From Gemmatirosa kalamazoonensis (GTDB taxonomy: Bacteria; Gemmatimonadota; Gemmatimonadetes; Gemmatimonadales; Gemmatimonadaceae), in contig NZ_CP007128.1 in assembly GCF_000522985.1 (NCBI RefSeq), positions 1,782,220 through 1,846,219 of the forward strand: a stretch of 64,000 nt of DNA. The letters are read 5' to 3'. Below the pieces are notes generated by a model. The model did no database searches. It was not told the origin of the DNA and was given only the letters and a program-made list of their open reading frames with translations. A program made the position numbers and the translations under genes. Below are positions 1 to 64,000 of this stretch, one piece after another. Each line of letters opens with the position of its first letter. Positions within the stretch are counted from its first letter, which is position 1.

Positions 1-2238
1 GCGCTGGGCGACCCGACCGCGCCGGCCGGCGCGCCGTCGCCGAACGCGAAGTACGCGCTGCTGCACGAGCTCGAGGAGTTCCTCACCGCGGCCGCCGCGG
101 CGCGCCCGCTCGTCGTCATCCTCGACGACGTGCAGTGGGCGGACGCGGAGACGTGGGACGCGCTGGAGTTCCTCGTGCCGCGGCTCGACCACCAGCGGCT
201 GCTCGTCTGCCTCACCATCCGCTCGGAGGATCTGCCGGGCGAGGGCGAGCAGCGGCGCATGCGGCTGTCGCGCCACGAGTGCTACGCGGAGATTGCGTTA
301 GGCCGGCTGTCGCGGGAGGAGCTCGAGCAGTGGCTGCGCGCGGTGCTCGGCGGCCAGGCGCCGGAGGCGGCGCTCGTCGAGCACCTCGCGGCGCACACCG
401 AGGGCAATCCGCTGTTCGCCGTGCAGACGCTGCGCATGCTGGCCGAGGACGGCGGGCTGCGCTTCGACGACGGTGCATGGCGCTACACGCCGGCGCCCGA
501 CGGCGCGCTCCCGACCGCGGTGCGCGACCTGCTCGCGCGCCGCATCGGCCGGCTCACGGACGCGACGCGCGAGATCCTCACCGTCGCCGCGGTGTTCGGC
601 GCGCGCTTCGACGCGGATCTCCTCGTCGGCGCGAGCGGGCGCGACGAGAACGTCGTCTTCGACGCGATCGAGGAGGGCGTCGCCGCGACGGTGCTCACGC
701 CCGTCGACGGGCGCGGCCCGAGCGCGTACGGGTTCACGCACGGGCTGCTCGCCGACGTGCTGCGGCGCGCGGGGAGCCCGCTGCGGCTGCGGCGCGTGCA
801 CGAGCGCGTGGCGCGCATCCTCGAGACGCACACGCCGGAGGCGGTGGCGGAGATCGCCGCGCACTTCGACCGCGCCGGCTGCAGCGCGGACGCGCTGCGC
901 CACGCGCTGAAGGCCGGCGAGCGGGCGGAGGCGGTGTACGCGTACGACGCGGCGACGGCGTGCTACGAGATGGCGTATCGCCACGCGCGGTCGCTCGCCG
1001 AGCACGCGGACGTGCAGTGGCGCCTCGCCGGTCTCGACGAGATCACGGGCCGCATCGCCGAGGCGGAGGAGAAGTGCAACCTCGTGCTGTCGTCGTACGC
1101 GGCGGGCGCGAGCGAGCTCGGTCTGCTGAGCGCCGCGAAGCGCATGCGCGAGCGACTGCGCATGGCGCGCGGCGCGCCGTTCACCGACGTGCTGCGCACG
1201 TGCACGATGCTGCTCGACGCGGCGCGCACCTCGGGCGACCGCAGCGAGGCGGTGCCGCTGCTGCTCATGATCGCGCAGCTGCACGGCCGGCTCGGCGACG
1301 GCGCGGCGGCGGTGCGTGGCGCGCACGAGGCGATCGCCGAGGCGGAGCGCAGCGGCGAGCCGCGGCTCGTGGCGGAGGCGCACATGCGACTCGGCTCCGC
1401 GCTGCTGCTCGCGTCGCCGGCCGACGCGATCCCGCACTACACGATCGCGCTCGACGGGTTCACGCACGTCGAGGATCGGCGCAGCCAGGGCGGCTGTCAC
1501 ATCAACATCGGCGTGGCGCACGATCGCTCCGGCGACCACTCGGCGGCCGAGCTGTCGTACGCGACCGCGCTCGACGTCGGCCGCGAGGTGAAGGCCGCGG
1601 ATCTCACCGCGCTCGCGTCGACGAACCTCGGCGTGCTGCTGATGAAGACGGGCCGTTTCGCCGAGGCGAAGGCGCGCTACGAGGAGGCGCTGCGGCTGTA
1701 CACGTCGACGAACAACGAGCCGTACCGCCTGACGACGCTCTACAACCTCGCGCACCTCGCGCGCGAGCGCGGCGACGCCGCCGGCGCGACGGAGCTCTAC
1801 GGCGCGGCGAAGGCGCTCGCCGAGCGGCTCGGCCAGCTCGACGTGCACGTCGGCGCGATCTGCGGCGTGGGGCTCGCGGAGCTCGCGCTCGGCCAGAACG
1901 CCGCGGCCGGCGCGCACTTCGCGGAAGCGTCGGAGCTGCTCGCGGGGCGCGAGGACGCGTGGTTCCAGTGCCGCGAGGTGCTCGAGGCGTTAGGCATCCG
2001 CCTGGAGCTCGTGCGCGGCCGGCGCGCGGTGGCGGTGGAGCGGCTGTGCACCGCGCTCGGCGAGGCGGAGCGGCACGACCAGTACGCCGCGGTGTGGCTC
2101 GCGGCCGAGTGCGCGGCGGGGCTGCGCGAGGAGCGCGACGGCGTGCAGCAGCTGCTGCAGAAGCACGCCGCGCAGGCGCGCAAGCGCGGGTACGCGCCGC
2201 TGCTGCGGCGGCTGGAAGCGGCCTCGAAGCCGGCCTGA
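1..2238 (+). CDS. AAA-ATPase/TPR signalling protein, C-terminal part
   Basis: The gene is cut by the window edge. The frame is open from base 1 and gives 745 residues; the first internal ATG is at 130. Residues about 37-48 (LVVILDDVQWAD) are a Walker B motif of the AAA_16/MalT-type ATPase found in large bacterial regulators. From about residue 270 the protein is a long run of Ala/Leu-rich helical pairs typical of TPR repeats, which usually bind partner proteins. In related proteins the missing N-terminus is often a Ser/Thr kinase or adenylate cyclase domain, but that cannot be seen here. The stop is followed at once by a large hairpin repeat shared with the convergent gene. Confidence 0.75.
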   Translation, partial: ALGDPTAPAGAPSPNAKYALLHELEEFLTAAAAARPLVVILDDVQWADAETWDALEFLVPRLDHQRLLVCLTIRSEDLPGEGEQRRMRLSRHECYAEIALGRLSREELEQWLRAVLGGQAPEAALVEHLAAHTEGNPLFAVQTLRMLAEDGGLRFDDGAWRYTPAPDGALPTAVRDLLARRIGRLTDATREILTVAAVFGARFDADLLVGASGRDENVVFDAIEEGVAATVLTPVDGRGPSAYGFTHGLLADVLRRAGSPLRLRRVHERVARILETHTPEAVAEIAAHFDRAGCSADALRHALKAGERAEAVYAYDAATACYEMAYRHARSLAEHADVQWRLAGLDEITGRIAEAEEKCNLVLSSYAAGASELGLLSAAKRMRERLRMARGAPFTDVLRTCTMLLDAARTSGDRSEAVPLLLMIAQLHGRLGDGAAAVRGAHEAIAEAERSGEPRLVAEAHMRLGSALLLASPADAIPHYTIALDGFTHVEDRRSQGGCHINIGVAHDRSGDHSAAELSYATALDVGREVKAADLTALASTNLGVLLMKTGRFAEAKARYEEALRLYTSTNNEPYRLTTLYNLAHLARERGDAAGATELYGAAKALAERLGQLDVHVGAICGVGLAELALGQNAAAGAHFAEASELLAGREDAWFQCREVLEALGIRLELVRGRRAVAVERLCTALGEAERHDQYAAVWLAAECAAGLREERDGVQQLLQKHAAQARKRGYAPLLRRLEAASKPA

Positions 2239-2242
2239 CACA

Positions 2243-2326
2243 GGGCAGGAGGGCAGGAGCGCAGGAGGGCAGGAGGGCAGGAGCCGCGATAGCTCCTGCC
2301 CTCCTGCGCTCCTGCCCTCCTGCCCT
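2243..2326. repeat. Hairpin with arms of tandem GGGCAGGA units
   Basis: Five 8-bp units (GGGCAGGA, the third being GCGCAGGA) face four complementary units across a 9-nt loop. The variant unit is present in both arms. It fills the gap between two convergent genes and overlaps the stop codon of the minus-strand gene, so it could act as a two-way terminator. Same family as 6214-6334, 26251-26328, 29321-29390 and 30760-30856. Confidence 0.9.
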
Positions 2327-3179
2327 AGTCGTCGGGCCGGCGGAAGTGCGCGCTGTCGAGCAACGCGCGCACCGAGTCGCGGCGGACCGAGTCGGCGCGC
2401 TGGCGGGCGCGCTGCTCGCCGGCGTGGGCGAGGCGGGCGCGCGTGTCGGCGTCGACGATCGAGTCGCGCTTGCGCTCCGCCGGGCTCTTGCCGCCGAACG
2501 GGATGCTCAGGAGCGTGAAGCGCAGCCCCGGCGGGCCGCCGGCGGTGCGGGCCTCCTGACGGCGCTGCGCGTCGTCGCTGCGCGCCTTCGCGTCCCGCGC
2601 GTCCGCGGCGGCGGCGGCCATGGCGGTGGCCATGCTGTTGGCGAGCGTGCGGAGCAGGGAGTCCTTCTGCGCGCGGCTGAGCGGCGGCGGCGCGGGCAGC
2701 TCCGCGCCGATGCGCAGCGGCGACGGCGACGCGGTCGGACCGCGCGCGGGCGCGGCGGCCGCGGCCCCGGCCTGACCGGCGCCGCGACGGCCGGCGACGC
2801 CCGTATCGCCCGGCGCCGCCGGCGCGGGGAACGGCGCGACCTGCGGCGCGGTGACGGTCGGCGCGACGACCTGCGTCCCGCCCGCCGGCGCGGCGGTGGG
2901 CGCGGCCGGCCGGGCGTCGGCGCGTCCCGGCGCGGTCGGCGCGACGGGCGTGCGGGGCACCGCCGGCGTGGCCGGCCGCACCGGCACCGGCGGCGCGACG
3001 TACGTGACGCGCTCTTCCTGCGGCTTCGTCACGTCACGATCCCACCAGCGATGCGACACGGACGTGCCCGCGAGGAACGCCGCGGCCAGCATCGCGCCCG
3101 TCGCAGCGACCGCGAGCGCGAAGCTCGGGCCGTGGGGGCCGTGCGTGGAGCGGATGGAGTACGAGCGGGTCAGGTCCAT
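2325..3179 (-). CDS. Membrane-anchored Pro/Ala-rich protein, function unknown
   Basis: The product has 284 residues. A single hydrophobic segment at about 19-42 follows a short N-terminus and should anchor it in the inner membrane. The next 120 residues are Pro/Ala/Val-rich and probably disordered. The C-terminal third is charged and likely helical, with many Arg, Asp and Ala residues. No known domain was recognised. The layout resembles cell-envelope linker proteins, but no function can be assigned. The start is the first ATG before the membrane segment; a clear ribosome site is not obvious. Confidence 0.6.
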   Translation of the reverse strand: MDLTRSYSIRSTHGPHGPSFALAVAATGAMLAAAFLAGTSVSHRWWDRDVTKPQEERVTYVAPPVPVRPATPAVPRTPVAPTAPGRADARPAAPTAAPAGGTQVVAPTVTAPQVAPFPAPAAPGDTGVAGRRGAGQAGAAAAAPARGPTASPSPLRIGAELPAPPPLSRAQKDSLLRTLANSMATAMAAAAADARDAKARSDDAQRRQEARTAGGPPGLRFTLLSIPFGGKSPAERKRDSIVDADTRARLAHAGEQRARQRADSVRRDSVRALLDSAHFRRPDD

Positions 3180-3237
3180 GCGATGTTCACGTGGACCCTC
3201 TTGGACACCGGCCGGTCATCGAAGGTGCCCTGACGGC

Positions 3238-3339
3238 TGGTGAGGCGGCGCTGATACGGCGGCGCTATTACCGCGGCGCTGGACCCTCGGCGCGGATACC
3301 ACGCGTTCGCAGCGCCGCCGTATCAGCGCCGCCTCACCA
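3238..3339. repeat. Inverted repeat with 29-bp perfect arms (GGCGGCGCTGAT family)
   Basis: Positions 3238-3266 and 3311-3339 are perfect reverse complements with a 44-bp spacer. More degenerate GCGCTGA units continue to about 3357. It lies between two minus-strand genes. Related copies occur at 27922-28045, 32897-33008 and 36166-36338. Confidence 0.85.
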
Positions 3340-3361
3340 GCGCCGCCACTTCAGCGCCGCG

Positions 3362-4423
3362 TCATCGATTCCAGCGGACGATCCGCCCCCGGGGCCCCAC
3401 CGCCCAGCCGTCGCCGCTGCGGGCGAAGCTCACGGCGTTCAGCTCCGTCGTGTCCACGCGCGTCCACGTCGCGCCGTCGTCGAGCGATACGGTCGTGCCG
3501 GCGCCGCCCACGGCGACCACGGCGCTCGGACGGCCGCCGACGTACGCGAGCCCCGACCAGAAGCCGGTCGCGGCGGGGGACGGCGGGGCGGGCGTCCAGG
3601 TCGCGCCGCCGTCGGTGGAGCGGAGCACGTGCTGCGCGGGGTCGTGCGGCTTCGTGTAGTCGCCGCCGACGGCGACCCCGGTGCGGGCATCGCGGAACGC
3701 GACGGCGAACAGCCCCGACGACGCGCCGCGCACGCCTAACGGCGCGTCGACCGCGGCCCACGTGCGGCCCCCGTCCGTGGTGCGGTACACGCGTGCGCCG
3801 CCGGGGCCGCCGGTCACGAACCACGCCGCGCCGCGCGGACCCGCGGTGAGCGCCGCGCCGCCGGCGGCGTACGCGCCCTCGCCCTCCCGCGCCGCCGGGA
3901 CCTCGACGGCGCGGCGCCACGTCCGGCCCCCGTCGTCGGTCGCCACGACGTGCATCCGGCCGCCGACCGGGTCGCTCAGCGCGAGGGCGTGCGCGGCGTC
4001 CCCCGCCCAGAGCGCGAGCGCGTCGAAGAACGCGCCCCTCGTCGTGTCGGCAAGGACGAGCGTCCACGTCGCGCCGCCGTCGGTCGTGCGATAGATGCGC
4101 GCCTGCCCCGCCGCGCCGTCGCCGGCGCTCGCGACGAACGCGGTGCGCTCGTCGGTCGCGCGGATGGAGCGGAAGTCGAGCGAGTCCGCGCCGGGGACCG
4201 GACGCCGCTCCCACGTCGCGCCGCCGTCGAGCGTGCGCAGCACCGTGTTGCGCGCCCCGCTCGCCCATGCCACGCGCGCGCTCACCGCGCTCACGCCGCG
4301 CAGCGACGTGGTCACGCCGCTCGACTGCTCGTCCCAGCCCGCGGCCGGGGAGAGCGGCGCGTTCACGCGCGTGCAGGCGGCGAGGAGGACGAGCGCGGCG
4401 AGCGGGCGGGCGGTGTTAGGCAT
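3362..4423 (-). CDS. BNR/Asp-box repeat lipoprotein (Ycf48-like propeller)
   Basis: The product has 353 residues. The N-terminus is a lipoprotein signal with the lipobox LLAAC, so the protein should be lipid-anchored outside the cytoplasm. At least six Asp-box motifs follow (RTLDGGATW, RTTDGGATW, ATDDGGRTW, RTTDGGRTW, RSTDGGATW, SLDDGATW), spaced as in sialidase or Ycf48-type beta-propellers. No sialidase catalytic residues were recognised, so it is more likely a binding or assembly propeller than an enzyme. The reading frame opens ATG CCT AAC, which contains the window's over-represented heptamer. Confidence 0.8.
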   Translation of the reverse strand: MPNTARPLAALVLLAACTRVNAPLSPAAGWDEQSSGVTTSLRGVSAVSARVAWASGARNTVLRTLDGGATWERRPVPGADSLDFRSIRATDERTAFVASAGDGAAGQARIYRTTDGGATWTLVLADTTRGAFFDALALWAGDAAHALALSDPVGGRMHVVATDDGGRTWRRAVEVPAAREGEGAYAAGGAALTAGPRGAAWFVTGGPGGARVYRTTDGGRTWAAVDAPLGVRGASSGLFAVAFRDARTGVAVGGDYTKPHDPAQHVLRSTDGGATWTPAPPSPAATGFWSGLAYVGGRPSAVVAVGGAGTTVSLDDGATWTRVDTTELNAVSFARSGDGWAVGPRGRIVRWNR

Positions 4424-4513
4424 GATGGAAAGTACTCGAAGGGCGGATGGTTCACGGTGGGCGCATGCCGTCGCGCGCGGCTATCTTCCGTCGAGCCTCC
4501 TCCCTCGTCAACG

Positions 4514-5734
4514 ATGCCACGTCTGCGCACCGTCACGCTGCTCGCCACGCTCGTCGCGGCCCCACTCCACTCGCAGCCCGTGCGGAAGGACGCGGCGTCC
4601 GACGGGGTCGTGCCGGGGATCGAGGTACTCCTCCGCGACTCGCTGCACCTCGTGCGCGGCAAGCGCGTGGGGCTCGTCACGAACCACTCGGGGCGCGACC
4701 GGAGCGGCACGAGCACGATCGACCGGCTCGCCCACACGCCCGGCGTGACGCTCACCGCGCTGTTCGCGCTGGAGCACGGCATCCGCGGCGCGATCGAGGC
4801 CGGCGGGAACGTGTCGTCGACGCGCGACTCGGCCACCGGCGTCCCGATCTACTCGCTGTACGGCGCGTCGCACGTGCCGACGGCGGAGATGCTGCGCGAC
4901 GTCGACGTCATCCTGTACGACATCCAGGACGTCGGCGCGCGCGTCTACACGTACCAGTGGGGGATGGCGATCGCCGCCGACTCGGCCGACAAGCCGTTCA
5001 TCGTGCTCGACCGGCCCGACCCGGTGCGCGCCGATCTGGTGCAGGGCGGCGTGCTCGATCCGAAGTTCCGCTCGTACGTCGGCGCGTATCCGGTGGCGCT
5101 GCGCTACGGGCTCACGCCCGGGGAGCTTCTCCGCTATCTGAACGGCACGGGGCAGATCCACGCCGACGTGAAGGTGGTGCCGATGGCCGGCTACCGTCGC
5201 GCGATGTGGTACGACGACACGAAGCTCGCGTGGGTGAACCCGTCGCCGAACCTGCGCGACCTCGACGCGACGATCGTGTACACGGGCACGGTGTTCTTCG
5301 AGGGGACGAACGTGAGCGAGGGGCGCGGCACCGACCAGCCGTTCCGCCTCGTCGGCGCGTCGTGGCTCACGGACGCCGGTGCGATCGCCGCGGAGCTGAA
5401 CGCGATGCGGATCCCGGGCGTGCGCTTCGACTCGGTGTCGCGCACCATGGAGCCCGGCTTCAAGTTCCCCGGCCAGACGATCCCGATGCTCCACGTCTCG
5501 GTGACCGATCGCGACCGCGTGAACGCGCCCGAGGTCGGGCTGCGCATGCTTCGCGCGATCTACGCGCGCCACAAGCCCGACTTCCAGTGGCGCCCGTCGA
5601 TCGACCGCCTCGCCGGCGGCACGCGCGTGCGCGAGGCCGTGGAGAACGACACAGTGGACGCGCTGCTCGCCGCGTGGGCCGCCGAGTCGCGCCGCTTCCA
5701 GGACGAGACCCGCAGATACTGGATCTACAAGTAG
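4514..5734 (+). CDS. namZ: Exo-beta-N-acetylmuramidase NamZ family (DUF1343, GH171)
   Basis: The product has 406 residues with a signal peptide of about 20 residues. It matches the DUF1343 family along its length, with recognisable blocks GLVTNHSGRD, LEHGIRGAIEAG, YDIQDVGARVYTY, FEGTNVSEGRGT and the C-terminal YWIYK. Characterised NamZ enzymes release terminal N-acetylmuramic acid from peptidoglycan fragments, so a role in cell-wall recycling or scavenging outside the cytoplasm is likely. The frame is open far upstream, but the ATG at 4514 directly precedes the signal peptide and is preferred. Confidence 0.88.
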   Translation: MPRLRTVTLLATLVAAPLHSQPVRKDAASDGVVPGIEVLLRDSLHLVRGKRVGLVTNHSGRDRSGTSTIDRLAHTPGVTLTALFALEHGIRGAIEAGGNVSSTRDSATGVPIYSLYGASHVPTAEMLRDVDVILYDIQDVGARVYTYQWGMAIAADSADKPFIVLDRPDPVRADLVQGGVLDPKFRSYVGAYPVALRYGLTPGELLRYLNGTGQIHADVKVVPMAGYRRAMWYDDTKLAWVNPSPNLRDLDATIVYTGTVFFEGTNVSEGRGTDQPFRLVGASWLTDAGAIAAELNAMRIPGVRFDSVSRTMEPGFKFPGQTIPMLHVSVTDRDRVNAPEVGLRMLRAIYARHKPDFQWRPSIDRLAGGTRVREAVENDTVDALLAAWAAESRRFQDETRRYWIYK

Positions 5735-5736
5735 AC

Positions 5737-5814
5737 CTCACGCGGAGGCGCGGAGCACGCGGAGAACGCCAACGTGCTCGGTAGCTCTCCGCGTCCTCCG
5801 CGCCTCCGCGTGAG
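5737..5814. repeat. Hairpin, CTCACGCGGAGG family
   Basis: Two arms of about 29 bp (5737-5765 and 5786-5814) are nearly perfect reverse complements built from CGCGGAG-type units. It lies between namZ and the downstream same-strand gene. The same arm sequence forms the outer layer of the repeat at 23391-23561 and a lone arm at 50279-50308. Confidence 0.85.
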
Positions 5815-5837
5815 ACACACCCAGCAGCAGAGTCCCC

Positions 5838-6215
5838 ATGCATCGAGCGACCCTTCTTCTGACACTCCTCGTCGCCGCGCCGCCGGCGTGGAAGACCGTC
5901 GGCCACACCGGCGACGGCAACCCGGTGCAGGTCGACCCGAAGAGCGTGAAGCGCAAGGGCACCACCGTCGACGCGACGGTGCGCGTGCCGTTCCTGAAGC
6001 CGAAGAAGATGGCGGGCGGGAACGTCACGAGCTCGATCACGAAGGTCACGTTCGACTGCGCGAAGGAGACCGTCGCGATCAAGGAGTACACGTACTACTT
6101 CGACGAGAAGACGCGAAAGATCTTCCAGCACCAGGTCGCGCAGACGCCCGGCTTCGCGCCCGTCATGGGCGGGTCGATGACGAAGGTGGCGTACGACGAG
6201 CTGTGCAAGAGGTAG
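5838..6215 (+). CDS. Surface-adhesin E-like exported protein
   Basis: The product has 125 residues, starting with a short signal peptide. The mature part has the pattern of the surface-adhesin protein E-like family: an early Trp, then VQVDPKSVKRKG, a basic middle, TFDCAKETVAIKEYTYY, and a C-terminal YDELCKR. Two cysteines (FDC and ELC) could form a disulfide. Family members are small exported proteins of poorly defined role. It may be cotranscribed with namZ, although a hairpin lies between them. Confidence 0.65.
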   Translation: MHRATLLLTLLVAAPPAWKTVGHTGDGNPVQVDPKSVKRKGTTVDATVRVPFLKPKKMAGGNVTSSITKVTFDCAKETVAIKEYTYYFDEKTRKIFQHQVAQTPGFAPVMGGSMTKVAYDELCKR

Positions 6216-6334
6216 GGCAGGAGGGCGGGAGGGCAGGAGGGCAGGAGGGCAGGCGGGCCTAACGACTTTCCTGCCCTCCTGCCCTCCTGCCCTCCTGCCC
6301 TCCTGCCCTCCTGCCCTCCTGCCCTCCTGCCCTC
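6214..6334. repeat. Long hairpin of GGGCAGGA units between convergent genes
   Basis: Left-arm GGGCAGGA-type units up to about 6253 face a longer right arm of CTCCTGCC units up to 6334. The loop contains GCCTAAC. The right arm has more units than the left, as expected if unit number changes by slippage. It begins at the stop of the plus-strand gene and ends at the stop of the penicillin-acylase-like gene. Confidence 0.88.
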
Positions 6335-8692
6335 TCACTTCGGCGCGAGCACCGTCCGCGACTCCGCCGCGCGCTCCACGGCGCCGCTCGTGTACGGCAC
6401 GTGGAAGTAGTGCCCCACGGCCCACGCGCCGAACAGGTCGCGATAGTGCGGGTCGCGCGGGTCGCCGCTCTGGCCGGGGGTGTTCGTGCCTAACGACGCG
6501 TCCCAGTCGGCGAGATCGGCGACGAGGCGGAAGCTCGCGCCGTGCGTCTGGTTGTCGGTGTTGCCGGTCGCGTTCACGGTGCTCGCGTAGCCGCCGCGCG
6601 GCGCCGGGCCGACGTCGAGCGCGCCGCGCGACTCCTCGTCCAGCGCGCCGCTCAGCGGGTGCCGGATGAGCGCGTGATGGTACGCGGGCTGGCCGTAGCG
6701 CCACCGCTGCGGGTCGGGGCCCAGTCGCGTACGCAGGTCGCCTAACGCGGCCGTCAGCGCGGCGGCGAGCAGCGAGTCGCGCGCCGCCGTCAGGCCGGCA
6801 CCGCCGCCGAACACGCCGGTCGGCGCCGACGCGGGGCGCGTGAGCCACCCGACGGCGCGCGAGACCGGCACGGCGCGCAGATACGAGCGCGCCGCCGCCG
6901 GCACCGCGCGCTCGTGCAGCCGACGCAGGAGCTGCCGCTCCCACGCCACGTACACCGCCGCGGGAACGCTCGACGCCGCGAGCACGCGGTCCCATGCGAG
7001 CAGCGTGTCGCGCGCCCACCGCGCCGTGGGATCGGACGGGGCGAGCGCGCGCAGTAGCGGCACCAGCGCGCGCGCCGGCAGCGCGAGCTCGTCGTGCTGC
7101 AGCGCGGCCATCGCGACCGCGGTCGCGTGGCGCGTCGTGTCCAGCACCTCGCGCACGCGGTCCACGCGCCACGGGTCGGCCCATCCGCCGCGCCCCACGG
7201 CGTCGACGCGGGCATAGCCGGCCGGGACGTTGTTCTCGTTCGCCGTCGCGACGAAGCCGTTAGGCGGGTTCACGACGTGCGGCAGCTCCGCGATCGGCAG
7301 GAAGCCGCTCCACTCGTAGCGGCCATCACCGGGCACGGGCACGAGGCCCGTCCAGCCGTGCCGCACCGGCGCGATGCCGGCCGCCTGCCATGCGATCGTG
7401 CCGCCGGTGTCGGCCCAGATGAGGTTCTCCGCCGGCATGAGGTGCCGCACCGCGCCGGCGTGGAACTCGGCCCACGTCCGCGCCTGATCGAGGCGCAGGC
7501 TCGCGAGGTACGGCGCGGTGCCCGGCTCGAGCCACGCGGCGCGCAGCGCGTACGCGAGATGCCGCGCCGGATCCTCCATGACGACGGGCCCGTGGCGCGT
7601 GAAGCGCAGCACGACGACCTGCGGCGCCGCGCCGCGCACGCGGATCGTGTCGCGGATCTCGCGCATCCGCTCCCACCCGGTGCGGTAGCGGTAGCGCCGC
7701 GCATCGGTCGGGTCGGTGCGGTAGACGTACACGTCCTCCATGTCGAGCCCGAAGATCGTGAGCCCCCACGCGCCCGCTCGGTTGTGGCCCACCGACACGC
7801 CGGGCAGCGCCGGCTCGCCCGCGCCCACGACGTCCCACCCGGGCGCGGTGAGGTGCACCCAGTAGCGGAGCGACGGCACCTGGATCGTGCGGTGCGGATC
7901 GTTCGCGAGCAGCGGCTTGCCGCTCGCCGTGCGCGTCCCCGCCACGACCCAGTTGTTCGACCCGTCGCGCTGCTCGTCGGGCACCGGGGCCGCGGCCACC
8001 AGCTCCCCGGCGACGAACGACACCGGCGCGCGCCACAGCCGGTACGGCGCGAGCACGGAATCGGAGAGCGCGTCGACGTCGATGGCGCTGTCGGGCGCGA
8101 GCACCACCGGGTCGGGCTCGAACGTGCCGACCGCGCGCACGGCGTCGACGCCCATCGCGCGCACGGCGCGCGCGAGGTCGATCTCCTGCTCCGCGTTCGA
8201 CGCGAGCGCGTTGTGGCGCGACACGACGACGGCGCTCGTCCACCGCCCGGGGCGCACGCCGAGTCGGCGCAGCTCCGGCGGGAGGAGCGACGGGTCGCGC
8301 TCGACCTGCGCGACGCGCGCGTTCACCCCGTCGACGAACGCCTGCACGATCGCCGCACCGTGCGGGTGGTAGCTCGCGAGCTCGCGCGTCATGTCGCCGC
8401 GGAACGCGAACAGCCGCGCCGCGCGGTCGCGCGCCGCCCACCGCGGGCCGAGCGCCTCGGCCATCGTTCCCGTCGCCTGCCGGCGCCACAGCTCCAGCTG
8501 GAACAGCCGGTCGCGCGCCGCGTTCCATCCCTGCGCGAAGAACAGGTCGTGCTCGTCGCGCGCGCGGATGTGTGCGATGCCGCTCGAGTCGCGCAGGATC
8601 TCGACGGGGAAGTGCAGGCCGGGGGCGCGCAGCGAGTCCCCGGGCGACGCGAGCACGCTGGCGAGGAAGGCGAACGGGAGGATGTTAGGCAT
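6335..8692 (-). CDS. Penicillin acylase family N-terminal-nucleophile hydrolase
   Basis: The product has 785 residues, with an N-terminal hydrophobic export segment. Early blocks GIAHIRARDEHDLFFAQGW and LFQLELWRRQATG are typical of the penicillin amidase (Ntn) family. The precursor is normally cut to expose the nucleophile serine of the beta subunit; here this is Ser245 in DGSNNWVVAG. Later blocks ANDPH, GAGEPALPGVSVGHNRAGA, TANEN and the C-terminal GNTDNQTHGASFR also fit. Family members hydrolyse amides such as beta-lactam side chains or acyl-homoserine lactones; the natural substrate cannot be read from the sequence. The gene begins ATG CCT AAC. Confidence 0.88.
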   Translation of the reverse strand: MPNILPFAFLASVLASPGDSLRAPGLHFPVEILRDSSGIAHIRARDEHDLFFAQGWNAARDRLFQLELWRRQATGTMAEALGPRWAARDRAARLFAFRGDMTRELASYHPHGAAIVQAFVDGVNARVAQVERDPSLLPPELRRLGVRPGRWTSAVVVSRHNALASNAEQEIDLARAVRAMGVDAVRAVGTFEPDPVVLAPDSAIDVDALSDSVLAPYRLWRAPVSFVAGELVAAAPVPDEQRDGSNNWVVAGTRTASGKPLLANDPHRTIQVPSLRYWVHLTAPGWDVVGAGEPALPGVSVGHNRAGAWGLTIFGLDMEDVYVYRTDPTDARRYRYRTGWERMREIRDTIRVRGAAPQVVVLRFTRHGPVVMEDPARHLAYALRAAWLEPGTAPYLASLRLDQARTWAEFHAGAVRHLMPAENLIWADTGGTIAWQAAGIAPVRHGWTGLVPVPGDGRYEWSGFLPIAELPHVVNPPNGFVATANENNVPAGYARVDAVGRGGWADPWRVDRVREVLDTTRHATAVAMAALQHDELALPARALVPLLRALAPSDPTARWARDTLLAWDRVLAASSVPAAVYVAWERQLLRRLHERAVPAAARSYLRAVPVSRAVGWLTRPASAPTGVFGGGAGLTAARDSLLAAALTAALGDLRTRLGPDPQRWRYGQPAYHHALIRHPLSGALDEESRGALDVGPAPRGGYASTVNATGNTDNQTHGASFRLVADLADWDASLGTNTPGQSGDPRDPHYRDLFGAWAVGHYFHVPYTSGAVERAAESRTVLAPK

Positions 8693-8715
8693 GATGGGAG
8701 CTGCTGCAAAGACAA

Positions 8716-8892
8716 TTGAACCGCAGAGGACGCAGAGGGCCGCAGAGGACTGCCCTCTTGAATTGAACCACGGAGGACACGGAGGACACGGAGGACGACC
8801 TTTTCAAGAGAATTGGTTTCCTCTGTGTCCTCTGTGCCCTCTGTGGTTCAAAGGAAAAGGCTCTGCGGCCCTCTGCGTCCTCCGCGGTTCAA
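8716..8892. repeat. Nested double hairpin: CGCAGAGG outer, CACGGAGGA inner
   Basis: An outer inverted repeat (TTGAACCGCAGAGGACGCAG at the left, its complement ending at 8892) encloses a second inverted repeat made of ACACGGAGG units (about 8765-8850). It lies between two minus-strand genes. The same two-layer design recurs at 16693-16870 and 50329-50507. Confidence 0.88.
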
Positions 8893-8905
8893 ACCAACGG
8901 CACCG

Positions 8906-11719
8906 TCAGAACTCCGCCCGCACCCCGACCTGCGTCTGACGCGCCGCGAACGCCGACGTCGGCAGCAGGTAGTTCGTGATGGGCCGCCCGGCCGCGTCGA
9001 GCTGCCGCGTGCCGAAGCCGGAGACGTTGTCCGTGTTGAACAGGTTGAACACCTCCACGGAGAGGCTCAGCTTGCGCGGCCCCTGCGCGAACAGCGGGCG
9101 GGCGAGGCGCACGTCCACCGTACGGTACCAGTTCTTCCACCGGTTCGGCAGCGCGACGGTGCGCGCGCCGCCGTTCGGGAAGTCGTCGAAGAACACGTTG
9201 TCGCTGTTGAGATCCCGGCCGTCGGTCACGGCGATGGGGCGCGGGCTCGCCAGCGTCGTGATCGTCGACAGCGTGAAGCCGAACGGGATCTTCCCCGTCT
9301 CGCTCAGCACGATGCGGTGCCGCTCGTCCCCCGACGTCGGCTGCATGGTGTAGCTCGCCACGAACGGGAACGCGCTCGCGATGTTGCCGTCGAACGTCGC
9401 CTTGTACCAGCCGAGCGTGTACGCGAGGTTCACGCGCATGGCGCCGCTCTGGTACGTCGTCTGGCTCAGGATCCCGCGGAACGTCGCCTTGCCGAAGTCG
9501 TCCCACAGCGAGATGTCGCCGTAGCGCGGCGTGAGCTGTCGGGCGCGCGTCTGCGTGTTGAAGTAGTTCGGGTTCACGCGCACGTAGATGTCGCTCATCC
9601 GCTGGTCGATGTAGTCGACGTTCACGCCCAGCGTGCGCGTGAACTGCCGGCCCACGCCGAGCGACCACTGCACGTTCTTCGGCGTGTTCATCTTGTCCTT
9701 CGCGAGCACGAGCCCCGGCGTCACCGCCACGGTGCCCGAGACGACGCGCTGCCGCAGCACGTTGAAGTCGGTGGTGCCCGGGTTCGTGAAGTTGTACTGG
9801 CGCCACGCCGCGTTGAGCCGCTCGCCGAAGCCGATCATGCTCGTCGCGCGGTCGTAGATGATGCCGAACCCGCCGCGCAGGAACGTGGTGTTGTCGCGCA
9901 GTGGGTCCCACGAGAACGACACGCGCGGCCCGACGTTGTTCAGATCGTTCTTCCGGTCGCCGCGGTTCACGAACCGCCCGTAGCCCGCGCTCGTGAGCGC
10001 CGTCACGAGCGCCGCGTCGCTCGCCCACGGCACGGTGAAGTCGTTGTTCAGCGTGTTCAGCTCCGCGTCCCAGCGCACGCCCGCGTTCAACGCGAGGTTC
10101 GACACCGGCCGCCATTCGTCGTTCACGTACAGGCCGAGGATGGTGCCGGAGAGCGCGGCCTTCGCGTCGGCGGTGGAGCTCGGGTCGAAGAAGCCGACGC
10201 CGACGGTGGCCGAGTTGGGCAGCGTGCTGGTGTCGGTGGGGAAGCTGAACGAGCCGTACTGGTTCTGCGGCAGGAACTCGCTCGCGTTCACGCGCGACGC
10301 CTCGACGCCGGTCTTCAGCAGGTGGTCGCCGAGCGTGAGCTGCATGCGGTCGACGAGGCGCCAGTGCGTCTCGCGCAGCACGAGCGGGAAGCCGCCGGTG
10401 CCGATCGTGACGCTCGGATACACGCGCACGGGCCCGTCGAGCAGGGGCTGCTCGTTGTGGTACCAGCTCACGAGCTGCACGCTCGCCTCGTTCACCATGC
10501 GGCTCGTCGGCAGCCACTTGTCGCGGATCTGCGCGACGTTCACGAAGTACTTCTGGCTGATCCCCGCATCGCGGGCCGCCGTGGCGCCGAAGTTTCCCTC
10601 GCCCTGCAGCCACCGCGTCGACCACGTGCCGTCGACGGTGTGCTTGTCCGACGGCACCCACGTGATGCGCGCGACGCCCGCGTGGTTCTTGTTCGGCGCG
10701 AGGAACGAGCCGCGGTAGCGGTCCCACACCGTCGGCGCGATCGCGGGGCGCCCCGGCACGACGTCGAGGTAGAAGTTCGTGTTCGTGAGCTCGTAGCTCG
10801 CCGCGAGGAACAGCTTGTCCTTCCGCAGCGGCCCGCTCACGTTGAGCCCCGCCTGCTGGCGCCCGAAGTTGGGCACCGGCACCGCGGCCTCGCGCTGGAT
10901 GAACGTGCGCCCGACCGCGTTCTTGTTCTGGAAGAAGCCGAACGCGGATCCCTTCCAGTCGTTCGTCCCGCGGCGCGTCACGGCGCTGATGACGTACGAT
11001 CCGGCGTGCGAGTACTCGGCGTCGTACGGGTTGAGGAACACGCGGAACTCCTCGAGCCCTTCCTGCGGCACCGGGCTGCCCGTCTGGCCGAGTCCCACGA
11101 TGTTGCCGTTGAACATCGACTTCATCTCGACGCCGTCGAGATACAGGTTGATGTAGCGGAGGTCGGGCGCCGCGCCCGCCGACGGCAGCGTGCGACCCTG
11201 CTGCGGCGCGTAGGATTTGATCCCCGGTGCGATCGACGCGAGGTTGAGGATGCCGCGCTGGTTCAGCGGAAGGTTCTCGATCTCCTCGCGCACGACGGGC
11301 GCCGAGATGGAGAGCCGCTGGACCTCCACCTGCTTCACCGTGGTGCCGACGACGGTGACGCTCTGCAGCTCGCGCGTCGCCTGCTCGAGCGCGAAGTTCA
11401 CCTGCGCGCGCTGCCCGATGATGAGCTGCACCTTCTCCATCGTCGGTCGATAGCCGATCGCGCGCACCGTCACGCCGTAGCGGCCGGGCGAGAGGCCGAG
11501 CACGCGGTACGTGCCCGCGGCGTTCGTCATCGCGCGCCGCGACTCCGGCGTGTCGAGGTTCTCGGCGAGGACGGCGGCGTTCGCGAGCGGCTGTCCCTTC
11601 TCGCCGACGACCGTGCCCTCGAGCGTGATGGTGACTTGCGCGGCCGCCGGGCGCGCGGGAACGATCGCGGCGGCGAGGCCGGCCAGCAGGCCGGCGGCGC
11701 GAAGGAATGCGTGACGCAT
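8906..11719 (-). CDS. Oar-like TonB-dependent outer-membrane receptor
   Basis: The product has 937 residues: a signal peptide of about 28 residues, a carboxypeptidase-regulatory-like beta-sandwich (about 30-115, LEGTVVGEKGQPLANAAV), a TonB plug (about 130-250), then a large outer-membrane barrel ending in aromatic-rich strands. It should import an unknown ligand, perhaps a peptide or sugar oligomer, using TonB energy. The block PYDAEYSHAGSYVISAVTRR and the segments after it are typical of Oar-type receptors. The start is set by GGAG seven bases upstream of the ATG at 11719 and by the signal peptide; the frame itself is open further upstream. Confidence 0.88.
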   Translation of the reverse strand: MRHAFLRAAGLLAGLAAAIVPARPAAAQVTITLEGTVVGEKGQPLANAAVLAENLDTPESRRAMTNAAGTYRVLGLSPGRYGVTVRAIGYRPTMEKVQLIIGQRAQVNFALEQATRELQSVTVVGTTVKQVEVQRLSISAPVVREEIENLPLNQRGILNLASIAPGIKSYAPQQGRTLPSAGAAPDLRYINLYLDGVEMKSMFNGNIVGLGQTGSPVPQEGLEEFRVFLNPYDAEYSHAGSYVISAVTRRGTNDWKGSAFGFFQNKNAVGRTFIQREAAVPVPNFGRQQAGLNVSGPLRKDKLFLAASYELTNTNFYLDVVPGRPAIAPTVWDRYRGSFLAPNKNHAGVARITWVPSDKHTVDGTWSTRWLQGEGNFGATAARDAGISQKYFVNVAQIRDKWLPTSRMVNEASVQLVSWYHNEQPLLDGPVRVYPSVTIGTGGFPLVLRETHWRLVDRMQLTLGDHLLKTGVEASRVNASEFLPQNQYGSFSFPTDTSTLPNSATVGVGFFDPSSTADAKAALSGTILGLYVNDEWRPVSNLALNAGVRWDAELNTLNNDFTVPWASDAALVTALTSAGYGRFVNRGDRKNDLNNVGPRVSFSWDPLRDNTTFLRGGFGIIYDRATSMIGFGERLNAAWRQYNFTNPGTTDFNVLRQRVVSGTVAVTPGLVLAKDKMNTPKNVQWSLGVGRQFTRTLGVNVDYIDQRMSDIYVRVNPNYFNTQTRARQLTPRYGDISLWDDFGKATFRGILSQTTYQSGAMRVNLAYTLGWYKATFDGNIASAFPFVASYTMQPTSGDERHRIVLSETGKIPFGFTLSTITTLASPRPIAVTDGRDLNSDNVFFDDFPNGGARTVALPNRWKNWYRTVDVRLARPLFAQGPRKLSLSVEVFNLFNTDNVSGFGTRQLDAAGRPITNYLLPTSAFAARQTQVGVRAEF

Positions 11720-11824
11720 GACGACTCCGTCGCCAAGGGGGGTGTGGTGCGGAATATCGTGCCCCGCAGCGCGAGGCATGGCAAGGGCGCGTGACCGAGC
11801 GCGGGGACGACCCGTCTTCCTGTC

Positions 11825-12793
11825 ATGTCGCACCGCATCCCCGCTGTCGTCGTACTCGCGTTCGCGTTCCTCCTCGCCGGTTGTCGCGCCGCCGATCCGA
11901 CGCGACCCGCATCGCGCACGGTCACCGTCGCAGCATCGGGGAGGGGCGCCGGCTTCGTGTCGTCGCAGCCGATCGGCATCGCGTGCCGCGTCGAGCGCGG
12001 CGTGCTCACCGGCGCGTGCAGCGCGCGCTTCGACGCCGACGTCGCCGTGACGCTGCACGCGGCCGCCGACAGCCTGAGCGAGTTCGCCGGCTGGCAGGGC
12101 GCGTGCGCGGGCACGAGCGACTGCGCGCTCGGCGCGTCGCGCATGGACTCGGTGACGGCCGTGCTGCGGGGGCCGCGCATCGCGGTCGTCGCGACGGAAC
12201 TCACGACGGTGCTCTGGGGGCAGGGCGGACACGGCAGCGGCACGGTGACCATCGCGCCGGGCGACGTGCGCTGTGCGATCGTCGACAACGCGATCGCCGG
12301 GCCGTGTGAGACGGAGACGTTTCCCGGCGAGCCGGTGACCGTCGTCGTGGAGCACGCGCCCGACGAGGCGGGCGTCGTCGCGTCGACGAACGGCCGGGCG
12401 TGGGGGCAGCTGTGCACGTTCAGCACGGGCACGCCGCTCTTCCTGCAGTTCATCTGCAGCGGCGCGCTGACGCAGTCGCGCGCGGAGCTGAAGGTCGCGC
12501 TGTACCGCACGATCCTGAACGCGTCGCTCGCCGCGAGCACGTCCACGGGTCGGGGGTGGGTGCGCTCCGACGTCGGCGGCATCGCGTGCCGCGTCGCGCC
12601 CGAAGGGCTGTCCGGCACGTGCGGCGCCGACATCGCGCCCGGCACCGCGGTCACGCTCACGTACGAGCCCGATCCCGGGACCGTCTTCCTGAACTGGGGT
12701 GGCGACTGCGGCACCACGCTGCGCGTCCCGGTGTGCCGGCTCACCATGGACCGGTCGCGCCGGTCGTTCACCGTGCAGACGACCGGGCACTGA
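11825..12793 (+). CDS. Lipoprotein with repeated InlB B-repeat-like domains
   Basis: The product has 322 residues. The signal ends in the lipobox LLAGC. Two similar units (about 35-110 and 235-315) each carry GFVSSQPIGIACR or GWVRSDVGGIACR, a GxCxA block, a VTL strand, and an F-W-G-C loop with paired cysteines. This is the pattern of divergent InlB B-repeat domains in extracellular proteins. It is divergent from the TonB receptor, with a 105-bp gap. A binding role at the cell surface is plausible but unproven. Confidence 0.65.
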   Translation: MSHRIPAVVVLAFAFLLAGCRAADPTRPASRTVTVAASGRGAGFVSSQPIGIACRVERGVLTGACSARFDADVAVTLHAAADSLSEFAGWQGACAGTSDCALGASRMDSVTAVLRGPRIAVVATELTTVLWGQGGHGSGTVTIAPGDVRCAIVDNAIAGPCETETFPGEPVTVVVEHAPDEAGVVASTNGRAWGQLCTFSTGTPLFLQFICSGALTQSRAELKVALYRTILNASLAASTSTGRGWVRSDVGGIACRVAPEGLSGTCGADIAPGTAVTLTYEPDPGTVFLNWGGDCGTTLRVPVCRLTMDRSRRSFTVQTTGH

Positions 12794-12826
12794 CGGCGCG
12801 TTAGGCACGGGGCTAAGCTCCCGGGC

Positions 12827-13216
12827 ATGCGCTTCCCGGTCCTCGCGCTCACGCTCGGCGCGCTCGGCTTCCTCGCGTTCGGCGTCACCGTGCTGGCCGC
12901 GCCCGGCCTGCTCGCGGTGATCGACGTCACGGCGGCGACCGCCACGGCGCGGAGCGACGTGCGCGCGGTCTACGGCGGCATGGAGCTCGGCGTCGGTGTG
13001 TTCCTCGTGCTCTGCGCGCGACGCGCCGAGTGGCGCCGCGCGGGACTCGCGGCGCAGGCGCTCGCCATGGGCGGCGTGGTGACGGGCCGTGTCGTCAGCC
13101 TCGCCGTGGACGGCGTGCCGCGCCCGATCGCGCTCGGGTTCTGGGCGGTGGAGCTCGCGGGTGCGCTGCTCGCGATCGTCGCGCTCCACGCGATGCGGAG
13201 CGAGCGCCCGCGCTAA
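12827..13216 (+). CDS. DUF4345 family membrane protein
   Basis: The product has 129 residues and four predicted membrane segments. The family pattern is visible: an early Gly/Ala-rich helix, DVRAVYGGMELGVGVFL in the second helix, a Gly-rich helix leading to GRVVSLAVDG, and a last helix beginning with ELAG. No biochemical role is known for DUF4345. It follows the InlB-like lipoprotein by 33 bp and may share a transcript. Confidence 0.72.
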   Translation: MRFPVLALTLGALGFLAFGVTVLAAPGLLAVIDVTAATATARSDVRAVYGGMELGVGVFLVLCARRAEWRRAGLAAQALAMGGVVTGRVVSLAVDGVPRPIALGFWAVELAGALLAIVALHAMRSERPR

Positions 13217-13290
13217 ACGTGTGTCCATGCGCGACGCGCTTTGCGCGACGCGCTTTGCGCGCGCGTCGTTCGCGCACTACCGTTGCGCGC

Positions 13291-14505
13291 ATGCGACACC
13301 TCCCGCTCCTCGCCGCGGCGCTCGTCGCGAGCTCGCTGCGCGCGCAGGACTCGGCCCGCGTCGACACGCTCGCGCCGGGGGTGGTGCACCGGCATCTGTG
13401 GCGCACCGCGTTCGGCGCGGCGACGGGGCCGTGGGAGCTGCACGTCGTGGAGGTCGATCTCCGTCGTCCGGACCTGTCGATCGAGGCCGCGCACGCGACG
13501 GGGCGGCTCGTCGGGCGACGCCGCACGAGCGACATCGCGCGTGCGCTCGACTCCGCGTGGTGTGGTTCGGGGCGCCGCGTCCTCGCCGCGGTGAACGGCG
13601 ACCTGTTCGACCTGAAGACGGGGGAGAACGAGGGGAATCAGGTCGTCGCCGGCACGGTGCTGAAGGCGATGCCCACGACCGACTCGCCGTTCGACAAGGT
13701 GGACAACGCGCACGTGCAGTTCGCCGTCGACACGCACGGGCGACCGCTGCTCGAGCGGTTCGCGTTCGACGGCCGCCTCGTCGCCGACGAGAGCGTGCTG
13801 CGGCTCGACGGCGTGAACGCGCGGCGTGGCGGCGCGGCCGTGCTCTACACGCGCGCCGCGGGTGCGACGACACCGCGCGACTCGGCGGCCGACGCGGCGC
13901 GCGGGGCGCGGCACGAGGCGGCGTACACGATCGCCATGCGCCGCGGCGACACGCTGACGCTGCGTCGCGTGGCGGCGGCGCGCGCCGGAGGCGGAACCTC
14001 CATCCCGCCTAACGGCGTCGTGCTCTCCGTCGCCGACTCGGCGGAGGCGGCGCGCGCCGTCCGTGCGCGCGAGCTCACGGCGGTGCTCGGCTTCAAACCC
14101 GACCGCGGGCCGCTGCGCACGCTCGTCGGCGGGTGGGGGCGGCTCGTCGCCGATGGAGCGCCGGTCGCCGCGCGCGCCGACACGGCGGAGTCCATCCTCG
14201 AGCGGTTCTCGCACAACCGCCACCCGCGCACGGTCGTCGGCTTCTCGCGCGACTCGACGACGCTGTTCCTCGTCACGGTGGACGGCCGGCGCGCGACGAG
14301 CGTGGGCATGACGCTCGCCGAGCTGGCCGACGCGGTCCGCGCGCTCGGTGCGTGGAACGCGATGAACCTCGACGGCGGCGGCTCGGCGGCGATGATCGTT
14401 CGCCGGCGACTCGTCAACGTCCCGTCCGACAGCGCCGGCGAGCGCACCGTCGGCAACGCGCTCCTCGTCGTGCGCCGCGAACGGCGCGCCGACTGCCCCC
14501 GTTAG
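13291..14505 (+). CDS. Exported phosphodiester glycosidase family protein (NAGPA domain)
   Basis: The product has 404 residues with a signal peptide of about 19 residues ending near LRAQ. The phosphodiester glycosidase (NAGPA, PF09992) pattern is clear: AAVNGDLFD near residue 100, HPRTVVGFSRD near 310, and the closing MNLDGGGSAAM near 360. The domain is related to the enzyme that uncovers mannose-6-phosphate; bacterial members probably cleave sugar-phosphate diesters in envelope or exopolymer material. The start at 13291 precedes the signal peptide. The stop codon TAG lies inside a GTTAGGC heptamer. Confidence 0.82.
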   Translation: MRHLPLLAAALVASSLRAQDSARVDTLAPGVVHRHLWRTAFGAATGPWELHVVEVDLRRPDLSIEAAHATGRLVGRRRTSDIARALDSAWCGSGRRVLAAVNGDLFDLKTGENEGNQVVAGTVLKAMPTTDSPFDKVDNAHVQFAVDTHGRPLLERFAFDGRLVADESVLRLDGVNARRGGAAVLYTRAAGATTPRDSAADAARGARHEAAYTIAMRRGDTLTLRRVAAARAGGGTSIPPNGVVLSVADSAEAARAVRARELTAVLGFKPDRGPLRTLVGGWGRLVADGAPVAARADTAESILERFSHNRHPRTVVGFSRDSTTLFLVTVDGRRATSVGMTLAELADAVRALGAWNAMNLDGGGSAAMIVRRRLVNVPSDSAGERTVGNALLVVRRERRADCPR

Positions 14506-14528
14506 GCACCCCCCCTTCGCGCCCGCGC

Positions 14529-15623
14529 ATGCCCGACCAACTGCTGGTCCTCCTGCACGGCGTCGGCCCCCATCCGACGGGATGGTCCGCCGACGCCGTC
14601 GCCACGCTCGACGCGGCGGCCGCGAAGTTCGACGCATTCCGCGACGGCCCGCCGTTCAGCGCGCGGCTCAAGATCGAGGAGATCACGTACACGGACTGCT
14701 TCGACGACGTCGTGAACGCGTGGCAGCAGGACTCGGCGCAGCTCGCGGCGTGGGCGCGCGCGAGCGGCCGGCCGCTGCCGGGGATCGTGCGCTGGCTCGA
14801 CGCGCCGCTCCCGCCGAGCGAGGCGGCGGCGAAGGCGTTCTTCTGGTCGACGGCGCTGCACGCGCTGCTCTACCGCGGCTTCGCGCTCGTGCGCGACCGC
14901 GTGCGCGAGCGCGTGATGTCGCGCCTCGTGCACGTGCTGCGCGACGCGGGGCCGCAGGGCGCGAACGTCACCATCGTCGCGCACAGCCTCGGCACGGCGG
15001 TCCTGCACGACGTGCTGCACCTGCTCGGCACCGGGCAGACGCCGCCCGCGGTCGGCGACGCGAGCATGCTCTCGCCCGACAACTGGACGGCGTCGAGCAT
15101 CTTCATGGTCGCCGACGCGTGCCTGCTCGGTCCGGCGTTCGCGCACGACATCGACTACCTCGACTCGCCGTGCCGGCCCGTGGGTGGCGGGCGCCCGGGG
15201 TACTGCCAGCGGTTCTTCGAGGTGTGGCACGCCGTCGACCCGGTCGCCGTCACGAAGCCGTTCCGCCCCGACGGGTGGGGGAAGGGATACCGCACGATCG
15301 GGCCGTTAGGCCACTTCCGGCAGGCGAACGTGCACGCGTTCGCGCATTACCTCGAGCATCCCGCCGTGCACGTGCCGATCGTCAACCAGGCGCTCGGCGG
15401 GCCGATGATCGACGCCGCGGAGTCGGCCGCGGCGCGCGGCGCGTTCGCCGACGTCACGTCGCCCGAGTGCGCGGCGCAGATCGCGCAGATCCGGTCGAAG
15501 GCGCTCTCGTTCGCCGGCGCCGGCGACGATCTGGAGCGATTCGTCCCGCGGCTGTCGGAGTTCCTCGCGCTCGCGCGCAGCGCGGGCGAGACGTGCCTCG
15601 GCCTTTCCGGAGGGATCCCGTGA
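14529..15623 (+). CDS. Alpha/beta-hydrolase-like protein, cytoplasmic
   Basis: The product has 364 residues and no signal peptide. It opens with LLVLLHGVGPHP, the usual first strand and oxyanion loop of alpha/beta hydrolases. The nucleophile elbow is VTIVAHSLGTA (GxSxG form AHSLG). Asp and His candidates lie in the ADACLLGP and HFRQANVHAFAHYLEH regions. The substrate is unknown; a lipase or esterase role is likely by fold. Its stop overlaps the GTG start of the next gene (GTGA), so the two are probably translated together. Confidence 0.72.
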   Translation: MPDQLLVLLHGVGPHPTGWSADAVATLDAAAAKFDAFRDGPPFSARLKIEEITYTDCFDDVVNAWQQDSAQLAAWARASGRPLPGIVRWLDAPLPPSEAAAKAFFWSTALHALLYRGFALVRDRVRERVMSRLVHVLRDAGPQGANVTIVAHSLGTAVLHDVLHLLGTGQTPPAVGDASMLSPDNWTASSIFMVADACLLGPAFAHDIDYLDSPCRPVGGGRPGYCQRFFEVWHAVDPVAVTKPFRPDGWGKGYRTIGPLGHFRQANVHAFAHYLEHPAVHVPIVNQALGGPMIDAAESAAARGAFADVTSPECAAQIAQIRSKALSFAGAGDDLERFVPRLSEFLALARSAGETCLGLSGGIP

Positions 15624-16684
15624 CGCGGCGCGTCATCGTCTGTCTCGCGATCGCGCTGCTCGCGCGGTCGGCCGTCGCGCAGCGCGGCATCGGCGCCGAC
15701 TGCACGCCGGCGCTCGTCACCGGCGACACGGCCGTCGCGTGGCGCGCGCTCCGCCCCGACAGCGTGCGTGCGCGTCTCGCGCCGTTCGTCGACTCGCTGC
15801 GTTGGTCGCGGGCGGCGGCCGAGCTGGTCACGGTGTTCGCCACGCCGCCGGCCAACCTCGACGCGCTCCCGACCGCCGACCGACGCACGATCGCGCTGCA
15901 GCTCGACTCGCTCGCCGACGAGCTGCGCGCGATCGAGGCCGACCCGACGCGGCTCGCGCGCGGGCTCGTCGCGCAGCGGTTCACGCTCGCGTTCGACGAC
16001 GACCCGGCGCCGCGCTACACGCTGTTCGACGGCCGCGTCGCGTCGCCCGTGGTGCTCACCGACGCGACGCCGTCGGCCGCGCGGCGTACCGTGTGCCGTC
16101 TCGCGTACGCCGCGGCGGACCTCGTCGGCGCCGCGCGCGAGCCGGGGCTCGCGCGCCTCGCCGCCGCGTTCGCGCGCGTGGACTCGAGCTGGGACAACTT
16201 CATGCGACGCGGCTACTCCATGCTGCCGCTCGAGCTGTGGGTCAACGGCAAGCTCCCGCGTCCCACGCTGCAGCCGCCACCGGTGCAGCTCGTCCTCGGC
16301 CACGTGAGCGCCGGCGAGCAGATGTCGGGGCCGACGTGGAACCGTCTCCGTCGCGACGACGTGCTCGCCGTCGAGCCGTTAGGCATCCTGCGCTACGGCG
16401 GCAACCACGCATGGTACGCCGGCGCGTCGTCGGTGGTGACGTTCCCGCGCACCGGCGGCGTCGGCGTCGGCGTGATGCTGCACGCGAGCCGCTTCGGGCG
16501 CGCCGCGTGGATCCTCACCCCGCGCGACAGCACCGGACGCCGCCGCTCCGGCGTGCTGCTCACGCTCGACCTCTACGGCCGGCTCGTCGGCGTGGCCGAG
16601 CAGTGGAAGGCGTTCAAGGCCGACGCCGAGCGCACGTGCCGCGCGAACGCGCAGGCGTGCATCGCGGCGGTGGTGCCGCGGTGA
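15620..16684 (+). CDS. Exported protein of unknown function
   Basis: The product has 354 residues from a GTG start, with a signal peptide of about 18 residues (LAIALLARSAVAQ). A purine-rich ribosome site (GGAGGGAT) sits directly upstream inside the previous gene, and the start overlaps that gene's stop by four bases. The mature protein is mixed alpha/beta with several cysteines (near 30, 155, 340 and 346), which may form disulfides. No family was recognised. Coupling to the hydrolase suggests a shared process. Confidence 0.65.
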   Translation: MTRRVIVCLAIALLARSAVAQRGIGADCTPALVTGDTAVAWRALRPDSVRARLAPFVDSLRWSRAAAELVTVFATPPANLDALPTADRRTIALQLDSLADELRAIEADPTRLARGLVAQRFTLAFDDDPAPRYTLFDGRVASPVVLTDATPSAARRTVCRLAYAAADLVGAAREPGLARLAAAFARVDSSWDNFMRRGYSMLPLELWVNGKLPRPTLQPPPVQLVLGHVSAGEQMSGPTWNRLRRDDVLAVEPLGILRYGGNHAWYAGASSVVTFPRTGGVGVGVMLHASRFGRAAWILTPRDSTGRRRSGVLLTLDLYGRLVGVAEQWKAFKADAERTCRANAQACIAAVVPR

Positions 16685-16692
16685 CGGCATTC

Positions 16693-16870
16693 GAACCGCA
16701 GAGGGCCGCAGAGGGCCGCAGAGAACGGCAACTGCTTTCTTAACCACAGAGGACACGGAGGACACAGAGGAAACCAACAAGAAGTGGTTCTCCTCCGTGT
16801 CCTCCGTGTCCTCTGTGGTTCAACTCAAGAGGGCAGTCCTCTGCGGCCCTCTGCGGCCCTCTGCGGTTCC
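16693..16870. repeat. Nested double hairpin between convergent genes
   Basis: The outer arms are CCGCAGAGGGCCGCAGAG units, the inner arms ACCACAGAGGACACGG units around a short loop near 16780. Same two-layer type as 8716-8892 and 50329-50507. It spans the gap between convergent genes ending at 16684 and 16902. Confidence 0.88.
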
Positions 16871-16901
16871 ATTCACACAGCGGAAGCAGCTCTCCGCACC
16901 G

Positions 16902-17771
16902 TCACGGCGCCGGCACGAACACCGTGACCGGGATGCGCGACTTCAACCCCGGCGCGACCACCGCCGTCGCGACGATCGTGGTGCCGCCGGCCGCGATGCC
17001 GCGCACCACGCCCGACGGCGACACCTCGGCCACCGCGGTGTTCTCGGAGCTGTAGCGCACCGCGCGCGACGTCCCCGGCGGCGCGGTGTCCGCGAGCTGC
17101 ACGGTCGCGCTCACGCGCGCCGAGTCGCCGATCAGCACCGCGACCGAGCCGGGGGAGGTCGTCAGCGCGACGGCGAGCGCGGATGCGCGCGTCACCGTCA
17201 CGCGCGCCGTCGCGCGCACGCGGCGGTCGGCGCGCGCCGCCGCGACGATCGTCGTCGTGCCCGGTCCGGTCGCGGTCACGAGACCGAGCAGCGAGTCCAC
17301 CGTCGCGACCGCGGTGTCCGACGTCGTGAAGCGGGCGTCGGTGCTGACGCCCGTGCGCGCCGACGACACGAGCGCGTGCACCGGCGCGGAGGTGCCGTTG
17401 ACGAGCGTCAGCGTCTCGGGGGCGAGCGTGACGCGCAGCGTGCCGTCCGGCGGCGGATCCACGACGACGGGCACCACGACGCGCGTCGTGCCACGCTCCA
17501 CCGCGATGCCGCCGCGTCCCGCGGCCTCGCAGACGAGCGTCGCCGCGCCGCGGTCGCGGCGCACGCTCGCCAGCCATGCGGGATCCCCCTCGACCGTGAA
17601 CGTCGCCGCCGTCGGTCGGCCGGCTTCGGTGGCCCGCAGCTCCACGCGATCGCCGGCCACGCACGTCACCGCCGCCGGGTCGACGCGCAGCGCACCCGCG
17701 TCCGCGGTCGTGCCATCGCGGCACGCGATCGCGGCGAGAGCGGCGGCGAGGAGCGGGGGGCGCATCGGCAT
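16902..17771 (-). CDS. Lipoprotein with bacterial Ig-like (Big-2) domains
   Basis: The product has 289 residues. The lipobox LAAIAC is followed by about 80 residues without a clear domain, then two Ig-like Big-2 units with the hallmark lines FTTSDTAVATVDSLLGLVTA and YSSENTAVAEVSPSGVVRGI. Such domains extend surface proteins or bind carbohydrate. A second in-frame ATG at 17765 is equally possible as the start; neither has a strong ribosome site. Confidence 0.75.
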   Translation of the reverse strand: MPMRPPLLAAALAAIACRDGTTADAGALRVDPAAVTCVAGDRVELRATEAGRPTAATFTVEGDPAWLASVRRDRGAATLVCEAAGRGGIAVERGTTRVVVPVVVDPPPDGTLRVTLAPETLTLVNGTSAPVHALVSSARTGVSTDARFTTSDTAVATVDSLLGLVTATGPGTTTIVAAARADRRVRATARVTVTRASALAVALTTSPGSVAVLIGDSARVSATVQLADTAPPGTSRAVRYSSENTAVAEVSPSGVVRGIAAGGTTIVATAVVAPGLKSRIPVTVFVPAP

Positions 17772-17919
17772 CAAGATAGGTGCAAAGAATTCTTGATTGG
17801 CGCCGTCGAGCCTGCCGAGGCATTCATCTTCGCGTAGGATCGGCGCGGCTCTCCCGGGACGCGTCCGACGTCGAGGCGCCCGACGCGGCCGTGACCCGCG
17901 TTCGGGCGTTTCGTCGTTC

Positions 17920-19482
17920 TCAACTCGCCCCGGCGATGATCTCCAGCGCGAGCGCGTCGTCCGACGCGGGAAGTCGGAGCGTGAACACGCTGCCGCCCTC
18001 CGCCGGTGTGTAGGTGACCGTGCCGCGCTGTGCCTCGGCGAGCGCGCGTGCGACGGCGAGGCCGAGCCCCGTGCCGCCGACGTCGGGGGCCGCCCCCGGG
18101 GCGCGGTGGAACGGCACGAACACCCGCTCGCGCTCCTCGGCCGGGATGCCGGGCCCACGGTCGGCGACGGTGAAGACGAGCGCCCCGCCGTCGCGCACCA
18201 CCTCGAGGCGGATCGGCTCCGTCGCGGGCGAGTACTTCGCCGCGTTCTCGATCAGGTTGCCGAGGATGCGCAGCGTCGCCACGAAGTCGAAGTGGCCGAC
18301 GAGCGCGCCCCCCGCGTCGTCCAGCCGCGTCTCCACCGCGCGCCCGCGCAGCGCGCCCGCGGCGTGACGCAGCGTCGCGCCGACGACGTCTTCCGCGGTG
18401 TTCAGCTCCGGCGCGAGTGGCAGCGCGCCGGCCCGCGCGCGCGACAGGTCGAGCAGGTCGGTGACCATGCGCGTCAGGCGGTCCGCCTGCTCCTCGATGA
18501 CGAGCGCGCTCGCGTCGCCGTCGCGCGCGCGCTCGTGGGCGAGCGCCTTGATCGTGGTCAGCGGCGTGCGCAGGTCGTGCGAGACGGTGGCGAACAGGAA
18601 GTCGCGCGCGCGCTCGGCCTCGCGCTCCAGCTCCGCGCGCCGCACGTCGGCGGCGAGCCGCGCGCGCTCGACGCCTAACGCGGCGTAGTGTGCGAGCGCC
18701 TGCAGGAACGTGCGCTCCGACTCGTCGAGCGCGAGCGGGCGCGAGCGCCGCAGCCGCAGCGCGCCGACCGCGCGGTCGTGGGCGCTCAGCGGCACGAGCG
18801 CGTCGGTCGGCGCGGCCGCGAGGATCTCATCGAACGCGCGCGCGCGCTCGTCGGCCCCCTGCCGGGCCGCCGTCGACGCGCTCTCGCGCAGCCGCGCGAG
18901 CAGCGCCGGGTCCACGGCCGTCGATTCCGCGGCCGGTGCCGGCGGGCTCGCGGCGACGCGCCGCGCCGCGCCGTCGGCCGCCACGTCCCACAGCTCGCAC
19001 CAGTCGAGATGCAGCGTGGTCGCGACGACGTCCGCGACGGCCTGCAGCGCCTGCACCGACGTCCCCGCGGCGAGCGTCTCCGCGCCGAGGTCGGCGAGCC
19101 GCTGCACCTCCGCGGCGCGCCGCTGCGCCGCGGCGGTCTGCCGCTGCGCGCGGGCGAGCAGCCGCGACGCGACGTCGGCGGTGACGACGAACGTCACGAG
19201 CACGAGCCAGTCGGCCGGGTCGTGCACCGCGATGTCGAAGTACGGGAACTGGAAGAAGTAGTTGATGATGAGGAAGCCGCCGAGCGCGATCGCGAGGCCG
19301 AGCGCGCGTCCGCCCAGCACGCTGCCGAACAGCACCACCATGAGCAGCGTGAGCGCGACCGGTGCCTGCCGCTGGTTCAGCAGCGCGCGGTTCGCGATGA
19401 ACAGCGCGCTGATGGCGAAGAGCAGCCCGAACGAGACCACCCACGCGCGCACGCCGCTGACGTGCAGCAGGCGGCGCGGCAT
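17920..19482 (-). CDS. KdpD-like sensor histidine kinase lacking the N-terminal KdpD/Usp region
   Basis: The product has 520 residues. Residues about 12-110 are a four-helix DUF4118 membrane domain as in KdpD. A GAF-like domain follows (about 135-280), then the dimerisation helix with His302 in TVSHDLRTPLTT, and an ATPase domain with NLIENAAKY, DRGPGIP and GTGLGLAVAR. The cytoplasmic KdpD and universal-stress parts present at the start of true KdpD are absent. Its ATG overlaps the response-regulator stop by one base (TGATG), so it is cotranscribed. No kdpFABC genes are nearby, so potassium control is only a guess. Confidence 0.85.
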   Translation of the reverse strand: MPRRLLHVSGVRAWVVSFGLLFAISALFIANRALLNQRQAPVALTLLMVVLFGSVLGGRALGLAIALGGFLIINYFFQFPYFDIAVHDPADWLVLVTFVVTADVASRLLARAQRQTAAAQRRAAEVQRLADLGAETLAAGTSVQALQAVADVVATTLHLDWCELWDVAADGAARRVAASPPAPAAESTAVDPALLARLRESASTAARQGADERARAFDEILAAAPTDALVPLSAHDRAVGALRLRRSRPLALDESERTFLQALAHYAALGVERARLAADVRRAELEREAERARDFLFATVSHDLRTPLTTIKALAHERARDGDASALVIEEQADRLTRMVTDLLDLSRARAGALPLAPELNTAEDVVGATLRHAAGALRGRAVETRLDDAGGALVGHFDFVATLRILGNLIENAAKYSPATEPIRLEVVRDGGALVFTVADRGPGIPAEERERVFVPFHRAPGAAPDVGGTGLGLAVARALAEAQRGTVTYTPAEGGSVFTLRLPASDDALALEIIAGAS

Positions 19483-20192
19483 CACCCCGAGAGCTCGAGC
19501 CGGTAGCCGACGCCGGGCTCGGTCACGATGTACACGGGGAGCGACGGGTTCGGCTCCACCTTGCGACGCAGGTTGGTGACGTGGACGCGCAGGTACTGCG
19601 CGGCGTTGCCGTACTCGCGCCGCCACACCGCGTCGAACAGCTGCTGATGCGTGAGCGTGCGCCCCGGCTCCGCGGCGAGCGCGCGCAGCAGCCCCCACTC
19701 GATCGGCGTGAGGTGCACCGGCATCCCCGCGCGCGTCGCGACGCGGTTCACGACGTCGAGCTCCAGGTCGCCGAGCCGGAGCGCGCGCGGCGCGGCCGGC
19801 GTGTCGGCGCGTTGGGCACGCCGCAGGTGCGCGCGCACGCGGGCCGCGAGCTCCGCCGGCCCGAACGGCTTCGTGAGATAGTCGTCGGCGCCGGCGTCGA
19901 GCAGCCGCACCTTCTCCTCCTCCGAGTGCCGCGCCGACACGACGACGATCGGCACGTGCGACGTCGACCGCACCGCGCGGCACACCTCGTCCCCCTGCAC
20001 GTCGGGGAGACCGAGGTCGAGGACCACAAGGTCGGGGCTCTCGCCGGCGGCGAGCGCGATCCCCTGCTCGCCGGTCGACGCCTCGATCACGCGCGCGCCG
20101 AGCTCCTCGAGCACGCGGCGGAGCGCGCCGCGGATCTCGTCCTGGTCCTCGACGACGAGGACGGTGGGCGGTGCGGTGTTCGGCGCGGTCAC
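19482..20192 (-). CDS. OmpR/KdpE-type response regulator
   Basis: The product has 236 residues from a GTG start. The receiver domain has the acidic pair (VVEDQDE), phospho-acceptor Asp59 in VVLDLGLPD, and Lys in YLTKPFG. The C-terminal winged-helix DNA-binding domain ends with REYGNAAQYLRVHVTNLRRK, the line typical of KdpE-like regulators. Its start overlaps the dehydrogenase stop by four bases (GTGA), and its stop overlaps the kinase start. It should be phosphorylated by the adjacent sensor and control unknown promoters. Confidence 0.88.
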   Translation of the reverse strand: MTAPNTAPPTVLVVEDQDEIRGALRRVLEELGARVIEASTGEQGIALAAGESPDLVVLDLGLPDVQGDEVCRAVRSTSHVPIVVVSARHSEEEKVRLLDAGADDYLTKPFGPAELAARVRAHLRRAQRADTPAAPRALRLGDLELDVVNRVATRAGMPVHLTPIEWGLLRALAAEPGRTLTHQQLFDAVWRREYGNAAQYLRVHVTNLRRKVEPNPSLPVYIVTEPGVGYRLELSG

Positions 20193-21154
20193 GCGACGCG
20201 GTCGGGCGGCTCGCGTCCGTCGAAGAACGCGACGAGGTTCGCGAGCGCGCGCTCGCCCATGGCGCGCCGCGTCTCGCGCGTGGCGCTGCCGAGGTGGGGC
20301 AGCAGGACGACGTTCTCCATGCCTGACAGCTCCGGGTGGATGCGGGGCTCGCCCTCGTAGACGTCGAGCCCCGCGCCGGCGATGGTGCCGGCGCGCAGCG
20401 CCGCGACGAGCGCCGCCTCGTCCACGAGATCGCCGCGGCTCGTGTTCACGAGGATCGCGTGCGGGCGCATGTGGGCGAGCGCGTCGGCGTCGACGAGATG
20501 GCGCGTCTCCGGCGTCGCGGGCACATGTATGGAGACGACGTCGCTCTCGGCGAGCAACGCCTCCAGCGACGGCGACGGCGTCGCGCCGACCTCGATCGCG
20601 TCCGGGCGCACGGTGCGGCTCAGGTAGCGCACGCGCATGCCGAGCCCGAAGTGCGCCCGCCGCGCCATCGCCCGTCCGATGCGCCCGAAGCCGACGATGC
20701 CGAGCGTCTTGCCGGAGAGCGACATGCCTAACAGCTGCGTCGGCGTCCACCCCGTCCACGCGCCGGCGCGCACGCACCGCTCTCCCTCGCCGAGCCGGCG
20801 GGCGGTCATGAGCATGAGGGCGAGCGCGACGTCGGCCGTGTCGTCGGTCAGCACGCCGGGCGTGTTCGTCACCACGAGCCCGCGCTCGCGCGCCGCGCCG
20901 ACGTCGATGTGGTTGTAGCCGACGCCGAAGTTCACGAGGATGCGCGCCCGCAGCGGCGCGGCGCCGCGCAGCACCGCGCCGTCGAGGCGGTCGGTCACGG
21001 TGCAGAGCAGCGCGTCGGCGCCGGCGAGCGCGTCGGCGAGCGCGCGCGCGTCGAGCGGCGCGTCGGTCTCGTTCAGCACGACGTCGAAGTGCGCGGCGAG
21101 CTGCCGCTCGACGACCTCGGGGAGCCGACGCGTGACGTGCACGAGGGGGCGCAT
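20189..21154 (-). CDS. D-isomer-specific 2-hydroxyacid dehydrogenase (glyoxylate/hydroxypyruvate reductase type)
   Basis: The product has 321 residues. It carries the NAD(P)-binding motif GIVGFGRIGRAMARRA, the catalytic Arg region NTSRGDLVDE, the Glu region GLDVYEGEP and the His in LLPHLGSA. This fits glyoxylate or hydroxypyruvate reductases, with D-lactate-type activities as alternatives. It starts 9 bp after the homoserine kinase stop and overlaps the response regulator, which places it inside the threonine operon. A link to serine/glycine or glyoxylate metabolism is possible. Confidence 0.88.
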   Translation of the reverse strand: MRPLVHVTRRLPEVVERQLAAHFDVVLNETDAPLDARALADALAGADALLCTVTDRLDGAVLRGAAPLRARILVNFGVGYNHIDVGAARERGLVVTNTPGVLTDDTADVALALMLMTARRLGEGERCVRAGAWTGWTPTQLLGMSLSGKTLGIVGFGRIGRAMARRAHFGLGMRVRYLSRTVRPDAIEVGATPSPSLEALLAESDVVSIHVPATPETRHLVDADALAHMRPHAILVNTSRGDLVDEAALVAALRAGTIAGAGLDVYEGEPRIHPELSGMENVVLLPHLGSATRETRRAMGERALANLVAFFDGREPPDRVA

Positions 21155-21163
21155 GCCGGAAGC

Positions 21164-22072
21164 CTAAACGACCTGCGCCGGCCCGGCCACGCGGGCGACG
21201 CTCCCCTCGGCGGCGATGCCTAACGCCTCCCACGCCGCGCGCATCGCGTCGGCCACGGCGGGGACGCGGTCGACGGGGGCGAGCGCGAGCACCGTGGAGC
21301 CCGATCCGCTCAGCGTCGCGCCGAACGCGCCCGCCTCGCGCGCGGCCGCCACGACCTCGTCGTAGCCGCGCACGAGCGCGCGGCGATACGGAACGTGCAG
21401 CACGTCGTCGAGCGCGTAGGCGAGCAGCGCGGGGTCCCCCATCGCGAGGCCGCGTACGAGCGCCGCCGCCTTCCCCGCCGCGACGACGGCGTCGCGGTGC
21501 GGCACGTCGGCCGGGAGCGCGGCGCGCATGTCGCGCGTCGCCGTCTCGAAGTCGGGAATGGCGAGCGCGATGCCGAGCGCCGGGTGCATCTCGAGCGGAA
21601 TGAGCGAGTAGCCGGCGCCCGGATCCGGCACGGCGAGCACCGCGCCGCCGAGCACGATCGGCGCCGCGTTGTCCGGATGTCCCTCGAGCGCCGCGACGAG
21701 CCCCACGACGTTCGCGGCGGCGAGCGACAGGCCTAACGCCGCATCCGCGAGCAGCGCGCCGGCGACGAGCGCCGCCGCCGACGAGCCGAGCCCGCGCGCG
21801 ACGGGGATCGCCGAGTGCACCTCGAACGCCAGACCCTGGGGTGGCTGCGCGCCGGCCATCGCACACGCCAGCCGGAAGCCGGTGAGCAGGTGGTCACGCT
21901 CCGGGTCGACGCGGAGCGCCGCGCCCGTCCCCGCATGCGCGATGGTGATGGTGCTCCCGTCGGTCACGCGCACCGACGCGTCGAGCCAGCGGTCGAGCGC
22001 CACGCCCACGCAGTCGAACCCCGCGCCGAGGTTGCTCGTGGAGCAGGGGACCCGCACCCGCGCGTCGCTCAT
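21164..22072 (-). CDS. thrB: Homoserine kinase
   Basis: The product has 302 residues, close to the usual ThrB length. It is a GHMP kinase: an N-terminal SNLGAGFDCVGVAL strand, the ATP loop IPVARGLGSSAAALVAG, and a C-terminal GATLSGSGSTVLAL. It phosphorylates L-homoserine to O-phosphohomoserine, the substrate of ThrC encoded just upstream. The ATG overlaps the thrC stop (ATGA), which indicates translational coupling. Confidence 0.93.
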   Translation of the reverse strand: MSDARVRVPCSTSNLGAGFDCVGVALDRWLDASVRVTDGSTITIAHAGTGAALRVDPERDHLLTGFRLACAMAGAQPPQGLAFEVHSAIPVARGLGSSAAALVAGALLADAALGLSLAAANVVGLVAALEGHPDNAAPIVLGGAVLAVPDPGAGYSLIPLEMHPALGIALAIPDFETATRDMRAALPADVPHRDAVVAAGKAAALVRGLAMGDPALLAYALDDVLHVPYRRALVRGYDEVVAAAREAGAFGATLSGSGSTVLALAPVDRVPAVADAMRAAWEALGIAAEGSVARVAGPAQVV

Positions 22073-23376
22073 CGACCCACGGCGTCCACGACGCGCGCGA
22101 TCGCGTCGAGCGACGCGTCCACCTCCACCGGCGCGTTCGCGAGCGGCCGCGTGCTTCCGGGCGCGTGGTAGTCGACGAGGGCGCCGGGATCCTTCAGCAC
22201 GTGGCCGGTGAGCAGCGCGACGACGCGCGCGTCGGGCGCGATGACGCCCTCGGCCACCATGCGCCGCACGCCCGCGACGCTCGCCGCGCTCGCCGGCTCG
22301 CATCCCACGCCCGCCGCGTCGATCGCCGCCTTCGCCTCGAGGATGTCCGCGTCGCTCACGTCGGTCACGATGCCGTCGGTCTCCTCGATGACGCGTCGCG
22401 CGCGGTCCCAGCTCGCCGGGTCGCCGATCTTGATCGCCGTCGCCACCGTCTCCGCCTTCACGCGCCGCCGCTCGGCGAACCCCTCGCGGAAGCCGCGCGC
22501 GAACGGTGCCGCGCCGGCGGCCTGCACGGCGAGCAGCCGCGGCACGCGGTCGACGACGCCCAACGCCTTCGCCGCGCGCAGCGCCGCGCCGAACGCCGAC
22601 GTGTTGCCGAGGTTCCCCGCCGGGAGCGCGATCCAGTCCGGCGGGTTCCACGCGAGCTGCTGCAGGATCTCCAGCACGCAGCTCTGCTGCCCGGCGATGC
22701 GGAACGGGTTCACCGAGTTCACGAGATAGATCCCGAGCCGTTCGGCGCCGTCGCGCACGAGGCGCAGGCAGTCGTCGAAGTCGCCGCGCACGAGCAGCGT
22801 GCGCGCGCCGTAGCCGAGCGTCTGCGCGAGCTTGCCGAGCGCCACCTGCGCCGCGGGAACGAAGACGAGCGCGGGGATGCCGGCGAGCGACGCGTACATC
22901 GCGAGCGACGCGGACGTGTTGCCGGTCGACGCGCACGCCACCGCGCGCGCGCCGATGCGCCGCGCCTGCGTGAGGGCGACCGTCATGCCGCGGTCCTTGA
23001 ACGAGCCGCTGGGATTGTGCCCGTCGTGCTTCAGCAGCAGCGACGACGCGCCCGCCCACTGCGCGACCGACTCGCGCCGGAACAGCGGCGTGTTGCCTTC
23101 CGGCTGGCTGACGATCGCGTCGTCGCCGACGTCGGGCAGCACGATCTCACGGAACCGCCACACGCCGCTCGCCCGCGCCGCGGTGCCGCCGCCGGCGACG
23201 TACGCGGGGCGCGCATCGTCGAGCCGCGCGTCGAACAGCCGGCGCAGATCCGCGCCGCGCACGGCGGGCGCGTCGTGCCGCAGCGAGAGCAGGCCGCCGC
23301 AGCTCGGGCAGGCGAGTCGCGGATCCAGCTCGCCTAACGTCGTGCCGCAGGCGTCGCAGACTTGGACGGTCGTCAT
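22069..23376 (-). CDS. thrC: Threonine synthase
   Basis: The product has 435 residues. An N-terminal zinc ribbon uses Cys7, Cys10, Cys23 and Cys26. The PLP-binding Lys127 is in NPSGSFKDRGM, and the phosphate and PLP loops STGNTSASLAMY and PAGNLGNTSAFG are intact. It converts O-phosphohomoserine to threonine. It is separated from thrA by a nested hairpin repeat and overlaps thrB by four bases. Confidence 0.93.
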   Translation of the reverse strand: MTTVQVCDACGTTLGELDPRLACPSCGGLLSLRHDAPAVRGADLRRLFDARLDDARPAYVAGGGTAARASGVWRFREIVLPDVGDDAIVSQPEGNTPLFRRESVAQWAGASSLLLKHDGHNPSGSFKDRGMTVALTQARRIGARAVACASTGNTSASLAMYASLAGIPALVFVPAAQVALGKLAQTLGYGARTLLVRGDFDDCLRLVRDGAERLGIYLVNSVNPFRIAGQQSCVLEILQQLAWNPPDWIALPAGNLGNTSAFGAALRAAKALGVVDRVPRLLAVQAAGAAPFARGFREGFAERRRVKAETVATAIKIGDPASWDRARRVIEETDGIVTDVSDADILEAKAAIDAAGVGCEPASAASVAGVRRMVAEGVIAPDARVVALLTGHVLKDPGALVDYHAPGSTRPLANAPVEVDASLDAIARVVDAVGR

Positions 23377-23390
23377 TTCACTCTTGGTGG

Positions 23391-23561
23391 CTCACGCGGA
23401 GGCGCGGAGAACGCGGAGCCCCGGCTCTCGAAGACACGACAACGAACACTGGGAATCCAGCGGCGATGGAAGGGATCGCGCGATCCCTGCAATCGCCCGT
23501 GGATCCCCAGTGGTCGTTGCAACGCAGGCGGTCCTCCGCGTCCTCCGCGGCTCCGCGTGAG
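23391..23561. repeat. Nested hairpin: CTCACGCGGAGG outer, CTGGGAATCC inner core
   Basis: The outer arms are those of the 5737-5814 repeat. The inner palindrome (about 23448-23513) has the core GGCGATGGAAGGGATCGCGC, ending in GGATCCCCAG. Inner cores of the same type are at 28771-28867 and 34421-34468. It lies within the threonine operon, between thrA and thrC on the same strand, so it may attenuate or process the transcript. Confidence 0.88.
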
Positions 23562-23574
23562 ACGAACGGCCCGT

Positions 23575-26148
23575 TCATCGCGCGGCGGCCAGCGCGAGCA
23601 CGTCGTTCAGCACGCCCGCCGCGGTGACCGCGGGACCCGCGCCGGGCCCGGTGATGACGAGCGGCCGCTCGTGGTAGCGCTTCGTCGTGAACACGAACTG
23701 GTTGTCCGTCCCCGCGAGCCCCGCGAGCGGACTCGCCGCGTCGATCTCGGCGATGCCGACGCGCGCCGACTGCGGCGTCACCGACGCGTGGTAGCGCAGC
23801 ACCGTGCCGCGCTCGCGCGCCGATTCCACGCGGCGCGCCCACGGCTCGTCGAGCTCCTCGAGGCGCGCGAGGAAGTCGTCGAGCGCGACGTCGCGCAGCC
23901 CCGCCGGCACGAGCGACTCCACCGGCAGGTCGGCGAGCGCGCCGCGCCAGCCGACGAGACGCGCGAGGATCACCGCCTTGCGCGCGACATCCTGGCCCGA
24001 GAGGTCGTCGCGCGGGTCGGGCTCGGTGTACCCGCGCGCCATCGCGTCGCGCAGCGCCTCGGAGAAGCGACGCCCCGCGCGCAGCTCGGCGAACAGGAAC
24101 CCGAGCGTCCCCGACGGACAGCCGTCGATGCGCACGATCGTGTCGCCGCTCTCGGCGAGCTTGCGGATCGTGTCGATGACGGGAAGCCCGGCGCCGACCG
24201 TCGCCTCGTGTCTGACGCGTCGGCCTAACGCCGCGGCCTCCGCGAGGATCCCCTCGTTCGACACGTCGGGCGCTTCGGCGATCGGGCGCTTGTTCGCGAG
24301 CACGAGGTCCATGCCGTGCCGCGCGGCGGCGGCGAGCAGCGCGCTCGTGTCGCCGGCGGTGACGTCGACGAGGATCGGGCGCGAGAGCGCGTGCGCGGCG
24401 ACGCGCTCCACCGCCTCCGCCGGGCCCGCACGCGAACCCTTCGGCGCGTCGGCGAGCGCGCCGCCCTTCGCCTTGTGCGCGGCGAGCCGCTGCAGCCGCC
24501 GCGGCGAGAAGCCGTCGGGGTCGAACACGAAGCCCGTCCGGTCGAGCACCGCGACGACGCGCACCGGTGCGCCGTCGTTGGGCTCCGGCTGCCGCGCGAT
24601 CTGCGCCGCGAGCTCGCGTCCCACGCGGCCGAAGCCTAACAGAATGACGTCGGCGTGCGCCGGCGTCGCGGCGCGCCCCCCGCCGATGCGATCGAGGCGG
24701 AACGCGTCGTGCGCGGCGCGCTGCGCGGCCGGCGCGTCCTCGGCGGCCACGACGACGCTGATGTTGAGCTCCGACGAGCCCTGCGCGATCGCGATCACGT
24801 TCACGCCCGCCTCCGCCAGCGCGCCGAACAAGCGCGCGGCGATGCCCGGCGTGCCCGCCATGCCGCTGCCGACCACCGCCACCGTCGCCACCGACGGCGC
24901 GAGGTCGAGCGACTCGATCTCGCCGCGCGCCAGCTCCAGCGCGAACGTCTCGCGCAGCGCGGCGAGCGCGACGTGCGCCGTCGCCGACGGGATGCCAAGG
25001 CAGATCGACTGCTCCGACGACGCCTGCGAGATGAGCGAGACCGACACGCCGGTGCGCTCGAGCGCCGCGAACGCGCGCGCCGCGATGCCCGGCACGCCGG
25101 CCATGCCGGTGCCGCGCACCGTGACGAGCGCCTGCGCGGGGAGCGCGGAGACCGCCTTCACCGGATGCTCGCGCCCCGCGCGCGGCCCGCGCCGCTCCGG
25201 CCCGACGACGATGCGCGTCCCCTCGCCCGCCGGATCGTCGAACGGCCGCAGCCAGAGCTGCGTGCCGCCGGCAGCGGCGCCGCCGTTAGGCGCGGCGGGC
25301 ATCGCGAGCGGGATCAGCGCGCGCGGGTGCAGCACCTTCGCGCCGTGGTAGGCGAGCTCGCCGGCCTCGCGCGCGTGCAGCGCGGGGATCACGCGCGCAC
25401 CGGGCACGACGCGCGGATCGGCGGTCAGCAGCCCCGGCACATCCTTCCACAGGATCACCTCGCGCGCGCCGAGCGCGCGGCCGAGCGTCGTCGCCGTGAG
25501 ATCGGAGCCGCCGCGGCCGAGCGTGACGAGCGCCGGCGCGTGGTGTGTCGGATCGGCCGGATCGTCCGGCGCCGAGCCGATGAAGCCGGGGAGCACTGGG
25601 ACGACGCCGGCGCGGACGAGCGGCAGCAGCACGCGGCGCGCGGCCTCGGTCGTGCGCGCGAGGTCGGGGAACGCGTTACCCGCGCGCCCGTCGGTCGCGA
25701 TGACGTCCACCGCGTCGACGTACTTCGCGCGCACGCCCGCCTCGGCGAGCGCGGCGACCATGCACCAGGCGGCGAGCCGCTCGCCGCGCGACACGACGAC
25801 GTCGGTGATCGCGGGCGAGAGCTGGCGCAGCGCGGTGAGCCCGACGACGACGCGCGACAGCTCGTCGAACGCCTCCTCCACCGTGTGCTCGAGCGCCTCG
25901 TCGCCGAACGCGCGCGCGACCTCGTGGTGGCGCAGCGAGAGCGCGGTGGCGCCGCGGCTCGCTCCCTCGCCGTCCCCGGCGGCGGCGCGCCGCGCGACGT
26001 CCAGCAGCGCGTCGGTCGCGCCGCGGAGCGCGGAGACGACGACCACGGGTGTGCCGCCCCCCGCGGACATGACGACGCGCGCGGCGCGCCGCACGGCCTC
26101 GGCGTCGGCGAGGATGGAGCCGCCGACCTTGTGGACGACGAGGGACAT
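23575..26148 (-). CDS. thrA: Bifunctional aspartokinase/homoserine dehydrogenase
   Basis: The product has 857 residues. Aspartokinase comes first (about 1-290, opening MSLVVHKVGGS, with GRGGSDLTATTLGRAL). Two ACT-type regulatory units follow, near 341 (TVRGTGMAGVPGIAARAF) and 419 (VVGSGMAGTPGIAARLF). Homoserine dehydrogenase starts near 500 (ILLGFGRVGREL) and has LANKRPIA near 619 and ATVGAGLPVIDT. It makes both the first and third steps of the threonine/methionine branch, probably with feedback control through the ACT units. The ATG at 26148 fits the kinase N-terminus; 32 upstream codons are open but unlikely. Confidence 0.93.
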   Translation of the reverse strand: MSLVVHKVGGSILADAEAVRRAARVVMSAGGGTPVVVVSALRGATDALLDVARRAAAGDGEGASRGATALSLRHHEVARAFGDEALEHTVEEAFDELSRVVVGLTALRQLSPAITDVVVSRGERLAAWCMVAALAEAGVRAKYVDAVDVIATDGRAGNAFPDLARTTEAARRVLLPLVRAGVVPVLPGFIGSAPDDPADPTHHAPALVTLGRGGSDLTATTLGRALGAREVILWKDVPGLLTADPRVVPGARVIPALHAREAGELAYHGAKVLHPRALIPLAMPAAPNGGAAAGGTQLWLRPFDDPAGEGTRIVVGPERRGPRAGREHPVKAVSALPAQALVTVRGTGMAGVPGIAARAFAALERTGVSVSLISQASSEQSICLGIPSATAHVALAALRETFALELARGEIESLDLAPSVATVAVVGSGMAGTPGIAARLFGALAEAGVNVIAIAQGSSELNISVVVAAEDAPAAQRAAHDAFRLDRIGGGRAATPAHADVILLGFGRVGRELAAQIARQPEPNDGAPVRVVAVLDRTGFVFDPDGFSPRRLQRLAAHKAKGGALADAPKGSRAGPAEAVERVAAHALSRPILVDVTAGDTSALLAAAARHGMDLVLANKRPIAEAPDVSNEGILAEAAALGRRVRHEATVGAGLPVIDTIRKLAESGDTIVRIDGCPSGTLGFLFAELRAGRRFSEALRDAMARGYTEPDPRDDLSGQDVARKAVILARLVGWRGALADLPVESLVPAGLRDVALDDFLARLEELDEPWARRVESARERGTVLRYHASVTPQSARVGIAEIDAASPLAGLAGTDNQFVFTTKRYHERPLVITGPGAGPAVTAAGVLNDVLALAAAR

Positions 26149-26250
26149 CGGCCTGTCCTGACGGGGAGGGACACGAAGCGCGGCCACCCGGGTTCGGGAG
26201 GTCGCGCGAGTCCGATGGATGCCAGGACCGGGAGCCGCCGTCAAGTGAGA

Positions 26251-26328
26251 GGGCAGGAGGGCAGGAGCGCGGGAGGGCAGGAGAATCCGAAGATCTCCTG
26301 CCCTCCTGCGCTCCTGCCCTCCTGCCCT
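26251..26328. repeat. GGGCAGGA-unit hairpin with UUCG-type loop
   Basis: Four units face four. The variant unit (GCGCGGGA left, CTCCTGCG right) sits second from the loop in both arms. On the minus strand, the direction in which the flanking genes are read, the loop reads ATCTTCGGAT, a C(UUCG)G tetraloop. It lies upstream of thrA and downstream of the gene ending at 26332. Confidence 0.88.
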
Positions 26329-26331
26329 GTC

Positions 26332-26586
26332 TTACTCCCTCGGTTTCCCGCCTTCGCCCCCGTACCCGCCCTTGTGCTCGTGCGTGCGGTCGAGCGGCTC
26401 GGAGCCGCTGCGGTCCGTGCCCTGTCCGCTCGCCGGGCGCGCGTCGGCGTTCTCGGCCTGCTGCGCGCCGCCCCCGCTGGTGCCGTGCTGCGCGTGGACG
26501 CCGGCCGCGGCCTCCGCGCCCGCGCCGAGGCTCTGCGTACCGGCGCCGGACTGCTCGCCGCCGGACTTCCCGTCGTCGCTCGCCAT
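26332..26586 (-). CDS. Small disordered hydrophilic protein
   Basis: The product has 84 residues, rich in Gly, Ala, Ser, Glu and Gln, with no hydrophobic segment. It starts MASDDGKSGGEQ and ends GGYGGEGGKPRE. It is probably unfolded in solution, similar in composition to small stress or desiccation proteins. It follows another hydrophilic gene by 8 bp on the same strand and is likely cotranscribed with it. No family was recognised. Confidence 0.5.
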   Translation of the reverse strand: MASDDGKSGGEQSGAGTQSLGAGAEAAAGVHAQHGTSGGGAQQAENADARPASGQGTDRSGSEPLDRTHEHKGGYGGEGGKPRE

Positions 26587-26594
26587 CGGCCCTC

Positions 26595-26924
26595 TCAGAG
26601 GTCGTAGATCTCGCGCTCGTCGCCGGACTCCGGGTCCGGATTGACGTCGCCGCGACTCGCGTCGGCGCGACTCGCGTCGGCGCGGGTCGCGTCGCGCACG
26701 TCGCGCTGGCCGCGTCCCTCGCCTTCCATGATGGAGCCCTCGAGGCCGTCGGCGACGGCCTCGTCGTTCGTGCCCGGCTGACCGGGCTGCTGGCCGGGAT
26801 TCGCGTCGCGCGGCGCCTCGCGCGCGCCGTCGGGGCGTCCGACCCGCGTTCCCATGTCGTCGCCGAACCCGTGACGGGGATCCTCGCCGCGGTTGCCGGT
26901 CTCCGTGTATTTGCGATCGCCCAT
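26595..26924 (-). CDS. Small charged disordered protein
   Basis: The product has 109 residues, dominated by Asp, Arg, Gly, Glu and Pro. A short tandem repeat RADASRADASRGD lies near the C-terminus. The start at 26924 is supported by an AGGAGG ribosome site six bases upstream; an upstream in-frame ATG at 27038 lacks one. The sequence looks intrinsically disordered and has no recognisable domain. The next gene starts 8 bp downstream and has similar composition, so the pair may be paralogous stress proteins. Confidence 0.55.
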   Translation of the reverse strand: MGDRKYTETGNRGEDPRHGFGDDMGTRVGRPDGAREAPRDANPGQQPGQPGTNDEAVADGLEGSIMEGEGRGQRDVRDATRADASRADASRGDVNPDPESGDEREIYDL

Positions 26925-27036
26925 GCGCGCCTCCTGGTGTGCGGGGGGAGGGGGCAACGGGCATGCCAGGGAGGGCGCGGCGTGTGTCGCGCGCGCACCA
27001 TTGCCGGACTTCGTACACGCTCTGCACATTCTCCCC

Positions 27037-27918
27037 ATGTCTCAGACCCCCCACCTCCAGTCGCTCGACGACCCCGATACCCTCCGCGAGCTCACCCGCT
27101 ACCTGCGCGAGGGCCTGTACGTGACCGACGCCGACGGGCGCCTGCTCGACGCGAGTCCGGCCTTCCTCGAGATCGTCGGAGCGGCCACGGTGGGCGACGT
27201 CGCCGGACGCGTGTTCGACGAATTCCTCGCCGACCCGGGGCGACGCCGCGCGGCGATCGGGGCCATCGACGCCACGGTGCGCGAGCTCGAGCTCACGCTG
27301 CTGCGCGCCGACGGCGAGCAGCGCACCGTGCTCGACACCGTCTTCCAGCGGCGCGACGACGCGGGACGCGTGTTCCTGCACGGCATCCTGCTCGACGTCA
27401 CGCCGCATCGCGCGCTCGAGGCACGGCTGCGCGAGAGCGCCACGCGCGATGCGCTCACCGGCGCGTTCAACCGCCGCCAGCTCGACGCCATCGGGCGCGA
27501 GATGGAGCCCGACGCGGGCGGCGGATGGGGATGCCTGTACGTCGACGTCGAGGCGTTCGGCGCCTACAACGTGCGCTACGGCCAGGAGGCCGGCGACGCG
27601 GTCCTCGTGCGCATGGCGCGCTTCCTCATGCGCCACGTGCGCGCCGACGAGCCCGTGGTGCGACTCGGCAACGACGAGTTCGTGGTGATCCTCCGCGGCG
27701 CCACCGACCAGCGCACCGAGCGCGTCGCGCGCCGCCTGCAGCTCACCGCGCTCCGCACCGCGCCCACCGCGTTCTCGTTAGGCTGGGCGGTGCGCGACGG
27801 CGACGAGGGGATCGACACGCTCGTCGACCGCGCGGCCCGCCGGCGCGTGCCGGTGCGCGTCGTGGAGCGCATGCGCGACGCGCGCGGCGCGGAGATCGAG
27901 GAGCTGGCGAACGTTTGA
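27037..27918 (+). CDS. PAS-GGDEF protein with degenerate GGDEF motif
   Basis: The product has 293 residues. A PAS sensor domain covers about 20-135 (LREGLYVTDADGRLLDASPA and LHGILLDVTPH). A GGDEF domain follows, opening with TRDALTGAFNRRQLD. The signature is RLGNDEF (residues 209-215): the second Gly of GGDEF is Asn212. The inhibitory-site pattern RxxD is RADE. The domain also ends early, at about 155 residues. It may be a weak or inactive diguanylate cyclase, or a c-di-GMP or GTP sensor. Confidence 0.78.
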   Translation: MSQTPHLQSLDDPDTLRELTRYLREGLYVTDADGRLLDASPAFLEIVGAATVGDVAGRVFDEFLADPGRRRAAIGAIDATVRELELTLLRADGEQRTVLDTVFQRRDDAGRVFLHGILLDVTPHRALEARLRESATRDALTGAFNRRQLDAIGREMEPDAGGGWGCLYVDVEAFGAYNVRYGQEAGDAVLVRMARFLMRHVRADEPVVRLGNDEFVVILRGATDQRTERVARRLQLTALRTAPTAFSLGWAVRDGDEGIDTLVDRAARRRVPVRVVERMRDARGAEIEELANV

Positions 27919-27921
27919 CGG

Positions 27922-28045
27922 CTGATGAGGCGGCGCTGAAGAATCGGCGCTGAAACGGCGGCTCTGATGTGGCGGTGCTGATACCGCGCGCGTTCAGCGC
28001 CGCCGTACCGGAGCCGCCGCAACAGCCCCGCCCCATCGGCGCCGC
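27922..28045. repeat. Degenerate GGCGGCGCTGA-family hairpin
   Basis: GCGCTGA and GCGGCTCTGAT units at the left face CAGCGCCGCCGTACCGGAGC units at the right. Arm matching is weaker than in the 3238-3339 and 32897-33008 copies. It fills the gap between two plus-strand genes. Confidence 0.65.
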
Positions 28046-28063
28046 GTCTTCACCCATCTGCTC

Positions 28064-28685
28064 ATGCGTCTCCTCATCCTCGGCGCGAGCGGCGGCTGCG
28101 GCCGGTGGCTCACGCGGCTCGCGGCCGAGCGGCATCGCGTCACCGCGCTCGTGCGCCCCGGCGCCGAGGTCGCGCCGCTGCCTGACGTCGACGTGCGACG
28201 CGGCGACGTCGTCGATCCCGCGGTGCTCGACGACGTGCTCCCCGGCCACGACGCGGTGCTGTCGTGCCTCGGCCTGGGCGCCGCTCCGCTCGCCAGCGGA
28301 CCTCACGACGCGCGTCACGCGCGCGCTCGTGCCGGCGATGGCGCGCCACGGCGTGCGCCGGCTCGTCGCCGTGAGCGCGGGTGGCGTGGGGGAGAGCCTC
28401 GATCGCTGCTCGTGGGCCGTGCGGCGCATGGTCGCGACGGCGAACCTCGGCGTCGCGTACCGCGACCTCGCGGCGATGGAGGCCACGCTCGCTGCGAGCG
28501 ACCTCGATTGGTGCGTCGTGCGCCCCGTCACGCTCGTCGACGGCGAGCCGACCGGACGCGCGCGGCCGGTCGAGCGCTACGGCCTGTTCTCCGTCGTGCG
28601 CCGCGCCGACGTCGCCGCGTTCATGCTCGCCGCGGCGGAGTCGCCGTCGTTAGGCAGCCGAGCCGTGATGGTCGGCAGCGGCTGA
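28064..28685 (+). pseudogene. NAD(P)-binding (NmrA/SDR-like) protein, frameshifted
   Basis: The first part (28064 to about 28290) encodes MRLLILGASGGCGRWLTRLA, the Rossmann nucleotide loop GASGGCG, and runs to DAVLSCLGL. The family sequence then continues in the +1 frame: SPADLTTRVTRALVPAMARHGVRRLVAVSAGG through LDWCVVRPVTLVDGEPTG to the stop at 28685. The two halves together match one atypical short-chain dehydrogenase (PF13460-like) of about 205 residues. The shift lies near 28290-28305. It is either a real frameshift that inactivates the gene or a sequencing or assembly error. Confidence 0.75.
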
Positions 28686-28707
28686 CTCGAGCGACATCGA
28701 ACGGCAT

Positions 28708-28880
28708 TGAACCGCGGAGGACGCAGAGGGCCGCAGGGGACTGCCTCTTCGAATTGAACCACAGGTTCGAGGTGACAGGCGAGTACAACTGGGGATCGAA
28801 CGGCGATGAAAAGGATCTCGAGATCTTTTCGATCGCACTTGGATCCCCAGGGTACTCGCCTGTCACCTCGCTGCGGTTCG
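28708..28880. repeat. Nested hairpin: CGCAGAGG outer, TGGGGATC inner core
   Basis: The outer arms are GAACCGCGGAGGACGCAG type. The inner palindrome (28771-28867) has GGTGACAGGCGAGTAC arms and a core CTGGGGATC...GATCCCCAG with a central CTCGAG. It separates the convergent frameshifted gene and queD. The core is shared with 23448-23513 and 34421-34468. Confidence 0.85.
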
Positions 28881-28947
28881 ATCACGCCCGACGCGGCACG
28901 GCTCGAGCAGCGCCGCAGCGCGCTGAGCCGCGGCGCCGTTCACCCGC

Positions 28948-29307
28948 TCAGCGCTCCCCGCGATACACGCATCCGGTCGTACACGTCTCCCGCACGACGA
29001 TCGCCGACAGCCCCGGCAGCCAGGGCAGCAGGCGGTCCCAGATCCACCGCGCGAGGACCTCGCTCGTCGGGTTCTCGAGCCCCGCGATCTCGTTCAGGTA
29101 GCGGTGGTCGAGCGCCTCGTCGAGCGGCTGCCAGGCCGTCTTCAGGTCGCCGAAGTCCATCACCCACCCCTCCGGCTCCCGCACGGCCCCGGCGACGTGC
29201 ACCTCGACCCGGAACGAGTGCCCGTGCAGCCGCGCGCACTTGTGCCCCGGCGGCACGTTCGGCAGCCGGTGCGCGGCCTCGAACGTGAATTCCTTCCAGA
29301 TCTCCAT
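28948..29307 (-). CDS. queD: 6-carboxy-tetrahydropterin synthase (QueD/PTPS family)
   Basis: The product has 119 residues, the normal QueD length. The zinc ligands are His13 (FEAAHRLP) and His28/His30 (LHGHSF), and the catalytic Cys24 lies in [21 protein letters not shown] and LDHRYLNEI blocks and the [14 protein letters not shown] helix are intact. It converts dihydroneopterin triphosphate toward 6-carboxytetrahydropterin, a step in queuosine (7-deazaguanine) synthesis. No other queuosine genes are adjacent. The ATG at 29307 fits the family start; the longer open frame upstream reads through a hairpin repeat. Confidence 0.9.
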
Positions 29308-29320
29308 GGGTGAGAAGCTA

Positions 29321-29390
29321 GGGCAGGAGGGCAGGAGCGCAGGAGGGCAGGAGATCTTCGGATTCTCCTGCCCTCTCGCCCTCCTGCCCT
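29321..29390. repeat. GGGCAGGA-unit hairpin in a divergent promoter region
   Basis: Four units (variant GCGCAGGA second from the loop) face a right arm with one altered unit (CTCTCGCC). The loop is ATCTTCGGAT, a C(UUCG)G tetraloop when read on the plus strand. It is unusual because it lies between the divergent queD and metK rather than at gene ends. Confidence 0.85.
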
Positions 29391-29408
29391 GTCGGTGAGG
29401 CGCCACAC

Positions 29409-29437
29409 TTGGCCCGACCGCGTCCGCGCCTTAGAAT
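29409..29437 (+). promoter_or_regulatory. Sigma-70-type promoter for metK
   Basis: TTGGCC (29409-29414) and TAGAAT (29432-29437) are separated by exactly 17 bp. This predicts transcription starting about 29443-29446, at the first stem of the metK leader. Confidence 0.55.
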
Positions 29438-29440
29438 GGT

Positions 29441-29604
29441 CCCCGGCGCGGCGATTTCCCCGATTTGACGGACCGCGCCGCCGGGGGACGTGCTCCCCCG
29501 TCCGGATTCCGTCTAAGTCGCGGCACCCTGCGGCCCGCGACCCACCGTCGCGGGCCGCTCGTCGTTCGAGCGGCGCGTGGCGTCACCACAGCGCCCATCT
29601 CTCG
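29441..29604 (+). ncRNA. Structured 5' leader of metK (candidate cis-regulatory RNA)
   Basis: About 160 nt lie between the predicted start and the metK ATG. CCCCGGCG (29441-29448) can pair with CGCCGGGG (29479-29486). GACGGA near 29468 can pair with TCCGTC near 29508. A perfect 11-bp stem, GCGGCCCGCGA (29530-29540) with TCGCGGGCCGC (29548-29558), and a GCTCG/CGAGC stem (29557-29571) follow. The last stem could alternate with the 11-bp stem because they share two bases. It does not match the SAM-I consensus. A SAM-sensing or translation-control role is inferred only from position. Confidence 0.4.
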
Positions 29605-30750
29605 ATGTCTGCCACCGCCCGTCCCGACCAGCAGTACGACGTCGCGCTCGACGCCCTCCCGGCCACCTACATCTTCTCGTCGGAGAGCGTGACCGAGGGG
29701 CACCCGGACAAGGTCTGCGACTTCATCGCCGACTCGATCCTCGACGCGCACCTCGCGCAGGATCCCCGCGCCCGCGTGGCGTGCGAGGTGCTCGTGAAGG
29801 ATGGCAACGTCGTCCTCGCCGGCGAGATCACCTCCGAGGCGAAGGACGTCGACTACGAGGCGATCGTCCGCCGCGCGATCGAGGAGATCGGCTACGTCGA
29901 CGCGAACGAGGCGTTCCACGCCGCCGGCGTGAAGGTCACCGTGCTGCTCTCGCAGCAGTCGGGTCACATCGCGCAGGGCGTGGACACGGGCGGCGCCGGC
30001 GACCAGGGGATCATGTTCGGCTACGCGACCGACGAGACCGAGGAGCTCATGCCGCTCCCGATCCTGCTCTCGCACCGCCTGTCGCGGCTCATCGCCGAGG
30101 ACCGCAAGGCCGGCCGCAAGGCGTGGCTGCGTCCCGACGCGAAGACGCAGGTGTCGGTGGAGTACGAGGGGAACACGCCCGTCGCCGTGCGCACGGTGCT
30201 CGTCTCCACGCAGCACGCCGAGGACGTGTCGCAGGAGGAGATCAAGGCGTACGTGGCGACCGACCTCGTGCCGCGTGCGTTAGGCACCTGGTATCGCGAC
30301 GACATCGAGATCCTCGTCAACCCGACGGGCATCTTCGCGATCGGCGGCCCGTCGGCCGACGCCGGCGTGACCGGCCGCAAGATCATCGTCGACACGTACG
30401 GCGGCGCGGGCCGTCACGGCGGCGGCGCGTTCAGCGGCAAGGATCCGTCGAAGGTCGACCGCTCGGGCGCGTACTTCGGCCGCTTCGTCGCGCGGCAGCT
30501 CGTGAAGGCGGGGCTGGCGCGCAAGGCGGAGGTGCAGGTCGCGTACGCGATCGGCCGCGCCGAGCCGGTGTCGGTGCGCGTGGACACGTTCGGGACCGGC
30601 GACGCGCGCGCCGCCGAGGCGTACGTGCGCCAGAACTTCGACTTCCGGCCTAACGCGATCATCGAGCGCCTGGGCCTGCGCCGGCCGATCTACCGCACGA
30701 CGACGAACTACGGTCACTTCGGCCGCACCGGGCTGCCCTGGGAGGCCTGA
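29605..30750 (+). CDS. metK: S-adenosylmethionine synthetase
   Basis: The product has 381 residues, the normal MetK length. Signature blocks are complete: SVTEGHPDKVCD, GAGDQGIMFGYA, and the phosphate loop GGGAFSGKDPSKVDRS; the C-terminal YGHFGRTGLPWE is also typical. It makes SAM from methionine and ATP as a tetramer in the cytoplasm. The ATG at 29605 gives the standard N-terminus. No strong ribosome site precedes it, so the structured leader may affect initiation. Confidence 0.95.
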   Translation: MSATARPDQQYDVALDALPATYIFSSESVTEGHPDKVCDFIADSILDAHLAQDPRARVACEVLVKDGNVVLAGEITSEAKDVDYEAIVRRAIEEIGYVDANEAFHAAGVKVTVLLSQQSGHIAQGVDTGGAGDQGIMFGYATDETEELMPLPILLSHRLSRLIAEDRKAGRKAWLRPDAKTQVSVEYEGNTPVAVRTVLVSTQHAEDVSQEEIKAYVATDLVPRALGTWYRDDIEILVNPTGIFAIGGPSADAGVTGRKIIVDTYGGAGRHGGGAFSGKDPSKVDRSGAYFGRFVARQLVKAGLARKAEVQVAYAIGRAEPVSVRVDTFGTGDARAAEAYVRQNFDFRPNAIIERLGLRRPIYRTTTNYGHFGRTGLPWEA

Positions 30751-30759
30751 TCGTTTCGA

Positions 30760-30856
30760 GGGCAGGAGGGCAGGAGGGCAGGAGGGCAGGAGAGCTTCGG
30801 ACTCTCCTGCCCTCCTGCCCTCTTGCCCTCCTGCCCTTTTGCCCTCTTGCCCTCTC
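30760..30856. repeat. GGGCAGGA-unit hairpin downstream of metK
   Basis: Left units face a longer right arm in which several CTCCTGCC units have become CTTGCC or TTTGCC. The loop AGAGCTTCGGACTCT contains CTTCGG. It lies 10 bp after the metK stop and is a good terminator candidate. Confidence 0.85.
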
Positions 30857-31002
30857 CGGTGACTGCGGTCACGCGATTCTTCCGGCGTTGGCGCCGCATC
30901 TGCGGGCCCTCGCGGCACGCGCGGCCGCCCTCGTGGGCGGCGCGGGTGGCGCCGTGTCGCTCGGGCCGCGCGGTGTACTCACGCCGTATGTGGAGGAATC
31001 GC

Positions 31003-31404
31003 ATGATCAAGGTCGCCTTCGCCGCCGCGCTGCTGCTCGCGCCGGCTCTCGCGAGTGCGCAGACGCCCGCGCCCGCTCCGACGCCCGCGCCGGCCGCGTC
31101 TCCCGCGCCGAAGAAGTCCATCATCCCGCCCGCCATCACCACGCCGGCCGCGCCGGCGACGGCCGCGCCGGCCGCGACGTCCACGAGCACCGGCGAGGTC
31201 GTGCCGGCGAAGCCGGCCGCGAAGCCCGACTCGGCGGCGGCCGACTCCACGGCGAAGGCCGCCGCGCCTAACGCCGCGACGCCTAACGCGCCTAACGCGC
31301 CGACCGCGGACGCGAAGCCGACCGATGCGAAGCCGGCGGACGCCAAGCCCGCCGACGCGAAGCCGGCGGCGAAGCCCGACTCGGTCGCGCCGAAGAAGCC
31401 CTGA
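31003..31404 (+). CDS. Exported Ala/Pro/Lys-rich low-complexity protein
   Basis: The product has 133 residues with a clear signal peptide (MIKVAFAAALLLAPALASAQ). The mature part is low complexity: Pro/Ala runs, then tandem DAKPADAKPADAKP near the C-terminus. It should be disordered and basic in the periplasm or outside. A GGAGGA ribosome site fixes the ATG at 31003; an upstream ATG at 30988 lacks one. Three GCCTAAC heptamers lie within about 30 bp (31264-31296), all coding Pro-Asn. No family was recognised. Confidence 0.65.
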   Translation: MIKVAFAAALLLAPALASAQTPAPAPTPAPAASPAPKKSIIPPAITTPAAPATAAPAATSTSTGEVVPAKPAAKPDSAAADSTAKAAAPNAATPNAPNAPTADAKPTDAKPADAKPADAKPAAKPDSVAPKKP

Positions 31405-31673
31405 GCTCGCGCCGGCTTCGGCCGGCGGCACGCGACGGCGGCGGCCCAATCCGGGCTGTCGCCGTCGCGGCGCGTCAGTGACCCACGGTGATCGACTTCG
31501 CCGCCCGCTCGCGTACGGAGACGCGGATCGGCGACTGCCACCGCCTCCTCGCGGCACCCCCGGGCCCGCGCGATCCTCCCGCCGCCACGCACCGGACGGA
31601 ACGGCTCCGTTCCGCCGCCCGCGTCGACTGGGCCCTTCTCCCTGCCGCAGCCACCTACCCGAGGCCGGTCACC

Positions 31674-32897
31674 ATGAAGAGACTCACCGCGCTCGTCGCC
31701 CTCCCCGTCGCCGTCGTCGCCGCCGTCGTCGCTGCCTGCACCGATCCCGCCGCCCCCGACGCGTCGTCCCGCCCGGCGCCCACCGATCCGCAGCTCGCCG
31801 CGGCCCCGACGCTCCCGCCCACCATGGGCCCGTCGACCCAGCCGATGTACATCGCCGACGAGTACATCGTCGTGTTGAAGGACGAGGTGAGCGACGTCGG
31901 TGGCGAGGCCGCACGGCTCGCCGCCGCGCACGGCGCCACCACGCACGAGACCTACGACGCCGTCCTCCACGGCTTCTCCGCGCACATGAACGCCGCCGCG
32001 GCGAGCGCGATCGCGCGCAACCCGAACGTCGCGTACGTCGAGCAGGACCAGGTCATGACCGCCGACGCCACGCAGTCCCCGACGCCGTCGTGGGGCCTCG
32101 ACCGCATCGACCAGCACCCGCTGCCGCTGTCGAACTCGTACACGTACAACACGACGGCGAGCAACGTCTACGCGTACATCATCGATACCGGGATCCAGAC
32201 GAGCCATCCGGACTTCGGCGGACGTGCCGCCGCCGTCTACGATGCGTTCGGCGGCAACGGCCAGGACTGCAACGGCCACGGCACGCACGTCGCCGGTACG
32301 GTCGGGGGCCGGACGTACGGCGTCGCGAAGCTCGTGCACCTGCGCGCGCTGCGCGTGCTGAACTGCAACGGCAGCGGCTCGGTCGCGGGGATCATCAGCG
32401 CGCTGAACTGGCTCGCGACGCACCACGTGAATCCCGCCGTCGCCAACATGTCGCTCGGCGGCGGCTTCTCGTCGTCGCTGAACACGGCGTCGACGAACCT
32501 CGTGAACTCGGGCGTCTACCTCGCCGTCGCGGCGGGGAACAGCAACGCGAACGCGTGCAACTACTCGCCCGCGAGCGCCGCCGGCGTGCTCACCGTCGCC
32601 GCGTCGACCAAGACCGACGCGAAGGCGTCGTACTCGAACTACGGGAGCTGCGTCGAGATCTACGCCCCGGGCTCGAGCATCACGTCGGACTGGCTGGGCG
32701 GCGGCATCAACACCATCAGCGGCACGTCGATGGCCACGCCGCACGCGACCGGCGTCGCGGCGCTCTACAAGGCGACCTTCGGCAACGCGGCCGCGGCGAC
32801 GATCACGAGCTGGATCGTCAACAACGCCACCGCGAACGTCATCATCGGCAACCCGGTCGGGACGCCGAACCGCCTGCTCTATAAGGCGGCCCTCTGA
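31674..32897 (+). CDS. Subtilisin-like (proteinase K type) secreted serine protease
   Basis: The product has 407 residues. The signal ends in VVAAC, so it may be a lipoprotein before activation. An inhibitor I9 propeptide (about 60-128) is followed by the S8 catalytic domain, with Asp161 (IIDTGI), His192 (NGHGTHVAG) and Ser342 (GTSMATPH). The spacing and NGQDCNGHGTH block fit proteinase K-like enzymes. It should degrade extracellular protein. Confidence 0.92.
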   Translation: MKRLTALVALPVAVVAAVVAACTDPAAPDASSRPAPTDPQLAAAPTLPPTMGPSTQPMYIADEYIVVLKDEVSDVGGEAARLAAAHGATTHETYDAVLHGFSAHMNAAAASAIARNPNVAYVEQDQVMTADATQSPTPSWGLDRIDQHPLPLSNSYTYNTTASNVYAYIIDTGIQTSHPDFGGRAAAVYDAFGGNGQDCNGHGTHVAGTVGGRTYGVAKLVHLRALRVLNCNGSGSVAGIISALNWLATHHVNPAVANMSLGGGFSSSLNTASTNLVNSGVYLAVAAGNSNANACNYSPASAAGVLTVAASTKTDAKASYSNYGSCVEIYAPGSSITSDWLGGGINTISGTSMATPHATGVAALYKATFGNAAAATITSWIVNNATANVIIGNPVGTPNRLLYKAAL

Positions 32898-33008
32898 TGC
32901 TTCGGCGCTGATGCGGCGGCGCTGATACGGCGGCTCTGATGCCGCGCGCGTTCAGCGCCGCAGTGTCCGAGCCGCCCCATCAGCGCCACGGGTTTCAGCG
33001 CCGCAGTT
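32897..33008. repeat. GGCGGCGCTGAT-family hairpin between convergent genes
   Basis: GCGGCGCTGATACGGCGGCT units at the left face AGCCGCCCCATCAGCGCC units at the right. It joins the stops of the subtilase and TfoX-like genes. Same family as 3238-3339 and 27922-28045. Confidence 0.75.
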
Positions 33009-33337
33009 CACGCACGCCGCACGGCGCGCACCCCGCGCCGCACCCACTCCTCCAGCTGCGGGTCGTCGGCGACCGCGTCGGCGGGGACGACGACCCAGGT
33101 GCTCATCGGGCGCTCGCCGTCGGGGGCGAACGGCGTGGTGCCGGGCTCACGCAGCGCGTCGGCGTACTCGTTAGGCGGCGCCTTCACGAGCAGACCGTCG
33201 CCCCACACGATCACTCCCGTCGACTTGCCGAGCATGAAGCCGCGGCCGCCGAAGACGTTCTTCTGCCGCGCGTGCGCGAGGCCGAGCGACGCGAACGTCG
33301 CGGCGACGCGCTCGGCGAGACCGGGATCGTAGGCCAT
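33008..33337 (-). CDS. TfoX/Sxy N-terminal domain protein
   Basis: The product has 109 residues. The TfoX_N pattern is clear: an N-terminal helix, NVFGGRGFMLGKSTGVIVWG, LLVKAPPNEYADAL, PMSTWVVVP and a final helix. In Gammaproteobacteria such domains take part in competence control, but stand-alone short members elsewhere have no known role. It lies 10 bp downstream of a lipoprotein gene on the same strand. Confidence 0.8.
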   Translation of the reverse strand: MAYDPGLAERVAATFASLGLAHARQKNVFGGRGFMLGKSTGVIVWGDGLLVKAPPNEYADALREPGTTPFAPDGERPMSTWVVVPADAVADDPQLEEWVRRGVRAVRRA

Positions 33338-33347
33338 TGCGAGAGGA

Positions 33348-34073
33348 TCAGCAGCAGGAGAACACGGTGACGAACCGACGCTCGGCGCGGCTCCACGCGA
33401 CGGCGTAGGTCGCCTCGCCACCGGCATAGTAGCGGTACGCCGTCGCGCCGCGCAGCTCGGCCGCGAGCGCGCGCACCCGCGCGGAGTCGGCGACCGGCGC
33501 CGGCGATTCGCGCGCCGCGATGGGCAGCGTGTCACCCGGCGCGAGCCCGCGCCGCCGGCGCTCCTCGGCGACCTGCACGTCGAACGCGATCGCTTCGCGC
33601 AACATGGCGTCAGGTGCGGGCGCGCCGCCGAGCAGTGCGCGCACCGGCACGAACGCCGAGTCGCCCAGCAGCCGCGCGAGGTGCGCCGCCGCGCGCCGGC
33701 GCGTCGAGTCGCGCGACACCGGGCCGTCGTCGTAGCGGCCGTACAGCGCGGTCGACCAGTCGGCGCGGTGGTACACGCTGTCGTTGCGCACGATGCGCAG
33801 CGCGACGCGCAGCGAGTCGGGCGCCGGGCCGCGCGCGTCGATCTCGATGCGGAACGGCCGTCCGTCGCCGGCGAAGTCGTGCGACCGCGAGCCGACGAAG
33901 CAAAGCGAGTCGCCGCCGGCCGGCGTCGCGCACGGACCGAGCGTGGCCGGTCGATCGGGCGCCGGCGCGGCGGTGGTGTCGTGCCGCGCCGGCGTGCCGC
34001 GATCGGAGGCGCCGCCGCACGCGTCGAGCGCGACGAGCGCGAGCAGCAGCAAAGGAAGTCGAGCCATGCGCAT
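33348..34073 (-). CDS. Lipoprotein of unknown function
   Basis: The product has 241 residues, with the lipobox VALDAC. The mature part holds a beta-rich section (FVGSRSHDFAGDGRPFRIEI), a charged helical middle and a C-terminal VAWSRAERRFVTVFSCC. Cys pairs are present at both ends. No family was recognised. Two close ATGs (34073 and 34067) are possible starts. It is divergent from the small zinc-ribbon gene. Confidence 0.6.
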   Translation of the reverse strand: MRMARLPLLLLALVALDACGGASDRGTPARHDTTAAPAPDRPATLGPCATPAGGDSLCFVGSRSHDFAGDGRPFRIEIDARGPAPDSLRVALRIVRNDSVYHRADWSTALYGRYDDGPVSRDSTRRRAAAHLARLLGDSAFVPVRALLGGAPAPDAMLREAIAFDVQVAEERRRRGLAPGDTLPIAARESPAPVADSARVRALAAELRGATAYRYYAGGEATYAVAWSRAERRFVTVFSCC

Positions 34074-34142
34074 GGGCGGGAGACGGTGATCCGTCGACGA
34101 CAGGCACACCGCGCGCCGCGACGCCGCGACTAGATTCCGCGC

Positions 34143-34355
34143 ATGACGCGAGTGCGCATGTTCCGTCAGACCGACCTCGGCACCGAGTGCGACGCGTGCG
34201 GGGTGCGGATCGATCTCGTGAGCGGCGGCGTGTGCGAGCGCTGCCAGCGCATCCTCTGCGCGCGCCATCTGCACGGATCGTGGCTGCGTCGTCTGCGCCA
34301 CGAGCTCGGAGGCGCGGCGATCTGCGTGCGCTGTCGGGACAAGGGCGCGTCGTGA
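34143..34355 (+). CDS. Small zinc-binding Cys-rich protein
   Basis: The product has 70 residues. Four CxxC-type pairs are visible (CDAC, CERC, CARHLH and CVRC) around a short basic linker, so it probably binds one or two zinc ions. The fold may be a zinc ribbon or B-box-like finger. It could be a nucleic-acid or protein adaptor; the function is unknown. Confidence 0.62.
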   Translation: MTRVRMFRQTDLGTECDACGVRIDLVSGGVCERCQRILCARHLHGSWLRRLRHELGGAAICVRCRDKGAS

Positions 34356-34362
34356 ACGGCAC

Positions 34363-34517
34363 TTGAACCGCAGAGGACGCAGAGGGCCGCAGAGGACTGC
34401 CTCTTCGAACGGCAAGAGATCTGGGGATGAGAGGATCCTTAGGGATCCTGGGATCCTTTCATCCCCAGGTATTTGCTGTCGATGTTCTCTGCGGCCCTCT
34501 GCGTCCTCCGCGGTTCG
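34363..34517. repeat. Nested hairpin: CGCAGAGG outer, TGGGGATGA inner core
   Basis: The outer arms TTGAACCGCAGAGGACGC enclose an inner palindrome (34421-34468), CTGGGGATGAGAGGATCC facing GGATCCTTTCATCCCCAG. It lies between convergent genes. It is a third example of the TGGGGAT inner core. Confidence 0.85.
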
Positions 34518-34540
34518 ATCCGACAGGCACCAGCCCGCGC

Positions 34541-35602
34541 TCACGCCGGCACTCGGTGCTCCCCCGTCGCGACGATCTCGTGCCGGCGGCCGTGCTTGCG
34601 CTCGTGACGGTCGCGCAGCGCGCGCAGCACGGTGCGGCCCGCGGCGAGCGCACCGAGCGGCAGGTACGCGTAGAACGTGTAGAAGCGCCACCAGATGAGC
34701 GACGCGCCGAAGATCCGACCCGGGATCGCGTGACGCAGCGTCGCGCCGAACGCCGCTTCCACGACGCCGCCGCCGCCGGGCGCCGGCGCGACGCCCGCGC
34801 CGTACTGCAGCGCGAGCGGCCACACGACGAGCGGCGCGAGCGACGCGAGCGTGAGTGGCATGTCGGTGTGCGCGCCGAAGACGAGCCCCGGCAGCACGCA
34901 CATGCGCGCGACGACGTGCAGCACCGACATCACGAGCGCGGCGGTCATCGCGCCGAGTCGCGCGCGCCGCACCGCATCGACGCTTCCGCGCAGCTGACGC
35001 AATGACCGCTGCACGCCGCGCCATCGGCCCGCGTGCAGCCCGATGGAGGCGGCCCACGGCGGCGGCGGGCCGTGCGCGTTGCGGCGCGAGAGCGCGAGCC
35101 CGAGCGCGCCGACGCCGATGACGAGCGCCGAGTAGCCGCCCACGAGCGCCAGCAGGCCGGCGAGCGCGGTACCCATGCCGCGGAACGTGAGCGCGAGCGC
35201 GATCGCCACGATCCCGAGCGAGAACATCTCGAGCAGGATCTCGGTGAACAGGATCAGCAGCCGGCCGAGCGGGTCGACGCGCGACTCCGCGAGCACGAGG
35301 TAGCGCGCCGGCTCGGCCCCCGAGCGCGACGGCGTGATCGAGGCCGCGAAGTCGCCGCCGAGCGACACGCGCACCGCGGCGCCGAAGCGGAGCGGGATGC
35401 GCAGCGCGTGCGCGCTGAGCTGGATCTTCCACGACCGGAACAGCACCTCGGCGACGAGCGCGCCGGCGCCGAGCAGGTGCGCGAGCGGCGGGAGCGTGAC
35501 GGTGGCCCCTTCCTCGGGCCACGTTCTCCAGACGATGAACGCCGACGCTCCGAGGGCGGCGGCGAAGGAGATCAGTGTGATGAACCAGCGGGTGCGCGAC
35601 AC
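34541..35602 (-). CDS. YbhN/UPF0104 family membrane protein (LPG synthase transmembrane-like)
   Basis: The product has 353 residues from a GTG start, with about seven to eight membrane helices. Blocks such as SLGGDFAASITPSRSGAEPARY, ILFTEILLEMFS and APAPGGGGVVEAAF match the lysylphosphatidylglycerol synthase-like membrane domain of the YbhN family. It lacks the soluble aminoacyltransferase part. Family members are linked to lipid flipping or glycolipid pathways. The start is not marked by a good ribosome site. Confidence 0.8.
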   Translation of the reverse strand: MSRTRWFITLISFAAALGASAFIVWRTWPEEGATVTLPPLAHLLGAGALVAEVLFRSWKIQLSAHALRIPLRFGAAVRVSLGGDFAASITPSRSGAEPARYLVLAESRVDPLGRLLILFTEILLEMFSLGIVAIALALTFRGMGTALAGLLALVGGYSALVIGVGALGLALSRRNAHGPPPPWAASIGLHAGRWRGVQRSLRQLRGSVDAVRRARLGAMTAALVMSVLHVVARMCVLPGLVFGAHTDMPLTLASLAPLVVWPLALQYGAGVAPAPGGGGVVEAAFGATLRHAIPGRIFGASLIWWRFYTFYAYLPLGALAAGRTVLRALRDRHERKHGRRHEIVATGEHRVPA

Positions 35603-35618
35603 CGGGGGGAACCTAATC

Positions 35619-35680
35619 GCTGCGTGGCTACGCGGCTGCGTGGCGCGTCGGAGGCCCACGCAGCCGCGCAGCCACGCAGC
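35619..35680. repeat. Hairpin of GCTGCGTGGC units
   Basis: The arms GCTGCGTGGCTACGCGGCTG and their near complement face each other across about 15 nt. It lies between two minus-strand genes and touches the Nudix stop codon. Confidence 0.8.
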
Positions 35681-36153
35681 TACTCGCTCCCGTCCAGCAG
35701 CGCCTCCAGCCGCCCCACCAGCTCCGCCTGCGCAGGGTTGAGCTTCGCGCGCGCGGTGTCGGGGTCGAACCACGCGCAGCGATCCACCTCGGGGAACGTG
35801 AGGAATCGCCCCGAGCCGCGCGGGTGCTCGGTGCGCATCACGTTGCTCGTCACCGTCGCCGGGTCGGCGTCGCCCTCCCACGCCCAGGCGTGGATCCGCT
35901 TGCCCGCCTTCTGCCGCACCTCGCCTAACGGAAGGAACGGCGGTACCGGGCGCACGCCGGTCTCCTCCTCGAACTCGCGGCACGCCGCGGCGAGCAGCTC
36001 CTCACCCGTGTCCACGCCGCCCTTCGGGATCGTCCACGCCCCGTCGTCGCGGTCGCGCCAGAACGGCCCGCCGGGATGCGCGAGGAACAGCTCGAGCCGG
36101 CCGTGAAGGCGGCGAAACAGCAGCAGACCTGCGCTGATCGTGGTGCGGGACAC
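35680..36153 (-). CDS. Nudix hydrolase
   Basis: The product has 157 residues from a GTG start. The Nudix box is complete: GGVDTGEE followed by REFEEETGV. Upstream, FLAHPGGPFWRDRDDGAWTI is typical of the DR1025/YfcD-like or NTP pyrophosphohydrolase group. It should hydrolyse a nucleoside diphosphate linked to another group; the substrate is unknown. An ATG further upstream reads through the adjacent hairpin repeat and is rejected. Confidence 0.88.
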   Translation of the reverse strand: MSRTTISAGLLLFRRLHGRLELFLAHPGGPFWRDRDDGAWTIPKGGVDTGEELLAAACREFEEETGVRPVPPFLPLGEVRQKAGKRIHAWAWEGDADPATVTSNVMRTEHPRGSGRFLTFPEVDRCAWFDPDTARAKLNPAQAELVGRLEALLDGSE

Positions 36154-36165
36154 GCGGGGCTCGAT

Positions 36166-36338
36166 GGGGCGGTTCCGGTACGGCGGCTCTGGTACGGCGG
36201 CTCTGGTACGGCGGCTCTGATACGACGGTTCCGGGACGGCGGGAAGGGGTGCGTCACCCCGCCTCACCGGAGCTGCCGCCTCACCGGAACCGCCGTACCA
36301 GAACCGTAGCGTCGGAACCGCCGTATCAGAACCGCCCC
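36166..36338. repeat. Long GGCGGTTC/GGCTCTG-unit inverted repeat
   Basis: The left arm (GGGGCGGTTCCGGTACGGCG and repeats of TACGGCGGCTCTG) faces a right arm of CCGCCGTATCAGAACCGCCC. The arms are tens of bases long around a short loop near 36245. The unit resembles the 71-bp arms that flank the S23 gene at 43969-44637. Confidence 0.82.
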
Positions 36339-36342
36339 ACCG

Positions 36343-37314
36343 TCAATGCGACCACGCGGTCGGGGTCCGGTCCCACCGGTGCGACCGCAGCGCGTCGCGC
36401 ACTCCGTTAGGCAGCCCGCGGCCGTCGCTCGCCGCGATGTTCGCGCGCACGTGGCGCGGGTTGCTCATGCCGGGGATGATGGTCGCGACGCGCGGCTCGG
36501 AGAGGATGAACCGCAGCGCCATCTCCGGCATCGTCATCCCCTTCGGCACGAGCGGGCGCAGCGCCTCCACGCGGTCCACCGTCGGGTGGAGGTTCTCGGG
36601 GACGAAGTACAGGTTGCGCCAGTCGCCTTCGGGCCACCGCGACTCCTTCGTCAGCGTGCCGGTGAGCGACCCCTCGTCGAACGGCACGCGCGCGATCACC
36701 GCGACGTCGAGCTCCGCGCACAGCGGGAACAGCTCGTCCTCCGGCGCCTGGTCGAAGACGTTGTAGATCACCTGCACCGCGTCGACGAGCCCCGTGCGCA
36801 GCGTCTCGACGACGTTCGTCGGCTCCCACCGGTTCACGCTCACGCCGACGCCGCCGATCAGCCGCTCGCGCTTCAGGTCGTCCATCGCGCGCTGCCACCG
36901 ATCATCGCGCGCCCACGCGTCGTCCCACACGTGGAACTGGAGCAGATCGACGCGTGGCAGGCCGAGGTTCTCGAGCGTCTTCTCGGCGTACGCGCGGATG
37001 TGGTCGGGCGGGAACACGTCGTCGAGCGGCACGCCGGGCCGCGCGGGCCACTGCTCGTTCTTCGGCGGGATCTTGCTCGCCGTGTAGAGCTGCTTGCCGG
37101 GGTGCCGCCTAACGAGCCGGCCGAGCAGCCGCTCGCTGCGGCCGGCCGCGTACGCCCACGCCGTGTCGAAGAAGTTGCAGCCGAGCCGCACGGCCTCGTC
37201 CAGCGCGTCCGACGCCCGCGTGTCGTCGGCCCCGCTCCAGGCCACCATCCCCCACATCCCGCAGCCGACCTCCGAGACGTCCCACCCGAGCCGGCCGAAG
37301 CGGCGGTAGTGCAT
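36343..37314 (-). CDS. Aldo/keto reductase
   Basis: The product has 323 residues, a full-length AKR. The catalytic tetrad is visible: Asp50 and Tyr55 (FFDTAWAY), Lys near 80 (ASKIPP), and His in LLQFHVWDD. The C-terminal NADPH-binding region includes IIPGMSNPRHVRANI. It should reduce aldehydes or ketones with NADPH in the cytoplasm; the substrate is unknown. Confidence 0.9.
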   Translation of the reverse strand: MHYRRFGRLGWDVSEVGCGMWGMVAWSGADDTRASDALDEAVRLGCNFFDTAWAYAAGRSERLLGRLVRRHPGKQLYTASKIPPKNEQWPARPGVPLDDVFPPDHIRAYAEKTLENLGLPRVDLLQFHVWDDAWARDDRWQRAMDDLKRERLIGGVGVSVNRWEPTNVVETLRTGLVDAVQVIYNVFDQAPEDELFPLCAELDVAVIARVPFDEGSLTGTLTKESRWPEGDWRNLYFVPENLHPTVDRVEALRPLVPKGMTMPEMALRFILSEPRVATIIPGMSNPRHVRANIAASDGRGLPNGVRDALRSHRWDRTPTAWSH

Positions 37315-37353
37315 CGGATCGCTCCATCAAAGGGAGCGTGCAAGCTAGCGGAG

Positions 37354-38025
37354 CTACCGCACGCGCCGCATGCGGAAGACCGACGTCATGCCGTTCGCCA
37401 GGTTCCGGTAGGTGCCGTCCAGCATGTCGCGCTCGGCATCGTAGCTGAGCACGAGGCTCTGCCCCTCGAGCGGCCACGAGAGCTGCTCGTTCCCCACGAC
37501 CCGCGCGGCCGTGATGCGGAGCGCGAGCTCACCGCTCGGCGTGAGCTCGCCGACGACGCGCTCCTCGAGCTGGCCGCCGAGGCGGAAGGAGAGCGTCATC
37601 CGGCCCGTCGCGCCGCTCCCGGTGCGCGCCACCCGCAGCTCGGCCGCGGAGAGGAGCAGGTCCTCGTCGGCGTTGGCCCAGGTGCCCATCATGCGGTCGA
37701 GCATCGCGCTCTCGCGATCCAGCCCGCTGTCCTCCTCGGCCGGCTCGGAGACCGGCGCGGGGGTCGGCGTGGCGGCGGGCCGACGGGGCGCCGCCGAGTC
37801 GGGGGCCGGGCTCACGGGCGCCGGGCGGGTGTCGTCGTCGGACACCGTGCTCGCGCCGGCGTTCGTCCAGCCGACGGTCATGAGCGCGATGCCGGTGATG
37901 GCGAGGACCACCTGGCGGAATCCCGACTTCAGGAGCGGGAACTCGATGCTGAACGCCTTGAGCCCGCCGCCGATGATCGCGGCGATGAGGCACGCGAGTC
38001 CGGCTTTCGCGAATAGATCGGCCAT
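37354..38025 (-). CDS. Membrane-anchored protein of unknown function
   Basis: The product has 223 residues. Two hydrophobic helices (about 5-22 and 35-55) are followed by a Pro/Ala/Ser linker (about 65-105) and a folded C-terminal domain of about 110 residues with beta-strand pattern (RMTLSFRLGGQLEERVVGEL and LVLSYDAERDMLDGTYRNL). The domain looks like a small beta-barrel or lipocalin-like unit, but no family was recognised. GGAGGG upstream supports the ATG at 38025. Confidence 0.6.
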   Translation of the reverse strand: MADLFAKAGLACLIAAIIGGGLKAFSIEFPLLKSGFRQVVLAITGIALMTVGWTNAGASTVSDDDTRPAPVSPAPDSAAPRRPAATPTPAPVSEPAEEDSGLDRESAMLDRMMGTWANADEDLLLSAAELRVARTGSGATGRMTLSFRLGGQLEERVVGELTPSGELALRITAARVVGNEQLSWPLEGQSLVLSYDAERDMLDGTYRNLANGMTSVFRMRRVR

Positions 38026-38167
38026 GGTCCTGGCCCTCCGTTCCCACCGTCTCGCCGCCGATGCCGGCGGCCGCGTCTGCCTAACGGATCGCGCCTCGTC
38101 GGCTACTGCGACCGGGAGCGTTCGTGTTCCGCTCACGGTGAGATACGCCAGGGCGGTGTGATTTCGA

Positions 38168-38929
38168 TCACGCGCGGCGGCGCATGGCCGGGCGGCGACG
38201 CACCGCGACGCCGACCACGGCCAGCCCCGTCGCCAGCAGCGCGACGGTCGACGGCTCGGGGACCGGCGAGGCCGGGAGGTTGACGGCGGCCCGCGATCCG
38301 AACGTGACGTCGTCGATGTCGAAGCCGAACGGCTCGCTGCCCGTGATGTAGAAGGCGAGCCCCGAGATGACGTTGTTGCCGCTCGCGTCGGCGAGCCCGA
38401 AGAACTCGAGGCCCGTCTGCGAGTTCGCCAGCGTGCCGAGCGGGTTGCCGTTCGCGTCGTACGCGGTGATCGACGTCCCGCCGACCGCGTTGAAGTAGCC
38501 GCCCTGGAGCCCCACGGCCGCCACGGGGTGGCTGAACAGCATGACGATCGGCCCGTTGTACTGCGGGCTGCCGCTCAGGACCGGCGCCGACGGCACGTCC
38601 GGGTCGCCAGAGATGTACGTGATCGTCGCCGTGTTCAGCGAGAGCGGTCCGCTGGGGTTGCCGGCGAGGGTCCGCACGGGACTTCCGACGACGCTCTGAC
38701 CGGTGAACGCGCCGGCGAAGCTGACGGTGACGTTCCCGATCCCCGGCACCCCGGTGAAGTCGTACACCGGGTTGACGTCGGAGATGTGACGGCCGGCCTC
38801 GTCGAACGTGATGGCGGTGGCGAGCGGCGTGAACGCGCCGGGCCCGAGCTTCACGAGCTGGGCGTGAGCGTTAGGCACCACGACGGCGGCGGCGATCGCG
38901 AGGAGGATGTGGCGGGTGTGCGGCAGCAT
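38168..38929 (-). CDS. PEP-CTERM sorting-signal protein
   Basis: The product has 253 residues. It has a signal peptide, a beta-rich body with an Asn/Gly-rich section (ITAYDANGNPLGTLANSQTG and GFDIDDVTFGS), and a C-terminal PEP-CTERM tail: VPEPSTVALLATGLAVVG then a basic cluster. Such proteins are usually sorted by an exosortase to the surface in exopolysaccharide-producing bacteria. No exosortase gene is in this window. A GGAGG site precedes the ATG at 38929. Confidence 0.88.
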   Translation of the reverse strand: MLPHTRHILLAIAAAVVVPNAHAQLVKLGPGAFTPLATAITFDEAGRHISDVNPVYDFTGVPGIGNVTVSFAGAFTGQSVVGSPVRTLAGNPSGPLSLNTATITYISGDPDVPSAPVLSGSPQYNGPIVMLFSHPVAAVGLQGGYFNAVGGTSITAYDANGNPLGTLANSQTGLEFFGLADASGNNVISGLAFYITGSEPFGFDIDDVTFGSRAAVNLPASPVPEPSTVALLATGLAVVGVAVRRRPAMRRRA

Positions 38930-39142
38930 CGGGCTGCCCTCCGGGTGAGAAGGGACATGAGGGAGGCGGGCGACTCGGCGCGAGTCGCTCGTGACACGAG
39001 GCGCCGTCGCGATCGTTCTCACCCCCGAGCGGCGCCGACAGGCTCGGCGGTGAACACCGGCATGGCCTCCGGGCGGCCTGACGGTCCGCGACGTGCGTCC
39101 GACGCGGGGCTCGACCCCGAACGCCGCGAGCCCCTGTCCGAC

Positions 39143-40933
39143 ATGCCCGAGCCCACGCCCGACGCGCTGCACCCCGACCCGGCCGCGCACGGTTATCCGC
39201 GCCCGCAACTCGCCCGCTCCGATTGGTGGTCCTTGAACGGCCGCTGGGAGTTCGCCCTCGACCCCGACGCGGCGTGGGGCGCGCCGGAGCAGGTCACCTT
39301 CGACCGCGAGATCGTCGTCCCGTTCGCCCCCGAGACGCCGGCGAGCGGCGTCGGCTTCACCGGCTTCTTCGTCGCCTGCTGGTACCGGCGCACGTTCGAG
39401 GCGCCACGCCTCGCCGCCGGCGAGCGGCTGCACCTGCACTTCGGCGCGCTCGACTACATCGCCACGGTGTGGGTGAACGGCGTGCTCGTCGCGCGGCACG
39501 AGGGGGGCTACTCGCCGTTCCACGCCGACATCACCGACGCGCTGCGCGACGGCCCGCAGGTCGTCGTCGTGCGGGCGGAGGACGACCCGCACGACCTCGC
39601 GAAGCCGCGCGGCAAGCAGGACTGGCAGCTCGAGCCGCACTCCATCTGGTACCCGCGGACGTCGGGCATCTGGCAGACGGTGTGGCTGGAGAAGGTCCCG
39701 GCGACGCACATCGCCGACCTGCGGTGGTCGTCGAGCCTCGAGCACTGGGAGATCGGGCTCGATCTGCTCGTCGCCGGCGAGCGGCGCGACGGCCTGCGGG
39801 TGAAGGTGCGACTCACCGCGAACGGCCGCGTCATCGCCGACGACACGTACGAGCTCCTCGGCGGCGAGGTGCACCGCCGCATCGCGCTCTCCGACCCGGG
39901 GATCGACGACTACCGCAACGAGCTGCTGTGGAGCCCCGACCGTCCCACGCTGATCGACGCCGAGCTGCAGCTGTGGGGCGGGCGCGGCGAGCGGCTCGAT
40001 CTCGTGGAGAGCTACTGCGCCATACGCCAGGTGGGCGTGCAGGGCGACCGCTTCCTGCTGAACGCGCGGCCGTACTACCTGCGCCTCGTGCTCGACCAGG
40101 GCTACTGGCGCGAGACGGGCCTGACGGCGCCGAGCGACGCGGCGCTGCGACGCGACGTCGTGCTCGCGAAGTCGCTCGGCTTCAACGGCGTGCGCAAGCA
40201 CCAGAAGATCGAGGACCCGCGCTTCCTGTACTGGGCGGACAAGCTCGGGCTCCTCGTGTGGGAGGAGATGCCGAGCGCGTACCGCTTCACGCGTCGCTCG
40301 ATCGAGCGGCTCACGCGGCAGTGGATGGAGGCGATGTCGCGCGACACGAGCCACCCGTGCATCGTCGCGTGGGTGCCGTTCAACGAGAGCTGGGGCGTGC
40401 CGGATCTGCCGACGATGCCGGAGCAGCGGCACTGGGTGGCGTCGCTGTACCATCTCACGAACACGCTCGACACGTCGCGGCCCGTGGTCGGCAACGACGG
40501 CTGGGAGAGCGTGGCGACGGACATCATGGCGATCCACGACTACGACCACCGTCCCGACCGGATCGCGAAGCGCTACCACTCGGACGAGGACCTGCCGCGC
40601 ATCCTGGAGCGCGAGCGGCCGGGCGGCCGGCGGCTCGTCGTCGAGGGCCACACGGAGCACACGAGCATCCCGGTGATGCTCACGGAGTTCGGTGGCATCG
40701 CGTACCACCCGGATCCCGACCGCACGTGGGGCTACTCGCGCACCGAGACGACCGAGGAGCTCGAGCAGCGCTACCGCGCCTTGCTCGACGTGGTGAATCG
40801 CGTGGGGCTGTTCGCGGGCTTCTGCTACACGCAGTTCACCGACACGTACCAGGAGGCGAACGGCCTGCTCACGATGGACCGGCAGCCGAAGCTGCCGCTC
40901 GACGTGGTGTGGCACGCGACGCGCGGCGAATGA
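39143..40933 (+). CDS. Glycoside hydrolase family 2 enzyme
   Basis: The product has 596 residues. An N-terminal jelly-roll sugar-binding domain (RSDWWSLNGRWEFALD, WYRRTFEAP, VWVNGVLVARHEGGYSPFHADI) and an Ig-like middle domain lead to the TIM barrel. The acid/base Glu415 is in FNESWG and the nucleophile Glu515 in LTEFGG. It fits GH2 beta-galactosidase, mannosidase or glucuronidase types; the exact sugar is unknown. No signal peptide was seen, so it is probably cytoplasmic. An in-frame ATG at 39062 is an alternative start. Confidence 0.9.
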   Translation: MPEPTPDALHPDPAAHGYPRPQLARSDWWSLNGRWEFALDPDAAWGAPEQVTFDREIVVPFAPETPASGVGFTGFFVACWYRRTFEAPRLAAGERLHLHFGALDYIATVWVNGVLVARHEGGYSPFHADITDALRDGPQVVVVRAEDDPHDLAKPRGKQDWQLEPHSIWYPRTSGIWQTVWLEKVPATHIADLRWSSSLEHWEIGLDLLVAGERRDGLRVKVRLTANGRVIADDTYELLGGEVHRRIALSDPGIDDYRNELLWSPDRPTLIDAELQLWGGRGERLDLVESYCAIRQVGVQGDRFLLNARPYYLRLVLDQGYWRETGLTAPSDAALRRDVVLAKSLGFNGVRKHQKIEDPRFLYWADKLGLLVWEEMPSAYRFTRRSIERLTRQWMEAMSRDTSHPCIVAWVPFNESWGVPDLPTMPEQRHWVASLYHLTNTLDTSRPVVGNDGWESVATDIMAIHDYDHRPDRIAKRYHSDEDLPRILERERPGGRRLVVEGHTEHTSIPVMLTEFGGIAYHPDPDRTWGYSRTETTEELEQRYRALLDVVNRVGLFAGFCYTQFTDTYQEANGLLTMDRQPKLPLDVVWHATRGE

Positions 40934-40949
40934 GGTGGCTGGCACGGCT

Positions 40950-41087
40950 CCACGTACGAGTTCTCGGGGGACTGAAGAAGGACTGAAGAGGGACTGAAGG
41001 AGGACCAACCACAACGTCTTTGTCGTTGGTCCTTCTTCAGTCCTCCTTCAGTCCTTCTTCAGTCCGACCACCACACGTACGTGGAGT
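40950..41087. repeat. Hairpin of GGACTGAA units
   Basis: GGGGGACTGAAGAAGGACTG units face CAGTCCTTCTTCAGTCC units across a GACGT...ACGTC-like loop (about 40966-41067). The outer flanks CCACGTACG and CGTACGTGG extend the pairing. It lies between the GH2 gene and the lipoprotein/NRAMP operon, on the same strand. Confidence 0.82.
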
Positions 41088-41138
41088 CCAGCCGGCCACA
41101 CCGGTCGCGACGGCACGGATCTCTCGGATACCGCTCGC

Positions 41139-41435
41139 ATGCGAGTGCCTCCTCCCCTCGGAGCGGCGGCCGCGCTCCTCGCGGCGTGCGGCGGCTCCGA
41201 TCCGAAGCAGACGCTCCAGAAGATCGATTCCGCCGCGGCGACGACGGCGCTCGTGTCGAGCGCGCTCGAGGCGCGCCACGTCTCGCAGCGGTACGCGCGC
41301 GCCACGCTGCGCGTGCTGCGCGACGAGATGAAGAAGGACGCCGCCGACGCGAAGTCGCCGGCCACGGTCCGCGCGCACGCCGACTCGGTGCGGCGCATCA
41401 TCGACCTCGCGCTCGCCGCGACGGAGTCGCGATGA
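41139..41435 (+). CDS. Small lipoprotein heading an NRAMP-like operon
   Basis: The product has 98 residues. The lipobox LLAAC is followed by a helical, charged mature part with no recognised domain. Its stop overlaps the ATG of the NRAMP-like gene (ATGA), so both should be on one transcript. It may assist metal uptake, but nothing in its sequence binds metal obviously. Confidence 0.6.
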   Translation: MRVPPPLGAAAALLAACGGSDPKQTLQKIDSAAATTALVSSALEARHVSQRYARATLRVLRDEMKKDAADAKSPATVRAHADSVRRIIDLALAATESR

Positions 41436-42649
41436 AGCGACTGATGGAGGTCGCCCTCGGCATGGTCACCGGCATCGGGGGCTTCCTCGAGGCCGGGTCG
41501 ATCGCCACCGCGGCGCAGGCGGGCGCGGACTTCGGCTACACGCTGCTGTGGGCCGTCGCGCTCGGAACGCTCTCGCTCATCGTCCTGCTCGAGATGTCGG
41601 GACGGCTCGCGCTCGTGAGCCAGCGCCCGCTCGCCGACGCGATCCGCGAGCGGTTCGGCATCAACTACTTCATCGTACCGCTCGTCATCGGGCTCGCGGT
41701 GAGCCTGCTCGTGCTCGCGTCGGAGCTCGGCGGCGTCGCGCTCGCGGTGGAGATGGTCACCGGGATCCCGTTCCGCTGGTGGGCGCTGCCGGTGGCGCTC
41801 GTCGGCTGGGCGCTGCTGTGGAAGGGAACGTTCGGGAAGCTGGAGAAGGGGACGGCGCTCCTCGGCCTCGTGTCGATCGCCATCGCGGTCGCGGCGAAAA
41901 AGCTGCACCCCGACTGGGGCGCCGTGGGCGCCGGGCTCGTGCCGACGGCGCCGCGCCACGAGCGCGCGCACTACTGGTTCCTCGCCGTCAGCATCGTCGG
42001 CGCGTCGATCAGCCCCTACCTCTACTACTTCTACTCGGCGGGGGTGATCGAGGAGAAGTGGGATCTCAGCTTCCTGAACACGAACCGCATCACGGCCGCG
42101 TTAGGCAACACGCTCGGCGGCGCGCTCGCCGGGGCGGTGCTCGTCGTCGCGGTGCTCGTGTTCAGCCCGCGCGGGATCCACGTCGACGCGATCCAGCAGC
42201 TCGGTGTCATGCTCACGCCGGCGCTCGGGCGCGTGGGGTTCGTGTGCATGGTCGGCGCGATCGGCGTGAACTGCTTCGGCGCGACCGTGGAGATCGCGCT
42301 CGCCTGCGCCTACCTGCTCGCGCAGGCGCTCGGCTGGGAGTGGTCGGAGGACGCGAAGCCGCGCGAGCACGCGCGCTTCAGCGTCACGTACACGGTCGCC
42401 ATCGTGCTCGCCGCGGTGCCGATCGCGCTCGGCGTCGACGTGCTGAAGCTCACGAACTTCTCGATGGCGCTCACCGCGGCGAGCCTGCCGGTGACGGTGC
42501 TGCCGCTGCTCGTGCTCATGAACGACCCGCGGCTCCTCCACAAGCACCGCAACGGCTGGCTCGGCAACCTCGCGATCGGCGCGATCGCCGTGATGTCGCT
42601 CGTGCTGCTCGTGGTGACGATCCCGCTCCAGATCCTCGGCGGAGGCTGA
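41432..42649 (+). CDS. NRAMP-family transporter with altered metal-binding motifs
   Basis: The product has 405 residues with about eleven membrane segments. The overall pattern is NRAMP: an early TM1 segment GIGGFLEAGSIATAAQAG and TM6 segment VGASISPYLYYFYSAG. In metal-transporting NRAMPs TM1 carries DPGN and TM6 MPH. Here they read EAGS and SPY, so the usual Mn/Fe-binding residues are missing. It could be a magnesium-type (NRMT-like) or non-metal carrier. It overlaps the lipoprotein gene by four bases and is followed by two PRC-barrel-like genes. Confidence 0.78.
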   Translation: MKRLMEVALGMVTGIGGFLEAGSIATAAQAGADFGYTLLWAVALGTLSLIVLLEMSGRLALVSQRPLADAIRERFGINYFIVPLVIGLAVSLLVLASELGGVALAVEMVTGIPFRWWALPVALVGWALLWKGTFGKLEKGTALLGLVSIAIAVAAKKLHPDWGAVGAGLVPTAPRHERAHYWFLAVSIVGASISPYLYYFYSAGVIEEKWDLSFLNTNRITAALGNTLGGALAGAVLVVAVLVFSPRGIHVDAIQQLGVMLTPALGRVGFVCMVGAIGVNCFGATVEIALACAYLLAQALGWEWSEDAKPREHARFSVTYTVAIVLAAVPIALGVDVLKLTNFSMALTAASLPVTVLPLLVLMNDPRLLHKHRNGWLGNLAIGAIAVMSLVLLVVTIPLQILGGG

Positions 42650-42650
42650 C

Positions 42651-43022
42651 GTGCTGCTCGTGCACGACCTGCTCGACAAGCTGCTGCGCGACAAGCACCG
42701 CCAGCCCATCGGGCGCGTGGACGGCGTCGCGCTCGAGCTGCGTGACGGCGAGCCGCCGCGCGTCACGGACGTGGTGCTGGGCGGCACGGTGCTCGCCTCG
42801 CGCCTCGGCGGGTGGGCGGCGCGGCTCGCGGCGGCGCTGCACCGGCGTGTCCGCGGCGGCGAGCCGACGCCGACGCGCATCGCCGTCGCGCAGCTCTCGC
42901 GCGACGGCGAGAGCTGGAAGGTGGACGACATCGACGGCCGTGACACGCCGGCACTCGCGTGGGAGCTGTGGCTGCGCACGCACGTCGTGGCGCGCGCGCC
43001 GCTCAAGGGTGGGGGCGAGTGA
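42651..43022 (+). CDS. PRC-barrel-like protein A
   Basis: The product has 123 residues from a GTG start, one base after the transporter stop. The N-terminal half matches the PRC-barrel pattern (HRQPIGRVDGVALELRDGE then VTDVVLGG). The C-terminal half holds a basic helix and a Trp-rich segment. PRC-barrels are small beta-barrels that often regulate or recruit partner proteins. It overlaps the next gene by one base (TGATG). Confidence 0.62.
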   Translation: MLLVHDLLDKLLRDKHRQPIGRVDGVALELRDGEPPRVTDVVLGGTVLASRLGGWAARLAAALHRRVRGGEPTPTRIAVAQLSRDGESWKVDDIDGRDTPALAWELWLRTHVVARAPLKGGGE

Positions 43023-43378
43023 TGGCGCGCGAGATCGCCCTCGAGCACCTGTTAGGCACCCGGGTCCACGACGCCGCCGGCGAGTCGCTCGGCCGGCTGC
43101 ACGAGGTCGTGGCGGAGCACGAGGGCGACGCGCTCGTCGTGCGCGCGTTCCTCGTCGGCCATCACGCGTTCGCGGAGCGGTTCGGCGGCGGGCCGCTCGT
43201 GCGCGCGCTCGCGAGGCTGCTGTCCGGCGGGCGCGGCGTGGAGGAGACGATCGTGCCGTGGGACGCGATGGATCTCTCCGATCCCGCGCGGCCGCGGTGC
43301 ACGCTCCGCCGCGACGAGGTGCGGCGGCTCACGGCGGAGCGCGAACGCAGCGCGGGAGGCGTTCCGACGGGGCGTTAG
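43022..43378 (+). CDS. PRC-barrel-like protein B
   Basis: The product has 118 residues. A PRC-barrel-like segment is visible (LGTRVHDAAGESLGRLHEVV then LVVRAFLVGHHA), followed by IVPWDAMDL. It resembles its upstream neighbour, so the two may be a paralogous or hetero-oligomeric pair acting on the transporter. The stop TAG lies in a GTTAGGC heptamer. The role is inferred from operon position only. Confidence 0.6.
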   Translation: MAREIALEHLLGTRVHDAAGESLGRLHEVVAEHEGDALVVRAFLVGHHAFAERFGGGPLVRALARLLSGGRGVEETIVPWDAMDLSDPARPRCTLRRDEVRRLTAERERSAGGVPTGR

Positions 43379-43385
43379 GCCCCGG

Positions 43386-43904
43386 TCACTGCGATCGCGG
43401 CTGGCTCGACGGCGGCACCATGCCCTTCATGCGCATGTACGTCACGATGTTGCCGTAGTGCTCCGCGTTGTGCGTCGCGTTCTCGGCGAGGAAGGTCAGC
43501 TTCGTGCCGGCGTCGCCCATGGAGCTCGCGCGCCCGGCCGCCTGGGCGTCGGTGAGCGCGTAGGCGCGCTCGCAGTACGTGGTGGACGCCTTCAGCGCCT
43601 GGACGAGCGCGGCCTTCGTCGTCGCGCTCTTCTCGATCGCGTCCTCGCGCGGCTCGGGGTCGCCGAGCGCGGCGGCGCAGAAGACGCGCTGCGCGCCGGC
43701 GACGTGGCCGATCATCTGACCGAACGTGCGCACGGTGGCAATGGGACGGTACGCGTAGTCGGCCTCCGGCATCTGCTCGGCGGCGCGCGTGATGTAGGTG
43801 GTCATCTGCCGCCAGGCCTCGCGGGCCGCGGTCACGCCGGGGCTGGCTTGGGCGGCGGCGAGGGAGGGGAGGGCGAGGACGACGGCGGCGACGATGCGCG
43901 TCAT
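43386..43904 (-). CDS. Exported DinB family protein
   Basis: The product has 172 residues with a signal peptide (MTRIVAAVVLALPSLAAAQ). The mature part is a DinB/YfiT four-helix bundle with a likely metal-binding His triad: IGHVAGAQ and THNAEHYGN. Many DinB proteins bind Ni or Zn and act in thiol or toxin metabolism; this one appears to be exported. It ends convergently with the PRC-barrel gene, 7 bp apart. Confidence 0.82.
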   Translation of the reverse strand: MTRIVAAVVLALPSLAAAQASPGVTAAREAWRQMTTYITRAAEQMPEADYAYRPIATVRTFGQMIGHVAGAQRVFCAAALGDPEPREDAIEKSATTKAALVQALKASTTYCERAYALTDAQAAGRASSMGDAGTKLTFLAENATHNAEHYGNIVTYMRMKGMVPPSSQPRSQ

Positions 43905-43968
43905 GGGGCGGGGCTCGGGGAAGGGGATCGTGCGTATATGAGGCTGGGTTGGGGGCGCGTCAACGGCG

Positions 43969-44039
43969 GAACTGCGGTTCTGAAGCCGCGGTTTCGGAAC
44001 TGCGGTTCCGGTGGGGCGGGAGGGGCGGGTACGGCGGGG
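43969..44039 (+). repeat. Left 71-bp arm of the S23 element
   Basis: It begins GAACTGCGGTTCTGAAGCCG and ends GTACGGCGGGG, identical to the reverse complement of 44567-44637. Confidence 0.9.
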
Positions 44040-44079
44040 TCGATACAGCGGGGTCGATACGCCGGGGCGGTGCGGCGGG

Positions 44080-44451
44080 TCAGCTGTTAGGCGGCGGCTT
44101 GAGGGAACGAATCAGCGCGTTCAGAAGGACGCCGACGTGGCGCGCGCGGGTGTGCATCTGGGCGACGTCCGCCGCAGTCGCGAGGTCGGTGTCGCGAAGC
44201 GCTTCGACGTCACTCTCCACTTCCTGCAGCGAGGCGCGCGAGTCGTACAGCAGGCGCACGTAGTCTCGCCGCGACGACTTGCCGTTGCCCTCGGCGATGT
44301 TCGCATGCACCGACCGGGCGGCCCTCCGCATCTGGTCGGCGAGGTCAGCGTGGGTGGGCGGGAACGCGCGGACGACGCGGTTGACGTCGCGGGCGAGCAT
44401 CTGCGCCTCCTGCCACACGCGCAGATCGCGGAACGAGTCCCCTTCTGCCAT
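44080..44451 (-). CDS. S23/four-helix-bundle protein (23S rRNA intervening-sequence family)
   Basis: The product has 123 residues. It has the usual family start FRDLRVWQEAQMLARDVNRV, then FPPTHADLADQMRRAARSVHANIAEGNGK, and helices rich in Ala/Leu. Homologues form pentameric four-helix bundles. They are often encoded in intervening sequences inside 23S rRNA genes, or as free-standing genes in hypervariable regions; the Avd factor of diversity-generating elements is a relative. Here the gene lies between perfect inverted repeats, outside any rRNA. The stop overlaps a GTTAGGC heptamer region at 44087. Confidence 0.88.
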   Translation of the reverse strand: MAEGDSFRDLRVWQEAQMLARDVNRVVRAFPPTHADLADQMRRAARSVHANIAEGNGKSSRRDYVRLLYDSRASLQEVESDVEALRDTDLATAADVAQMHTRARHVGVLLNALIRSLKPPPNS

Positions 44452-44566
44452 GCAGCCAACCTAGGATCACCCGAGCGCGGATACCGCGCTCCGGGAACGC
44501 ACCCGGGTCCTCCGCAACGCAGCGCCGGTCGGCGTCATGGCCCCGTCCATCGGCACCGCAGCACAG

Positions 44567-44637
44567 CCCCGCCGTACCCGCCCCTCCCGCCCCACCGGAA
44601 CCGCAGTTCCGAAACCGCGGCTTCAGAACCGCAGTTC
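44567..44637 (-). repeat. Right 71-bp arm of the S23 element
   Basis: Perfect reverse complement of 43969-44039. Its last two bases fall in the ABC-F stop codon (44636-44638). Confidence 0.9.
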
Positions 44638-46546
44638 AGTGCTGCGCCGCGATCGTCTCCAACTCCTCCCACCGCGCCAGCGCGTCCGCCAGCTCCCCGT
44701 CGATCGCGTCGAGCCGCGCCTTCGCCGACGCGACCGCGCCGCCGTCGCGCAGGAACGCGGGGTCGGCCATCGAGGCATACAGCGTGTCGCGCTCCCGCTC
44801 CAGCGCGTCGATCCGTTCGGGCAGCGCCGCCAGCTCGTGCGTCTCCTTGAACGTGAGCTTGCGCTTGCGGTCGCGCTCCCGCGGCGGCGGCGGCGCGGGT
44901 GGGGCGGGGCGCTTCGGCGCGGCGTTAGGCACCGCGGTCGGCGCGCGCTGCCGCACCCAGTCGGTGTAGCCGCCGACGTACTCGCCGACGACGCCGCCCC
45001 CCTCCAGCACGAGCGTGCTCGTGACGACGTCGTCGAGGAACTCGCGGTCGTGGCTCACGAGCAGGAGCGTGCCACCGAACTCCTGGAGGCGCTCCTCGAG
45101 CAGGTCGAGCGTCTCGAGATCGAGGTCGTTCGTCGGCTCGTCCATCACCAGCAGGTTGAACGGGCGCGTGAACAGCCGCGCGAGCATGAGCCGGTTGCGC
45201 TCCCCGCCGGAGAGCGCGCGGACCGGCGTGCGCGCGCGCTCGGGGGAGAACAGGAAGTCCTGCAGGTACGACAGCACGTGCTTCCGCGCGCCGCCAAGGG
45301 TGATCCAGTCGGCGCCGTCGGCGATCGTGTCGAACACCGCGCGCTCGGCGTCGAGCTGCTCGCGGAGCTGGTCGAAGTACGCGACTTCCAGGCCCGTGCC
45401 GAGCCGGATCGTGCCGGCATCGGGCGGGAGCTCGCCGAGGAGGAGGCGCAGCAGCGTCGTCTTGCCGGAGCCGTTAGGCCCGATGATCCCCACGCGGTCG
45501 CCGCGCAGGATCGTCGTGGTGAGGTCGCGCACGATCGGCCGTGCGCCGCGCGCGAAGCTGACGCCCTTCGCCTCGATGACGAGCTTCCCGGAGCGCTCCG
45601 CCTCCAGCGTCTGGAGCCGCACGCTCCCCTCGCGGTCGCGGCGCGCCGCGCGGTCGGCGCGGAGCTGGTCGAGCAGCCGGGCACGCCCCTCGTTCAGCGT
45701 GCGGCGCGCGGTGATCGACGAGCGGAGACGTACGGCCTCGCGCGCGATGCGCTTGTCCAGCTCCTCGTTCGCCCGCGTCTCGCTCTCGAGCGCGGCCGCC
45801 TTGCGATCGAGGTACGTGTCGTAGTCGCCGGCCCAGCTCACGAGCTGCCCGCGGTCGAGCTCCACGACGCGCGTCGCGAGGCGGCGGAGGAACGCGCGGT
45901 CGTGCGTCACGAACAGCAGCGTGAGCCCGCGCTCGACGAGGAACCGCTCCATCCACTCGATCGCGTCGACGTCGAGGTGGTTCGTCGGCTCGTCGAGCAG
46001 CAGCACGTCGGGCTCGCTGACGAGCGCGCGCGCGAGCAGCGTCTGCCGCTTGCGTCCGCCCGACGCGCTCGCGAACGGCAGGTCGGCGTCGAGACCCAGG
46101 TGCTCGATCACCGTCTCGACCCGCGTCTGGATCTGCCACGCGTTCGCCGCGTCGAGCTGATGGTGCAGCCGATCCATCTCCCGCAGCGCCGCGTCGCGCG
46201 CCGATTCGGCCGACGCCACCGCGACCGCGTGGCTCGCCTCGTGGTAGCGCGCGAGCAGCCGGCCGACGTCGCCGAGCCCGGACGCGACGACGTCGTAGAT
46301 CGTGCCGCCGACGTCGTGCGGCACGTCCTGCTCGAGCCGTGCGACCGTCGCGCCGCTCTGCCGCACGACCTCCCCTTCGTCCGGCGGCTGCGTGCCGTCG
46401 AGGATCTTCATCAGCGTGCTCTTGCCGGCCCCGTTGCGTCCGAGCAGGCACACGCGCTCGCCGCGCTCGACCGCGAGGTTCGCGTGATCCAGCAGCGGCG
46501 GGCCGCCGAACGCAATGGAGACGTCTTTCAGGCCTAACAGTGCCAT
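44636..46546 (-). CDS. ABC-F family ATPase (Uup-like)
   Basis: The product has 636 residues: two ABC ATPase domains in one chain and no membrane segment. Walker A motifs are GRNGAGKST (36-44) and GPNGSGKTT (about 355). The signature regions are ASGGRKRQ and LSGGERNR; LLLDEPTNHLD and LVMDEPTNDLD are the Walker B lines. A basic linker joins the domains, and a C-terminal coiled-coil (LKFKETHELAALPERIDALE-like) fits Uup-type proteins. It probably works on the ribosome or DNA repair intermediates rather than transport. Confidence 0.92.
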   Translation of the reverse strand: MALLGLKDVSIAFGGPPLLDHANLAVERGERVCLLGRNGAGKSTLMKILDGTQPPDEGEVVRQSGATVARLEQDVPHDVGGTIYDVVASGLGDVGRLLARYHEASHAVAVASAESARDAALREMDRLHHQLDAANAWQIQTRVETVIEHLGLDADLPFASASGGRKRQTLLARALVSEPDVLLLDEPTNHLDVDAIEWMERFLVERGLTLLFVTHDRAFLRRLATRVVELDRGQLVSWAGDYDTYLDRKAAALESETRANEELDKRIAREAVRLRSSITARRTLNEGRARLLDQLRADRAARRDREGSVRLQTLEAERSGKLVIEAKGVSFARGARPIVRDLTTTILRGDRVGIIGPNGSGKTTLLRLLLGELPPDAGTIRLGTGLEVAYFDQLREQLDAERAVFDTIADGADWITLGGARKHVLSYLQDFLFSPERARTPVRALSGGERNRLMLARLFTRPFNLLVMDEPTNDLDLETLDLLEERLQEFGGTLLLVSHDREFLDDVVTSTLVLEGGGVVGEYVGGYTDWVRQRAPTAVPNAAPKRPAPPAPPPPRERDRKRKLTFKETHELAALPERIDALERERDTLYASMADPAFLRDGGAVASAKARLDAIDGELADALARWEELETIAAQH

Positions 46547-46566
46547 GGTGCTCGGGCGAGGCGATG

Positions 46567-46636
46567 ATCCGCGGATTGCGCAGATCACGCAGAGCCGTTT
46601 GCAGGGGCTCTGCGCAATCTGCGTAATCTGCGGATG
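46567..46636. repeat. Hairpin of GCAGATTACGC units
   Basis: The left arm (ATCCGCGGATTGCGCAGATC...) faces a right arm ending GCGTAATCTGCGGAT across a short loop. It lies between the ABC-F start and the downstream stop of the sorbosone-dehydrogenase-like gene, on the same strand. Confidence 0.8.
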
Positions 46637-46643
46637 ATATCGC

Positions 46644-47963
46644 CTACGGCCTCGCCCCCGTCACCCGCCACACGGTGTTCCCGACGTCGTCCGCCACGAG
46701 CAGCGCGCCCCGGCCGTCGATCGCCACGCCGACGGGGCGGCCACGCGCCTTGCCGTCGGCGCCGACGAAGCCGGTGAGGATCTCCACCGGATCGCCCGCC
46801 GGCATCCCGTCGGCGAAGCGGACGAAGATCACGCGGTAGCCGGCGAGCGGCTTGCGGTTCCACGAGCCGTGCTGGCCGACGAACATGCCGCCGCGGTAGC
46901 GCTCGGGCAGCGTCGTGCCGCGCGACGACGCGAGGCCGAGCGATCCGGTGTGCGCGCCGAGCCCATAGTCGGGAACGAGCGCGCGGGCCACGAGGTCGGG
47001 GCGGGGCCGGCGCACGCGCGTGTCGACGTGCTGTCCCCAGTAGCTGTACGGCCAGCCGTAGAAGCCACCGTCCTTCACCGCCGTCATGTAGTCGGGCACG
47101 AGGTCGCTGCCTAACTCGTCGCGCTCGTTCACCGCGGCCCACAGCGCGCCGCGGTCCGGATCCCACGCGAGCCCCACCGGGTTGCGCAGCCCCGACGCGA
47201 GCACGCGGTGCGCTCCGGTGCGCGGGTCGATCTCCCACACCGCGGCGCGATCCGTCTCCTTGTCGATCCCGTTCTCCGCGACGTTGCTGTTCGAGCCGAC
47301 GCCGACGTAGAGGCGCGATCCGTCGGGGCTCGCGAGCAGACTCTTCGTCCAGTGGTGGTTCAGCTTCCCGCCGGGGAGCACGGTCACGGTTTCCGGCCGC
47401 GCCGCGATGCGCGTCTCACCCGCGGCGTACGGCACGCGCACGAGCGCGTCGCTGTTCGCCACGTAGAGCCGGTCGCCGATGAGCGCCATGCCGAACGGCG
47501 AGTACAGGCTGTCGAGCAGCACCGAACGGGTTTCCGCGACGCCGTCGCCGTCCGCGTCGCGCAGCAGCGTGATGCGGTTCGCGCTCGGTACCGCGGACCC
47601 GGCCTTCTTCTGGAACCGCTTGAAGAACCACCCCTTCAGCCCCCTGTTGTCGTCGGGGCGCTTCGGGCCGTTCGTCTCCGCCACGAGCACGTCGCCGTTC
47701 GGCAGCACGTACAGCCAGCGCGGGTGATCGAGGCCCGTCGCGAACGGCGCGACGGCGAGCCCGTCACCCGCAGTGGGACGCTCGCCGGCCGCCCATCCCC
47801 TCGCCGGCGCGATCTTCACGACGGGGATGAGCGACGTCTCCGGCGGCGGCAGCGCGGGACGCGGGCCGATGCCCTCGGCGAGCGGAAGCCGGGCGGCCGA
47901 TCCGCAGCCGGTGGTGCCTAACGCGGCGGCGACGACGATCCTTCGAAGCAAACTGGAGCGCAT
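46644..47963 (-). CDS. Sorbosone dehydrogenase-like (PQQ-type beta-propeller) lipoprotein
   Basis: The product has 439 residues. The lipobox GTTGC follows a short signal. The body is a six-bladed propeller of the soluble glucose/sorbosone dehydrogenase family: [80 protein letters not shown]. Family members oxidise sugars with PQQ at the cell surface. The PQQ His and Arg ligands seem present (HHW, GLRNP), but the real substrate is unknown. Confidence 0.88.
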
Positions 47964-48075
47964 GTGCGTGTCCTGCGGTGTGCGTCGCGCTCTCAGACGG
48001 CACGCGTCGGGCCGCTATTCCTCAGGGCGCCGTCTCACGACTCCTCACCTAGGAAAAGCTCCTCGTGTTTGGATA

Positions 48076-48109
48076 GCGGATCAACGGATTCGCGAATCCG
48101 TCGATCCGC
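48076..48109. repeat. Perfect-type palindrome GCGGATCAACGGATTCG
   Basis: Two 17-bp arms (one mismatch) with no spacer, joined at the central CGCG. Wider imperfect pairing is possible on both sides. It lies between two minus-strand genes. Confidence 0.75.
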
Positions 48110-48159
48110 GCACCGAACCTCGAGAAGTCTTCTCTGACACGGAGACCCGAGACGGCGCG

Positions 48160-49548
48160 TCAACGCCTTGTCAATCGCAGCTCCCCGATGCGCGACACCG
48201 TGGCGACCATCACCCCGCCGGGCTCGAAGCGAATGCCCATCGTTCCGGCGCGGTAGCCGCTGCCGCGCACGACGAGCGGCGTCGCGCGGACGCGCGGGAG
48301 CTGCAGCGCGAGGCTGCCGTCGGGCGCGCGCACGATGCGCCACGTCGCGTCGAGGTCGTCGCTGTAGTACGTGCCGACGAGCGTCGTGTCGGTCGCCGGG
48401 CGCGCCGGCTCGTCGCTCGCCGTGCTCGATGCGCGCACCGACGTCGTCGCGGCCGCCGGCGCGGTCATGCGGTCGCCGAGGTAGACCTCCGCCACGCGGT
48501 GCGCGAGCGGGCCGGGGTCGATCGTGCCGAGGTTGCACGTCACGAACACGCTGAAGTGCGCGTCGGGGAAGCGGAGCACGTACGCCTTGTAGCCCATGAG
48601 CGAGCCGCCGTGCTCCGTGGTGCGCAGCCCGCGGTACGTGCGCTCCTCGTTGCCGAACGCGTACGGCAGCGTGTCACCGGTCGTCAGCACGCCGCGCGTG
48701 TGGATGAGCCGCCGCAGCGCGTCGCCGCCCACCTGGTGCGTGTAGTAGTTCTCGTCCCACTTCAGCAGATCGCCGAGCGTCGTGTACAGCCCACCGGCGC
48801 CGGTCTTGTCGAAGTTCTGCAGGTACGAGATCCGGTAGGCACCGGCGCCGTCGCGCTCGTAGCTCATCGCGCGCCACTTCATCGGGTGTCCCGGGTCGTC
48901 GTGGAAGTGCGTGTGCGTCATGCCCAACGGCGCGAAGATGCGCGCGTCGGCGAACTCGCGCAGCGACTGCCCGGTGACGCGCTTCACGATCTGGGCGAGC
49001 AGGTAGTAGCCGGAGTTGCTGTACGAGTACGCGCTGCCGGGCGCGAAGCCGAGCCCCTTCTGGCGGAAGATGAGGTCGAGCGCCGCGGAATCGGGGAAGA
49101 CGTCCTCCATGCGGTCGCCGCGCAGGCTCATGAGCGCGTACACGTCGCGCACGCCGCTCGTATGGTGGATGAGATTGCGCACCGTGACCGGGGTGCCGTA
49201 GTCGCGCATCTCGGGGAGGAACTTCCGCACGTCGTCGTCGAGCGACAGCTTGCCGTCGAGCGCGAGCAGCGCGATGGCGGCGGCGGTGAACTGCTTCGAG
49301 TCGGAGCCGACGTAGTACACGATGTCCGGCCCGTTAGGCACGTCATAGTCGAGGTTCGCCATGCCGTAGCCGCGCTCGTACACGAAGCGGCCGTTGCGTG
49401 CGGCGCCGACCGCGCACCCCGGCGAGTCCCCGCGGTCCCACTCGGCGAAGATGGGATCCACGGCGGGGTTGGGCGGCATCTGCGCGGCAGCGGTCGCGGC
49501 GGACGTGGCGCAGGCGATGACAAGAGCGGCGGCAGCGAGCGGGCGCAT
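48160..49548 (-). CDS. Exported serine hydrolase, beta-lactamase/class C family
   Basis: The product has 462 residues with a signal peptide of about 23 residues. The catalytic Ser82-x-x-Lys85 is in GSDSKQFT; the Tyr motif is YSNSG, and the third motif is the His-Gly-Gly of TTEHGGSLMGY. This is the class C beta-lactamase/PBP-like esterase group. A C-terminal beta-rich extension of about 130 residues (TLVGTYYSDDLDATWRIV) is often seen in such peptidases/esterases. It could hydrolyse peptides, esters or beta-lactams. Confidence 0.9.
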   Translation of the reverse strand: MRPLAAAALVIACATSAATAAAQMPPNPAVDPIFAEWDRGDSPGCAVGAARNGRFVYERGYGMANLDYDVPNGPDIVYYVGSDSKQFTAAAIALLALDGKLSLDDDVRKFLPEMRDYGTPVTVRNLIHHTSGVRDVYALMSLRGDRMEDVFPDSAALDLIFRQKGLGFAPGSAYSYSNSGYYLLAQIVKRVTGQSLREFADARIFAPLGMTHTHFHDDPGHPMKWRAMSYERDGAGAYRISYLQNFDKTGAGGLYTTLGDLLKWDENYYTHQVGGDALRRLIHTRGVLTTGDTLPYAFGNEERTYRGLRTTEHGGSLMGYKAYVLRFPDAHFSVFVTCNLGTIDPGPLAHRVAEVYLGDRMTAPAAATTSVRASSTASDEPARPATDTTLVGTYYSDDLDATWRIVRAPDGSLALQLPRVRATPLVVRGSGYRAGTMGIRFEPGGVMVATVSRIGELRLTRR

Positions 49549-49660
49549 CGTCGGTCTCCACGGGAACGGTCGAACGGCTCGTGAGCCAACATGAGACGCG
49601 TCGCGGCTGGACGGCAGGGCCGGCGGCCGTATCTTCGCGCTCACTCCAACCCCACCCACC

Positions 49661-50275
49661 ATGGCCCGCGCGACTCCCGCCGTCTCCGCCGCCGACGTGC
49701 AGCTCGCCGACGTCGCGACCAGGCTCGGCACCACCGTCCGTCAGCTGCGCAACACGAAGGTGAAGGCGATCAGCGACGCGCAGCGCGCGAGGCTGCTCGG
49801 CGTCAGCGCCGGGACGCTCACCGCGGTTCGCACGCCGATCGTGCTGAGCCCCGCGAAGCCGATCAAGGGAACGGACCAGTACATCCTGATCTTCTCCTCG
49901 ATCATGGTGGACCCGACGTGGCCGACGGGCGTCGGGCAGGCGCTGTTCAGCTCCGGCTACCCCGGCGTCGTCGATCAGGGCGTCCAGGTGGCGTTCCCGC
50001 GCGTGAAGAAGGGGAAGAATCACCTCGTCGAGTTCTACGTGTCGCTGAACTCGAACGTCGCGTACAAGTTCCGCGTGTTCACGTTTCCGCTCGGCGACTT
50101 CCAGGACGTCACGATCCAGGGACCGAAGCCGAACACGATCATCACCGCGATCGCGCCGCCGGTGGATCAGATCTCCGGCGCGCTCCAACTCGGCGCGTCG
50201 ATCCAGCAGCGCAACTCGGTGCAGGACGACGCCGGGTGGAGCTTCCAGTCGGTGCAGGTGAACGTCGTGGGCTGA
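49661..50275 (+). CDS. Hypothetical protein with helical N-terminus and beta-sandwich-like body
   Basis: The product has 204 residues. No signal peptide or family was recognised. Residues about 12-55 are helical and have a helix-turn-helix look (VATRLGTTVRQLRN then AQRARLLGVSAGTLTAV). The rest is beta-rich with Val, Phe and Ser (YILIFSSIMVDPTW, HLVEFYVSLNSNVAYKFRVF). It is divergent from the serine hydrolase, with 112 bp between. Confidence 0.6.
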   Translation: MARATPAVSAADVQLADVATRLGTTVRQLRNTKVKAISDAQRARLLGVSAGTLTAVRTPIVLSPAKPIKGTDQYILIFSSIMVDPTWPTGVGQALFSSGYPGVVDQGVQVAFPRVKKGKNHLVEFYVSLNSNVAYKFRVFTFPLGDFQDVTIQGPKPNTIITAIAPPVDQISGALQLGASIQQRNSVQDDAGWSFQSVQVNVVG

Positions 50276-50278
50276 TTC

Positions 50279-50507
50279 GGCTCACGCGGAGCCGCGGAGG
50301 ACGCGGCGAACTGCCTCCGCTGTGTGAATGAACCGCAGAGGACGCAGAGGGCCGCAGAGAACACCATCTCTCTTCTTTTCACCACAGAGGACACAGAGGA
50401 CACGGAGGAGAACCACTTTTGTTGGTTTCCTCCGTGTCCTCCGTGTCCTCTGTGGTTCAACTCAACAGGGCAGTCCTCTGCAGCCCTCTGCGGCCCTCTG
50501 CGGTTCG
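50279..50507. repeat. Lone CTCACGCGGAG arm plus a nested double hairpin
   Basis: A left arm of the 5737-5814 family (50279-50308) stands alone. It is followed by a nested element, 50329-50507, with CCGCAGAGGACGCAGAG outer arms and ACCACAGAGGACACAG inner arms around a GTTGG loop. Same two-layer type as 8716-8892 and 16693-16870. It lies between convergent genes. Confidence 0.85.
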
Positions 50508-50521
50508 ATTCGAAGAGGCCG

Positions 50522-51880
50522 TCACGCGAAGAGCCGCACTGCGACCGGCACCGGCGCGGCGACGGCGTCGTCGACCGTGAGCCGCACGCGCTGCACCCGC
50601 GCCGGCGCGAACCGGTCGAGCTTCGCGTACCCGATCGTCGTGCCGCGCGACAGCTCGCGCCACGCGCCGCCCTCGTCCGCGCCGGAGAGCGTGTAGCGCG
50701 CCACGCGCTGTCCCTGCTCGATCGATTCGCCGAGCCGCGCGATCGATACCGTCGCGGCGCGGCGCAGGTCGAGCTGCACCTCGGCCGACCGCGGACCCGT
50801 GGCGCGCCATGTCGACCGTGCACCCGCGGCGAGGTCCTCGGCGAACAGCGCGTCACGTCGCACGCGGAACTCCGTCAGGCGCGCGACGTCGGTCGGGTGC
50901 AGCACGCCGTCGCGCGTCGGCGGCACGTTCAGCAGCAGCTTGCCGTTGCGTCCCACCGACGTGGCGTAGAGGCCCAACAGATTCTCGACGTCGCGCACGC
51001 GCGCGTCCTCGGCCGGATGGTTGAACCAGCCGGGGCGGATCGAGACGTCCACCTCCGCGGGACGCCAGACCGGGCCTGCTGGGTCGCCGTGCTGCAGCGC
51101 GGCGATGATGCCGGGGCCGTCGGCGCCGGGGTAGGGGACCACGGCGGGATCCACGGTCGACCAGTTCGGGTCGCCCGCGGTGCCGCGCTCGTTGCCGCAC
51201 CAGCGCACGTCGGGGCCCGCGTCGGAGAAGATCACGGCCTGGGGCTGCAGGCGCTTCACGAGTCCCCAGAAGCGAGGCCAGTCGTAGACCTGCTTCTTCC
51301 CGTTAGGCCCCTCGCCGTTCGCGCCGTCGAACCAGACCTCGGAGACGGGGCCGTAGCGCGTGAGCAGCTCGGTGAGCTGGTCGCAGTACAGGTCGTTGTA
51401 GCGCGGCGAGTCGCCGTACGCGGGGTTGTTGCGGTCCCACGGCGAGAGATAGAGCCCGGCACGCAGCCCCTCGGCGCGGCACGCGTCGGTGAACTCGCGC
51501 ACCACGTCGCCCGCGCCGCCGCGCCACGGGCTCCGCGCCACGGTGTGCTGCGTCGTGGCGCTCGGCCACAGGCAGAAGCCGTCGTGGTGCTTCGCGGTGA
51601 GGATCATCGCGCGGAAGCCCGCGTCGCGCGCGGCGCGCGCCCACGCGCGGGCGTCGAGCCGCGACGGGGCGAAGATCGCCGGGTCCTCCGTGCCGTCGCC
51701 CCACTCGCGGTCGGTGAACGTGTTCACGCCGAAGTGGAGGAACATCGCCAGCTCGTCGCGCTGCCACGCGAGCTGCGCGGGCGACGGCGTCGGACGTCCG
51801 GCCGCGTCGGTCGGGCGCGGCCGCGCGCAACCCGCGGCGAGCGACGCGGCAGTGGCCCGCACGAAGTCGCGGCGATTCAC
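50522..51880 (-). CDS. Tat-exported GH29 alpha-L-fucosidase-like lipoprotein
   Basis: The product has 452 residues from a GTG start that overlaps the previous stop (GTGA). A Tat motif (RRDFVRA) and an AAGC lipobox-like site are at the N-terminus. The catalytic barrel has MFLHFGVNTFTDREWG, MILTAKHHDGFCLWPS, LYLSPWDRNNPAYG and the nucleophile region SEVWFDGANGEG. A C-terminal beta domain of about 130 residues follows. It should release L-fucose from glycans outside the cytoplasm. Confidence 0.9.
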   Translation of the reverse strand: MNRRDFVRATAASLAAGCARPRPTDAAGRPTPSPAQLAWQRDELAMFLHFGVNTFTDREWGDGTEDPAIFAPSRLDARAWARAARDAGFRAMILTAKHHDGFCLWPSATTQHTVARSPWRGGAGDVVREFTDACRAEGLRAGLYLSPWDRNNPAYGDSPRYNDLYCDQLTELLTRYGPVSEVWFDGANGEGPNGKKQVYDWPRFWGLVKRLQPQAVIFSDAGPDVRWCGNERGTAGDPNWSTVDPAVVPYPGADGPGIIAALQHGDPAGPVWRPAEVDVSIRPGWFNHPAEDARVRDVENLLGLYATSVGRNGKLLLNVPPTRDGVLHPTDVARLTEFRVRRDALFAEDLAAGARSTWRATGPRSAEVQLDLRRAATVSIARLGESIEQGQRVARYTLSGADEGGAWRELSRGTTIGYAKLDRFAPARVQRVRLTVDDAVAAPVPVAVRLFA

Positions 51881-52377
51881 GGTTCCCCCCCGTGCTCGAG
51901 GATCGCCCAGCGGCGCCGGAGGTGGCGCGGCAGCGCGTACCAGAAGGTGCCTAACGCCGCGCACAGCGCCGTGGCGAGCGCCGCCGCCCACCCGCTCGCG
52001 CCGAGGATCACGCGCGCCACGAGGTACACGTCGAGGCAGATGCCGAGGGCGAGCGGCGCGAGGCTGAGGAGCAGCATCCGCGACGCCACGCGCAGGAAGC
52101 GGCCGGACACCGTGCGCGGCTCCGCCTGCCGGTGCAGCGCCGCCGGCGCCATGACGAGCGCCATCGCGACCACGACGAGCGCGAGCGCGCCGAGGTGCAG
52201 CCGCTGCTCACCCGCGGAGAGATGGCGATCGAAGCCCTGGCTGAAGACGGCGACGAGCTGGAAGCCGAACACCGCCTGCACGCCGGGCACGATCGTGCGG
52301 CACTCCTCGAGCAGGTGCGACGCCGCCGTGTCGAGCGACAGCCGCTCGACGTCGAGGCCGGGCGCGCGACCGGTCAC
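51877..52377 (-). CDS. DUF6328 family membrane protein
   Basis: The product has 166 residues from a GTG start. The family line is clear: LLEECRTIVPGVQAVFGFQ, AVFSQGFDRHLSAGEQRLHL, then ALVMAPAALHR; four membrane segments follow. It overlaps its neighbours on both sides by four bases (GTGA), so all three genes are translated as a unit. The biochemical role of DUF6328 is unknown. Confidence 0.82.
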   Translation of the reverse strand: MTGRAPGLDVERLSLDTAASHLLEECRTIVPGVQAVFGFQLVAVFSQGFDRHLSAGEQRLHLGALALVVVAMALVMAPAALHRQAEPRTVSGRFLRVASRMLLLSLAPLALGICLDVYLVARVILGASGWAAALATALCAALGTFWYALPRHLRRRWAILEHGGEP

Positions 52378-53453
52378 GGCGTGGGCCGCGCCCACGGGGC
52401 GGGCGACGCGAGCACCGGCGCCACGTTCACGAGCGTGGCGCGCGGCCACATCGACGGCACGCCGCGCACGAACGTCACCACGCCGTCGATCGGCGCGCGC
52501 ACCTCGCCGGTGGGCCGCCCGTGGTAGTCCGTCGTGCGGCCGACGACGTCGCCCTTCCGCACGCGCGTGTCGCGCGCCACGGCCGCGAAGAACATCCCGC
52601 CCGAGTCGGCCGCGAGGCGCGCGCTCGCGTTGCCGCCGAGCCACACCGGATGCGCGACGGGACGCACCGCGCGCGGCAGCATGCCTAACGCGCCGAGCAC
52701 GTTCAGCGATCCGTCCACGAGCGCCGCGAGGTCGGCCGGCGCCACGACGCCCGAGCGTCCCGCTTCGGCGACGAGCACCGTCTTCCCCTTCGTGAGCGCG
52801 TAGCCGGACAGCGACCGGCCGGCGGTGGGCGACGCGGGGTCGACGTCGGTGACGATGACGTGGTCGAGCCCGAACGCGAGCGCGAGCGCGCGACCCGCCG
52901 AGTCCTGCGCCGCGTTCCCGCCGCGGAACCAGTAGCTGTACGGGCGGAGATCCTCGTCGAGATCCCCGCCGTGCAGGTCCACGACGACGTCGGCCGGATC
53001 GACGACGGCGCGCGCGACCGCGGCGAGCGCGCGCTGCGTCTGCGTGCCCGCCGTGTCGCCGGGGTAGTTGCCGTTCATGCTCTTGCGGTCGACCGGATTG
53101 AGGTGCGGCGTCATCCCCTCGATCGACGCGACGTTGATGAGCGGCACGACGACGACCGTGCCGGCGAGCCGCGCCGCGTCGATGCGCGGCGCCAGGCGCT
53201 GCATGGCGACGATCGACGTGTACTCGGTGCCATGGCTGCCGGCGACGAACGCGACGACCCTGCCCGGGTGCGCGCCGTGCACGACGACGACGGGAATCCG
53301 AAGCCCCGAGTCGGGGCCCGGCGGCACGACGAGGGTGCCGTAGGCGATCGCGCCGCGCGCGGCGGTCGCCGTGCCGACGGTGAACGTGTCCTGCGCGGCA
53401 GCGGTCGACGCCGCCAGGGCGACGAGGGCGGCGGTGGAGAGGAGGCGGAGCAT
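52374..53453 (-). CDS. Exported succinylglutamate desuccinylase/aspartoacylase-like M14 enzyme
   Basis: The product has 359 residues with a signal peptide (LLSTAALVALAASTAAAQ). Zinc ligands typical of the family are visible: AGSHGTEY (HxxE) and VDLHGGD. The rest of the catalytic domain and a C-terminal beta domain (VWLGGNASARLAADSGGM, GEVRAPIDGVVTFVRG) fit the AstE/AspA group. It should cleave N-acyl amides outside the cytoplasm. An upstream in-frame ATG (53489) is an alternative start. Confidence 0.85.
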   Translation of the reverse strand: MLRLLSTAALVALAASTAAAQDTFTVGTATAARGAIAYGTLVVPPGPDSGLRIPVVVVHGAHPGRVVAFVAGSHGTEYTSIVAMQRLAPRIDAARLAGTVVVVPLINVASIEGMTPHLNPVDRKSMNGNYPGDTAGTQTQRALAAVARAVVDPADVVVDLHGGDLDEDLRPYSYWFRGGNAAQDSAGRALALAFGLDHVIVTDVDPASPTAGRSLSGYALTKGKTVLVAEAGRSGVVAPADLAALVDGSLNVLGALGMLPRAVRPVAHPVWLGGNASARLAADSGGMFFAAVARDTRVRKGDVVGRTTDYHGRPTGEVRAPIDGVVTFVRGVPSMWPRATLVNVAPVLASPAPWARPTP

Positions 53454-53539
53454 CGCGCGCGACCGGGAAGCGTGGGCGTGGAGTGGCATCGTCCGTCGAT
53501 TCTACGCCGGGACCACGGCGGCGCGAGCGGCGGGCGCGA

Positions 53540-53938
53540 TCAGAAGCTCGCCCAGGCCTCCGCGACGAGCCGCAGCACCGACTGCTGCGCGAAGCGGCGC
53601 TTGTACTCGTCCATCACGCGCGTCACGCGCGACTCCACGTCGGGGGTCACGAGGTGCACGAGCTCCACGACGAAGCTCCGCTCGCGCACCGTCGCGCCGC
53701 TCGGGTCGCGCCACTGTCCCGCAGCGTCCCAGATCGTCGCGCCCTCGGGGAAGTTCGTCGTGATCACCTCGTGCACGAATCGGGTCCACGCCGAGTCGCT
53801 CACCGTCGCCGTGTCGCCGATGTTGCGGCCGAAGTACAACCGCTCGACGTGCGCGCGCTTGAGCCCCGCGGGGCGCGTGTGGCCCGCGCACGCGGTGAGC
53901 GACAGGATGACGATGCCGATCGCCCACGCGCGTCGCAC
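53540..53938 (-). CDS. DUF3574 family lipoprotein-like protein
   Basis: The product has 132 residues from a GTG start. The lipobox-like LSLTAC ends a signal segment. The DUF3574 pattern is clear: VERLYFGRNIGDTATVSDSAW, FVHEVITTNFPEGATIWDAAG, QWRDPSGATVRERSFVVEL and YKRRFAQQSVLRL. The function of the family is unknown. A repeat covers the region just upstream of the start. Confidence 0.8.
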   Translation of the reverse strand: MRRAWAIGIVILSLTACAGHTRPAGLKRAHVERLYFGRNIGDTATVSDSAWTRFVHEVITTNFPEGATIWDAAGQWRDPSGATVRERSFVVELVHLVTPDVESRVTRVMDEYKRRFAQQSVLRLVAEAWASF

Positions 53939-53984
53939 GCGGACAGGAGGAACGGAATACCTGTGCTCGTCGTCTCCGACAGGA

Positions 53985-54071
53985 GGAACAGGACGGACAG
54001 GATGAAGACCAACACCAACGACAGTGCCTTTGGTGTCGGTGCTCATCCTGTCCGTCCTGTTCATCCTGTCC
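53985..54071. repeat. Hairpin of CAGGATGAA/CAGGACGGA units
   Basis: GGAACAGGACGGACAGGATG units face CATCCTGTCCGTCCTGTTC units around a GGTGTCGGTG loop. A less regular arm (53941-53984) precedes it. Same family as 62321-62404. It lies between two minus-strand genes. Confidence 0.82.
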
Positions 54072-54091
54072 AAAACGCAGCAGAGCTCCTG

Positions 54092-55432
54092 TCAGACCGC
54101 CGGCGCCCAACCGGGCGCGTACTCGCGCGACCAGCGGGTCATCGCGTCGTCGTCGCCGAGGATGCGTCCCGTGTTCGGGTCGATGCGCAGCTTGCGGCCG
54201 GTCTGCTGCGCGATGGTTCCGAGGTGGCAGAGCAGTCCCGTCTTCGCACCGTCGGCGATCGGCGCGTTGAGCTTCGCGCCGGTGCGGATCGCGTCGAGGA
54301 AGTTGCGCATGTGCACCCGCGTGAGCGCGTCGTCGCCGGTGACGTTCAGCGCGTCGCCCTTCGGTCCCGCGGACGACTGCCGCAGCACCTTGTCCTTCGG
54401 ATCGGCGAACACGTAGCCGTCCTGGTCGATCACGAGGCTGCCCGCGGTGCCGAGGATCGCGGTGCCGCGCGCGCGGCCGTACATCGGCAGCCCGTTGCAG
54501 CTCTGCCCGTGCCAGACGATCGACCTGCCCCCCGCGAACTCGTACGTCGCCTCCTGCGTGTCGGGGAACTCCCAGTCGTCGTCGAAGTGCCAGCGCGTGC
54601 CGCTCGACACCACCGACGTCGGATAGTCGACGCCGAGCAGCCAGCGCGCGACGTCCATCTCGTGCGTGCCGTTGTTGCAGATCTCGCCCGTGCCCCAGCG
54701 CGTGAACCAGTGCCAGTTGTAGTGCACGACGTTGTCGCGGTACGCCGTGCGCGGCGCGGGGCCCTGCCACAGCTCCCAGTTCAGCCCCGACGGCGGCGCC
54801 GCCACCTTGCCCTTGCCGATGCCGCCGCGCGTGTTCGCGTACCAGGTGCGCGCGAGGTACGGCATGCCGATCAATCCGTCGCGCAGCGCGGCCAGCGCGT
54901 CGAAGAAGTGCGGGCCGGAGCGGCGCTGGGTGCCTAACTGCACGAGCGACTTCGTGCGCGCGGCGGCGGCGATCAGCAGCTCGTCCTCGCGCGGATCGTG
55001 GCCGCTCGGCTTCTCCACGTACACGTGCTTGCCCGCATCGAGCGCGAGGAGCGTCATCGGCGCGTGCCAGTGGTCGGGCGCGGCGATGGAGATCGCGTCG
55101 ACGCGCCGGTCGTCGAGCACGCGCCGGAAGTCGCCCACGACCTTCGGCGGCGTCGCCTGGGCCTTCGCCGCGGCGAGCCCCTTCGCGACGACGCCCGCGT
55201 CGACGTCGCACACGTAGGCGACCTCGGAGTTCGGGAGCGTGGAGAAGTTCTGCGCGTGCACGGTGCCGCGGCCGTTCACGCCGATCACCGCGACGACGAC
55301 CTTCTCGCCGGGGGAGCCGCCTAACAGCAGGCCGGGGGCGCCCATCGCGCCGAGCGCGCCGAGCCCCGCGGCGGCCGTCGTCCGGACGAAGTCGCGTCGA
55401 TCGATCGCACTCCCGCTGCCATTCGCGTCCAC
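54092..55432 (-). CDS. Tat-exported Gfo/Idh/MocA family oxidoreductase
   Basis: The product has 446 residues from a GTG start, with GAGGAG five bases upstream. A Tat motif IDRRDFVRTT and a hydrophobic segment precede the mature protein. The NAD(P)-binding domain has IGVNGRGTVHAQNF, and the catalytic block is VYVEKPSGHD (EKP motif), followed by a Gfo/Idh C-terminal domain. Exported members usually act on sugars or sugar acids and may take part in glycan breakdown, in line with the nearby GH29 gene. Confidence 0.88.
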   Translation of the reverse strand: MDANGSGSAIDRRDFVRTTAAAGLGALGAMGAPGLLLGGSPGEKVVVAVIGVNGRGTVHAQNFSTLPNSEVAYVCDVDAGVVAKGLAAAKAQATPPKVVGDFRRVLDDRRVDAISIAAPDHWHAPMTLLALDAGKHVYVEKPSGHDPREDELLIAAAARTKSLVQLGTQRRSGPHFFDALAALRDGLIGMPYLARTWYANTRGGIGKGKVAAPPSGLNWELWQGPAPRTAYRDNVVHYNWHWFTRWGTGEICNNGTHEMDVARWLLGVDYPTSVVSSGTRWHFDDDWEFPDTQEATYEFAGGRSIVWHGQSCNGLPMYGRARGTAILGTAGSLVIDQDGYVFADPKDKVLRQSSAGPKGDALNVTGDDALTRVHMRNFLDAIRTGAKLNAPIADGAKTGLLCHLGTIAQQTGRKLRIDPNTGRILGDDDAMTRWSREYAPGWAPAV

Positions 55433-55656
55433 GGGCTCCTCGCTGGTTTCGCCGGGGGCGAATGTACGACGCACGCGGGCCCCCCGCACCCGGCTCGGCG
55501 ACGTGGCGAGTGCGCCACACCCCCGCCGTCCGCGTTGCCAAGACTGCCCGGGGGCGGCATACTGCCTCCGCCGCACCCGTACCTGCCGCCGCGGCCGAGC
55601 GCCGCGCCGAGCCCGCGCCGCCGTGCGCTCACCGGCCGCGCCCCCTCTCTTCCGCG
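55433..55656. other. Intergenic region between the oxidoreductase and NRPS genes
   Basis: This is the longest gap without a clear gene (322 bp to the NRPS start). It is Pro/Arg-codon rich and has several short open frames in the antisense of both neighbours. Apart from the promoter at 55535-55563 and a possible 31-codon ORF at 55657, I see no structure in it. Confidence 0.6.
55535..55563 (+). promoter_or_regulatory. Sigma-70-type promoter for the NRPS operon
   Basis: TTGCCA (55535-55540) and CATACT (55558-55563) are separated by 17 bp. It lies about 190 bp upstream of the NRPS start and is the only good match seen in this gap. Confidence 0.4.
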
Positions 55657-55752
55657 ATGACCCACGTCCCGACCGTCGGCGCCGATGCCGCGCGCCCGGC
55701 CACCGCGATCCGGAGCGTCCAGCGCGCGCGGTCCGTCAGCCCGAAGGAGTGA
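55657..55752 (+). CDS. Possible 31-codon leader ORF before the NRPS gene
   Basis: ATG at 55657 opens 31 codons (MTHVPTVGADAARPATAIRS...) and ends TGA at 55750-55752. The stop lies within the NRPS ribosome-site region, just before the NRPS GTG. It lies between the predicted promoter and the NRPS start. It may be a translational-coupling leader or chance; the peptide has no family resemblance. Confidence 0.25.
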   Translation: MTHVPTVGADAARPATAIRSVQRARSVSPKE

Positions 55753-55754
55753 CC

Positions 55755-58700
55755 GTGTCGAGCACCGAGACCGTCGAGTCGAGCGCGCCGGACGGGCGCA
55801 CCCTGCACGGGCACGTCGGGCGCGTCGTGGACGCGTACGGGCTGTCGCCGCTGCAGCAGGGGATGCTGTACCACTGGCTGCGGGCACCGGAGGCGGGGGT
55901 CGACCTCGAGCAGATCGGCTGCACGCTGCACGGCGTGGACGTGGCGCGGTTCCTCCGCGCGTGGGAGCGGGTCACGGCGCGCCACGCCGCGCTCCGCACG
56001 CGCTTCCGCTGGGAGGACGTCGACGCCCCGCGGCAGGAGGTCGTCGACGGCGTCGACGGCGTGGACGGCGTCGACGCGGCGCCGCTCGCCGTGCACGTGG
56101 AGGACGTGCGCGCGCTCGACGCCGCCGCGCAGCGCCGGCGCGTGGCGGCGTACCTCGCGGCCGACCGCCGCGCGGGCTTCCGGCTCGACGCGCTGCCGCT
56201 GTTCCGGCTCGCGCTCTTCCGCAGCGCGGCCGATCGGCACGAGTTCGTGTGGAGCTTCCCGCACATCATCCTCGACGGGCGCAGCTTCATCATCGTGCTG
56301 CGCGAGGTCCTCGCGACCTACCACGCGCTGGAAGCCGGCGAGGAGCCCGCGCCGCCCACAGCACCCGCGCCGCCCGCGCCGCCCGCGCCGCCCGCGCCGC
56401 GCGCATACCGCGAGTTCATCGACTGGCTCGACCGGCAGGACCCCGCGCCGGCGGCCGCGTACTGGGCGGAGGCGCTGCGCGGCTATGCGGAGCCGGTCTT
56501 CCCCGACCTCCCGGCGCCGGCGCCCGACCCCGACGCCGAGGCGCCGGCGTACACCGACCGCGCGCTCGCGCTGTCGGTCGAGGATACGGACGCGCTGAAG
56601 GCGTTCGCCGCGCGGCACGAGCTGACGCTGAACACGCTGGTGCAGGGCGCGTGGGCGCTGCTGCTGGCGCGCTACACGGGGGCCGAGGACGTCGTCTTCG
56701 GCGCGACGCGCGCCTGCCGCCGCACGCCGCTCGACGGCGACCCGGCGGTGCGCGACATGGTGGGGCTGTTCATCAACACGCTGCCCGTGCGCGTGCGCAT
56801 CCCCGCCGAGCAGCCCGTGGTCGCGTGGCTGCGCGGCATCCGGGCGTCGCAGGTGGCGGTGCGCGTGGCGGAGCACACGCCGCTCCCCGCGGTGCAGGCG
56901 GCGAGCGCGGTGCCGAGCAGCACGCCGCTGTTCGACACGATCCTGGTCTACGAGAACGAGCGGCAGACGACGAGCTTCGAGCGGCTGGACCCGGCGCGGT
57001 GCCGGGGCTTCTACTTCCGCGAGCAGACGACGTTCCCGCTCAGCGTGCGCGGCTACGGGGAGGCGGCGCTGCTGCTGCGGATCGAGTACTACCGGGCGCG
57101 GTTCGCCGACGCGGCGATCGAGCGGATGCTCGGCCACCTCGCGACGCTGCTGCGCGAGATGGTGGCGAAGGGCGACCGGCCGCTCGCCGAGCTGGAGATG
57201 ATGACGCCCGCCGAGCGCGAGGAGCTCGTCGTCGCGTGGAATCGCACGGACGTCGCGGCGCCCGCGGCGGCGCCGGTGCTCGCCGAGCGGCTCGCGGCGC
57301 AGGCCGCGCGCACGCCGGACGCCGTGGCGCTCGTCGCCGGCGACCGCACCATGACGTACGCGGAGCTCGACGCGCGCGCCGCGACGCTCGCCCGCGCCCT
57401 CGCCGCGCGCGGCGTGAGGCGGGGCGTGATGGTGGGCGTGTGCATGGAGCGCTCGATCGATCTCATGGTGGCGTTCCTCGGCGTGCTGAAGTCGGGCGGC
57501 GCGTACGTCCCGCTCGACCCCGAGTATCCCGCCGAGCGCCTCGCGTTCATGATCGAGGACTCGGCGTGCCCCGTGCTGCTCGCGCAGGCGCGCGTCGCCG
57601 ACGACACGCTCGCCGCGCTGCCTAACGGTACCGGCGCCGCCGCCGTGCTGTGCGTCGACCGCGACTGGGACGCGATCGTGGCCGAGGCCGAGCGCGCGCC
57701 GGCGCCCACGCCGCCGGGGCCCGACGACCTGGCGTACATGATCTACACGTCGGGATCCACCGGCCGGCCGAAGGGGGCGATGAACCGCAATCGCGGTGTC
57801 GTCAACTTCCTCGACTGGATGCAGCGCGAGTACGCGCTCTCGGCCGACGACGCGGTGATCCAGAAGACGCCGGTGAGCTTCGACCTGTCGGTGCCGGAGC
57901 TGTACGTGCCGCTCTTGGCTGGCGCGCGGCTGGTGCTCGCGGAGCCTGGCGGGCACAAGGATCCGTCGTACCTCGCGCGGCTGATCGGCGAGCAGCGCGT
58001 CACGGTGATGTACATCGTGCCCTCGATGCTGCGCGCGTTCCTGGAGAGCGACGCGGCGGCGGCGGCGACGTCGCTGCGCAACGTGACGTGCTCCGGCGAG
58101 GCGCTGCCGTACGATCTGCAGGAGCGGTTCTTCGCGCAGCACCCGCACGCGCACCTCTACAACCTGTACGGCCCCACGGAGTGCGCGGTGGAGGCGACGT
58201 ACTGGGACTGCGTGCGCGCCGATCCGCGGCGCATGGTGCCGGTCGGCCGCCCGCTCGCGAACACGCGCATCTACGTGCTCGACGCGCGGATGCGGCCGGT
58301 GCCGATCGGCGTGCCGGGGGAGCTGTACATCGGCGGCGTGCAGGTCGGCGCCGGGTATCACAACCGGCCGGAGCTGACGGCGGAGCGGTTCGTGCACGAC
58401 CCCTTCGCGTCTTCCACGCTCCACGCTCCACGCTCCACGCTCGCTTCCGCGTCCATCGGAGCGAGCGTGGAGCGTGGAGCGTCGAGCGTGGAGGGCCCGC
58501 GACTGTATCGCACCGGCGACCGCGCCCGCTGGCTCGCCGACGGGACGATCGACTACCTCGGGCGGCTCGACTTCCAGGTGAAGCTGCGCGGGTTCCGCAT
58601 CGAGCTCGGCGAGATCGAGGCGGCGCTCATGGCGAGCGGACGGGTGCGCGACGGCGCGGTGATGCTGCGCACCGATCCGGGCGTCGACCCGCGGCTCGTG

Positions 58701-60032
58701 GCGTACTACGTCCCCGTCGAGGGCGACGCGCCGACGGCCGCGGAGCTGCGTGCGCACCTCGAGCGGTCGCTGCCGGCGTACATGGTGCCGCCGGTGTTCG
58801 TCGCGCTCGACGCGCTGCCGCTCACGCCGTCGGGGAAGCTCGATCGCAAGGCGCTCCCCGCGCCGCGGCGCGAGGCGTCGCGCGGCGGACCGGTGGCCCC
58901 GCGCGACGAGACCGAGGCGCGCGTGCTCGCGATCTGGAAGGACGTGTTGGGCGCGCGCGACATCGGCGTGACCGACCACTTCAACGAGGTGGGCGGCCAC
59001 TCGCTCGCCGCGCTCAAGGTCTTCACGCGCATCGGCAAGGAGTTCGGTCGGCCGATCCAGCTGGCGGCGATGCTGACCCACGACACGGTGGCGCAGCACG
59101 CGGCGCTGCTGCGCGAGTCGGCGCGAGTCGACGCGTGGCAGTGCATCGTCTCGTTCAACACGCCCGGCACCGGTGTGCCGATCTTCTGCGCGCACCCGCA
59201 CTCCGGGCACGCGCTGTTCTACCAGTACTTCGCGAAGCTCGTCGGCGACCGCCACCCGGTGTACGGGATCCAGGCGTTAGGCAACTGGGGCGACCAGGAA
59301 GTGCAGGAGAGCGTCGACGAGATGATCGACTACTACGTCGACGAGATCCGGAAGGTGCGACCCCACGGCCCGTACATCTTCTTCGGCGTGTCGCTCGGCG
59401 GTGTCATCGCGCTCGAGATCGCGCAGCGCATGCTGGCGCTCGGCGAGGAGGTGCGCATGCTCGCGATGTACGACACCTACGGACCGGGCTACCCGAACTA
59501 CACGCGGTACGGGCGCGTCGTGAGCTTCCTCCTCGAGCACGGCGGCATCCAGCTGACCCGGCTGCGCCGCATGCTTGTCGTGGACCCGCCGGCGCCGGGG
59601 CAGGAGCGGACGCGCTTCCGCGCGGCCCGCGTCCTCCTGTGGAAGATCCGCGACACGGCGCACTTCTGGTACCTCAACACGCGCCGCAATTACCTGTACT
59701 GGCGGTGGGAGCACCGCAGCCCGCCGCGCGACTTCAAGATGCCCGTGAACCTCACGCGGTTCCGGCTCGCCACGCGGCGCATCTTCCGCGACTACGCGCC
59801 GCGCTTCTATCCCGGAAAGCTCACGTACTTCCGCGCGGCGATCCGTCCCGCGGGCATCGTCGAGGATGCGGCGAACGGGTGGGGCGGGATGGCCGCGGCG
59901 CTGGAGGTGATCGACGTGCCCGGAGGGCACACGTCGGGGCTCAAGCCGCCGCTCGTGACCGGCACCGCGCGGGAGTTCCTCGCGGCGCTCGCGCGGGACG
60001 AGGCGCGGCGGGCGAGAGACGACGCGGCGTGA
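55755..60032 (+). CDS. One-module nonribosomal peptide synthetase (C-A-T-TE)
   Basis: The product has 1425 residues. The GTG at 55755 has AAGGAG five bases upstream (GTG at 55749 also in frame). Condensation domain: about 10-450, starting LSPLQQGMLYH; the HHxxxDG motif is PHIILDG, with the catalytic His170 kept. Adenylation: about 480-1010, with YTSGSTGRPKGAMN (near 664), FDLSVPELY, NLYGPTECAVEATYW and YRTGD (918). Thiolation: Ser1083 in VGGHSLAALK. Thioesterase: about 1130-1420, Ser1213 in GVSLGGV. Residues about 886-914 are an extra segment encoded by a hairpin repeat. The activated amino acid was not predicted. An MFS gene follows by 46 bp. Confidence 0.93.
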   Translation: MSSTETVESSAPDGRTLHGHVGRVVDAYGLSPLQQGMLYHWLRAPEAGVDLEQIGCTLHGVDVARFLRAWERVTARHAALRTRFRWEDVDAPRQEVVDGVDGVDGVDAAPLAVHVEDVRALDAAAQRRRVAAYLAADRRAGFRLDALPLFRLALFRSAADRHEFVWSFPHIILDGRSFIIVLREVLATYHALEAGEEPAPPTAPAPPAPPAPPAPRAYREFIDWLDRQDPAPAAAYWAEALRGYAEPVFPDLPAPAPDPDAEAPAYTDRALALSVEDTDALKAFAARHELTLNTLVQGAWALLLARYTGAEDVVFGATRACRRTPLDGDPAVRDMVGLFINTLPVRVRIPAEQPVVAWLRGIRASQVAVRVAEHTPLPAVQAASAVPSSTPLFDTILVYENERQTTSFERLDPARCRGFYFREQTTFPLSVRGYGEAALLLRIEYYRARFADAAIERMLGHLATLLREMVAKGDRPLAELEMMTPAEREELVVAWNRTDVAAPAAAPVLAERLAAQAARTPDAVALVAGDRTMTYAELDARAATLARALAARGVRRGVMVGVCMERSIDLMVAFLGVLKSGGAYVPLDPEYPAERLAFMIEDSACPVLLAQARVADDTLAALPNGTGAAAVLCVDRDWDAIVAEAERAPAPTPPGPDDLAYMIYTSGSTGRPKGAMNRNRGVVNFLDWMQREYALSADDAVIQKTPVSFDLSVPELYVPLLAGARLVLAEPGGHKDPSYLARLIGEQRVTVMYIVPSMLRAFLESDAAAAATSLRNVTCSGEALPYDLQERFFAQHPHAHLYNLYGPTECAVEATYWDCVRADPRRMVPVGRPLANTRIYVLDARMRPVPIGVPGELYIGGVQVGAGYHNRPELTAERFVHDPFASSTLHAPRSTLASASIGASVERGASSVEGPRLYRTGDRARWLADGTIDYLGRLDFQVKLRGFRIELGEIEAALMASGRVRDGAVMLRTDPGVDPRLVAYYVPVEGDAPTAAELRAHLERSLPAYMVPPVFVALDALPLTPSGKLDRKALPAPRREASRGGPVAPRDETEARVLAIWKDVLGARDIGVTDHFNEVGGHSLAALKVFTRIGKEFGRPIQLAAMLTHDTVAQHAALLRESARVDAWQCIVSFNTPGTGVPIFCAHPHSGHALFYQYFAKLVGDRHPVYGIQALGNWGDQEVQESVDEMIDYYVDEIRKVRPHGPYIFFGVSLGGVIALEIAQRMLALGEEVRMLAMYDTYGPGYPNYTRYGRVVSFLLEHGGIQLTRLRRMLVVDPPAPGQERTRFRAARVLLWKIRDTAHFWYLNTRRNYLYWRWEHRSPPRDFKMPVNLTRFRLATRRIFRDYAPRFYPGKLTYFRAAIRPAGIVEDAANGWGGMAAALEVIDVPGGHTSGLKPPLVTGTAREFLAALARDEARRARDDAA
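58411..58495. repeat. In-frame hairpin repeat inside the NRPS adenylation domain
   Basis: Tandem CCACGCT units (58412-58449) face AGCGTGG units (58457-58493) across a short loop; about 36 of 38 positions pair. The arm is read in frame as SSTLHAPRSTLASASIGASV-type residues, between the conserved ERFVHDPF and YRTGD blocks of the adenylation domain. Confidence 0.88.
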
Positions 60033-60078
60033 CGTTCGAGCCGGCGGCGGGGCATCGGCGTTCGCGTGGGCGCGCGTC

Positions 60079-61422
60079 GTGAGCACGACGATCCCCACAC
60101 CGGCCGACGTCGTCGTGCTCCACGACGACACCGCGCTCGCCCGCGCGACCATGCGGCGCGTCAGCATGCGGATCCTGCCGTTCCTGCTCGTGCTGTTCGT
60201 CTGCAACTACGTCGACCGCGCGAACATCGGCATCGCGGCGCTGCAGATGAACGGCGACCTCGGGCTCAGCGCGAGCGCGTACGGCTTCGGCGCGGGGATC
60301 TTCTTCGTCGGCTACGCGCTGTTCGAGGTGCCGAGCAACCTCGCGCTCGCGCGATTCGGCGCGCGCCGGTGGATCGCGCGCATCGTCATCACGTGGGGGC
60401 TCGTCGCGGCGGCGCTCGCGTTCGTGCGCACGGGGACGCAGTTCGCCGCGCTCCGCTTCCTGCTCGGCGCCGCCGAGGCGGGGTTCTTCCCGGGGATCAT
60501 CTACTACCTGAGCCTGTGGTACCCGGCGTCGCTGCGCGCGCGGTCGTACTCGCGCTTCATCGTCGCCGTGCCGATCGCCGCGCTCGTCGGCAACCCGTTA
60601 GGCGGCTGGCTGCTCGGCTTCGATCGCGTGCTGGGGCTGCGCGGGTGGCAGTGGCTCTTCCTGCTCGAGGGGATCGCGTCGGTGGGACTCGGCCTCGCCA
60701 CGCTGCGCCTCCTCACCGACCGGCCCGCGGACGCGCGGTGGCTCTCCGCCGGGCAGCGCGACTGGCTCGCGGCGCGCATCCGGCGCGACGAGGACGCGAG
60801 CGCCGCGCCGCGCGGCACCGAGCACGGCGCCCCGCTCCGCGCGCTCGCGCAGCCGACGGTGCTGCTCGCGGCGGTGATGTACTTCCTCCCCGCGGTCGGG
60901 TTCTGGGGCTACCTGTACTGGTCGCCGCTCGTCGTGCGCGACGCGCTGCACGCCAGCCCGGTCGCGACGGGGCTCATCACCGGCGCGATGGGGTGTGCGG
61001 CGGCGCTCGCGATCCTCGCCGTCGGCGCGAGCTCCGATCGCACCGGCGACCGCTGGCGGCACATGATCGGGTCGCTGAGCGTGATGGGGCTCGGCTACCT
61101 CGGCGCCGCGCTGCTGCCGTGGCCCGCGGCGCGCGTGGCGTCGCTCGCGCTCGTGCTGATCGGCGACCAGACGTTCGTCGTCGTGTTCTGGTGCCTGCCG
61201 AGCACGATCCTGCGCGGCAGCGCGGCCGCGGCGGCGATCGCGTTCATCAACTCGTTCGGCAACCTCGGCGGGCTCGTCGGGCCCTACCTCATCGGCCGGT
61301 TCAAGGACGCGACGGGCGGCACGACCGCGGCGTTCCTCCTCCTGGCGGTCCCGTCGCTCGTCGCGGCGGCGCTGTGCCTCGTGCTGCGGCGGCGGTTCAG
61401 GACGTCGGCCGCCGAGCGTTAG
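60079..61422 (+). CDS. MFS transporter, anion:cation symporter-like
   Basis: The product has 447 residues from a GTG start, with 12 predicted membrane helices. Blocks PFLLVLFVCNYVDRANIGIA, GAGIFFVGYALFEVPSN, RFLLGAAEAGFFPGIIYYLS and INSFGNLGGLVGPYLIGRF are typical of the ACS family (sugar acids, small carboxylates). It may export the NRPS product or import a precursor. It ends convergently with trmO, the two genes overlapping by 26 bp. Confidence 0.88.
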   Translation: MSTTIPTPADVVVLHDDTALARATMRRVSMRILPFLLVLFVCNYVDRANIGIAALQMNGDLGLSASAYGFGAGIFFVGYALFEVPSNLALARFGARRWIARIVITWGLVAAALAFVRTGTQFAALRFLLGAAEAGFFPGIIYYLSLWYPASLRARSYSRFIVAVPIAALVGNPLGGWLLGFDRVLGLRGWQWLFLLEGIASVGLGLATLRLLTDRPADARWLSAGQRDWLAARIRRDEDASAAPRGTEHGAPLRALAQPTVLLAAVMYFLPAVGFWGYLYWSPLVVRDALHASPVATGLITGAMGCAAALAILAVGASSDRTGDRWRHMIGSLSVMGLGYLGAALLPWPAARVASLALVLIGDQTFVVVFWCLPSTILRGSAAAAAIAFINSFGNLGGLVGPYLIGRFKDATGGTTAAFLLLAVPSLVAAALCLVLRRRFRTSAAER

Positions 61423-61864
61423 GCCCCTCCACCTCGGCCAGCCAACCGCGGCGGAGCTGCGCCGCCGGCACGCTGCTCAGGTACGGCTTGATGTCGACGA
61501 CCGGCGTGCCGTCGAGCATGTCCACGCCGCGCACGCGGAGCCGGTCGCCGTCGCGGCCGAGCAGCTCGACGACCGTGAGGCCTAACGGATTCGGTCGCCG
61601 CGGAGAGCGGGTCGCGAACACACCATGCTCGCGGTCGTCCACCGGCGGCCGCCCGACGAGGTCGTAGCCCTCGGCACGGTGGAAGATCCAGAGCACGTAG
61701 AGGTGGGAGAAGCCCTCGATGTCCAGGAGGCCCGCCGCGAACTCCGGCAGGATCTCCAGCACACCCACCGCGTCGTGCTTCGCGCCGGGGCCCTTGGGGA
61801 TCTGCGACGTGTCCGTGTAGGGGCTGCGGACCGTGCCGATCGGCCGAAGCGCGACCGGATCCAC
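61397..61864 (-). CDS. trmO: tRNA m6t6A37 methyltransferase TrmO (TsaA/YaeB family)
   Basis: The product has 155 residues. The signature GTVRSPY at the start and GVFATRSPRRPNPLGLTVV in the middle are decisive; a C-terminal VDIKPYLSSVP follows. It methylates N6 of threonylcarbamoyl-A37 in tRNA-Thr with SAM. Its 3' end overlaps the MFS gene tail-to-tail. Confidence 0.9.
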   Translation of the reverse strand: MDPVALRPIGTVRSPYTDTSQIPKGPGAKHDAVGVLEILPEFAAGLLDIEGFSHLYVLWIFHRAEGYDLVGRPPVDDREHGVFATRSPRRPNPLGLTVVELLGRDGDRLRVRGVDMLDGTPVVDIKPYLSSVPAAQLRRGWLAEVEGPNARRPTS

Positions 61865-61865
61865 C

Positions 61866-62291
61866 TCAGGCCTCCGCGCCGGCGGGCCGCCCGGCCTCGC
61901 GCGCGACGACGCGCTCGAGCATCTCGATCTTCTGCCAGATCTTTCCCGAGAGACCGGTGACGAGCGTCTCGATCTCGTTCACCGCGCCCAACACGACCGG
62001 GTCCGTGAAGTGCTGCACGAACAGCGCGGCGAGCTTGCTCGTGAGCGACAGCAGCTCGCTGCAGTAGTCGAGGTAGCGTCCGAGCTCCGGCGGCGTCATG
62101 GTGCGCACCGGCGACGCGGCGGTGTCCTCGCGCGCCACCCCCACCTCCTCCGCGAGCGCGACGAGCTCCGCGCTCACCTCACCGAGCTCGGAGTCCGGGA
62201 AGCGCTCGGCGACGCGGTCGCGGAGCCGTCGCAGCGTGGCGTCGATCTCGGACGCATCGAGCTGGCGGTAGCGCCCGGGCTGCGTGGTCAC
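61866..62291 (-). CDS. Helical hypothetical protein
   Basis: The product has 141 residues, one base after the trmO start on the same strand. The whole sequence is amphipathic helix-like ([40 protein letters not shown]) without membrane segments or signal. No family was recognised. It likely shares a transcript with trmO. Confidence 0.55.
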
Positions 62292-62320
62292 GTCGACAGG
62301 ACCTGTCGCTGTTCTGCTTC

Positions 62321-62404
62321 GACAGGATGAACGGAATGAACAGGATGAACACCAACAAGAGTCGCGGAGTCGGCTTTCATCCTGTTCATTCTGTTCATCC
62401 TGTC
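62321..62404. repeat. Hairpin of CAGGATGAA/CAGAATGAA units
   Basis: GACAGGATGAACGGAATGAA units face TTCATTCTGTTCATCCTGTC units across a GAGTCGCGG-type loop. Same family as 53985-54071. It lies between two minus-strand genes. Confidence 0.82.
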
Positions 62405-62432
62405 AAAACCTCAGAGGTGTCGTTCGTTCCTG

Positions 62433-64000
62433 TCAGCGCGGATCCAGCTTCCGCCCCGCGTTCAGGTTGTCCCAGTGCAGCATCGCGTTCAGCACGAGCG
62501 GGTAGCTGCCGATCGTCTCGCCGCGGTAGACGGGGTTGTTCGCGAACAGCACCACGTGCCCCTTCCGCACCGGCACGTCGACGACCGCCGGCCGCTGCGC
62601 GATGTCGCTGCCGCCGTCGAGCAGGCCGGAGGCGAGCAGGTCGCGCTGCTCGCTGAAGCGGAGCGCGACGCGCGGGCGCTGGTCGGGCGGGATGAGGTAC
62701 GTCGGGTTGCGGAGCATGTCGCCCGTCACCGTGCCGCCCTGCCACGGCTCCGTACGCTCCGGCGTCGGCGCCGCGTTGCGCGCGTCGAGCGTCGGACGCC
62801 CCTGCGGCACGTCCGGATCGTCGGCGGTGCCGCGGCCCGTCTCGCGCTGGCCACCCAGCCCCGCGAACCGGCCGCCGCGTCCACCGCGCCCGTTCGACAC
62901 CGTGAAGCTCTCGCCGGCGTCGCTGTACACCGCCAGGCCGTCGGCGACGCCGTACGTGATCGGGCTCGCGTCGTCGACGAGCCGCGTGCGCAGCAGGCTG
63001 CCCGTGACCGTGCCGCGACGCGGGTGGTTCATCGTCACGCCCTGCGCGAGGCCGTACTGCGTCGCGAAGTCGGCCGTGTTCACCGACGTCACGAGCACGC
63101 CGCCGTTCTGCACGAACGTCTGCAGGTTCGCCATCCCCTGCCAGCCGAGCCCCGGGCGGATGTCGTCGGTCTGCGCGAACGCGGTGAGGTTCGGCGTCTC
63201 CGGCGTGACCTTCCACGGCATCGGGTTGCGCCACATCGGGAGCCCGTCGATGATCTGCTGCCCGCTGCCGCCGGCCGGCGGGAACAGGATCACGTCGTAC
63301 TTCGCGGCGAGGTTCGGCGTCTTCGCGATCTCCTGCGTCGAGATGTAGTCGTACGGGATCTCGTGCGCGTCGAACGCCTGCCGCCACCACCCTTCGGTCT
63401 GCGTCGAGATCCACGTGTGCAGGATCGCCACGCGCGCCGCGCGCACCGCGTGCGTCTTGACGTCGGGCGCGGAGGCGAGCGCCGTGCCGCGGAGGCCTAA
63501 CGTCTGCAGCGCGCGGTCGAGATCCGCGCCCGCCACGTTGCGCACCAGGAACGCCCCGCGCGCGAACCGCTTGCCGCCGCTCTCGAACGGCTCCTCGGCC
63601 GCCTGGATGTCAGCGCCCTTGAGCTTGTAGCGCAGTGTCGCGAGCGCGACGTCGCCGTTCGCGTCGATCGCCACCACGGGGCCGGCGCCCGTCACGCCAC
63701 CCGTCGCGCGCACCGTGTCGGTCACCGGCGTCGCCGGCACGTCGAGCACCCTGGGATCGGTCACCCGCACCGTTGCGACGGCGAACCCCTCCGGGAACGT
63801 CCACCCGGTGTCGTCGTACGGCGTCTTCTGCGGGTCGTTCGGGCTCCAGTACTGGTAGTCGAGCAGCGCGTCGGCGATGCGGCTGTACGGCTGGTCCATC
63901 CGAATGATGTAGCTCCCCGCGGGAAACTCACGCGTCTCCGTCGATCGAGCGAGCGCGGAGCGTGGAGCGGAGAGCGCGGAGCGACCGCTGTCGCTCCCAG
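62433..64000 (-). CDS. M14-like zinc carboxypeptidase family protein, C-terminal part
   Basis: The gene runs off the window edge. The frame stays open from 63899 to base 64000 with no stop, so the N-terminal catalytic part is outside. The visible part begins near YIIRMDQPYSRIADALLDYQ and includes a class I glutamine-amidotransferase-like domain (IPYDYISTQEI, YDVILFPPAGGSGQQIIDG) and a C-terminal beta domain. Such C-terminal parts occur in large exported M14 proteins of Gemmatimonadota. The zinc-binding HxxE is not visible here, so the family call rests on the C-terminus. Near 63944-63985 the coding sequence reads through a hairpin-type repeat. Confidence 0.55.
   Translation of the reverse strand, partial: GSDSGRSALSAPRSALARSTETREFPAGSYIIRMDQPYSRIADALLDYQYWSPNDPQKTPYDDTGWTFPEGFAVATVRVTDPRVLDVPATPVTDTVRATGGVTGAGPVVAIDANGDVALATLRYKLKGADIQAAEEPFESGGKRFARGAFLVRNVAGADLDRALQTLGLRGTALASAPDVKTHAVRAARVAILHTWISTQTEGWWRQAFDAHEIPYDYISTQEIAKTPNLAAKYDVILFPPAGGSGQQIIDGLPMWRNPMPWKVTPETPNLTAFAQTDDIRPGLGWQGMANLQTFVQNGGVLVTSVNTADFATQYGLAQGVTMNHPRRGTVTGSLLRTRLVDDASPITYGVADGLAVYSDAGESFTVSNGRGGRGGRFAGLGGQRETGRGTADDPDVPQGRPTLDARNAAPTPERTEPWQGGTVTGDMLRNPTYLIPPDQRPRVALRFSEQRDLLASGLLDGGSDIAQRPAVVDVPVRKGHVVLFANNPVYRGETIGSYPLVLNAMLHWDNLNAGRKLDPR
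63944..63985. repeat. Hairpin-family repeat within the M14-like coding sequence
   Basis: GAGCGAGCGCGGAGCGTGG units, the same family as the NRPS repeat, run to the window edge region. They are in the open frame of the M14-like gene (encoded as RSALSAPRSALARST-like residues). Only one arm is visible. Confidence 0.6.

Follow-up and report, generated by a model that had tools for sequence, protein, structure and literature searches.

A conserved metK leader RNA of Gemmatimonadota, probably a third branch of the SAM-II/SAM-V riboswitch superfamily

The metK gene analysed here lies in a 64,000-nucleotide stretch of Gemmatirosa kalamazoonensis DNA (the window, from genome G000; all coordinates are window positions), and its leader is a conserved, structured, riboswitch-like RNA. 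An aptamer-like pseudoknot of helices P1, P2 and P3 (29445–29520) opens at the predicted transcription start and is followed by a terminator-like hairpin. Upstream, a divergent QueD-like gene (28948–29307, minus strand) encodes a member of the 6-pyruvoyl tetrahydropterin synthase family (PF01242, 129.6 bits), and a fused aspartokinase-homoserine dehydrogenase (23575–26175, minus strand; AA_kinase, ACT and Homoserine_dh), an enzyme of the methionine pathway, lies about 3.4 kb from metK. The window also carries dispersed hairpin repeats, which are inverted arrays of the 8-base unit GGGCAGGA (36 matches, 0 expected), at 2243–2325, 6215–6332, 26251–26327, 29321–29389 and 30760–30844; two of them flank metK. 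The features of the leader and its gene are as follows.

29409–29437, plus strand: promoter-like site TTGGCC-17-TAGAAT from a promoter scan, with its predicted start at P1
29445–29451, plus strand: P1 5′ strand, GGCGCGG (two-sided changes at 7/7 P1 pairs among 64 distinct sequences)
29453–29457, plus strand: loop L1, GATTT, aligned with SAM-II G8 A9 U10 U11 U12 (pocket roles as reported in PMC3764141)
29461–29472, plus strand: P2 5′ strand, CGATTTGACGGA (alignment, covariation and folding); 29464 is position 19, and TTG at 29465–29467 is SAM-II U20 U21 G22
29473–29479, plus strand: P1 3′ strand, CCGCGCC, in conserved pairing with 29445–29451
29483–29499, plus strand: P3 hairpin in L3, GGGGGA-CGTGC-TCCCCC (folding)
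29508–29520, plus strand: P2 3′ strand, TCCGTC-T-AAGTCG (alignment and covariation); 29513 is C43, 29514 the bulged U44, 29515–29516 A45 A46, and at 29517 a G replaces A47
29517–29523, plus strand: putative antiterminator strand GTCGCGG, complementary to CCGCGAC at 29535–29541 (duplex of −12.0 kcal/mol)
29530–29558, plus strand: terminator-like hairpin of 12 bp (29530–29541/29547–29558; folding), then a poor U-tract, TCGTCGTTC
29554–29574, plus strand: second hairpin (29554–29561/29567–29574; −15.3 kcal/mol), sharing 5 nt with the 3′ arm of the terminator
29605–30750, plus strand: metK of a minority type, 381 aa (TIGR01034, 488.6 bits against a cut-off of 309.4; clade assigned by tree)

The promoter-like site is the sole one between 29200 and 29900 (shuffle mean 0.0), and it predicts a transcription start at about 29443–29445, the first base of the conserved P1. 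Folding energy of the leader is below that of shuffled sequences (z −3.60, with 0/200 shuffles as low). The original prediction, drawn from the window's letters, placed a promoter at an 8-bp stem and described a perfect 11-bp stem and a competing stem sharing two bases with it. Promoter and 8-bp stem (29441–29448/29479–29486) both exist, but relatives conserve the overlapping P1 (29445–29451/29473–29479); the 11-bp hairpin turns out to have 12 bp, and the competing stem shares five bases with it rather than two. All three stems are present, although the conserved set consists of P1, P2, P3 and the terminator and does not include the 8-bp stem as drawn. Absent from that description were P2 (29461–29472/29508–29520) and the pairing of the aptamer tail with the terminator 5′ arm. 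Reading the window sequence, we saw no evident Shine-Dalgarno ahead of the metK ATG.

Searches with Rfam bore out the statement that no recognised SAM family lies at the leader. No Rfam family exceeded its threshold anywhere in the 64-kb window, and the 71 matches obtained at E ≤ 10 for 29300–29750 include no SAM family; sub-threshold matches on the leader region were mostly miRNA models on the repeat hairpin at 29321–29390. SAM-I (RF00162) gave no match at the metK leader in these window searches, and we set aside SAM-I, SAM-IV, SAM-VI, SAM/SAH and SAM-Chlorobi because none of them matched. In genome searches, which score the best first-look candidates (for RF00521 the best 150 per genome), SAM-II (RF00521) passed its gathering cut-off somewhere in 12/14 genomes and never at the metK leader. 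RF01726 (SAM-II long loops) passed its cut-off in 0/14 genomes, all 8 of its weak matches falling at ordinary SAM-II sites and none at the metK leader, and RF01826 (SAM-V) matched in 0/10 genomes at E ≤ 10. A search of the leader against plasmids was likewise without a match.

We built a covariance model, R1, from 12 leaders including that of the window and ran it over 395 Gemmatimonadota genomes, finding a match at E ≤ 0.1 in 71 of them. At E below 1e-5 the matches listed comprise 62 places in 57 genomes and fall into families f1 to f4. Our alignment, A4, holds 66 sequences (64 distinct): these 62 places, three family members from outside the draw, and the weaker L135 (E 6e-5), retained despite having neither A45 nor A46. 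Left out as probable chance were 9 of 75 rows weaker than E 1e-4 (L136–L143 and the second one in L091), and fourteen further weak R1 rows (E 0.028–0.097) are not in A4 either. R1 gives no ordinary SAM-II match in L053, L062 and L066. To avoid circularity, we made a second model, R2, from 16 other leaders, all found by R1 and none of them the window or a metK leader of f1, the window's family; it scores the window (29445–29527) at 63.6 bits, E 1.5e-11, and the next match in the 64 kb has E 0.73.

A strict exact pattern run over 84,980 species returned 47 stretches, of which 41 repeat A4 sequences. Titles naming Gemmatimonadota or one of its genera account for 44, and two lie in untitled contigs equal in length to two contigs of the sampled genome G395. 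The last, L166, comes from a 'Kuenenia' MAG; we take it as a binning error because its metX is 100% identical to that of the Gemmatimonadota locus L084. The variant has thus so far been seen only in Gemmatimonadota, on the basis of R1 within the phylum and the strict exact pattern outside it. We found no earlier description of it in the titles and abstract openings of open PMC articles that name a riboswitch together with Gemmatimonadota, Gemmatimonadetes or Gemmatimonas, PMC9331176 among them.

Covariation across relatives, which had been proposed as the deciding check on the structure, came out in its favour: all 7 pairs of P1 and 3/12 pairs of P2 covary in A4. Over the 64 distinct rows, P1 and P2 are paired in 96.5% of cells against 93.2% in shuffles, ten pairs show two-sided changes against 3.4, and the covariation score is 0.189 against 0.122, a level reached by 0/500 shuffles. 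Relatedness among the sequences is lost in such shuffles but preserved when the partners are slid by 1–3 columns, which lowers pairing to 26–52%. Because the model to which A4 was fitted contained P2 but lacked P1, the P2 counts are biased in favour of the structure, a bias from which those of P1 are free; five pairs of P2 are invariant and hence uninformative. Some outer pairs are weak, namely 1–39 of P1 (failing in 15/64 rows), 32–94 of P2 (15/64) and 21–106 of P2 (8). Between P1 and P2, the P3 hairpin has two-sided changes in relatives as judged by eye in 15 of the 66 sequences.

The aligned bases place the variant next to SAM-II, whose conserved pocket is reported to consist of U10, U11, U12, U20, U21, G22, C23, G42, C43, U44, A45, A46 and A47, with U44 contacting the adenine, U11 and U21 the sulfonium, and A47 the amino and carboxylate groups (PMC3764141). 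U10–U12, U21, G22, C43 and U44 are kept in 66/66 sequences, so that the three T of L1 are invariant (its A is A in 50/66), and U20, A45 and A46 are kept in 65/66, the exception each time being L135. Position 47 is G in 66/66. Position 19, which faces it, is U in 37 and C in 29 of the 66, and the C23–G42 pair is replaced, by A–U in 59/64 distinct rows, G–C in 2, G–U in 2 and U–A in 1. With these bases kept and G47 present throughout, the pocket is of SAM-II type but differs at one base that contacts the ligand. That base sits where SAM is normally gripped, which makes the exact ligand worth testing; in SAM-V, inosine at the equivalent of base 47 is reported to have severely lowered SAM binding (PMC6061858). 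The leader that had been called unrecognised indeed has no Rfam match, but its pocket bases and pseudoknot topology allow it to be recognised as a divergent relative within the SAM-II/SAM-V superfamily.

The variant accompanies a particular kind of metK. A metK match is present in 141 of 148 genomes of the window's family; among the matches listed, the window type (70–74% identity) occurs in at least 13 other genomes and the common type has about 55–61% identity. The window's genome holds both types, the common one at G000:C2:3638528–3639655 (L032), where the match crosses one TGA that may precede the true start. The variant RNA stands ahead of 12/12 type-2 metK genes with upstream DNA, and 35 loci of other metK genes have no R1 match at E below 0.02. 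In a midpoint-rooted tree of 50 MetK proteins, with one long branch (L046), 15 aptamer-linked proteins (of 18) form one clade with 100/100 support and the 35 others fall outside it.

Downstream of the 66 leaders are metK in 18 cases, metY/metX in 23, an OsmC gene (PF02566) with a MetY-like gene in 1 and a peroxiredoxin gene in 1 (207 bits, just under the NCBIfam cut-off of 211). L099 has no recognised gene after its leader, although the first codons resemble metY by eye. The reference MetY exceeds the TIGR01326 cut-off (595 bits); the best matches of the reference MetX are MetX models, below their cut-offs (264 bits of 500). A second RNA element follows in 15/66, and other genes without known family in 7/66. 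Downstream of the variant we also noted a protein family with FRP..Y and GEYLP.Y.PGE.EIAR motifs (L130:559-1356, L111:584-1252 and L127:550-1341); the L111 and L130 proteins have no Pfam or NCBIfam match, and structure prediction for a downstream protein without known family was poor (pLDDT 41.9).

Many leaders are compound. Each of the 23 metY/metX leaders has an ordinary SAM-II aptamer after the variant; this aptamer exceeds the RF00521 cut-off in 6/6 of those given to the Rfam search, and it has A at 47 in 23/23, a count made with a search pattern that requires GCTAA just before. In two examples (L109:374-623 and L119:347-611) a terminator-like hairpin lies between variant and SAM-II. In 15 other leaders the variant is followed by a SAM-I-like second element of about 150–190 nt, with two-sided changes at 15/40 predicted pairs in an alignment of 13 sequences (A7; L112:532-707, L081:1629-1817, L087:1305-1459 and ten more). 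None of seven loci with this element reached the SAM-I gathering threshold; the one in L112, the sole locus tested singly, scored 27.9 bits against 44.4. Because the genes after it are without known family where tested, the second element may be a divergent class related to SAM-I, perhaps sensing another ligand.

Most leaders also carry the parts of an expression platform. After the aptamer, 53/66 have a hairpin resembling a terminator, with four or more T in nine (5.5 expected), leaving 13/66 without such a site by the same test, and a promoter-like site (at least 8/12) lies within 50 nt before P1 in 43/66 against 2.4 expected from shuffles. An earlier terminator/antiterminator finder (58/66 with a stem of 8 bp or more, 42 with four or more U, 45 with a pairing of five or more) was set aside, as it had mis-centred some hairpins including that of the window. 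Complementarity of the tail to the terminator exceeds that of shuffled tails only modestly (5.45 versus 4.57 in 53 of 66 leaders). In the window this pairing is a perfect 7 bp, of −12.8 kcal/mol when folded before the 3′ arm is made, and the terminator hairpin has −27.3 kcal/mol. The U-tract TCGTCGTTC is poor and a stricter terminator scan does not call the hairpin at 29530–29558, so we infer termination there; among relatives, L005 has a good U-tract.

We propose a mechanism modelled on the OFF switch proposed for SAM-II (PMC1273637). Transcription would begin at P1, the RNA would fold into this helix and the P2 pseudoknot, and loop L1 (GAUUU) would pack against P2 to make the binding site of an S-adenosyl ligand, for which SAM is the likeliest candidate. 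Ligand binding would hold the P2 3′ strand, including GUCG at 29517–29520, in the aptamer, allowing the terminator hairpin (29530–29558) to form and stop transcription before metK. Without ligand, the tail GUCGCGG (29517–29523) would instead pair with CCGCGAC (29535–29541) in the terminator 5′ arm and RNA polymerase would read on. The net effect would be feedback by SAM on its own synthetase, and the earlier reading of a structured metK leader that probably switches was right in direction.

We think it likely that the SAM-II/SAM-V superfamily has a third branch, so far seen only in Gemmatimonadota, to which this leader belongs and which acts as an OFF switch by termination and probably senses SAM. 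Gene context and the kept sulfonium site suggest SAM as the probable ligand; its fit at the aminoacyl end is doubtful. Several observations speak against this reading as a whole: G47 in 66/66, the replaced C23–G42, a hairpin loop where an A-rich L3 would be, the lack of an Rfam SAM match, the weak outer pairs, the window's poor U-tract, the modest tail complementarity, the 13/66 leaders without a terminator-like site, and the 22/66 copies followed by a second RNA element or by genes of no known family. The same 22 copies could be claimed for a conserved leader that is bound by a protein, or is a plain attenuator or 5′ stabiliser, with no metabolite aptamer. That explanation we consider very improbable, since it would make a coincidence of three things at once: the match to the SAM-II pocket with its spacing, the pseudoknot, and the link to the Met/SAM regulon. 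It is also rather unlikely that the element is decaying in this species, its aptamer kept and its expression platform lost, leaving metK effectively constitutive with the second metK as a backup. The poor U-tract missed by the stricter scan, and the common-type metK elsewhere in the genome, fit such decay; the aptamer (63.6 bits with R2), promoter position and 12-bp stem are intact and the antiterminator pairing is perfect over 7 bp, all of which argue against it.

A further alternative concerns the ligand. The fold could be the same and the ligand an S-adenosyl compound with a different tail (e.g. decarboxylated SAM or SAH), which would make the metY/metX tandems a two-input gate; this we regard as doubtful but possible. 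We give a similarly tentative place to a changed-ligand class on the SAM-II/SAM-V scaffold in which G47, with C or U at 19 as its partner, recognises another tail. In favour of a change, the invariant G47 stands where SAM-II and SAM-V hold the aminoacyl group by A47 and A50, and the SAM-II partner keeps A47 in every tandem leader. Genomes with type-2 metK put the variant before metK and ordinary SAM-II before other genes: among 12 readable loci of 15, MetH-like genes follow SAM-II in 8, MetF in one, MetX in two and another gene in one (protein models were applied to two MetH, the MetF, both MetX and the other). Moreover, some variants of the SAM-I aptamer are reported to reject SAM and to respond to spermidine instead (PMC10853860). 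Set against this, the sulfonium-facing U11·A45–U21 triple is kept, and a charged sulfur in the ligand is therefore likely; metK, metY and metX make up a classic SAM regulon; and C–G or U·G at 19–47 would leave the Hoogsteen edge of G free for a bond from the amine of SAM. The tandems alone are no proof of a second ligand, because tandems of different SAM classes sensing the same ligand are reported (PMC9481103), and we reject them as such.

If SAM is the ligand, as we favour, or if it has shifted, the SAM-II/SAM-V pseudoknot family gains a branch that Rfam 15 misses and that occurs, among the matches listed at E below 1e-5, in 57/395 sampled Gemmatimonadota genomes. Because a base is fixed where a laboratory substitution affected SAM binding, the branch is a natural test of how so small an aptamer recognises SAM at its methionine end or moves to another ligand. 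The repeated SAM-II tandems allow the same-ligand and two-ligand cases to be addressed within one RNA. Had the ligand changed, Gemmatimonadota would use the variant alone on metK, and its stacking before ordinary SAM-II (23 leaders) or the SAM-I-like element (15) would provide natural two-input gates on methionine genes and genes without known family.

Among known systems the variant most resembles SAM-II. Both have an H-type pseudoknot of P1 and P2, backed by covariation in each helix here, with one base and then GAUUU after P1 and a C-U-A-A with a bulged U44, and in both the context is methionine/SAM genes (42/66 for the variant). The seven bases to UUG we take to be the same spacing as in the SAM-II structure 2QWY. 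A promoter just ahead of P1 and a terminator after P2 also follow the layout reported for SAM-II (PMC1273637). Unlike SAM-II, the variant has G at 47, a replaced C23–G42, a P2 that is longer on the P1 side and, in place of an A-rich L3, the hairpin P3; and RF00521 does not match it. SAM-II long loops (RF01726), by name a SAM-II core with enlarged loops and listed for Bacteroidetes and marine sources (PMC2864571), differs in passing its cut-off in none of the 14 genomes and in giving no weak match at the metK leader. The SAM/SAH riboswitch and the SAM-Chlorobi motif are likewise reported from metK leaders (PMC2864571), but neither has an Rfam match here. SAM-V (RF01826) shares the pocket and has a P3 helix, with a P2 whose length differs from that of SAM-II (PMC6061858); it is translational, with the Shine-Dalgarno in P2a, whereas the variant has a terminator-like hairpin (53/66), a G at SAM-V A50 and no RF01826 match. 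Since the Rfam models for SAM-II, its long-loop form and SAM-V all miss these leaders, and the pocket is changed at one base, we place the variant in neither family and regard it as probably the superfamily's third branch, with a SAM-II-like mode of action.
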